From a virus: a stretch of DNA of 28,238 nt. Of the stretch, positions 1-28,238 are shown piece after piece. The translations under genes were made by a program, and so were the position numbers. Each line of letters begins with the position of its first letter. Position 1 is the stretch's first letter. Below the pieces are notes generated by a model. It was not told the origin of the DNA. It worked only from the letters and a program-made list of their open reading frames with translations, and made no database searches. The stretch lies in IMG/VR virus record IMGVR_UViG_3300027141_000017, positions 1-28,238 of that record, one strand, 5' to 3'.

Positions 1-8
1 ACACCTGC

Positions 9-251
9 ATGATACCGATGCAATGCCAGCGCTGCTCCAGCTCGATGGTCAGAGCAGTAGCCACGAACAACAAGGAGCCCGGCGTGACGGTGCGAAAGCG
101 GCAGTGCGCCGACTGTGGGTTCGTGTGGTTCACGGTGGAGCTGCCCGTTAGCCCGGCGGTAGTCGGCTGGGGGCGGATCGATGCGAGGGGACAAAGCAAG
201 CCGGTGCTGCGGGTGCCGGTGGAGATCGCGGTCGGCACCGAGGCCGTGTGA
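9..251 (+). CDS. small zinc-ribbon protein, possibly 5'-truncated
   Basis: This 80-residue protein has two cysteine pairs, CQRC near residue 6 and CADC near residue 34, separated by about 25 residues rich in Arg, Lys and Asn. That spacing is typical of a zinc ribbon of the kind found in phage Ogr-like activators and at the N-terminus of NrdR. The C-terminal half (about residues 45-80) is hydrophobic and beta-rich with no recognisable motif. A role in DNA or RNA binding is an inference from the ribbon alone. The frame is open back to the window edge, so the start is uncertain: ATG at 9 and ATG at 18 are both possible and neither has a visible Shine-Dalgarno sequence. It is the first of a run of small plus-strand genes and is followed by an 87-base non-coding stretch. 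Confidence 0.65.
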   Translation: MIPMQCQRCSSSMVRAVATNNKEPGVTVRKRQCADCGFVWFTVELPVSPAVVGWGRIDARGQSKPVLRVPVEIAVGTEAV

Positions 252-338
252 AGAACTGTCACACGCTTGTGGCATGTGCCCCGCCGATGGGGCATGATTA
301 GCGCATCGGAGGGAAACACCTCCGCCGCTTTCCGAGTC
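252..338 (+). promoter_or_regulatory. intergenic leader with repeat element and hairpins
   Basis: The stretch before the gene at 339 holds an 11-base word GAACTGTCACA (253-263). It is followed by an inverted repeat GCCCC-gccgat-GGGGC (278-293) and a second inverted repeat GGAGG-gaaaca-CCTCC (308-323). The 11-base word recurs in reverse orientation at 4418-4428, and the region around the first hairpin aligns with 4455-4487, in front of another plus-strand gene. No convincing -35/-10 pair is visible; CATGAT at 293-298 is a poor -10. The likely role is promoter or operator for the small-gene operon, inferred only from repetition and position. Confidence 0.4.
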
Positions 339-503
339 ATGACCAAGCGCACTCGCCAGATCGCCTTCACTGCCAACCGCAAGGGACAGGCCATCGCTTA
401 CCGCTGGTGCCCCTACGGCCACCGTTGGTTCCGTACTGGTTATGAAGCCGCCAAGTTCGCTGTGGCTACTGGTGAAGCAATCGAAGTTCCTTATCTCAAG
501 TGA
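339..503 (+). CDS. small conserved phage protein, unknown function
   Basis: This 54-residue basic protein opens MTKRTRQIAFTANRKG and has a central segment AIAYRWCPYGHRWFRTGYEA rich in aromatic and basic residues, followed by an acidic-hydrophobic end. I recall similar short proteins with an AIAYRW core from cyanobacterial phages, with no assigned function. Two upstream in-frame ATG/TTG starts (294 and 267) would add residues that run through the hairpin region and look non-coding, so I take ATG 339. Its stop is followed within three bases by the next start at 506, so the two are probably co-transcribed. Confidence 0.6.
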   Translation: MTKRTRQIAFTANRKGQAIAYRWCPYGHRWFRTGYEAAKFAVATGEAIEVPYLK

Positions 504-505
504 TC

Positions 506-640
506 ATGATCAACCGCATCAACAATGCCATCTGCCTTCTTGTCGTCGCTGCCGTGTTCGCAATGATCGGCATCGAGGCTGGCAATCAAGCAGGCGCTAC
601 GCACTCCGGCACGCAGTCCTACATCGAGGTGCGCAAGTGA
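506..640 (+). CDS. 44-residue single-pass membrane peptide
   Basis: The short reading frame begins MINRINNAICLLVVAAVFAM and has one hydrophobic segment (about residues 8-23) followed by a polar tail ending YIEVRK. It has the look of a small type II or signal-anchored membrane protein. No lipobox is present: the cysteine at residue 10 lies within the hydrophobic stretch without LAGC-type context. Its TGA stop overlaps the GTG start of the next gene (GTGA at 637-640), a translational coupling pattern used repeatedly in this cluster. Function is unknown; small membrane peptides in early phage regions can act on the host envelope or in superinfection exclusion, but nothing here shows that. Confidence 0.6.
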   Translation: MINRINNAICLLVVAAVFAMIGIEAGNQAGATHSGTQSYIEVRK

Positions 641-810
641 CCCCCCGCCGCTTTTACTTTACGATCAAGTCCGCCAACGTCGTCGAGTGCGTACTGGCGC
701 ACAGCCTGACCGAGGCCAAGCTGATCGCCGCCGATACATGGCTCCCTTGGTGGAATCAGATCGAATGGCTCAACCCTGAAACCGTCACCGACCCATCTAT
801 CCATGCGTGA
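637..810 (+). CDS. small protein, unknown function
   Basis: The 57-residue protein starts with GTG at 637, inside the GTGA overlap with the preceding stop. The sequence begins TPRRFYFTIKSANVVECVLA and continues with a helical segment (SLTEAKLIAADTWLPWW) and a short tail. The frame is open further upstream, but that part overlaps the neighbouring gene out of frame and is unlikely to be coding. The beta-strand then helix order, with an alanine-rich 'TEAKLIAADTW' segment, resembles the next gene's 'TKRAAIKYAEARW' pattern, so the two may be distant paralogues of a small alpha-beta fold. No function is recognised. Its stop overlaps the next gene by 8 bases. Confidence 0.6.
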   Translation: MTPRRFYFTIKSANVVECVLAHSLTEAKLIAADTWLPWWNQIEWLNPETVTDPSIHA

Positions 811-1024
811 GATTGTTCCGTTCCAATGGGTTGAGGAGTCCGTCAGCCGTCACGGCGATGGCATCAGCCGCCCACACGCCAAGACCCGCACGCGGGAATA
901 CCGCCTGCTGGTCTACAAGCCCGGCGCCATGCCGATGACTTGGATCACCCGCGCGGAGACCAAGCGTGCCGCCATCAAGTACGCCGAGGCGCGCTGGCCT
1001 GGTGCCGTGGTGGAGGTGGGGTGA
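803..1024 (+). CDS. small basic alpha-beta protein, unknown function
   Basis: This 73-residue protein starts at ATG 803 within the end of the previous gene. It contains a basic stretch (SRPHAKTRTREYRLLVYKPG) followed by a beta-strand and a helix ending in 'AIKYAEARWPGAVVEVG'. The end, a strand-helix-strand with a WPGA turn, resembles a small module common in phage accessory proteins. No catalytic motif or cysteine pair is visible. The stop TGA at 1022-1024 shares its last base with the ATG of the next gene (TGATG), supporting both boundaries and co-translation. Function unknown. Confidence 0.65.
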   Translation: MREIVPFQWVEESVSRHGDGISRPHAKTRTREYRLLVYKPGAMPMTWITRAETKRAAIKYAEARWPGAVVEVG

Positions 1025-1560
1025 TGACTGATTACAAAGCAACGCCTGATCAGTGGAATCAAGTTCAGCGATGCGCCGATGTAGTTGGCAGCTCTGATTG
1101 CTCTGCAATTCTTGAACTTCGCGCCAGGGTCGAGGTGCTGGAGGATGCTGCACAGAAGCACATCATCGAAACCAGTGCCAACATCTTGGCCTTGGCGAGC
1201 CGGGTCGATGCGCTGGAGGCGGCCAAGCGCCCAGCCTCAAAGGTCTACGAGATCAATGAGCCGCTGCAATTGACGCCCGAGCAGGCGCAACAGGTCAGGG
1301 ATCTGCTAGCACCCGACTCCAAGCCAACTCCTAATTTCTCCCAAATTGGGAGGTCGCTGGCGCTGGTGGAGCGGGTAAAGGCGGTGATTGAGTTGGAGGA
1401 TGAAAAGCACTACTGGCCGTCCCCTGAGGCGATTGCAGCCGACGTGGTTTACGCCGACATGGCCCGCGCCGCGATCCGCGAGGTGGCGGTGTGGTTGCGG
1501 GGGCAGCATGACGGCGACCTGGTGGCAGCGACCGTGCTTGAGCGGGAGGCCGGGCAATGA
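1024..1560 (+). CDS. coiled-coil containing protein, unknown function
   Basis: The 178-residue protein starts MTDYKATPDQWNQVQRCADV at ATG 1024 in a TGATG junction. Residues about 25-65 form a leucine/alanine heptad region (CSAILELRARVEVLEDAA... ILALASRVDALEAAKR), a likely coiled coil. A middle part (about 75-100) contains 'LTPEQAQQVRDLLAP', and the C-terminal third (about 110-178) is helical with a WPSPEAIAADVVYADMARAA segment. The opening and the 'LELRARVEVLE' region match, from memory, hypothetical proteins seen repeatedly in Synechococcus-type phages. It is the longest gene of the plus-strand cluster. It shares its first five residues (MTDYK) with the next gene, so the N-termini may derive from one duplicated start region. 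Confidence 0.7.
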   Translation: MTDYKATPDQWNQVQRCADVVGSSDCSAILELRARVEVLEDAAQKHIIETSANILALASRVDALEAAKRPASKVYEINEPLQLTPEQAQQVRDLLAPDSKPTPNFSQIGRSLALVERVKAVIELEDEKHYWPSPEAIAADVVYADMARAAIREVAVWLRGQHDGDLVAATVLEREAGQ

Positions 1561-1739
1561 CTGATTACAAGCCCGTGCCATTGGACACCCTTGAGAACCG
1601 CCTGGGCAATGCTCTTGGCTTGGCCATTGCCATGATTCGCAAGCCCGAAACCATCGACAACAAAATCATGACTCAGATCGAAGCGCCATTTGGAGAGTGG
1701 TGCGACGCCCTCGTTGACGGAGGGCTGCTCGATGACTGA
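1557..1739 (+). CDS. small protein sharing MTDYK start, unknown function
   Basis: This 60-residue acidic protein starts at ATG 1557, overlapping the preceding stop by ATGA. It begins MTDYKPVPLDTLENRLGNAL, then has a helical segment with LAIAMIRKPETIDNKIM and ends WCDALVDGGLLDD. The MTDYK opening matches that of the upstream gene. There are no metal-binding or catalytic motifs. Its end overlaps the start of the next gene at 1732. I do not recognise a family; position and overlap on both sides support that it is translated. Confidence 0.6.
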   Translation: MTDYKPVPLDTLENRLGNALGLAIAMIRKPETIDNKIMTQIEAPFGEWCDALVDGGLLDD

Positions 1740-1977
1740 CCTATCCCCCGCAGCACAGGCAGTGCTGGATGCTGCCAACAATGTCAATTCCTACGGTCCA
1801 GATGATTGCCTCAACGAATCTCGCTGGATTGCCGCCGCCGCCCTGCGAGCTGCTGCGGATCAGGTATTAGCCGCCCAATGGGAAGGGCGAATAGAACCCG
1901 ATGCAGCACACAGCATCGGCATCAACTGGACCCGTGACGCGCTGTTCGCCATTGCCGCCGAGCTGGAGGTCGCCTGA
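1732..1977 (+). CDS. small alanine-rich helical protein, unknown function
   Basis: The 81-residue protein starts at ATG 1732, eight bases before the end of the previous gene. It opens MTDLSPAAQAVLDAANNV and carries helices around ESRWIAAAALRAAADQVLAA and the C-terminal DALFAIAAELEVA. The 'SPAAQAVLDAA... IAAALRAAADQV' layout resembles short phage and plasmid accessory proteins of unknown role that I have seen in cyanobacterial phages. An earlier in-frame ATG at 1690 lies well inside the upstream gene and is less likely. The stop at 1975-1977 shares its final base with the next ATG. Confidence 0.65.
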   Translation: MTDLSPAAQAVLDAANNVNSYGPDDCLNESRWIAAAALRAAADQVLAAQWEGRIEPDAAHSIGINWTRDALFAIAAELEVA

Positions 1978-2177
1978 TGGATCACATCCGCGCCAAACTG
2001 GAAGCCCTGATCAGTGATTCCGGCATGTTCCACGCCGGGCAGCAAGAGGAGCGGCAGCGGTTTGCTGGCCTGCTGCGCGCTCGCCTCGATCAGCTGGTCA
2101 ACATGCCCAGCCACCAGCACATCTCCGCGCGCCGCGAGGAGCTGCTGAACATCCTGCAAGCTTTGATGCAACCATGA
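1977..2177 (+). CDS. small helical protein, unknown function
   Basis: This 66-residue protein starts in a TGATGG junction. It is predicted to be almost entirely helical: MDHIRAKLEALISDSGMF, then a polar QQEERQRFAGLLRARLDQLV, then a C-terminal ISARREELLNILQALMQ. The Arg/Glu-rich amphipathic helices suggest a dimer or a protein-protein adaptor, which is an inference from composition. It has no cysteines and no motif. The stop overlaps the next gene's ATG (ATGA at 2174-2177). Confidence 0.62.
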   Translation: MDHIRAKLEALISDSGMFHAGQQEERQRFAGLLRARLDQLVNMPSHQHISARREELLNILQALMQP

Positions 2178-2464
2178 ACCGCGTCCAACTCGACCAGCAA
2201 CGCGCCGACATGATGGAGGCGCTGTATCAACGCAGCGGCCGTCAGGAGTTGCCGTATGGCCATCCACTGCGTGGCACCCTCACCGGCCTGTGGGAGGAGT
2301 TTGCGCTCGACATCGCCGCAAACTTCCGTGACACGGACTACGCCACACTGCTCGACCGAGTGGTGAAGGCGATGGATGAAACCGAATCGGTGATGACGCA
2401 GAAGCAGGCGCAGCAGGCCATCGAGGTGTGCCGCCAAGTACTGATGGGGGAGAAGTGGCGGTGA
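2174..2464 (+). CDS. small helical protein, unknown function
   Basis: The 96-residue protein opens MNRVQLDQQRADMMEALYQR and reads as four or five amphipathic helices, with a conserved-looking HPLRGTLTGLWEEFALDIA segment in the middle. I recognise 'GLWQEF'-type segments from short phage proteins of unknown function, but cannot name a family. It starts in an ATGA overlap and its TGA at 2462-2464 overlaps the GTG start of the next gene, so it sits in the same translationally coupled chain. Function unknown. Confidence 0.65.
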   Translation: MNRVQLDQQRADMMEALYQRSGRQELPYGHPLRGTLTGLWEEFALDIAANFRDTDYATLLDRVVKAMDETESVMTQKQAQQAIEVCRQVLMGEKWR

Positions 2465-2673
2465 AGGCGCCGACCAGCACCAGCTTCAAGCCAGGCCATG
2501 TGCCCGGTAACGCTGTATTGACGCCGCAAAACGCCATCGACATCCGCAAGCTGTACGCCAGCGGCTGGACAATCAAACAGCTGGCGGTGATTTACGGCAT
2601 CACCAGCACCCACGTCTACGACATCATCACCCGCAAGAAATGGAAGAACGCAGAACAGCAGGCGACCTCGTGA
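2461..2673 (+). CDS. helix-turn-helix DNA-binding protein
   Basis: This 70-residue protein starts with GTG 2461 in a GTGA overlap. After an unstructured basic N-terminus (about 20 residues) comes 'LTPQNAIDIRKLYASGWTIK' followed by 'QLAVIYGITSTHVYDIITRK'. That is a textbook helix-turn-helix of the resolvase/sigma-70 region 4 type: a first helix ending in an A-S-G-W turn, a second helix 'KQLAVIYGI' and a recognition helix 'STHVYDIITRKKW'. Such minimal proteins often regulate transcription or bind operator DNA in phages. The target cannot be read from the sequence; the shared elements at 253-307 and 4418-4487 are candidates. An upstream in-frame ATG at 2428 lies in the previous gene. Confidence 0.72.
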   Translation: MKAPTSTSFKPGHVPGNAVLTPQNAIDIRKLYASGWTIKQLAVIYGITSTHVYDIITRKKWKNAEQQATS

Positions 2674-2900
2674 ACCACCCCCCGCACTATCAGGCGGGCA
2701 CCATCGAGGCCATCGACTTCATTGAGTCGGTGATCAGCGATGCGCCGCACATGGTCCCGGCATATCTCCAGGGGCAGGCGCTCAAGTACATGATTCGCAT
2801 GTGGCTCAAGGGCGACGCGCTCGAGGATGCCCGCAAAGCGGAGTGGTATCTGAATCGACTCATTGCCAAGATGGAGTCATGCTCGAACATCTCCGCCTGA
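2670..2900 (+). CDS. DUF3310-like small protein
   Basis: The 76-residue product begins VNHPPHYQAGTIEAIDFIES and continues with 'AYLQGQALKYMIRMWLKGDA' and 'EDARKAEWYLNRLIAKMES'. This is the typical layout of DUF3310 proteins, which are common in phages: an NHPxHY start, an EaIDfIE helix, a KYmiRmw-KgD segment and a KA-WYL-rLi end. Family members are small soluble proteins often annotated as nucleotide kinase-like, without a proven reaction. I choose GTG 2670, in a GTGA overlap with the preceding stop, because the family normally starts close to the NHP motif. ATG 2640 would add ten residues and is the alternative. The next gene starts inside its 3' end at 2879. Confidence 0.8.
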   Translation: MNHPPHYQAGTIEAIDFIESVISDAPHMVPAYLQGQALKYMIRMWLKGDALEDARKAEWYLNRLIAKMESCSNISA

Positions 2901-3100
2901 ACTGGCTAGAGCGGCAAGCTCTGCGGATCCTTTGCCGCAGCCAGCGCATTGGCCTCCTGGTGGTCAAGCGCCACGGTTCTCGGATGGTCTTCGTGGTGCG
3001 GGATCAGACCGATCCCATCGACATTACGCAGACCGATGAGCCGCTGTCGATGCAGCTCGAGCGGTTGTATCACCAGCCAAGCTATGGAGAGGATGAATGA
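2879..3100 (+). CDS. small protein, unknown function
   Basis: This 73-residue protein starts at ATG 2879, 22 bases before the end of the DUF3310-like gene. It opens MLEHLRLNWLERQALRILCR, an amphipathic helix, followed by beta-strands (IGLLVVKRHGSRMVFVVRDQ) and an acidic tail ending YHQPSYGEDE. Helix followed by a beta-hairpin with basic residues is compatible with a nucleic-acid binding fold, but that is weak evidence. The in-frame extension to 2801 overlaps the neighbour and is rejected. It is linked to the following gene by an ATGA overlap at 3097-3100. Confidence 0.62.
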   Translation: MLEHLRLNWLERQALRILCRSQRIGLLVVKRHGSRMVFVVRDQTDPIDITQTDEPLSMQLERLYHQPSYGEDE

Positions 3101-3435
3101 TCAGGTTGCACGCCGGCCGATTATTGCTGGTGTGCGACCGCACTGATCGGAGCTGGCACGCGCGCGTGATGCTCGGTCCAAAGGCTGAGCATCAGGTCGA
3201 GGTTGATACCGGCACTGTTCACCTGCCGGATGCGCTGCTGCGCGCTGAGGCTGTCTTCCAGGCGGCAGTGGCCAGCATCAGACCGGAGACGGCCAGCGTG
3301 ATGTGCTGGGACTGCATCCAGTGGGAGATGAGCACCCAGCGTTGCGATTTGTTGCTGCCGGAGAGCAAGCGAAGTGGCGGGCGCTACGCGGTGAGTTGCG
3401 ACTTCTTCCAGCGGGCATTGCCGGCGGCAGACTGA
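3097..3435 (+). CDS. four-cysteine protein, possible metal binding
   Basis: The 112-residue protein has an N-terminal beta-rich part (MIRLHAGRLLLVCDRTDRSW...), an alanine-rich helix (LLRAEAVFQAAVASI) and then a C-terminal segment with CWDC near residue 70, a cysteine near 83 and another near 100 in 'YAVSCDFFQ'. The C-x2-C plus two spaced cysteines could hold zinc or an iron-sulfur cluster. The pattern CWDC-x(n)-C-x(n)-C in short phage proteins is familiar to me but has no named function. It overlaps the upstream gene by four bases and is followed by a 19-base gap. Confidence 0.65.
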   Translation: MIRLHAGRLLLVCDRTDRSWHARVMLGPKAEHQVEVDTGTVHLPDALLRAEAVFQAAVASIRPETASVMCWDCIQWEMSTQRCDLLLPESKRSGGRYAVSCDFFQRALPAAD

Positions 3436-3454
3436 TAGAGGCCGCCAGGTCGCC

Positions 3455-3667
3455 GTGTCAAAGCGTGAGTTCAACACGCCTATCCGTGAGCCGTGGAATG
3501 TGCTCATCCATCAATCGCTGCAGGCAATCGACCGGCATAACCGGCTCTGGTTTGACTCCGGCGATGGATGGCACCTCCAGCAGGCGCAGGTGCTGCGCGA
3601 CTATGTGGCGGACCTAAAAACATGGATTCATCGTGAGGAGGCACGGCAATGTTCGGACCTGAAGTGA
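3455..3667 (+). CDS. small helical protein, unknown function
   Basis: This 70-residue protein starts with GTG 3455. The sequence SKREFNTPIREPWNVLIHQS leads into a helical region 'LQAIDRHNRLWFDSGDGWHL' and 'QQAQVLRDYVADLKTWIHRE'. The last helix, with spaced Leu, Val and Trp, suggests a helical pair. No motif or cofactor residues are visible. Its 3' end overlaps the next gene start (ATG 3649) by 19 bases. The GTG start is supported by repeated GTG use in this cluster, but there is only a weak purine stretch in front of it, so the exact start is less certain. Confidence 0.58.
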   Translation: MSKREFNTPIREPWNVLIHQSLQAIDRHNRLWFDSGDGWHLQQAQVLRDYVADLKTWIHREEARQCSDLK

Positions 3668-3819
3668 TCAGCCGGACTGATCGAGACGGCGGCTACATCG
3701 AGGTGCTGATGCCTGTGAAGGGTGAGGTGTATTACCGAAGCTGCGTCGGTGGCGTATGCCGGTATAGCTCGGACTGGTTTCAGGCAGAGATCTACCTCAA
3801 TCAGATGCTGCGGCCATGA
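3649..3819 (+). CDS. small beta-rich protein, unknown function
   Basis: The 56-residue protein reads MFGPEVISRTDRDGGYIEVL, then MPVKGEVYYRSCVGGVCRYS and SDWFQAEIYLNQMLRP. Three short strands are followed by one helix. Two cysteines (residues 32 and 37) are close together but there is no second pair, so metal binding is doubtful. The gene overlaps the preceding one by 19 bases and its stop overlaps the next start by ATGA (3816-3819), which supports translation in the same chain. No family recognised. Confidence 0.55.
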   Translation: MFGPEVISRTDRDGGYIEVLMPVKGEVYYRSCVGGVCRYSSDWFQAEIYLNQMLRP

Positions 3820-3899
3820 AGATCCCGCCGGTGGTGATTTTCGGCCTCACCTGGCTAGGCGGCATGTTGCTCGCCACTATCTGGTTGACGATGTTCTGA
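3816..3899 (+). CDS. 27-residue membrane peptide
   Basis: A very short frame, MKIPPVVIFGLTWLGGMLLA followed by TIWLTMF, starts in an ATGA overlap with the previous gene. Almost the whole peptide (residues 5-27) is hydrophobic, giving one membrane span with a single positive charge at the N-terminus. It closes the plus-strand cluster and runs 45 bases into the 3' end of the convergent HNH gene. The tight coupling and clean hydrophobic character argue for a real gene, but at this length chance cannot be excluded. Role unknown. Confidence 0.45.
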   Translation: MKIPPVVIFGLTWLGGMLLATIWLTMF

Positions 3900-4199
3900 G
3901 TGGTTGGTGATCCACTGGACGATCGCCCACTCGCCGAGCGCCGACCAGAACGGCTGAGCGCGATACCAGTCCACCCATGGCTTGTGACCTTTCTGGCTGT
4001 TGCACATCAGGCAGCAGGAGACCAAGTTCTCGCGCACGGTTAGGCCGCCGTGGACCTTAGGGATGACGTGATCGAGGGTGGGGCTACGGCCGAGGGGATC
4101 GTTGCAATAGGCGCACCTATATCCCCAGCGGAGGTGGATCTGATCACGCGCCGATCGACGGGTGACCAGCCGGGTTTCGTCAATGTGGTGCTGATCCAC
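3855..4199 (-). CDS. HNH endonuclease
   Basis: The 114-residue protein carries the complete HNH core: CAYC near residue 30, 'LDHVIPKVHGG' near 43-53, 'RENLVSCCLMCNSQKGHK' near 56-73. The DH, N and CxxC elements form the beta-beta-alpha-metal nuclease fold with a structural zinc held by four cysteines. Such proteins nick or cut double-stranded DNA; phage copies may assist packaging, act as homing endonucleases, or act on competing DNA. In this window it is not beside the terminase but in a separate two-gene minus-strand unit with the small protein at 4180-4365, overlapping it by 20 bases. The last 20 residues, after the conserved WYR-QPFW segment, overlap the convergent membrane peptide gene. 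Confidence 0.85.
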   Translation of the reverse strand: MDQHHIDETRLVTRRSARDQIHLRWGYRCAYCNDPLGRSPTLDHVIPKVHGGLTVRENLVSCCLMCNSQKGHKPWVDWYRAQPFWSALGEWAIVQWITNHSEHRQPDSGEQHAA

Positions 4200-4365
4200 A
4201 CAGGTCTACGGGGAGGGTGAACAGCTCGATGCCCAGCTCTAGGAGATCTTCCTCGTTGTGGACGAACTCAGCGATTTGGGAGTAAATGTCAGCCGGCAGC
4301 TCCTCGGGATCGGTTTCGGAGCGCACCAGCACCTTGGCGGTGATCTCCACGATGTACGCCCGCAT
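4180..4365 (-). CDS. small acidic protein, unknown function
   Basis: The 61-residue protein starts MRAYIVEITAKVLVRSETDP and continues 'EELPADIYSQIAEFVHNEED', ending with a short proline-containing tail. A beta-strand, a polar loop and an acidic helix are evident; net charge is clearly negative. Upstream in-frame codons to 4482 run through the divergent regulatory region and give a proline-rich, unlikely sequence, so ATG 4365 is preferred. It lies directly upstream of the HNH gene with a 20-base overlap, so the two should be co-transcribed. It could be a partner or inhibitor of the nuclease, which is speculation from adjacency. Confidence 0.62.
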   Translation of the reverse strand: MRAYIVEITAKVLVRSETDPEELPADIYSQIAEFVHNEEDLLELGIELFTLPVDLCGSAPH

Positions 4366-4501
4366 GGGCGGCAGCCCCGGCTGGTTAAACGGTAGCGGGT
4401 GAGACGGGATCGGCAGATGTGACAGTTCGTTAACGTGCCCTGCATCCGGGGCACTGTGCCCTGTCGGCGGGGTACAGTTCACACATCAACGCACCGGACC
4501 A
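4366..4501. promoter_or_regulatory. divergent intergenic control region
   Basis: 136 bases separate the minus-strand gene at 4365 from the plus-strand gene at 4502, so the region should hold two outward promoters. It contains TGTGACAGTTC (4418-4428), the exact reverse complement of the word at 253-263, followed by GTTAAC (4429-4434). A segment at 4455-4487 aligns with 275-307 at 22 of 33 positions, and most of the differences are transitions. No consensus -35/-10 pair stands out; TACAGT at 4473-4478 is the best -10-like hexamer for the plus direction. Confidence 0.45.
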
Positions 4502-4675
4502 ATGCTCTCCACCTTCACCGCCAAGCTGACCACCCTCGCCACCGCCGACCTGCTTGAGCTGATCCATCAACTGATCGCCGAGGAAGTGTTCAACGCCTGC
4601 TTCGATGCTGCTCTGGATGAAGCCTGCAACCGTGACCCCGACCTGGCCTTCACTATTGAGGCCATGATGGCCTGA
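4502..4675 (+). CDS. 57-residue acidic helical protein
   Basis: The reading frame MLSTFTAKLTTLATADLLEL continues through IHQLIAEEVFNACFDAALDE and ends in an acidic ACNRDPDLAFTIEAMMA. The protein is alpha-helical throughout, acidic, with two cysteines. It is the first plus-strand gene downstream of the divergent control region and is followed within 8 bases by a strong hairpin. Small acidic helical proteins of this kind may be regulators or inhibitors, but no family is recognised. The frame ends in TGA at 4673-4675; no Shine-Dalgarno sequence is visible before ATG 4502, suggesting a leaderless or weakly initiated gene. Confidence 0.6.
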   Translation: MLSTFTAKLTTLATADLLELIHQLIAEEVFNACFDAALDEACNRDPDLAFTIEAMMA

Positions 4676-4682
4676 CCCCACC

Positions 4683-4702
4683 GGGGGCGCTTCGGCGCCC
4701 CT
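4683..4702 (+). terminator. GC-rich UUCG hairpin, possible terminator
   Basis: GGGGCGC (4684-4690) pairs perfectly with GCGCCCC (4695-4701) around a TTCG tetraloop, with a G-T pair at the base. This is a very stable stem. It directly follows the stop at 4675. No T-tract follows (TAACCTCCTCC), so it is not a textbook intrinsic terminator; it may attenuate transcription or protect the 3' end of the message. The gene at 4714 starts 12 bases after it. Confidence 0.55.
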
Positions 4703-4713
4703 AACCTCCTCCC

Positions 4714-4902
4714 ATGACCTACATCCTCCGCATCGGTCCGTGGCATATCGGACCGTTCACCACCCACATCGCTGCCACCACCTTCGCGGAGCAGCACGGC
4801 TGTGATGACTACACGATGATCCCGCTGGATGATCCTGCCGAAGCGCCTGGCATCATCCATCGGCTGCGGATGGCGCCGCTGCAGCATCCGATGGCGCGCT
4901 AG
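4714..4902 (+). CDS. small protein, unknown function
   Basis: The 62-residue protein opens MTYILRIGPWHIGPFTTHIA, followed by 'ATTFAEQHGCDDYTMIPLDD' and a proline-containing tail. The 'RIGPWHIGPF' strand pair followed by an 'AATFAEQHG' helix and 'DYTMIPLDDP' is a compact alpha-beta layout that I recall from small cyanophage proteins of unknown role. It starts 12 bases after the UUCG hairpin and has no evident ribosome binding site. Its TAG stop overlaps the TAG stop of the convergent dCTP deaminase-like gene through the shared palindrome CTAG (4899-4902). Confidence 0.55.
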   Translation: MTYILRIGPWHIGPFTTHIAATTFAEQHGCDDYTMIPLDDPAEAPGIIHRLRMAPLQHPMAR

Positions 4903-5414
4903 CCCTTGCTGCCCGTGACGCCGAGATCGGCGTTGTAGCGGCCTGTGGCGGCATAGCTCCGGTCTGGGCGACCGCTCACCAGCAGGAACTTCATTTGGCC
5001 GATCCGCAGGCCAGGCCAAATCGGCAGTGGATGCATCCGGCGGCCGTTCTTCAGCTCCATGGTGAGGCGGCTGCCATACCAGCCCGGATCACACCATCCG
5101 GCCTCAGCATGATCCCAGCCTTCGCGTGCGCGACTCGACTTGAGAACAAACTGCGCACCGACGTGATCGGGCAGGTTAAAGATCTCCCTGGTCTCCGCTA
5201 GGAACCACTCGCCCGGCTGAATCCAGAACGGATCCTCCTGCGTGTGGCCGGTGATGCCAAGGATCTGCAGCTCAGGATGGCCTGCCACCTCGATCATGAT
5301 CCGATCGCCCAGCGTCACGTCCAAACTGGCTGGGTTCAGGTGTTCGTCGATGTACGGCGTGACCATCGCCTCCTGCTTGCACAGGCGGCAGATCTCATGA
5401 TCAGGTAGGAGCAT
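4899..5414 (-). CDS. dCTP deaminase / dUTPase family protein
   Basis: The 171-residue protein matches the trimeric dCTP deaminase/dUTPase fold. The family landmarks are in order: 'LNPASLDVTLG' near residue 26-36, 'FLAETREIFNLPDHVGA' near 70-86, 'LKSSRAREGW' near 91-100, 'AGWCDPGWYGSRLTMELKN' near 104-122 with the catalytic-type glutamate, 'IWPGLRIGQMKF' near 132-143, and a C-terminal 'GRYNADLGVTGSKG' that would close over the nucleotide. Family enzymes deaminate dCTP to dUTP or hydrolyse dUTP to dUMP, supplying dTTP synthesis. Which activity this one has cannot be told by eye. It is the last gene of the late operon, overlapping the endolysin stop by one base, an unusual place for nucleotide metabolism. 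Confidence 0.82.
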   Translation of the reverse strand: MLLPDHEICRLCKQEAMVTPYIDEHLNPASLDVTLGDRIMIEVAGHPELQILGITGHTQEDPFWIQPGEWFLAETREIFNLPDHVGAQFVLKSSRAREGWDHAEAGWCDPGWYGSRLTMELKNGRRMHPLPIWPGLRIGQMKFLLVSGRPDRSYAATGRYNADLGVTGSKG

Positions 5415-6496
5415 CAGGCGTAATCCCAGCGGCGGCGCTTGCCATCAGCGCGGCGGCCAAGATGGATGAAGGCCGGTGCAGCGTAGCCGAGGCTGTACGG
5501 CCAGTTCTCATCGCACCACTTCTCGACAGCTTTCATATCGGCGCCATCGATCACGAAGTCGACTGCACCAACGCCAGGTGCTGAGTAGAGGTGCTCGCTG
5601 TTGGTGGCACCGCCCACCGACGCATTGATCGCTGCCGGCCTATAGCCGCTGGTGAGGATGATGCTCTTGCCGCCAAACCGTTGCCGCACCCGTTCGAGGA
5701 ACGCCGCCAGCTCCGCTGCAGTGTTTACCTGATACTGATGCCGGAATCGCCGCGCCTCCTGATCGAGCGCGAACTCACCCAGGCGGATGTGCGGGGTGAT
5801 CCGTGCGCTGAACGATGAGTCGGGCGTCAGCCTGGCAGGTTCCTGTTGCACCTTCGGCCGATGGTCACCCCACAGCTCGCCTTCTGCTTTGCGGCGGCGA
5901 AGCAGGCCTGCCTCGACATTGCTGCCAGGGTTCCTGTACAACTCCATGGCCTTCGGCACTTGATCCCATGCCTGCTCGCGCAGCACCTTGCTGATCGTCT
6001 CGAATCCGGGTGTGCCGTAGAAGCCAGCACCGAGGTTGTAGGCGAAGCTCACCAGCGCCGATCGCTGGTTGTCGTCCATCACCTTCCAGTGCGGAATGGT
6101 GCTGGCCAACTTGTCGGCGATGCGATCCACCTCAAGCCGCAGCATCATGTCAGCCTCGATCATGGTGATCTTGTCGCCACGCTTTACCGGCACACCACCG
6201 CTATAGCGGGTGGTGCCATAGCCGATCGTCCATGGATCGCCACCGCTGAGCGGATCCGGGTAGGCGGAGAGATGCACACCCTCGAACTGCTTGATCAGGT
6301 TGATGCCAGCCGATAGATCGACCTGCTTGCCATCTTGCGACCAAGCCTCGAACCACGGCCGATCACGCCGCATCGCCTGCTGGTAGCCATTGGCCGCAAG
6401 GTCCTGCTCGAGCAAGCTGATCGCCGCGGCCTGATGGGGGAGTCCCTTGTAGTACCGGAACAAAGCCTGCAGTGTGATCGGCGCCGTGTTGGCCAT
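5414..6496 (-). CDS. two-domain endolysin: GH24 lysozyme plus M15 peptidase
   Basis: The 360-residue protein has three parts. Residues 1-60 are a helical region with aromatic residues. Residues about 64-210 are a phage lysozyme (glycoside hydrolase 24): E72 in 'KQFEGVHLSAYPD', D81, and T90 in 'WTIGYGTT' form the usual triad, and 'FAYNLGAG' is the family's later motif. Residues about 228-360 are an M15-type peptidase domain, with zinc ligands likely H302 in 'NSEHLY', D313 in 'GAVDF' and H345 in 'FIHLG'. The protein would cut both the glycan strand and the peptide side of peptidoglycan. No signal peptide is visible, so export through a holin is expected; two small membrane genes lie just upstream. 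The start ATG 6496 is 2 bases from the preceding stop. Confidence 0.9.
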   Translation of the reverse strand: MANTAPITLQALFRYYKGLPHQAAAISLLEQDLAANGYQQAMRRDRPWFEAWSQDGKQVDLSAGINLIKQFEGVHLSAYPDPLSGGDPWTIGYGTTRYSGGVPVKRGDKITMIEADMMLRLEVDRIADKLASTIPHWKVMDDNQRSALVSFAYNLGAGFYGTPGFETISKVLREQAWDQVPKAMELYRNPGSNVEAGLLRRRKAEGELWGDHRPKVQQEPARLTPDSSFSARITPHIRLGEFALDQEARRFRHQYQVNTAAELAAFLERVRQRFGGKSIILTSGYRPAAINASVGGATNSEHLYSAPGVGAVDFVIDGADMKAVEKWCDENWPYSLGYAAPAFIHLGRRADGKRRRWDYA

Positions 6497-6498
6497 AA

Positions 6499-6639
6499 TC
6501 AGCGGCGCTTAGGGAACAGAACACGCAGCGCTTGAAGGAGGAGCTGGATCCAGCTATTGGACTTCAGCGGGGAGACAGCGATGATCTCGGAGCCAGCGGC
6601 CACGATGATCGCGATGATCGCAATGGTTTCAGGGGACAT
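6499..6639 (-). CDS. 46-residue membrane protein, holin candidate
   Basis: The short frame MSPETIAIIAIIVAAGSEII continues AVSPLKSNSWIQLLLQALRV and ends LFPKRR. It has an N-terminal hydrophobic span (residues 5-22), a polar turn 'PLKSNS', a second amphipathic stretch and a positively charged tail. I recall near-identical layouts (MNPETIALIAI... SEIIG... LKSNS) in cyanophage genomes beside lysozyme genes. The two stretches and basic C-terminus fit a small class II or III holin, and the position immediately upstream of the endolysin supports that, but pore function is inferred. The stop at 6499 is followed by the endolysin start at 6496. Confidence 0.68.
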   Translation of the reverse strand: MSPETIAIIAIIVAAGSEIIAVSPLKSNSWIQLLLQALRVLFPKRR

Positions 6640-6663
6640 AACAGCAGTGCCTGAATCCCTAAG

Positions 6664-6897
6664 TTACTGCTGAAGCTCCAGTGCGCGCACGCGCTTATCT
6701 AGGTCGGACAGTTCGTTGCGTGCGTCGATCTTTAGCTCTTCGATCGATTTGGCCATCTGCACCACAGTGGCCTCAATCCGTGCGGACTGGATCTGCATTG
6801 AGATCAGCAGACCACCGATGGCGATCATGCCAGTAGCCAAGACGGTGGGCAGCGAGGCGGAGAAGACGCCACCTACGCTCTGTGGTTCTTCAGCCAT
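6664..6897 (-). CDS. single-span membrane protein with coiled coil, lysis-related candidate
   Basis: The 77-residue protein begins MAEEPQSVGGVFSASLPTVL, has one membrane span (about residues 15-35, ATGMIAIGGLLISMQ) and then a heptad-rich C-terminal region ending 'SDLDKRVRALELQQ', a likely coiled coil. This layout is found in phage holin-like, spanin-like and haemolysin XhlA-like proteins near the endolysin. I choose ATG 6897 because it overlaps the upstream stop by 8 bases like its neighbours and has GGAAG about 13 bases before it; ATG 6915 and 6924 are alternatives. The gene sits one position upstream of the other holin candidate. Confidence 0.68.
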   Translation of the reverse strand: MAEEPQSVGGVFSASLPTVLATGMIAIGGLLISMQIQSARIEATVVQMAKSIEELKIDARNELSDLDKRVRALELQQ

Positions 6898-7057
6898 CGC
6901 TGTGGCGACTTCCATCCCATGCATCGTAGCGATCGAATGGGTCCGGCCTTCCCTGCAGGATGACCACCGCACGGCGATAGTAATGATTGTCCGTCTTCCC
7001 GACACGCTCGAGGTGGTCGCGAATCTTGCGCCAGTTTTCGAGCGTATCGCGATCCAT
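6890..7057 (-). CDS. small conserved phage protein, unknown function
   Basis: The 55-residue protein reads MDRDTLENWRKIRDHLERVG followed by KTDNHYYRRAVVILQGRPDP and a short charged tail. It is a compact helical protein; the 'W(K/R)xIxxxLExxGKTDxxYYRRAxxIxxGxPDP' layout is one I recall from picocyanophage late regions, function unknown. The ATG at 7057 shares its A with the TAA stop of the preceding gene (TAATG). The longer upstream reading frame to 7234 runs antisense-like through two other genes and is not used. Confidence 0.68.
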   Translation of the reverse strand: MDRDTLENWRKIRDHLERVGKTDNHYYRRAVVILQGRPDPFDRYDAWDGSRHSDG

Positions 7058-7194
7058 TAGCGGCCTTGCCCCCGCAGTGGCTTGCGGCCGCGGCGCCGTG
7101 GGCGGGACTGCTGTCCATACCCTTGGCGTGTGGTCTTTGGTGGACCGGGCTGGTGGTCGATCCGAGCGGTGCCGGTCTTCGACTTCACTGCCAT
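7057..7194 (-). CDS. 45-residue basic protein, unknown function
   Basis: This gene reads MAVKSKTGTARIDHQPGPPK then TTRQGYGQQSRPRRRGRKPL and RGQGR. It is extremely basic, with about a third Arg or Lys, and is likely disordered. Similar proteins with a 'KSKTGTARI.HQPGPPKKTRQG' start and a 'YRGQG' end recur in cyanophage genomes as hypothetical proteins, from memory. The charge suggests binding to DNA, RNA or the negatively charged cell wall, which is inference. The start ATG 7194 overlaps the upstream stop by 10 bases and the stop forms TAATG with the next gene, so it fits perfectly between two otherwise separated genes. Confidence 0.72.
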   Translation of the reverse strand: MAVKSKTGTARIDHQPGPPKTTRQGYGQQSRPRRRGRKPLRGQGR

Positions 7195-7505
7195 GGCACA
7201 CCAGCGGCCTGCGTCGGATGCCGCTGTTCATCAAGCTGGTGCTGCAGGGCGCCCTCGATCTCGGTCACCTTCTCAGCGCCGAAGTTGTCCTTCACCCAGC
7301 CGATCACCATCTCCTCGGTGAGATCCGCAAAAGGGATCAGTTTGTCGGGGCGCTCAAAGCCGACGGACCCATAGGCCGAGCTGGCGTAGGTGCCGTCTTC
7401 AGCCGAGAGCGTCCAGTGTGCCGTCAGAACGAATCCATCGGCGGTCTCTCTTTCGAGGTTGGCGATCCGCCAAGTGAAGGTGGTGCTAGGGGTAGCGCTG
7501 GGCAT
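7185..7505 (-). CDS. conserved phage hypothetical protein (DUF7936-like)
   Basis: The 106-residue protein opens with 'TTFTWRIANLERETADGFVL' and continues 'AHWTLSAEDGTYASSAYGSV', then 'LIPFADLTEEMVIGWVKDNF' and a charged helix ending in a histidine-containing tail. It is a common protein in tail-fibre neighbourhoods of marine and freshwater phages, with a beta-sheet N-terminal half and a helical end; the role is not established. Its place directly after the tail fibre (with a short remnant-like gene between) would allow a role in fibre assembly or as a tail accessory. The start ATG 7505 lies 20 bases before the end of that short gene. Confidence 0.72.
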   Translation of the reverse strand: MPSATPSTTFTWRIANLERETADGFVLTAHWTLSAEDGTYASSAYGSVGFERPDKLIPFADLTEEMVIGWVKDNFGAEKVTEIEGALQHQLDEQRHPTQAAGVPWQ

Positions 7506-7641
7506 GGTGATGCGAGCCGTGGGTGAAGTTTAGGTGAGATGGCAAGTGAAGGCACTGCCGGATCTGCGCCTTGCGCTGTTCAATGCGCTCCCGGCGCTCA
7601 GGATCGAAGTCCTTAGTGAGTTCGGAGAAGGGGCGCGTCAT
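7486..7641 (-). CDS. short antitoxin-like N-terminal fragment
   Basis: A 51-residue frame begins MTRPFSELTKDFDPERRERI and continues 'EQRKAQIRQ' before turning into a non-matching tail (CLHLPSHLNF...RYP). The first 29 residues look like the N-terminal helix of XRE-type antitoxins of the HigA family, which typically begin R-x-F-S-E-L-x-x-x-x-S-P-E-R-x-x-R-I. The helix-turn-helix that should follow is absent, so this is either a decayed antitoxin gene, a recombination scar, or a minimal protein that reuses the helix. It lies between the tail fibre and the DUF7936-like gene, overlapping the latter by 20 bases, and is too short for routine gene calling. Confidence 0.5.
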   Translation of the reverse strand: MTRPFSELTKDFDPERRERIEQRKAQIRQCLHLPSHLNFTHGSHHHAQRYP

Positions 7642-7668
7642 CTTGCCAAGGTGAGATGTGAGTAGGAC

Positions 7669-9447
7669 TTATGGCTCTAGAGCGGTAACACGAGCCTTCA
7701 GGCTTTCGATCTCAGCTAAAGCTTCCTGCAGCGCAGCGGTCAGCAGCGGCACCAGCTTGGACTGGTCGATGCCTTGGTAGACGGGGTTGCCGTCAGCATC
7801 TATTTGATCTTTGGCTCCAGTAACTGCTTCAGGGACAATGTCCTGGACTTCATGAGCAATAAAACCATCAACAGTTTGCTCTGGAAATTCGACAAAGTTA
7901 AATCTGCTTGGTTTTAGGCTTGATACTTTGTCCGCAGCATTGCTAATCGGTGCAATATTTTCTTTTAAGCGGTAATCGGAAACAGAGCCATAGGTGGTGG
8001 TGGCACCAGAGATAGAAATGTAACCACGTTGAGATGTGCCTGAATAAAGAGCAACAACTTCTCCATCATTGCTTCTTCCGAAGTAACAAGTAGTCGCTGC
8101 AGTGCGGTGCGCGCTAATAGAACCACTGGTGCCAAAGCCCACTCCTGTAGTGGATGTACCAACTCCTGGAAAACTTGTAGCACCAATGAGTACCAGCCCG
8201 CCACTGGTAATCCTCATTTGCTCCGTGGGAGAAGACGCTCCATCGGCGGTAGTGGAGAACACTAACCTCGTCGGCTGGCTAGATCCAGATGTCCATGTTC
8301 CACCGTCTCGGTAACTTTCAATGCTTGCTGCTGTTATATGTCCGCTATCGGTAAAACGAACTTCCCCTAATGCAGAACCATTGGCGGGAGAAGACTCACC
8401 ACGAGAGAGCTTAAGAATTCCCTGCCCTGTTGTACCGATAGAGCTATTTCCTTGAGCCTGAATTGTGCAAGCCTGAGTAGTCGAAGACGTGCCAACTAAG
8501 AGCCTGCCGGAGCTGTCGATGCGGGCGCGTTCTGTGCCTCCATTAGTGCGAAATATGTGGCCATCACCGATCCCTGCGTCATAAACAACATTTCCGGATG
8601 CGTCGATAGAAAAATCACCTTCACTTGCTCCGGAGATTCGAAGTGCGCCAGTGGAACCAACGGCAACTTCTAATATTTTGCTAGGCGTCTGAGTGCCAAT
8701 CCCTACTCTCCCTTCCGAAGTAATCCGAAGTCGTTCAACCGGAGTGCTAACAACGCTGCCATCTTGAGTAGCAAATGCTAAGTATGCGTCTGGAGTCGTA
8801 TCCGCAGCAAATGCGCCAATGTACGCCTTAACACCGGCTCCGGGAGTAGAAGCGTCGCTTGAATAAAATTCAATCTTGCCTATTTGTTGATTTGCTTCAG
8901 TGCTTACATCTGTATCCGTAAAACGAAGCGTGTTGTTCTCAGTTACCGCATCATTGCTGCCAGCAATTTCTAGTTTTGTGTTAACGCTACTAGTCCCCAG
9001 ACCTACCCGCCCACTGGAGTCAACAAATACGCGACCAGATCCGCCGGTCGTGATTGCAAACTGGTCAGCGCCGGGACTGTAGATGCCGGTGTTGGTGTCG
9101 CCGGTGAAGTAGATGGCCGGGCTGGCTGCACTGCCCAGCGGGATGCCAACGCCGGTAGAGATCGTTGCGGTCGGGATCGTGACGGTGCCGGTGAAGGTCG
9201 GGCTGGCAAGCGCCGCGAGGCCGAGGTTGGCAGCCGTCAGATCGCCAACTGTGATGAAGGAGCTGTTGGCACCATTGCGCAGCTTCAGCAGGTTGGTGCT
9301 GGTGTCCGCCCACCACTGATAGGCATAGGTGGTCGATGGAGCACTCGCACCGCTGTTGTTGGTAACGATTGCTGCGAGGCCATTGTTGATATCGGAACGG
9401 ACGGCAGCGCCAGTACCGTTAGCGATCACATAGTCGTGCTGAGCCAT
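7669..9447 (-). CDS. tail fibre with C-terminal self-cleaving chaperone (peptidase S74)
   Basis: The protein (592 residues from ATG 9447) starts MAQHDYVIANGTGAAVRSDI, the usual opening of cyanophage-type tail fibres; ATG 9462 would add five residues. The N-terminal part (about 1-100) should attach to the tail. The middle contains repeated short beta motifs such as 'NTGIYSPGADQF', 'SSGRVGLGTSS', 'SEGRVGIGTQTP' and 'SSGRLLVGTSS', typical of trimeric fibre shafts. The last 103 residues are an intramolecular chaperone: 'SDYRLKENI' has the catalytic Ser and Lys at the spacing (S+5=K) known from endosialidase-type fibres, followed by 'DGFIAHEVQDIVPEAV' and a terminal coiled coil. The chaperone should cut itself off after trimerisation. 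The middle is markedly AT-richer than both ends. Confidence 0.9.
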   Translation of the reverse strand: MAQHDYVIANGTGAAVRSDINNGLAAIVTNNSGASAPSTTYAYQWWADTSTNLLKLRNGANSSFITVGDLTAANLGLAALASPTFTGTVTIPTATISTGVGIPLGSAASPAIYFTGDTNTGIYSPGADQFAITTGGSGRVFVDSSGRVGLGTSSVNTKLEIAGSNDAVTENNTLRFTDTDVSTEANQQIGKIEFYSSDASTPGAGVKAYIGAFAADTTPDAYLAFATQDGSVVSTPVERLRITSEGRVGIGTQTPSKILEVAVGSTGALRISGASEGDFSIDASGNVVYDAGIGDGHIFRTNGGTERARIDSSGRLLVGTSSTTQACTIQAQGNSSIGTTGQGILKLSRGESSPANGSALGEVRFTDSGHITAASIESYRDGGTWTSGSSQPTRLVFSTTADGASSPTEQMRITSGGLVLIGATSFPGVGTSTTGVGFGTSGSISAHRTAATTCYFGRSNDGEVVALYSGTSQRGYISISGATTTYGSVSDYRLKENIAPISNAADKVSSLKPSRFNFVEFPEQTVDGFIAHEVQDIVPEAVTGAKDQIDADGNPVYQGIDQSKLVPLLTAALQEALAEIESLKARVTALEP

Positions 9448-9482
9448 CAGACTTTCAGGCAATGCCTAGATTCTTGCAGGAT

Positions 9483-12400
9483 TTAGGCCGCCTTGCCATA
9501 TCCGACAGCGGACCATGCGAAGTTCCTGTCGACTGCGGTGTCAGCGCTGTTTCTGAATGTGACCGTGAAGCCGGTGCCGCTGACGCCAGTCACCACGAAG
9601 TAGTCGCCGGTGGCCATGTTCTGAGCAGTTATGCCTACGCTCGGCAGGCTGCTGTTGACGCCGCCCAGCGCAGCGGTGCCAGTGAAGAACGGCTTGTCGA
9701 ACGTGACCGTCTTGGCACCAGCCCCGCTCGCGATGCTGCCCACGCTCTGCTCCTGCCGCCGCTGGAAGGTGGCCTCGTAGCCCAGCTCATCGATCAGGAT
9801 GTTCTGAGCGATGTCGTTGCTAGTTAGCTCGCTCTTGAACTGGAAGCCGCGCCCCTTGAAGGTTCCGTTCACGAACTCCTGCCAACTCGACCATGTGGGC
9901 GTACCGCTGGGGTCGTCGCTGGTGCTGCGCAGGTAGAGCTTGGCATTGACGCCAGCCGCTGCAGTGCCATCCCAGTCATCCCAGCTATCAACCTCTCCGG
10001 TGCGGCTATCGATCAGATCCGATGGGAAGTAGGCACGAGTGACGAAGAACCGCTTCAGGTCAAGGCTGTAGGCAGAACCAAGGTCAAGCGTGCTGTTGAA
10101 CTGATAGGTGCCGCTGCTGGCCACATCGCCAAGAATGTCGAACGATGTGATCGCATCGAAGTCGGTGATGCTGTCGATCGTGCCTGTGCCATCCAGCGTC
10201 AGAGCGTCATACTCCTCGCTGTAGAACACCGTGGTCTTGCTGCCTTGGAATGGCGGCACATCGGCATCTTCGCGGCGTGACTGCACCAGCAGATTGCCCA
10301 GCGTGTCGGGCAGGTCCACGATCACGCTGGTCTCGGTTGCTGACTGGCGGCCGCCATCATCCTCGAACTTGACCAACACCTCGCCTTCCACCAGCGGGAT
10401 GATCGCCTCGGTGGCACTACCGGCCTTGGCCTCCACCAAGTCGACGCTGTTCGCCCAGGTGGCGGTGCCATCGATCAGGTTGCTGTGGCGGATGTGGACC
10501 CGACCACCGATCTTCACGTCGAGATCAACGGTCGGATTCCACCGCAGGCGGCCGGAGTTGGCGCTGATCGCCTCGAAGGTGAGGTTCTGCACATTGCCCG
10601 GCACTGCCGTCTTGCCGACCGCTGCGAAGCTCAGCGATGCAGGCGAGATGCTGGGCGCCCGCGCACCGTTGAGGCTATAGACCCGGATCTCGTAGGTCTG
10701 CGCAGTGGTGTCGAGGACCTCGTAATCAGTGCGCGGCACACTGACCGTTGTCCAGTTGCCATCCACCGGACGCCATTGCACTCGATACTCAGAGACACCG
10801 ACCACTGCGCTCCAGCTCACGATGAGCTTCACGCGCACCTGACCGTTGCTTTCGTAGATCGTCTCCGATGCCGATAGGTTGGTCGGTGCAGGGCGTGGCT
10901 CATTGAGCTGCGTGATGTCGCGGGTTTCCAGCTTGAAGCCGCGCTCGACGTAGTTGTATTTGCTGGCGTTGTACGCGATCGCGGTGACTTCGTACTGAAC
11001 GCGATCGATCTCGCTGATCGTCAGCACGCGCCAAGTGCTGGTCTCGACGTTGCTGTTGCTCAGCACCCAGATGCTGTTTGCGTTCGGTGCAGTGCTGAAG
11101 GCGGAGGAGACGGTGATGTTCGCGCCAGCGATGCTGCTGATCGCCTTGGTCTCGACGGTGCCATCAGGCAGGATCACCGATAGGGTCGCGCTGCCGGTGG
11201 TGACCAAATCGGTTTCGGCGGTGTCGTCGACCGTGATCACGGTGGTGGTGGCTGCTGCGATCCGGCCACCGCGGCGCACGCCAGACTTCACCGGATCAGC
11301 GATCTCGATCACTTGGCCTGGCCGCACCAGCACACCGGCATCCACGGAAGTCTTGAAGGAGACCACCTCGGTTTCGTACTGCTCGGTATAGAGCAGCCAC
11401 TCACCGAGGCGGGCAGCTTGGCCGCGACTGGTGCAGGCAAAGGCTTTGATGTTGGTGGTGATCACGCCATACTTCGCGATGGCTTCCTTGTCCTCCACCA
11501 CCTCGTAGGCAATGTCCTGCGTCTCGAGATCGAGGTAGCTGATGATCGCGACCGTGTGCCTGGTCTTCAGGTCCGAGCCGGTGTAGGTGAAGCCATCAGC
11601 ACTGACATTGGCCAGCGTGAATAGGTAGCTGGCATCGGTCGGCTTGTCCTGGCTGATGGTCAGGCTGCCGGTGCTCCAGTACGGCATCACCCGCATCACG
11701 GAACACAGATCGTTGATCAGTTTGTAAGCCTCCTCCTGGTTCTGGATCAGGGCATTGCAGGAGAAGCGTGGCTCGGTGCCACCGAAGCCATCGTCGACGC
11801 TGCTGGATGCGTACTGGCTGGCGGAATAAAATGCGAACTTATCAAGCTGGCTGGCGGTGATGTGATCGCCCAGTCCCCAGCGGGTGTTCGTGAGCAGCGC
11901 GTAGAGGATCCAAGCTGGATCTGAAGTCCAAACCGCAGCGCCGAAGGTGCCATCCCATGCGCCGGCGTAGCTGATGGCGCCGGTGGTCTGATCCACAGTC
12001 CCGTTGCTCGGGATCTGCACCTTCATCCCGCGGACGCGATAGGTGCGGCTAGGGATGCTGCTGAACTGCTCAGCATCCAAGCGCATCGCGACCAGGGCGC
12101 TGTTGGGATATTTCAGTTTCTGCTCAGTGATCTCGGTGTAGCTCGACCAGTAGAAGTCGTTGAGCAGGTTTGTGTCGAGGCTGTCGGCCGTGATGCGCAC
12201 CACCCGCACATCAATCGGGAACGCCCCGGTGAAGCTCACCTTGTAGTCCTTCTGATATTGATCTGCAGATCGGCCTGCGATCGTGTCGTCGATCACGGTG
12301 GTGTAACCGCCACCGTTGTATTGCACTCGGATCTGCAGGTTGATGCTGGTGCCCTTTACATCACCCTCATCGGTGTATTGCTCAAGCCGCGGCACCGTGA

Positions 12401-12875
12401 TGGTGACTCGAACAGCGTCGACCGTAGTGTCGGTGATGGTGCGCGTGATCGGTGTGGCCTGCTCGACCTTCACCTGAACACTGCTTTCTCGCTCAATATC
12501 GGAGAAGCCGGGGATGTAGGTCTGCGCCTGTGTGCCGTAGCGAGCCTGCAGCGTGACGTTCTGGAAGTTGTAGTCGGCAGATTGCGGATTGGTCGCATCA
12601 GCACCCTGCCGCAGGATCTGCGTGCCGTTCAGGAATACATCCTTAAGCAATGCCCGGTTGTAGTCATCAGTGCCGCGCGTATAGGCTGCGGCCGACGGGA
12701 AGCCTTCGATCTCGCCTTCGCTCAGCAGGTCGACGAACGTCGCATATTGCTTCGAGGCCAGCGTGTCGGGATCACGAACTGGTGTCCGAGTTGGTGCGAC
12801 AACGGTCTGCTGGACGACGGTTGTACCACCGCCGCCACCGCCACCACCGCCTGCACCACGGATCAGTTCGCTCAT
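9483..12875 (-). CDS. tail tip attachment / host specificity protein, gpJ-like
   Basis: This 1130-residue protein is the largest in the window and has the layout of lambda gpJ, the central tip protein. It opens with a polyglycine run (residues about 7-17), followed by 'DTLASKQYATFVDLLSEGEI EGF', the conserved gpJ start. A long tip-forming region reaches to about residue 630, with 'NALIQNQEEAYKLINDLCSV' and 'RWGLGDHITASQLD' motifs. Two fibronectin type III-like domains follow ('PAPTNLSASETIYESNGQV' onward), and the C-terminal 90 residues form a beta-sandwich ending 'DRNFAWSAVGYGKAA', a likely carbohydrate-binding or fibre-docking domain. It starts in an ATGA overlap with the I-like gene and precedes the fibre gene. 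Confidence 0.92.
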   Translation of the reverse strand: MSELIRGAGGGGGGGGGTTVVQQTVVAPTRTPVRDPDTLASKQYATFVDLLSEGEIEGFPSAAAYTRGTDDYNRALLKDVFLNGTQILRQGADATNPQSADYNFQNVTLQARYGTQAQTYIPGFSDIERESSVQVKVEQATPITRTITDTTVDAVRVTITVPRLEQYTDEGDVKGTSINLQIRVQYNGGGYTTVIDDTIAGRSADQYQKDYKVSFTGAFPIDVRVVRITADSLDTNLLNDFYWSSYTEITEQKLKYPNSALVAMRLDAEQFSSIPSRTYRVRGMKVQIPSNGTVDQTTGAISYAGAWDGTFGAAVWTSDPAWILYALLTNTRWGLGDHITASQLDKFAFYSASQYASSSVDDGFGGTEPRFSCNALIQNQEEAYKLINDLCSVMRVMPYWSTGSLTISQDKPTDASYLFTLANVSADGFTYTGSDLKTRHTVAIISYLDLETQDIAYEVVEDKEAIAKYGVITTNIKAFACTSRGQAARLGEWLLYTEQYETEVVSFKTSVDAGVLVRPGQVIEIADPVKSGVRRGGRIAAATTTVITVDDTAETDLVTTGSATLSVILPDGTVETKAISSIAGANITVSSAFSTAPNANSIWVLSNSNVETSTWRVLTISEIDRVQYEVTAIAYNASKYNYVERGFKLETRDITQLNEPRPAPTNLSASETIYESNGQVRVKLIVSWSAVVGVSEYRVQWRPVDGNWTTVSVPRTDYEVLDTTAQTYEIRVYSLNGARAPSISPASLSFAAVGKTAVPGNVQNLTFEAISANSGRLRWNPTVDLDVKIGGRVHIRHSNLIDGTATWANSVDLVEAKAGSATEAIIPLVEGEVLVKFEDDGGRQSATETSVIVDLPDTLGNLLVQSRREDADVPPFQGSKTTVFYSEEYDALTLDGTGTIDSITDFDAITSFDILGDVASSGTYQFNSTLDLGSAYSLDLKRFFVTRAYFPSDLIDSRTGEVDSWDDWDGTAAAGVNAKLYLRSTSDDPSGTPTWSSWQEFVNGTFKGRGFQFKSELTSNDIAQNILIDELGYEATFQRRQEQSVGSIASGAGAKTVTFDKPFFTGTAALGGVNSSLPSVGITAQNMATGDYFVVTGVSGTGFTVTFRNSADTAVDRNFAWSAVGYGKAA

Positions 12876-13486
12876 GCTTCTATCTGCACGGTGTCGATGC
12901 CGGCCGAGATCACCACGGAGCCGCAGATCACCTCACCGAACGCTAGGGGCAGCGGCACCCCAGCTCGGCTGGTGTTCTGAATCCCGCTGAAGCTATAGGA
13001 CTTCTGCGGATCCATCTCGGTGTTGGTGGTGCCCTGCGATCCGCTGTAGGTGCCAGAGCTGGCCAGCGTTGGCGTTGGCGTCAATGCCTGCGAGATGCCG
13101 CCCAGGATCAGAGCACCACCGAGCAGACCGATCTTGGTGACGGTGGCACCAGCAAGGCCAAGGCCAAGGCCAGGGATGAAGATCGCTGCAGCGACCAAAG
13201 CAACGCCAGCAAGGATCTGCCCCACGCCACCACCAGCACCGCCGATCACCGGAATGATCTTGATCGCATTGCTGCCAGCAGGTCCGTGCAGCTCCTCCAT
13301 TCCTGCGGCATGATCGCCGACCATCACGCGGTAGTGCCGCCCGTCTTGGCACATGTGCCGCTCGACCTGCGGATAGTTGGCCAGCAGGAATCGGATCGCT
13401 TCTGCTGCACTATCAACGGCCGCCATGAACTTGTGCCGTCCGAGGAACTTGGCTAGCTGCCCATACACTCGGATCTCGCGCAGCAT
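12872..13486 (-). CDS. tail assembly protein, gpI-like
   Basis: The 204-residue protein matches lambda tail assembly protein I. A ubiquitin-like N-terminal part (MLREIRVYGQLAKFLGRHKF, with 'AAEAIRFLLANYPQVERHM') is followed by a glycine- and alanine-rich hydrophobic region (about residues 80-135, two membrane-like segments), then a C-terminal part with 'SFSGIQNTSRAGVPLPLAFG' and 'VISAGIDT'. In lambda, gpI is needed with gpK to activate the tip during assembly and is not thought to remain in the finished tail. Order K-I-J is preserved here. The gene starts 8 bases after the K-like stop. Confidence 0.88.
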   Translation of the reverse strand: MLREIRVYGQLAKFLGRHKFMAAVDSAAEAIRFLLANYPQVERHMCQDGRHYRVMVGDHAAGMEELHGPAGSNAIKIIPVIGGAGGGVGQILAGVALVAAAIFIPGLGLGLAGATVTKIGLLGGALILGGISQALTPTPTLASSGTYSGSQGTTNTEMDPQKSYSFSGIQNTSRAGVPLPLAFGEVICGSVVISAGIDTVQIEA

Positions 13487-13493
13487 GGCAACC

Positions 13494-14213
13494 TCAACCT
13501 TCGGTCAGTTTATCGGTGTCGCGATGGCGGAGTCTACGGCCAGTGCAATTTTGCAGCCAACCACCGTACAGATCACGGCTCGAGAGGCGACCGCGGAGAT
13601 GGTGCAGCACCAACTGATCACCGATATACACACCGCAGTGGTTGAGGCCACGGCCTTCGATGTTCATCAGCAGGCCATCGCCAAATTGCAACGGCTCCTC
13701 CTCCGGCAGTTGATAGAAGCCAGCATCCTTCCAGAAACCATCAAATAGCGGCTGCACCTCGAAGTCCGCATGGGTGGCCGGGCGATCCCAATCCGGCAGA
13801 TCGATGCCGTGCTCGCCATACCAGTCACGCACCAGCGTCCAGCAGTCGCTCACATCCCACACCCAGCTCCGACCAATCAGTGGTGCCTTGTAGCCAGTGG
13901 GATGCGTTTCAGACCAGGCTTCGGTCTTCGGGTTGACGATGTACCACGGCAAGCCGGTGGCCTCGATGCTGATCAGGTCCGGCTGGCTGGGCGCCGGCGG
14001 TGTGACCGGATGGCTATGGAAGATGGCCACCACCTCGCCAGCATCCTCAGCAGCGGCGTAGTCCTCAGGAGAGAGGACAAATTGTGTGCCGTCTTGATCC
14101 AGATTGCTGCAAGGCCAATACCGACGACGGCCTTTGATAACGACCACCAAGCCGCAAGCCTCACGCGGATCTTCCTGCTTGGCGTGTTTGAGCGCGTCAG
14201 TTTTCCAGCTCAT
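13494..14213 (-). CDS. tail protein with JAMM and NlpC/P60 peptidase domains, gpK-like
   Basis: The 239-residue protein has two enzyme domains in the lambda gpK order. The N-terminal JAMM/MPN domain has the glutamate (E18 in 'DPREACG'), 'FHSHP' (H66, H68) and 'SQPD' (D79), the zinc site of an isopeptidase-like metalloprotease. The C-terminal NlpC/P60 domain has the catalytic cysteine in '[11 protein letters not shown]' (C124) and histidine in '[16 protein letters not shown]' (H192). Such proteins are thought to trim tail components and to open peptidoglycan at infection. The start overlaps the L-like stop by ATGA and the I-like gene follows. Confidence 0.92.
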
Positions 14214-14947
14214 ACGGTGTAGGCGCCAATGCCAGGGAAGCTGCCATAGGGCAGCTCAGAGGTTGCCCCGAAACGCAACTTACAACTGGTTAGGCGCTTG
14301 CCGCACACATCATTATCCAAACCGCTTACAGGTTCGTCGTTGACGCTGAAGTAGTTGCTGCCGGTGTAGCCGCACTCGGTCGAGCGGTAGACCCATTGGC
14401 AGATGTTCGCGATGCACTGCCGCTTCGGTGCCCGCACACCTACCAAGTCGAACGCCGCGGCCAGCTCGAACTCCACTATCTGCCGGCTCTCGGATGATTT
14501 GCGCGCGATCTTGTAGACCTCCCGCGGGAACTCAGCAGTCGGATCCGGTGTGCCGTAGGGGTTGGTGCCGCCGGTGAAGTTAGCGCCATCGATGTAGCGC
14601 GCCATCGTGCGGATCCTGGTCAGCGTTGCTCCGGTCAGATCGTTGCCGGCGGTGGTTGCATTGACTGTCGCGAGGATCGTCGTGATGCTGCCGAGGATAT
14701 TGCTCACCTTGATCTTCGGCCGCGGCAAGCTGCCCGTGCCGGTGTACTCAAATCCCTCAGCCTCGACCGGGAACCGCTGATAGCTATTGCTGTTCCAGAC
14801 CAGTTCACCGTTGGCGTTCATATTGCTGCCGGCGTGGAAGCGGTACACCGTGTTGCTGCCATGCAGAGCGGTGACAAGCTGCAGCTCAAATAGCTCGATG
14901 ATGCTGCTCGGCGCGATCTTCTGTAGCTCTGAGACGGGTATTGCCAT
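14210..14947 (-). CDS. minor tail protein, gpL-like, cysteine cluster
   Basis: The 245-residue protein is the lambda gpL family. It opens '[22 protein letters not shown]', has a beta-rich N-terminal domain, and a C-terminal domain with cysteines at '[12 protein letters not shown]', 'TECGYTG', '[14 protein letters not shown]'. In lambda gpL, four cysteines of this region bind an iron-sulfur cluster, and the pattern is preserved here. The final '[16 protein letters not shown]' is the family's usual end. It sits between M- and K-like genes, its stop overlapping the K-like start by ATGA. Confidence 0.92.
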
Positions 14948-14949
14948 GG

Positions 14950-15285
14950 CTACGGCTCATACACCTCGATGAAGGTGGCAGTGATGTTGTTGAAGTTGCA
15001 GGAGCGCAGCGTGGTCTGCCACTCCCTGCAGATGTATTTCCCGGCACTGCCGCGAGGTGGTGTCCAATCAAAGCTCTCAACGCCAGCTCGGGCATCCAAG
15101 AAGGCCGTGATGTTGTCGCGCTCGGTGTCGGTGCGGTTCAGGAAGTTGAGCTGCCACTCCTTGCCATTGCGGTGCAGGCCGAAACCGACGCGATGCTGGT
15201 AGCCATCACCTGCCTCGAAGGTGACCACCCGTGGCTTGCTGATCTCAGTGGCCTCGAAACTGGGCGTGTAGGAGAAGGTGGCCAT
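14950..15285 (-). CDS. minor tail protein, gpM-like
   Basis: The 111-residue protein has the gpM/distal tail layout: 'MATFSYTPSFEATEISKPRV', 'FGDGYQ'-like 'EAGDGYQHRVGFGLHRNGKE', 'WQLNFLNRTDTERDNITAFL' and 'SFDWTPPRGSAGKYICREWQ'. It forms a beta-sandwich ring between the tail tube and tip in lambda-type phages. The start at 15285 shares bases with the tape measure stop, and the L-like gene follows after two bases. Length is normal for the family. Confidence 0.9.
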   Translation of the reverse strand: MATFSYTPSFEATEISKPRVVTFEAGDGYQHRVGFGLHRNGKEWQLNFLNRTDTERDNITAFLDARAGVESFDWTPPRGSAGKYICREWQTTLRSCNFNNITATFIEVYEP

Positions 15286-17543
15286 TAGTTGAGCAAGCCT
15301 CCTGGGCGCTTCTGGATCACGATCTCATTCTTGACGGCTTCGCTAATTGCCCGGCCGAACTCGGCGCCTTTGGCGTTATCACCTTGCACGCTGGTGCCGC
15401 TGGCGTCAACATTTACCACCACGCTGACAGCACCGCCACCGTTGGTGGCCTGTACTCCAAGCCGGCCATCACGGCCGCGGCGCAACGGCATGATTGCCTC
15501 AGGTCCGGCCTCGCCCATCAGGCCGATGCCATTGGCGAAGGGGAACATCGTCGGCTTATCGACGATGCCGCCACGGGCGAACTTCTGGATGCCGTTCTGG
15601 GCGAAGACGTTGCCCATGGCGCTCGGCTTGATATTGAAAATATCCATCACGCCACCCACCAATGGCTTGATGATGGCCTGCCGGATCGCGATGCGAGCAA
15701 TGTCAGCGATGATGCTGTTGGCCAAATCTGCGAAGTTTGCTTTGCCGGTGGTGACAAAAGTGGTCAGCTGATCCTCAAGGCCTTGGAAGGTATTGACGAC
15801 GGCATCCCCAACTTGAGCGCCGAAGTTGCTGATCGATTCATAGTAGGCCTTGATCTTCTCATTAAAGTTCGCGCCAAAGCTATCCTCCTGCTCCTTTTGT
15901 TTCTTGTTGGCATCATCAAGTGCAGCAGCACGATCACGAAGCAGGCGGATGTGCTCAGCTAGCGCGGGGTTCGTAGCAGCTAAGATGTCAAGCTGCAACA
16001 GGTTGATCTGAGCGTTCAGCTTCTCAACTTCAGTCAATACCTTCTTATCGTTTTGCACCTCGCGAATCTTTGCGTCATAGTCATCAAGAGATGGCAGCAG
16101 ATCTTTGAGGCCTTGCGTTAGCTGCTGATTTGCTAGCTCTGTATTTGCTTTGGAAAGTTGATTGATCAATGTTTCGAGCGGCTTCACGTTCATCTCGCCG
16201 CCAGCCGCTCTGATGTCACGGAACAACTTGACGACCTGCTGCGTCAGATCATCAACGGTTCGATCGTTCTCACGAATGGCTTCAGTACGATCGGCCAGCA
16301 GTTTCTCCACTGGCGTGCCGCCAACATTGGCGAACGCCGCGTTGGCATCCTCTACCTTTCGACGCAGGCTTTCCTGCAGATCCACCAGCTGCTGCGTCAA
16401 TGTGTTGCGACGTTGCTGCAGTCTCTCGGCTTCGTTTGCAGCACGCTTAGCCTCCGCAGCGGCTCGCGCATCCGCCCCGCTCATGTCCAGTGCTGTCCGC
16501 CCAGTGCGGCGCCCGGTGCCTGGGGATGGGGCATCCGTGAACAACCGCTGGAATTGACCCATGTTGGCTTGGAAGCGCTTCATGAAGTCAGCGCCAAAGC
16601 GGTCGGCCTCAGCCTGCGCACCAGCAAAGTCGCCCTTGAATGCCAGCGCAGCTCGTTTTGCAAAGGAACCGATCAACCGAACAGCTTCATCGACGAGCTT
16701 GACCATGCCAAGCAGCACAGCCGCCACGCTGCGAATGCCGAGCTTGATGACATTGAACAGATCAGTCCAGTCCGTCTTGCTGTCAAACAACTCGCCGAAC
16801 ACTTCGATGATTGACTGCAGAGCGGGGAGCAGCGCGTCGGTCAACTCCATCCCGAAGCCTTGAGTCTTGATCCCAAACTCGGTCAGCGTGTCATTGAACA
16901 GATCAGATCGAGCGGCGAAGTCGTCGGAGATCTTGTAGGTGAACTTCTCCATGCTGGCCGCGCCTTCATTCAGCAGCGGAATCAGCTCAGCACCGGACTT
17001 GCCAAACAGAGCCACGGCAAGCTGTGCCTTCTTCGCCCCATCGGGCATATCGGCAAACTTATCCGCGATCTGCTTGAGCGCTTTATCGGTTGGGATCAGT
17101 TGACCGTTGGCGTCCTTGGCTGTGACTCCTAACTGCTTGAGGAGGCGCTGCATGTCGTCGTTGCCCTCCGCTGCCTTCACCAGGTTCAAGTTCAGCTTGT
17201 TGATGCCCTTGCCCAAGCTGCCCATATCAACATCGGCCAGCTTTGCGGCATTGCCGATCCCGGTCAGCGCGACAGCGGCGATGCCAGTCTTAGCTTGAAG
17301 GTTGAACAGCTCATCGCCGGCGTCGATAGATTTCTTCACAATTGCCGAGAGGCCGCCAACGATTGCACTCCCAGCGATAGCTGCACCAAAGCCAGCGACG
17401 GCACCCTTCAGACCATTAAATGACATGGCGGCGTTCTTGGCCTGCCCCTGCAATCCCTGCATGGAATTGCCAAGCCGTCGAATATTGTTTTCGCCTTGAA
17501 CGTCTGCCTTGATCCGCAGCATGGCATCCATGTTCATCGCCAT
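15285..17543 (-). CDS. tail tape measure protein
   Basis: The 752-residue protein is largely alpha-helical with long coiled coils, and sits in the tape-measure position between the tail chaperones and the M-like gene. A hydrophobic glycine/alanine segment (about residues 45-70) follows an N-terminal part beginning MAMNMDAMLRIKADVQGENN. Residues about 370-560 form extended coiled coils rich in Gln, Arg and Glu. The C-terminal section 'FGAQVGDAVVNTFQGLEDQL' to 'IARIAIRQAIIKPLVGGVMD' matches the lambda tape-measure C-terminal family. Known tape measures give about 0.15 nm of tail per residue, suggesting a tail near 110 nm. The coiled-coil part is less GC-rich than its neighbours (25 of 60 bases in 16021-16080). 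Confidence 0.93.
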   Translation of the reverse strand: MAMNMDAMLRIKADVQGENNIRRLGNSMQGLQGQAKNAAMSFNGLKGAVAGFGAAIAGSAIVGGLSAIVKKSIDAGDELFNLQAKTGIAAVALTGIGNAAKLADVDMGSLGKGINKLNLNLVKAAEGNDDMQRLLKQLGVTAKDANGQLIPTDKALKQIADKFADMPDGAKKAQLAVALFGKSGAELIPLLNEGAASMEKFTYKISDDFAARSDLFNDTLTEFGIKTQGFGMELTDALLPALQSIIEVFGELFDSKTDWTDLFNVIKLGIRSVAAVLLGMVKLVDEAVRLIGSFAKRAALAFKGDFAGAQAEADRFGADFMKRFQANMGQFQRLFTDAPSPGTGRRTGRTALDMSGADARAAAEAKRAANEAERLQQRRNTLTQQLVDLQESLRRKVEDANAAFANVGGTPVEKLLADRTEAIRENDRTVDDLTQQVVKLFRDIRAAGGEMNVKPLETLINQLSKANTELANQQLTQGLKDLLPSLDDYDAKIREVQNDKKVLTEVEKLNAQINLLQLDILAATNPALAEHIRLLRDRAAALDDANKKQKEQEDSFGANFNEKIKAYYESISNFGAQVGDAVVNTFQGLEDQLTTFVTTGKANFADLANSIIADIARIAIRQAIIKPLVGGVMDIFNIKPSAMGNVFAQNGIQKFARGGIVDKPTMFPFANGIGLMGEAGPEAIMPLRRGRDGRLGVQATNGGGAVSVVVNVDASGTSVQGDNAKGAEFGRAISEAVKNEIVIQKRPGGLLN

Positions 17544-17545
17544 GG

Positions 17546-17875
17546 CTATGCCCCCTGTTTGTTGATCACCGACATTGCTGCGGCCTCCATCACCTGAAGA
17601 TCCTCCAGCAGCGCACGCGGTTCCTCTACGTCGTACAGCTTAAACAACCAACGCACCGCTGCATAGTCCAATCCGATCACCCCGCTCATCGTGGTGCGCC
17701 ATTGCGTCTGAACTCGCAGGAACATCTCGACCACTGGCCAGTTCTCCGGCCAAATTCCGAAGTCTTCATCCGGTGGTGGTGGGAGGTCTTGCAGCTCAAG
17801 ACCAAAGGCCGCGGCATCGTCGGCGGTTTCGTCTACAACGCCACCGCCCGCCCAATGCTCAGCGGCCTCTGTCAG
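17546..17875 (-). CDS. DUF1799-like frame, C-terminal part of tail chaperone fusion (gpT-like)
   Basis: This frame has no good start of its own; GTG 17734 is the only candidate and lies mid-domain. Read in continuity from the slippery heptamer it gives LTEAAEHWAGGGVVDETADD, then 'FGIWPENWPVVEMFLRVQTQ', 'WRTTMSGVIGLDYAAVRWLF' and ends 'LQVMEAAAMSVINKQGA' (109 residues). The WPENW, QW and GLDY-A landmarks are those of DUF1799, the phage family that occupies the lambda gpT position. Part of the domain lies upstream of 17734, so translation must enter by a -1 shift from the gene at 17872-18231. The full fusion would have 228 residues. In lambda, gpGT links tape measure and tail tube subunits. Confidence 0.88.
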   Translation of the reverse strand: MTEAAEHWAGGGVVDETADDAAAFGLELQDLPPPPDEDFGIWPENWPVVEMFLRVQTQWRTTMSGVIGLDYAAVRWLFKLYDVEEPRALLEDLQVMEAAAMSVINKQGA

Positions 17876-18231
17876 TTTTTTCGCTTTGCCCCTTTGATGC
17901 TGTCCATGTAAGCCTTCAACACAGCGATGGCGAGGAACGGCACTTCGAGCAATTCATCCAACGCTTTCTGGCTGAAGGGGATCTCCTTGCCATGATCGTC
18001 GTTGATGCCAGACCAACCCACCAACACATCGCGGGCGATGTCGGTGATTTGATCCAGGTCGCCCAGGTCTTCGAGCTTCTGCAACTCGGCGACCATTGGA
18101 CCGATTTTGCTTTGCGGCAGGCGCTTGAACTCACCATCAAAGGTCTGGCGCTCGTGGCGGCCACCATCGATCGGGAGATCAAAGGCGACCGGCCACGAGT
18201 AAGTGCCGGACTGCTTAAGTACGAAAGCCAA
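17872..18231 (-). CDS. tail assembly chaperone, gpG-like
   Basis: The 119-residue protein occupies the gpG position, directly after the tail tube gene. It begins MAFVLKQSGTYSWPVAFDLP, has a beta-strand N-terminus with 'RHERQTFDGEFKRLP', then helices 'LEDLGDLDQITDIARDVLVG' and 'SQKALDELLEVPFLAIAVLK', ending basic 'SIKGAKRKN'. This fits the small acidic-to-neutral tail assembly chaperone that coats the tape measure and is lost from the finished tail. The last codons CGA AAA AAC TGA contain the -1 slippery heptamer A AAA AAC right at the stop, which places the DUF1799-like frame in continuity. Confidence 0.88.
   Translation of the reverse strand: MAFVLKQSGTYSWPVAFDLPIDGGRHERQTFDGEFKRLPQSKIGPMVAELQKLEDLGDLDQITDIARDVLVGWSGINDDHGKEIPFSQKALDELLEVPFLAIAVLKAYMDSIKGAKRKN
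17875..17881 (-). promoter_or_regulatory. programmed -1 frameshift slippery site A AAA AAC
   Basis: On the minus strand the heptamer A AAA AAC lies in the zero frame (CGA AAA AAC TGA), immediately before the gpG-like stop. It fits the X XXY YYZ rule exactly: both tRNAs can re-pair after a -1 slip. The next codon is then CTG (from 17875) and the reading stays open through the DUF1799-like domain to the TGA at 17546. An inverted repeat GGCGGT/ACCGCC (17843-17848 with 17822-17827) lies about 26 bases downstream and may help, though it is rather far away. Confidence 0.87.
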
Positions 18232-18233
18232 GA

Positions 18234-19172
18234 TCAGGTGTAAACGAGACTGAACTCATCATTGCCCGAACTGGTCGGAACCGCAATAAACGGCATGTTC
18301 AGCATCTGCACGCCATCCTGATCCGAGTAGGTCAGGTTACCCAGGTCGGACTGAGCAGTGGTCACCGTGGCGATGTTGCCGCCGGTGGTGCCGTGCTGGA
18401 AGGTGATGCTGCCGGTGCTGCTGCCGGTAGCGATCGTGAAGAAGTCCTTGGCCGTGATGGTCGGAGCTTCGATCACGATGGTGCCGCTGGGCGCCCGGTT
18501 GGTGATCATGATCTCCTTCGCGCAGCCGACCAGCTCGCGATAGATCACGTCGTTGGCCATGCTGAAGTTGTAGCTTTGCAGGCAGCCGCTGTAGGAGAAG
18601 GCGGTGAAGTTGGTGGTGTTGCCCTGCTTGAAGATCAGCGGGGTGGCTTGGTTGGCGTAGGTCGGGGTGGGCAGCGTCTCATCGGTCGGGGCGTTGTAGA
18701 TGCCCGTCATGGTGAAGCTGATCACGGGCACCTGGCCAACCTCCCCGGAAATCTCAAAACTTCCGCGGCAACCGGTCAGTTTGTGGCGGATGCCATCCTC
18801 GTGGTAGTGGATGGTGCAGCTCTCGAAGCCAGTGCTCTCGGGCGCGTAGGTGGCGCTGGTGCTGGTCACCAACGTCTCAGACAGGCCGCAGCTACGCAGC
18901 ACCGGACCATAGGCAGGAGCGGTGCCAGCGGTGCCAGAACCAGCCAGCTCCACCTCGAAGGTCACCTCGACCCTGGTCTGCGCCAGCAGTTGATCGGCTT
19001 GCCCCATGTAAGGACGCACCAGGTCGCGGTTCACGGTCTCAGCGACCAGCGGCTGGATCTCGAGGTTGCGCACCAAGATCGCATTGCTCGAGCCGGTCGG
19101 GCTGGAGTCAGTGGCGTAGGTGCTCTCAATCTTCGCCAGGATCAGGCGCCGGCGCGTCAGAACTGATGCCAT
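18234..19172 (-). CDS. major tail tube protein
   Basis: The 312-residue protein is in the gpV position, between tail terminator and chaperones. It opens MASVLTRRRLILAKIESTYA, a start common to tail tube proteins ('KxExxYGTDA/ xTDSSP'), and is beta-rich throughout with Gly, Thr and Ser. Landmarks are 'NAILVRNLEIQPLVAETVNR', 'RPYMGQADQLLAQTRVEVTF', 'GCRGSFEISGEVGQVPVISF TMTG' and a C-terminal 'GVQMLNMPFIAVPTSSGNDE'. Subunits would stack as hexameric rings around the tape measure. It is longer than lambda gpV, which suggests an additional domain, probably in the second half where the repeat-like 'IVIEAPTITAKDFFTIATGS' lies. Confidence 0.9.
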   Translation of the reverse strand: MASVLTRRRLILAKIESTYATDSSPTGSSNAILVRNLEIQPLVAETVNRDLVRPYMGQADQLLAQTRVEVTFEVELAGSGTAGTAPAYGPVLRSCGLSETLVTSTSATYAPESTGFESCTIHYHEDGIRHKLTGCRGSFEISGEVGQVPVISFTMTGIYNAPTDETLPTPTYANQATPLIFKQGNTTNFTAFSYSGCLQSYNFSMANDVIYRELVGCAKEIMITNRAPSGTIVIEAPTITAKDFFTIATGSSTGSITFQHGTTGGNIATVTTAQSDLGNLTYSDQDGVQMLNMPFIAVPTSSGNDEFSLVYT

Positions 19173-19290
19173 CGGTGGCTACCTCAGGTTGTGGATGGGG
19201 AGCCGGCTGAGTTCGCTCGATGAGCTTTCGCTTGCCGGTTTTCTTGTCGACCAGATAGCTGCCGCCCTGGCCTTTGTGTTCGTCCATCAT
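19126..19290 (-). CDS. 54-residue polar protein between tail terminator and tube genes
   Basis: A short frame begins MMDEHKGQGGSYLVDKKTGK, continues RKLIERTQPAPHPQPEVATD and ends in an acidic tail DPGED. It has a charged N-terminal half and a proline-rich end. It fills the 126-base gap between the tail terminator and tail tube genes and overlaps the latter by 47 bases. Comparable tiny genes with a 'GGSYLVDKKTGKRKLIERT' core occur between terminator and tube genes in other phages in my memory, with no function assigned. There is no other use for this gap, but overlap and short length keep confidence moderate. ATG 19290 or 19287 could be the start. Confidence 0.6.
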   Translation of the reverse strand: MMDEHKGQGGSYLVDKKTGKRKLIERTQPAPHPQPEVATDGISSDAPAPDPGED

Positions 19291-19298
19291 CGTAGCTA

Positions 19299-19730
19299 CT
19301 ACGGACTCTGCGCCAAATTAGCGACCTGAGTCCGATACTTCACCACAAAGTCGCAGGAGATCACACCAGATGGCTGGTCTGCCTCCTGCATATCAAAGCT
19401 CACGCCAGTCGGTTGCACGTCGTAGGCATGGCCTCCAACCGTTAGATCTGCCATCACTTTCGCGTGCAAACTCTCCACGATCGGATCAGCGACCTGGTCT
19501 GGGATGTTGCCTCGCACGATCACCGCGATCCGCACGGTGAGCGTCCAGTCCAGCGTTGGTGTGCTCGTCAACTGCACGCACACATCGTTGATCGGCTCGA
19601 CCACGATCGCCGGTAGCTCGCCCCTAGCCAGCGGCTCCACCCTGCTGCGGTAGATCCTGCTACTAACGCCAGTGGTGCCCGTCAGCGCCGTGCGGATACC
19701 AGCCAGGATCGACTCGCGCTTCGTTGTCAT
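19299..19730 (-). CDS. tail terminator, gpU-like
   Basis: The 143-residue product starts MTTKRESILAGIRTALTGTT. Landmarks are 'YRSRVEPLARGELPAIVVEP', 'LDWTLTVRIAVIVRGN' and 'LHAKVMADLTVGGHAYDVQP', ending in a strand with 'CDFVVKYRT'. This alpha-beta-beta layout is that of gpU-like tail terminators, which form a hexameric ring that stops tube growth and binds the head connector. I prefer ATG 19730 over 19757 because the former makes an ATGA overlap with the preceding stop. Order connector, fibre protein, terminator, tube is otherwise standard. Confidence 0.85.
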   Translation of the reverse strand: MTTKRESILAGIRTALTGTTGVSSRIYRSRVEPLARGELPAIVVEPINDVCVQLTSTPTLDWTLTVRIAVIVRGNIPDQVADPIVESLHAKVMADLTVGGHAYDVQPTGVSFDMQEADQPSGVISCDFVVKYRTQVANLAQSP

Positions 19731-20365
19731 GCCGATGCCACCTGCACCACTGTGCAAATGATGCCCGGAATCCCCGGATGCGCGAACGGACTGGTCGCCG
19801 CGGCCTCGGCGTGGATGTATGCAGCAGCGTTGCTAGTCACCCAGATCAGCTCGATGTAGTCCGCCGCCGCCAGCTTGAGGATGAAGTTCACCGTCCCGAT
19901 CACGTTGCCCTCAACTCCGCCGTGGCTGGAGATGATGCTGAACTTGCTATCGCTGTCAATCACGTCGCCACTTGCGCCGCTGTCGTTCTTGCGGAGCCAC
20001 ACGTTGATGTCGTGGATCTGCGCGTCGGAATTGCTGAATTGAATCGAGAACGTGAAGCTGTAGATCCCCGGATGGTCAACCGTGATCCGGCTATTGGAGA
20101 TCACATTGATGCCACGGTTGTCTAAGTCGTTCTTGCGCAGCAGGATCGTCGTCGGCGTATTAGCTGTGGCGGTCTGCGACGTTGTATCCCAGAACGAACC
20201 CCAGTTCGCAGGACTGCTGAAATACGGCAGCGTGTTCCACGCTGTCCTGCCGTCACCGATCTTCAGGTTGCCGGTCTGACTTTCAAAACCAGGCTCTCCT
20301 GCCATCAGCACAGGATTCTGCGCTGCCCACTGGCTTCGTGTGTTGACCTTGAAGGGACCGCTCAT
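19727..20365 (-). CDS. Mtd-N / C1q-like fibre or decoration protein
   Basis: The 212-residue protein has two parts. The N-terminal 50 residues ('VNTRSQWAAQNPVLMAGEPG', 'GNLKIGDGRTAWNTLPYF') form the short motif seen at the base of the Bordetella phage Mtd receptor-binding protein and many phage fibres. The rest (about 60-210) is a beta-sandwich of the C1q/TNF jelly-roll type, with 'ITVDHPGIYSFTFSIQFSNS' and 'IHDINVWLRKNDSGASGDVI' as its hallmarks. Such domains trimerise and often bind carbohydrate or protein ligands. It is encoded between the FII-like connector and the tail terminator, so it may decorate the neck or head rather than the tail tip. It overlaps both neighbours by four bases. Confidence 0.75.
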   Translation of the reverse strand: MSGPFKVNTRSQWAAQNPVLMAGEPGFESQTGNLKIGDGRTAWNTLPYFSSPANWGSFWDTTSQTATANTPTTILLRKNDLDNRGINVISNSRITVDHPGIYSFTFSIQFSNSDAQIHDINVWLRKNDSGASGDVIDSDSKFSIISSHGGVEGNVIGTVNFILKLAAADYIELIWVTSNAAAYIHAEAAATSPFAHPGIPGIICTVVQVASA

Positions 20366-20640
20366 GTCTTCTGTATCCCGAGCTGAACGAACTTGCCGTC
20401 GTCAATCAACATCGTCTCGCGGACGGTGTAAGCAGTCCCATCCACAGTGATCGAGTCGCCGCGGATGAGACTGCCGAATGCGGAGGTTCTGGCGGTCAGC
20501 GTGTAGTCGGTGGTGAGCACCATCCCATCGCTGATCACCTGGCTGGGCATATCCAGGATCCCGTTGGCGGTAGTGGCGCCAGCCGTGCAGCTGACGCCAA
20601 AGTCCGCCAGGAAGATGTCCAGATCCTCCGTGATCGCCAT
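20362..20640 (-). CDS. head-tail connector, FII-like
   Basis: The 92-residue protein opens MAITEDLDIFLADFGVSCTA, then 'GILDMPSQVISDGMVLTTDY', 'LTARTSAFGSLIRGDSITVD' and 'GTAYTVRETMLIDDGKFVQL'. The helix-then-beta-barrel layout with 'iDGxxYxVrex..iDDG' is that of the lambda FII/phage attachment family, which caps the head after packaging and presents a surface for the tail. It is located where FII-like genes belong, between small head proteins and tail terminator. The start ATG 20640 lies two bases after the preceding stop. Confidence 0.82.
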   Translation of the reverse strand: MAITEDLDIFLADFGVSCTAGATTANGILDMPSQVISDGMVLTTDYTLTARTSAFGSLIRGDSITVDGTAYTVRETMLIDDGKFVQLGIQKT

Positions 20641-20642
20641 GA

Positions 20643-21023
20643 TCAGACGTACTTCGCAGAAGCAAGACCGATCACAGCAACGGCACCAGTACCAGAGCCG
20701 CCTGCAACGGTCACGGAGACCTTCACAAAGCGCTTGATGTCGGTGACGTTCACAAACAGTTTCTGCAGCGAAGCAGTGTTTGCGGTGGTGGTGGTGAAGC
20801 CGCCACCAGTCACGTCGGTGTAGGAACCGCCGGAGGTGTCGGAATGGGTCAGCTTGACGGCATAGGTGATACCAGCACCGCCGGCTTCGGCGTCCAGCAG
20901 CACAGCAATGTCGCCTTCGTAGCCCTGCAGATCAACGGCAGAGCTGGTCGTGGTAGCAGCCACAACGTCGTTGCGGAGCAGACCCAGGACCGTGGTCTTA
21001 GAGCCAAGGTTGTGGATGGTCAT
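20643..21023 (-). CDS. small head-associated beta-sandwich protein, possible decoration protein
   Basis: The 126-residue protein is entirely beta-rich: 'VVAATTTSSAVDLQGYEGDI AVLLDAEAGG', then 'YAVKLTHSDTSGGSYTDVTG', 'FVNVTDIKRFVKVSVTVAGG' and 'GAVAVIGLASAKYV'. This family is common just downstream of major capsid genes in siphoviruses and podoviruses. The 'LxxSDTSGGSYTDVTGGxF' and 'KRFVKVSVTVAGGSGTG' segments are its signature in my memory. A capsid-decorating or head-stabilising role is plausible from position and fold, but not proven. It starts by ATGA overlap with the upstream gene. Confidence 0.7.
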   Translation of the reverse strand: MTIHNLGSKTTVLGLLRNDVVAATTTSSAVDLQGYEGDIAVLLDAEAGGAGITYAVKLTHSDTSGGSYTDVTGGGFTTTTANTASLQKLFVNVTDIKRFVKVSVTVAGGSGTGAVAVIGLASAKYV

Positions 21024-21226
21024 GATTTAGCCCTCCGTCGAGGGGTAGATGGTTTAGGTGCTGGTTGAGCAATTTCCTCAACCAAGTCGGCCACCTTGTC
21101 GGCGACCGCAACAGCTTTACCAATACCGATCAGGAACTTGGCATCCGAGGGGGAAGCCTCATGGACTTCCCCAAGACGGATCACCTGGCCTGCCAGCATT
21201 GTTTGCCGTAGGACCTTGATCAACAT
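21020..21226 (-). CDS. small phage protein following capsid, unknown function
   Basis: The 68-residue protein begins MLIKVLRQTMLAGQVIRLGE, continues 'VHEASPSDAKFLIGIGKAVA' and ends in a basic, proline-containing tail. This is the widely found short phage protein with a beta-hairpin ('xxKVLxxTxxxGxxIxxGEVxExxxxxAxxLIxxGKAxx') located right after capsid genes; function is not established. The ATG at 21226 is two bases from the capsid stop. The longer in-frame extension to 21400 overlaps the capsid gene out of frame and is rejected. Confidence 0.72.
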   Translation of the reverse strand: MLIKVLRQTMLAGQVIRLGEVHEASPSDAKFLIGIGKAVAVADKVADLVEEIAQPAPKPSTPRRRAKS

Positions 21227-21228
21227 GA

Positions 21229-23541
21229 TCAGAGGGTGTCGTTGCCGCGGCTGAAGGACTCGGCGTGACGGATCGCGATGTCGCAATCTTGCATGGCAAC
21301 CACACGCACAGTTCCGGAGGTGCTGTGGGTGTAGGGGTCCACCATCAGGTCGAGGCCAGAGAAGTAGCCGATGATCAGGTCGGCGAAGTTGCCGAACCAC
21401 AGATCGCCAGAAGCCACTTGGTTGGACAGCACACCGCGGTAGCCGTTCACCTCGCCGTTTTCCATGATGAAGATGCCGGAGCCGGCGTCCTTCTTCGTGG
21501 TCTTGAGGTTGCCGCGCATAGCAGCGTTCATCAGGTACACAGGCGTACCGAGCAGAGCGTTGGCAGTAGCCACGTCGCTCTCCAGATCCACCACTTCAGC
21601 GAAGGTAGGAGCAGCAGCGGCGAAGTCGACAGTGCCGATGCCGGTGGTGTTCTTCAGACCCAGAGGCTCGCTGTTGGAGCCGGTGCCATACAGGCCGGCG
21701 GCGTCGATCTTGAGAGCGATCACGCTGGCCAGGTCGCTGCGCACCATGTTCTCCACGTCGATGGAGGACTGGATCATCAGGCGACGGCTGAAGTCGGTAT
21801 AGGCAGCCACGGTGCGGGGCACCAGGCTCACTTGGTCGACGGTCTGCTGGGACTCGGTGGGAGAACCGGACTCGGCCACCCAGTAAGCGGTAGCAGCGCC
21901 GGACTGGCGGGGGATCGCAACGTTGCCGGTCAGGCCGGTCAGCACGGTGGCGCCAGCTTGATCCAGGGCGGAAGCGTTACGGAGCAGGTCGATGAACGAA
22001 CCGGCATCCAGCTCGGTAGCAACCAGGTTGCCGCCGGCGGAAGCGGTGCCGACGTTCAGGTCACGGCGCAACACATCCTGGGGGATGGTGATGCCACGGG
22101 ACTGACGGCCGAGTTTGGCAGCAGCAGCTTCAGAGGCCTCGATCTCGAACGCAGCAGCCTCACGGGCAGAGCGGTCGGTCGGGTTGGAAAGATAGTTGAT
22201 GGCACGCAGGAAGGAGAAGCTGCGGCTCTCCTTCTCGCTGAGGCCAATGTCGGCGGCCTGCATGGTCACGGTCTCCTGGGGAATGTTGAGCTTGTCGAGG
22301 ACAGCAGCACGAGCCTCGTCGATTGAACGACCAGACTCGACCATCTGCCGGCCAAGGTCCTCCATGCCGTGCTTGGTGCACAGGGAGGTGATGTCCGAGA
22401 TGCGGGCGCGCTCAGCCTCAGCGGCTTCGGCACGCACCACGGCCAGATCGGGGGTGGTGTTTTCCATTGAAGGAATGGGATCGGGTGTTGGTGCTGCCGA
22501 AGCAGCATTGTCATCCTCAAGCGATCGGCCTATCCCGACGCCAGGGTCAGCTGGCACCGAGACAACGCTGATCTCGTAAGGAGACCAAGCAGTAGCAACA
22601 AAGTCGCCACTGCCACGCTCCTCCATTTTGTCGATGGAGTAGCCGAACGAGACGTTGCGTAAAACTCCGTCTCGCACGTCGCTCAGGATCTCCTGAGCGA
22701 ATGGGTTGCGGCTAAACCGCACACGCGCATATCCTCGGCGCTTATTGCCGTCGATATACGCGCGCTCCACAACACCGATCACGCGATCAGGGTTGTGGTT
22801 GAACAACAGCGGAGCGCCATCGTTCAGGCGACTGAGATCAGCCGCCTTGCTTTCGTGGCTCAAAATCTCATTGCCGAAATACCGAGCCACCGGATACTCC
22901 GAGCTGAAGGGGAACTCGAAGGTCCGCTCCTCCACCTCATCAAAGCTGGTCAGCTCTGCACGCTGATATTTGCCCGTCAGGCTCCGCAGTGCCGCGATCT
23001 TGGTAAGCGTCGAAAACTTATGGCCGACCAGCGTCTCAGTCGCCTCCCAGCCTTCATCGCCTTCGCTATAAATCCGAATCAATGCAGCAGGATCCTCAGC
23101 GCTTGCATCGATGCTGAACTCGGTGTCGGGTACGCCCAGCGTGCCCTCACGCATCACATGCTCGATCCGGCCGCGGGCAGTGCCACCGCTCGAATCCCAT
23201 TGCACGAAGTCGCCCTCGCTCAGTTCGCCCGGTGCAGCACGATCGACTTCACCATCGCCCGTGGCTTCCTCGAACATGATCGGATCGAAGTCATTCTCGG
23301 CCAACCACTCACGCGCCTCAGCCGGCGTGAACTGCGAGCTACGGAACCGGATGGCTTGAATCTCGCTCACGCCTTCCTTGATCCCGTAGATGAAATCAAT
23401 GCCTGAGCCGCCCGCATCGTTCTCTCGACGTAACGAATCATATTGCTCGGGATCGGTCAGCCGAGCAGCATGTTCATTCGGATAGGGGCGCTCTGAGTCC
23501 ACGGCGCTTCTTTCTTGTATTGCCTTGATTCTATCGGCCAT
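21229..23541 (-). CDS. fused Tudor-like domain, HK97 prohead protease and major capsid protein
   Basis: This 770-residue protein combines several functions. Residues 1-105 are a polar region with 'EAREWLAENDFDPIMFEEAT'. Residues about 108-181 ('EGDFVQWDSSGGTARGRIEH' to 'VGHKFSTLTKI') form a small beta-barrel like the Tudor-type DUF2945 fold. Residues about 190-340 are an HK97-family prohead protease with likely catalytic H249 ('LLFNHNPDRVIG'), S298 ('NVSFGYS') and E323. Residues about 355-475 are a helical scaffold-like (delta) region, and about 480-770 the HK97 capsid fold ('RDLNVGTASAGGNLVATE', 'SRRLMIQSSIDVENMV'). Protease and shell protein are normally separate genes; fusion implies one protease per capsid subunit, followed by cleavage in cis or trans. 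Confidence 0.9.
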   Translation of the reverse strand: MADRIKAIQERSAVDSERPYPNEHAARLTDPEQYDSLRRENDAGGSGIDFIYGIKEGVSEIQAIRFRSSQFTPAEAREWLAENDFDPIMFEEATGDGEVDRAAPGELSEGDFVQWDSSGGTARGRIEHVMREGTLGVPDTEFSIDASAEDPAALIRIYSEGDEGWEATETLVGHKFSTLTKIAALRSLTGKYQRAELTSFDEVEERTFEFPFSSEYPVARYFGNEILSHESKAADLSRLNDGAPLLFNHNPDRVIGVVERAYIDGNKRRGYARVRFSRNPFAQEILSDVRDGVLRNVSFGYSIDKMEERGSGDFVATAWSPYEISVVSVPADPGVGIGRSLEDDNAASAAPTPDPIPSMENTTPDLAVVRAEAAEAERARISDITSLCTKHGMEDLGRQMVESGRSIDEARAAVLDKLNIPQETVTMQAADIGLSEKESRSFSFLRAINYLSNPTDRSAREAAAFEIEASEAAAAKLGRQSRGITIPQDVLRRDLNVGTASAGGNLVATELDAGSFIDLLRNASALDQAGATVLTGLTGNVAIPRQSGAATAYWVAESGSPTESQQTVDQVSLVPRTVAAYTDFSRRLMIQSSIDVENMVRSDLASVIALKIDAAGLYGTGSNSEPLGLKNTTGIGTVDFAAAAPTFAEVVDLESDVATANALLGTPVYLMNAAMRGNLKTTKKDAGSGIFIMENGEVNGYRGVLSNQVASGDLWFGNFADLIIGYFSGLDLMVDPYTHSTSGTVRVVAMQDCDIAIRHAESFSRGNDTL

Positions 23542-23549
23542 CGGGATTC

Positions 23550-25133
23550 CTATTCCTGTAGGTCTTCCGTCAGATCTTCAGTCCCTTCCTCCTCGGGATA
23601 ATCCTCCTCCTCCTCGATCACCGCTTCGGTCTCCTCGAACGGTGCCTCGGTGCCCATTGGCCTCGCAGCCTGCACCGCACCGCCTTCCGTCACCTCGCTC
23701 GGGTCGGTGTCCGTGATGATGTTGAACTCATCGAGCATCGCCAGCTCGCTCTGACGGGTGAGCATCACATCGTCGAGATCACCGCCCTGCTCGGCGATAA
23801 CCTGCGTCAGAGTCTTGAAGCCACAGCGCACAGCGGTCTTGTACGCATCCACTTCCTTCTGCGGATCCACCCACTCCCAGCTACGGGGGATCCACTTGCT
23901 AGCGCGATAGCGGTCGGGGTTGGTTTCATACCCAGGCAGGTTAACCGCACCGCTCAGCACCGCCATCTCCAGCCATGCGTTGAACACCGGCTGGTGGAAG
24001 TTCTCAATCATGTACCGCTGCAGCACGCGGTACGCATCGCGCTCCTCGAGCAGGCTCAGTCGGCTGCTGCTGTAGTTGCTCTCTGAGAAGTTCTTGCTGA
24101 TGCTCTCAAACGAAACGCCCAGGCCAGCCGCCACAGCACGCAGCATCGACCGGGTGAATGGCTCAAGCTGCCCGTCCGGTGCGTTCATGTCCGGCACCGT
24201 CACGCTCTGACCCGGATCGAGGTACTTGAAGACCCCAGGAGAAAACTCGCTCACGCGCTCGCCTTCATACATCTCGTCCGCCGTCAGCTCACCCTCAGGG
24301 CTGGTGATGAATCCCATCAGCGCGCTGCTAGCCCGTGCCCGCACCAGCTCGGCCTCCTCATAGCCCTGCAGCATGTGCAGCCGCATCAGTGCCGACGCGA
24401 ACCACGTCACGCCCCTGGTCTGCCCAGGTCGCTCCGGGATGAACAGATGGATCACCTCATCAGCAGGCACGCGAATCCGGCGGCCAGTGGTGCGCACGTT
24501 GCCGGCGTAGGTATCGCCCGGATGGTTCGCATAGAAGTGATACGCCTGCGGCCGCAGGTACTGATCCACCTCGATGCCCATCCGCACCGTGTTGCCATCC
24601 TTGGCCTGCGGCACGTCGTCATCGATCAGGTAGTCCGCCTCCAGCAACTGCAGCGCAAACGGCACACGGCTATCGCCGAACGGCCGGCGGATCATCCTGA
24701 TGAAGATCTCGCCGCTCTCCGCCAAGCTGCGCACCGCCAGCCGCTCAATATCGTGGAAGCCGAGCAGGCCGCTCACGTCGCAGCGATATTTATTCATCCA
24801 CTTCTCGAACGCCTCGTGGATCTGGGCGTTCATCGCCTCATCCAACTTGCCGCCGCGCAGCATCCGCACCTGGCTCTGATGCCGGATGCCGTGGCCGATC
24901 ACGTTGTTCTGGATAGCGCGCAGCGCCTGCTTCGCATAGTCCGAATCACGGCACAACTGCCGTGCCCGGTTGCGCAATGCCTTGAAGCTCGACTTGATCT
25001 CGCTATCGGCGCTGGTGCCGCTCGTCACCCAGTCCGCCGTCAGCCGGCTGACGCGCGCGCCCTGATACGCACGTTGCCGCGGCCGGATTGGCGCGAATCC
25101 CATTGCCTTAAACAGCCGAGTGCGCAGACCCAT
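23550..25133 (-). CDS. portal protein, lambda family
   Basis: The 527-residue protein is the lambda gpB-type portal. Landmarks are 'SRLTADWVTSGTSADSEIKS', 'LRNRARQLCRDSDYAKQALR', 'NNVIGHGIRHQSQVRM', 'LQLLEADYLIDDD', 'QTRGVTWFASALMRLHMLQG' and 'FESISKNFSESNYSSSRLSL', followed by 'WLEMAVLSGAVNLPGYE'. Twelve copies should form the DNA channel at one vertex. The last 40 residues are strongly acidic (EEEEDYPEEEGTEDLTEDLQ), a likely flexible tail. The gene begins in a TGATG junction with the gpW-like gene. The capsid fusion follows after 8 bases. Confidence 0.93.
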   Translation of the reverse strand: MGLRTRLFKAMGFAPIRPRQRAYQGARVSRLTADWVTSGTSADSEIKSSFKALRNRARQLCRDSDYAKQALRAIQNNVIGHGIRHQSQVRMLRGGKLDEAMNAQIHEAFEKWMNKYRCDVSGLLGFHDIERLAVRSLAESGEIFIRMIRRPFGDSRVPFALQLLEADYLIDDDVPQAKDGNTVRMGIEVDQYLRPQAYHFYANHPGDTYAGNVRTTGRRIRVPADEVIHLFIPERPGQTRGVTWFASALMRLHMLQGYEEAELVRARASSALMGFITSPEGELTADEMYEGERVSEFSPGVFKYLDPGQSVTVPDMNAPDGQLEPFTRSMLRAVAAGLGVSFESISKNFSESNYSSSRLSLLEERDAYRVLQRYMIENFHQPVFNAWLEMAVLSGAVNLPGYETNPDRYRASKWIPRSWEWVDPQKEVDAYKTAVRCGFKTLTQVIAEQGGDLDDVMLTRQSELAMLDEFNIITDTDPSEVTEGGAVQAARPMGTEAPFEETEAVIEEEEDYPEEEGTEDLTEDLQE

Positions 25134-25702
25134 CAGAACCTCACGAACAGATTGAACGGATTGCCCAGACCATTGGCGATCAGCTGAGCCTTCTGCTCAC
25201 GATTCACGTCAGCCTTCAACTTAGTTTCTAAAGCCAGCAAATCCGTCAGGTCGTATTTCTTCAGGCTCCTGTTGCCGATCGTGTATTCCTTCGCCACACC
25301 ACCAGCGACGATCGCGCGGATCGCGGCCTGCACCGCATCGAGATCCTTCTGTGCCTGCGACCGTCCATCCAGCGCTGCCGGTGTGCCCGAGTAGCTCAGC
25401 GCCGCCAGCACCGTCGACTGGCCGCTGCCCAGCGTGATCGTGCTGCCCGTCTTGGTCGCAACGGCTTGCCAGTACCAAGTGCCGGCATCGAAGTTCACGC
25501 TCGTGGCCGCAGCAATGCTGAACTGCCAACCGGTCCCATACGCAGTGCCCACCACCGTCGCGCCTTCGCTAGCAGCGTTGAAACGCAGGTAGTAGGTCAG
25601 CGTGTAATCCGAACTGCTGACCTCATTGCCCAGATTGTCCACACCAGCAACATCCCGCCACTGGATCGTGTCGCCTGCTCTGATCTCGCTCGGGATGTTC
25701 AC
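25133..25702 (-). CDS. head-tail joining protein with N-terminal beta-sandwich and C-terminal gpW-like domain
   Basis: The 189-residue protein starts with GTG 25702. Residues about 1-110 are a beta-sandwich ('IRAGDTIQWRDVAGVDNLGN', 'YTLTYYLRFNAASEGATVVG', 'FDAGTWYWQAVATKTGSTIT'), reminiscent of immunoglobulin-like phage domains. Residues about 118-175 form a helical hairpin with 'KEYTIGNRSLKKYDLTDLLA LETKLKADVNRE', typical of gpW, the protein that joins head and tail or closes the portal. The gene is in the position of lambda W, between TerL and portal. Lambda gpW itself is only about 68 residues, so the added sandwich domain roughly triples the length. Confidence 0.78.
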   Translation of the reverse strand: MNIPSEIRAGDTIQWRDVAGVDNLGNEVSSSDYTLTYYLRFNAASEGATVVGTAYGTGWQFSIAAATSVNFDAGTWYWQAVATKTGSTITLGSGQSTVLAALSYSGTPAALDGRSQAQKDLDAVQAAIRAIVAGGVAKEYTIGNRSLKKYDLTDLLALETKLKADVNREQKAQLIANGLGNPFNLFVRF

Positions 25703-25705
25703 GGC

Positions 25706-27565
25706 CTACCAGTTGCTGACGAAGCCACCAGCAGCCACGGGTGCCGGCGACTGCTTCCTTGATCTTAGCGGTGCCTTCTTACCTTCTTCCATCTGCTGCC
25801 GCAACTGCTCCCACATCGTCGCCTGGTTCATCCGCCGGCTGTAAATCAACAGCGCCGCATAGCCATACACCGCACAATCCAACGCTTCATTTCGATCACC
25901 CGACTTCTTCACCCACTCCCTGATCGGAAATCCTCGGTGATACCGCAGCGCCTGCCGTTCGCTGGTCAACTGCCGGAAGTATTCCTCATCAGCAGCCATG
26001 CCGAAGTTCAAGCTGCCGCCCGCTTCGTTATGTCGCAATCTGCCGAACAGCGTGGTCTTGATCGTGTCCGTCCCGAGCTGGTACAGCGTCACGCCCTTCT
26101 TCAGCACCTTGCCGCGCCAGTTCACGTCCACCTTGTTGCCCTTGCCCACCGCTGGACTGTTGCGCCGGCTGCTGCCCTTGATCGCCACCACGCTCTGCCG
26201 CACACGCTCACGCACATAGTTGTAGACCTCATGCGTGCAGTGGCCGCCAGAGTCGATCGCCATCTGCGCGATCTTCAACTCCTTCCCGCAAGCTGTCGAC
26301 CAGCCGGTGGCCAGCACATGATCCAACTGCTTCCAGACCTCGAGCTGGGTCGGGTCGCCCATCAGCTCCTGATGCCACACCAGCCAGCCGGTCTCGCCCT
26401 CGCCCCATCCCCACACACTCACCGCCAGTCGGTTGTCCTGCACGTCTACCCCGGCCGTCAGCAGCACCACCCCATCGGGGCATGTGCCCGGCTCATACGC
26501 CAGCCGCTTGGTCATCAGGCCTTCAGCGTTCACCGCCGCCGCATAGTCCTCCTCCCATGTCTCCGCCAACCGGGTGTTGACGAACGCCTTCAACGCTGGA
26601 CCGTCGCCCTTCGCACGCAGGAAGTCATCAACCAACTGCTCCCAGCTGCACCATCCCAGCGGGCTATACAACCCCGACAGATGGAAGCCAGCCGTCTTGC
26701 CATCGCTTGGTGCCGTCGCGCGCCACTCACCAGCGCCAAGCATCCGTGGCTTATGCACCTCCTCGAATCGCTCGCCGCATTTGTCGCACTCATACCTCGC
26801 CGTCTCCGGTCGCCGCTCCTCCCACTTCAACCTTGACCACTGCAGCCATTGCATCTCACCGCAACACGGGCATGGCACATAGAACCGCCGCTGGTCGCTG
26901 CGCTCATATTCCGCCTCGATCCGGCTGAAGTCCTTCACCGTCGGCGTGCTCGTCAGCAGGATCTTCCGCCGCGCGAACGTCGTCGTCCGCCGCTCTGCCA
27001 GAGCCACCGGATCGCCCTCGCCATCCACGTCGCTCGGGAACGCATCGATCTCATCGGCGAACAAATACCGGCACGGCGCTGAGCGCAATCCCGTCGCGCT
27101 GTTGGCGCCGGTCAACAGCAGGATCCCGCCGAGGTACTCCTTGGCGAACATCGTGTTCCCCGAGTCCCGACTCCTGGCCGGTGCAATCTTCTGCGCCAGG
27201 CAAGGCGTTTCATTGATCAAGCTCTCCAGCCGCTGCTTGCTCAAGCGTTTCGCCATCTCCACCGTCGGCTGCACGCACAACATCGGACCGGGCGCATGAT
27301 CGATCACATAGCCCAGCCAGTTGCTGCCGGCCTCCGTCTTGCCCGTCTGCGCCGCGAACATCATCACCACCCGCTGCACCGGGCTGCTGCTGCTCAAGCA
27401 GTCCATCGGCTCCCGCAGGTAAGGAGTCCTTGCCGTCCGCCACGGTCCAGGCTCCGCCGATGCCTTGCTGCTCAGCCGCCGATAGCGGTCCGACCACTGG
27501 CTAACCGTCAGTGGCTCTTCAGGCCGTAGCCCCTCCATAAAGCCAGCGCGCCATGGATTAACCAT
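25706..27565 (-). CDS. terL: terminase large subunit, gpA-like
   Basis: The 619-residue protein is a lambda gpA-type terminase. It has the ATPase motor with Walker A 'AAQTGKTE' (about 71-78), Walker B 'RYLFADEID' (about 166-174) and coupling motif 'LLTSTPT' (about 203-209). A zinc-binding insert has cysteine pairs CPCC and CDKC (about 232-263). The nuclease domain follows, with 'TAGVDVQDNRL', 'AIDSGGH' and 'DRNEALDCAVYGYAA' carrying acidic metal ligands. It cuts concatemeric DNA and drives it into the prohead. I choose ATG 27565 because GGAG lies 7 bases before it and it overlaps the small subunit stop by 8 bases; ATG 27589 would add eight residues. Confidence 0.94.
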   Translation of the reverse strand: MVNPWRAGFMEGLRPEEPLTVSQWSDRYRRLSSKASAEPGPWRTARTPYLREPMDCLSSSSPVQRVVMMFAAQTGKTEAGSNWLGYVIDHAPGPMLCVQPTVEMAKRLSKQRLESLINETPCLAQKIAPARSRDSGNTMFAKEYLGGILLLTGANSATGLRSAPCRYLFADEIDAFPSDVDGEGDPVALAERRTTTFARRKILLTSTPTVKDFSRIEAEYERSDQRRFYVPCPCCGEMQWLQWSRLKWEERRPETARYECDKCGERFEEVHKPRMLGAGEWRATAPSDGKTAGFHLSGLYSPLGWCSWEQLVDDFLRAKGDGPALKAFVNTRLAETWEEDYAAAVNAEGLMTKRLAYEPGTCPDGVVLLTAGVDVQDNRLAVSVWGWGEGETGWLVWHQELMGDPTQLEVWKQLDHVLATGWSTACGKELKIAQMAIDSGGHCTHEVYNYVRERVRQSVVAIKGSSRRNSPAVGKGNKVDVNWRGKVLKKGVTLYQLGTDTIKTTLFGRLRHNEAGGSLNFGMAADEEYFRQLTSERQALRYHRGFPIREWVKKSGDRNEALDCAVYGYAALLIYSRRMNQATMWEQLRQQMEEGKKAPLRSRKQSPAPVAAGGFVSNW

Positions 27566-28091
27566 CAGCCAACTCCACCAGCGCCGCACGGTGCTCCTCT
27601 GTCAGCACCTGATGGATCGCCGCTGGATCTGTCTCGCCAGCAAGCTGGTGCGAAAGCCGATCAGCCAAATTCGCCAGCGCCTCACGCACACTTCGCCCCA
27701 TCGCGAACGCCTCCTTCTTCACATCCACAGCAGGCACCAGCTCGCGCCGCTTCAGATCCACCTCCAACTTCGCTAGCTCCGCCTGGTAGTGCTCACGCCG
27801 CGCACGGCTTTCATTCAGCTCCGGGATCTCATCGTCAGGCAATGCCTGCAGCCGTTGCCGTAGCTCGCGCGGATTAGCTGGTCGCGGCTCCACCGAGTCT
27901 GGCTCATCCACCTTCGCGTTGTTGTTCTTCAGCGTATTCTTTCGCCACAGCTCCAGCGCCAAGTCACGATCGAGCCAGCGCTTGCCATCCTGCTCAACAA
28001 CAGCATCAGCAATCCGGCTCTTGCTTGCATGAGTCACCGCCGCCTTCGTGCAGCCTTTGATCAGTGCAAACTCCGCAAACGTGACTAGCAC
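27558..28091 (-). CDS. terS: terminase small subunit, Nu1-like
   Basis: The 177-residue protein begins with GTG 28091. The N-terminal 60 residues (LVTFAEFALIKGCTKAAVTH to 'DGKRWLDRDLALELWRKNTL') form a winged helix-turn-helix of the excisionase/Nu1 kind, which recognises the packaging site. A linker of about 30 residues follows, then helices 'NESRARREHYQAELAKLEVD' and 'LKRRELVPAVDVKKEAFAMG' typical of the Nu1 C-terminal assembly region. It directs the large subunit to the packaging start. It is the first gene of the late operon in the window, preceded by 147 bases without a gene. Confidence 0.88.
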   Translation of the reverse strand: MLVTFAEFALIKGCTKAAVTHASKSRIADAVVEQDGKRWLDRDLALELWRKNTLKNNNAKVDEPDSVEPRPANPRELRQRLQALPDDEIPELNESRARREHYQAELAKLEVDLKRRELVPAVDVKKEAFAMGRSVREALANLADRLSHQLAGETDPAAIHQVLTEEHRAALVELADG

Positions 28092-28238
28092 GCAGTTAAC
28101 TGCCCTTAGCTTCTGTTAACTGATAGTAAAGCCCTCTAAACTCCCTCTAGGGGGTCTCACTGTAAGAATTAGTGAAATCCCTTGCGGCGCAGGGCTTTAG
28201 AGCGTTTCAGCGCTGGCGCTAGCCAAAGCGTGCGCGAT
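28092..28238 (-). promoter_or_regulatory. non-coding region upstream of terminase, possible promoter or packaging site
   Basis: No gene is visible in the last 147 bases. The region contains a perfect 12-base palindrome GCAGTTAACTGC (28092-28103), with GTTAACTG repeated 20 bases further at 28115-28122, roughly two DNA turns apart. A near palindrome CCCTCTAGGGG lies at 28143-28153. An inverted repeat AAAGCCCT (28128-28135) pairs with AGGGCTTT (28191-28198). Nu1-like small subunits bind repeated sites near their gene in lambda, so this could be a cosB-like region, or the operator of the late operon. Confidence 0.4.

Follow-up and report, generated by a model that had tools for sequence, protein, structure and literature searches.

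Short slot-specific DNA linkers mark exchange points between AT-rich cassettes in the tail fibre gene of a probable Synechococcus phage

How does the base composition of a single open reading frame come to change abruptly partway along and then change back? The question is raised by the tail fibre gene of a viral fragment of 28,238 nucleotides (IMG/VR record IMGVR_UViG_3300027141_000017), the whole of which was analysed and is referred to here as the window. The fragment encodes a lambda-like tail (J, minor tail protein L and tape measure) together with capsid and portal proteins, and endolysin and dCTP deaminase genes sit downstream of the fibre gene. Its best capsid matches are the cyanosiphoviruses S-CBS3, S-CBS1 and S-LBS1 (52–55%), which points to Synechococcus or one of its close relatives as the probable host. 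A C-terminal Peptidase_S74 domain places the fibre among tail fibres with an S74 intramolecular chaperone, and its translation probably starts at an ATG at 9447 (consensus MAQHDY) rather than at a TTG at 9462. The main parts of the locus are as follows.

7669–9462, minus strand: tail fibre gene with C-terminal Peptidase_S74 chaperone; 597 aa if read from the TTG, 592 aa if read from the ATG at 9447, the likely start
9007–9462, minus strand: constant N-terminal part, residues 1–152, with genome-like GC and DNA common to near relatives
7819–7980, minus strand: Peptidase_S74 (chaperone of endosialidase) domain, PF13884, residues 495–548, E 3e-11
7641–7875, minus strand: right junction zone, in which identity with relatives returns at 7641, 7669, 7742 or 7875

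A sequence-only reading of this DNA had described an AT-rich block within the frame, covering the shaft and most of the S74 domain, and had proposed that the receptor-binding half was swapped in by recombination, with junctions near 9060 and 7800. Its 60-base G/C counts are exact (40 at 9121–9180, 38 at 7741–7800, 23 at 8881–8940 and 24 at 7921–7980), and the AT-rich part does comprise the shaft (residues ~158–495) and most of the S74 domain. The lowest-GC stretch of 1,215 bases in the window is 7778–8992, at 48.2%; stretches of the same width elsewhere average 60.3% (sd 1.9), with a minimum of 54.6% in the tape-measure gene. A maximum-likelihood fit of two change points within the fibre gene placed the edges at 7797 and 8984 (log-likelihood gain 12.5), with 48.0% GC between them and 60.4% in the rest of the gene. 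The left edge lies at about 8984–9006 and not at 9060. GC at third codon positions (GC3) is 0.75–0.85 over residues 41–120, 0.30–0.47 over residues 161–560 and 0.63 at the end, as against 0.67–0.83 in 13 other listed genes of the window. Because third positions drop too, amino-acid content alone does not account for the change. Nor does a fibre in this genome need low GC3, because GC3 stays near 0.7–0.79 in short fibres of ~314 aa from related phages. Six related phages (L091, L099, L101, L119, L129 and L131) and their like have at the equivalent position an alternative fibre type of this sort, ~314–319 aa long and with a genome-like GC3 of 0.71–0.76. A second, milder dip lies in the tape-measure gene (15601–16500, 53.6%), and the lowest 1,215-base stretch outside the fibre block starts there, at 15602.

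Four proteins (fibre, J, endolysin and DUF7936) served as queries in scans that gave 285 loci including the window's own; DNA matches were inspected for 28. One contig, L002, is the same phage (100%), and the J proteins of the relatives compared are 95–100% identical to that of the window. DNA identity with the window ends at 8977–8989 in six relatives (L006, L010, L011, L016, L082 and L127) and at 9035 (L015) or 9238–9302 in others, with L083–L089 at 9251–9302; the L051 contig stops within the fibre gene, at 9069. Identity returns within the right junction zone, as scored where the relative's contig extends far enough, and L086 regains it only at 7179. Close relatives are thus near-identical outside the fibre and different within it, which supports exchange of the block. 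The proposed swap holds in that the distal fibre has been exchanged, but not as one event with two junctions, since there are several left and several right junctions and, as described below, conserved linkers inside the block.

Those linkers emerged from a comparison of 131 distinct fibre genes, each 250 codons or longer, drawn from 199 loci with a hit to the N-terminal part. Across most of the shaft, the sharing of 15-mers with the 130 other fibres is zero or near zero, and it rises in four spikes. These spikes, the linkers, divide the AT-rich part of the window's fibre as follows.

8992–9006, minus strand: linker 1 core GTAGGTCTGGGGACT (VGLGT), found unaltered in 34 of 131 fibres; bounds the exchanged block on the left
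8707–8991, minus strand: cassette 1, AT-rich; over most of its length no 15-mer common to the 130 other fibres
8692–8706, minus strand: linker 2 core GTAGGGATTGGCACT (VGIGT); exact in 44 of 131 fibres
8533–8691, minus strand: cassette 2, AT-rich; no 15-mer in common with other fibres until near linker 3
8485–8532, minus strand: linker 3 ERARIDSSGRLLVGTS; 96–100% in S-CBP4 and S-CBP42
8485–8499, minus strand: linker 3 core TTAGTTGGCACGTCT; found unaltered in 65 of the 131 fibre genes
8269–8484, minus strand: cassette 3, AT-rich; few or no 15-mers in common
8209–8268, minus strand: linker 4 RLVFSTTADGASSPTEQMRI; 3' half divergent in the window
8244–8258, minus strand: linker 4 15-mer TCTCCACTACCGCCG; exact in 43 of 131 fibres
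7981–8208, minus strand: cassette 4, AT-rich, reaching the S74 domain (by GC3 profile and 15-mer sharing)

The window holds each linker once, on the strand of the fibre gene, and the edge found from composition alone (8984) falls 8 nt from the linker 1 core. A second 15-mer of linker 4 is absent from the window even at 2 mismatches. Five linker 15-mers recur exactly in 34, 44, 65, 43 and 50 of the 131 fibres, against means of 0–0.15 in 20 synonymous-codon shuffles; for the linker 3 core the shuffles gave 0, and a sixth 15-mer, in the 5' part of linker 3, occurs in 29 fibres versus 0.45. Column profiles over non-redundant contexts (n = 39, 81, 79, 61 and 65) show 15-nt cores conserved at ~83–100%, flanks that mostly fall to 30–60% and additional conserved 5' extensions in linkers 3 and 4. 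The reading frame of the linkers is constant in all fibres that bear them, as is their order from 1 to 4 but for two fibres, one with an extra fourth and one with an extra second copy; 40 of the 131 fibres have no linker.

This conservation is frozen at the level of codons. Fibres that share the five-residue peptide of a linker encode it with the same DNA in 33 of 35 (linker 1), 43 of 55 (linker 2) and 64 of 73 cases (linker 3), compared with 0 of 29 for the control peptide SDYRL in the S74 domain and 1 of 101 for GTGAA in the N-terminus; of 159 peptides that occur in 30 or more fibres, the top four in DNA conservation are all linker peptides. In viral contigs, a pattern scan for the linkers turned up at least 119 stretches, and the pattern used had no match in bacterial and archaeal genomes representing 84,980 species. 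Across 416 loci, there are 323 copies of the linker 3 core (at most 1 mismatch) in 299 frames, only 3 of which are shorter than 200 codons; each of these three touches a contig end or lies no more than 2 nt from one.

Among 209 linker 3 sites, 51 pairs have one 150-nt flank scoring at least 85 (identity times coverage), and the other flank is unrelated (below 40) in 43 of them and similar in 8. In an anchored comparison, which is inflated right at the linker because the linker itself counts as shared, so that the count of 43 versus 8 is the fair figure, discordance was seen in 0 of 10 pairs at 60–180 nt downstream of linker 3, within the cassette, and in a share of 0.06–0.41 at 60–210 nt upstream. 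Shared blocks (ungapped, at least 90% identity, at least 100 nt, ends counted within the shaft) break in DNA common to both parents: 198 of 286 right ends fall at the 3' edge of a core (random mean 20.1, maximum 34 in 500 trials) and 28 of 103 left ends at the 5' edge (random mean 5.4, maximum 11 in 500 trials). With duplicates collapsed, the counts are 115 of 181 and 24 of 84. Left ends meet a core less often (27%) than right ends (69%), an asymmetry that may be partly due to linkers 3 and 4 reaching 5' of the core. Over all high-scoring segment pairs, including those beyond the shaft, the enrichment is weaker (26% within 15 nt versus 12% at random), and the median distance of 186 nt exceeds the random 102 nt, in our view because the N-terminal and S74 domains hold many of the ends; our conclusions rest on the shaft-restricted counts.

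Exchange also respects position. Fourteen blocks span from core to core, and all 14 occupy the same slot in both partners; for 9 of them no upstream similarity was found (2 of these 9 have only ~150 nt upstream to compare), and one pair has upstream GC of 0.53 and 0.38. A further comparison gave 18 pairs with at least one internal cassette in common at 80% or more, all slot to slot, although a few of the pairs have two or three cassettes in common and are simply related phages. The fibre pairs compared here are not independent of each other.

Could the linkers instead be frozen by selection on DNA or RNA that has nothing to do with recombination, such as translation pacing or RNA structure, with crossovers merely tolerated at domain edges? 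A structure model of the window's fibre (AlphaFold; mean pLDDT 63.9, pTM 0.31) places the cores where short predicted strands precede each run of longer strands. This pattern speaks for such selection and would fit module seams, but the model is of low confidence and is not relied on. Selection for domain edges alone would lead one to expect neither the same synonymous codons in unrelated phages nor identity blocks that stop precisely where the frozen core ends on its far side. We regard this alternative as unlikely.

The linkers also change how the AT-rich composition is to be read. We compared GC3 with that of the carrier genome in the 107 of 131 fibres that had enough upstream sequence and length. 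In the 77 with linker 3, shaft GC3 is 0.43 ± 0.04 while that of the upstream gene ranges over 0.41–0.83 (slope 0.08, p 0.09), although their N-terminus does track the upstream gene (r 0.59); in the 30 without linker 3, shaft GC3 tracks the genome (slope 0.55, r 0.83). Shaft GC3 in linker 3 fibres is independent of the carrier genome, and AT-richness is therefore a property of a shared cassette pool and not the mark of one recent import. Had an AT-rich donor recently supplied the receptor-binding half in a single swap with two junctions, the sharp composition edges and the near-identical flanks in relatives would be accounted for. Such a swap is nevertheless highly improbable: most fibres of this type in the set share the composition step, conserved linkers lie within the block, and cassettes move singly. 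No donor of the whole block turned up either, because a search with the shaft alone returned 12 loci, of which one is the identical contig L002 and the rest share only 42–68% protein identity. Relatives thus do share the step, but the two parts of the gene do not have a single common history.

Most of the sequences are metagenome contigs, and assembly might have joined unrelated fibres at the repeated linkers. Usual assembly k-mers are longer than 15–20 nt of identity, which counts against such chimeras, and some arrangements recur in separate contigs. Cultured isolates have the linkers and show exchange, which argues against an artefact; we consider this explanation barely credible. Linker 3 (at most 2 mismatches) is present in 8 of 13 fibres of cultured Synechococcus phages (S-CBP42, S-CBP4, S-H1, S-RIP1, DSL-LC07, S-LBS1, WH11-B and S-CBP3), occurs with 3 mismatches in S-CBP2 and S-N03, and was not found at the 3-mismatch threshold in S-CBP1, S-EIVl and S-CRES2; the S-LBS1 fibre has linkers 2–4. 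S-CBP42 and S-RIP1, which their records assign to different genera, share 530 nt at 89.4% identity from a point no more than 1 nt off linker 4, and before that have only a 36-nt match, at linker 3. Similarly, S-CBP3 and S-CBP4 share 370 nt at 97%, after which they match just briefly, at linkers 3 and 4 or close by. Incongruent fibre phylogeny has been reported in a comparison of cyanopodoviruses (PMC4646655).

What could join two genomes at sites this short? A 15-nt core offers little homology to ordinary RecA recombination. One near relative of the window phage carries candidate enzymes.

L424:3254–4746, minus strand: overlapping RecT-like and exonuclease VIII genes in the L084 record (37 kb), from a phage closely related to that of the window

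In that record, whose J is 97% identical, the matches are to phrog_561 (RecT-like, 2.7e-75) and phrog_412 (exonuclease VIII, 1.1e-100), and Pfam RecT alone is below its cut-off. Rad52-like phage recombinases, including RecT, act on short, diverged homologies during lytic growth, according to the part of PMC3945230 available to us. Across 16 records, which may be fragments, Pfam RecT exceeds its cut-off in 1, matches weakly in 4 more and has no match in 11; a single phage-coded recombinase is therefore not universal. ERF was found in 0 of the 16 possibly fragmentary records. A diversity-generating retroelement was considered as well and rejected, with reverse transcriptase (PF00078) found in 0 of these 16 possible fragments.

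Short, sharp-edged and nearly invariant cores might also be recognized by a site-specific recombinase. Shufflons and invertible fibres (R64 pilV, Mu/P1 Gin/Cin) use inverted sites, alternative ends in one genome and a dedicated recombinase. Like them, the window's fibre has short repeated sites inside an adhesin gene with a variable C-terminal part, and in cultured S-LBS1 a Phage_integrase gene directly follows the tail fibre (L301:4437–5291). Unlike them, no dedicated recombinase common to the 16 records was found: integrase (PF00589) occurs in 3 and serine resolvase (PF00239) in 0, in records that may be fragments. The four cores, moreover, differ in sequence, and core-to-core exchange was same-slot throughout. 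A shufflon- or invertase-like mechanism is accordingly very unlikely.

Taken together, these data favour piecewise shuffling of the fibre, in which cassettes are exchanged at slot-specific linkers by short-homology recombination, a reading to which we assign a probability of about 0.72. The shaft and receptor-facing half would consist of AT-rich cassettes set between four slot-specific DNA linkers. When two phages share a cell, their genomes would be joined by recombination within a matching linker, so that one cassette, or everything beyond a linker, would be replaced in register and in frame; the fibre would therefore change with its fold unbroken. We infer that the joining step is probably annealing-type recombination within the linkers, favoured because of the RecT-like and exonuclease VIII genes of the near relative and because RecT acts on short, diverged homology; a RecT-like protein and an exonuclease would perform the single-strand annealing. 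Linker identity would persist because recombination needs a matching pair of linkers and copies them every time, and the cassettes would determine the choice of host receptor. A broader proposal, possible but doubtful, is an address-coded exchange system, in which unrelated cyanophage families keep four slot-marking linkers under DNA-level selection for exchangeability, and one cassette pool of distinct base composition moves between podoviruses, siphoviruses and possibly myoviruses.

To our knowledge, chance together with selection is the usual account of why exchanges between unrelated phages preserve the reading frame and the fold. Mosaicism of phage fibres is well known; in the present case the points of crossover are directly legible in the sequence, reappear in different phage families and have frozen synonymous codons. 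Such points make in-frame exchange testable by ordinary recombination assays and long reads, and the linkers offer a DNA handle for tracking a pool of receptor-binding parts common to Synechococcus phages. Unrelated phages likewise swap fibre parts, with the constant N-terminus staying with the virion, in P2/Mu/lambda-like (Haggard-Ljungquist 1992, as cited in PMC3945230) and T4-like (PMC2993671) mosaicism; unlike what the portions of these sources at hand describe, the window's fibre has several short, frozen, slot-specific linkers and cassettes that move singly. Relaxed recombination (PMC3945230) resembles the present case in that short homologies recombine in lytic growth, RecT and exonuclease pairs handle diverged sequence, and lambda side-tail-fibre genes are among the loci used. 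It differs in that the portion available deals with homology regions in lambdoid phages and does not describe codon-frozen linkers. A low-GC fibre gene is already on record for the cyanosiphovirus S-LBS1 (53.8% versus 60.2% for the genome; PMC6157547), where the part of the paper seen does not mention linkers or cassettes. Ongoing exchange of fragments within tail-fibre proteins is likewise described in part of PMC10684548, a protein-level survey whose main text lacks the words linker, cyanophage and Synechococcus. A search of open PubMed Central titles and abstracts found no paper describing such linkers, which, with subscription papers and preprints outside its scope, is weak evidence of absence.

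Two further features of the fibre set concern the linkers themselves. Several long fibre frames (L338, L370, L365, L305 and others) hold two or three copies of the linker 3 core, and fibres could have grown in this way by unequal exchange between linkers. In the N-terminal third of many fibres, for example at the peptide IYFKDS, the sequence TACTTCAAGGACAGC is conserved as DNA in 36 of the 49 fibres that hold YFKDS; the window's sequence differs there, and the stretch may represent another linker upstream of linker 1.
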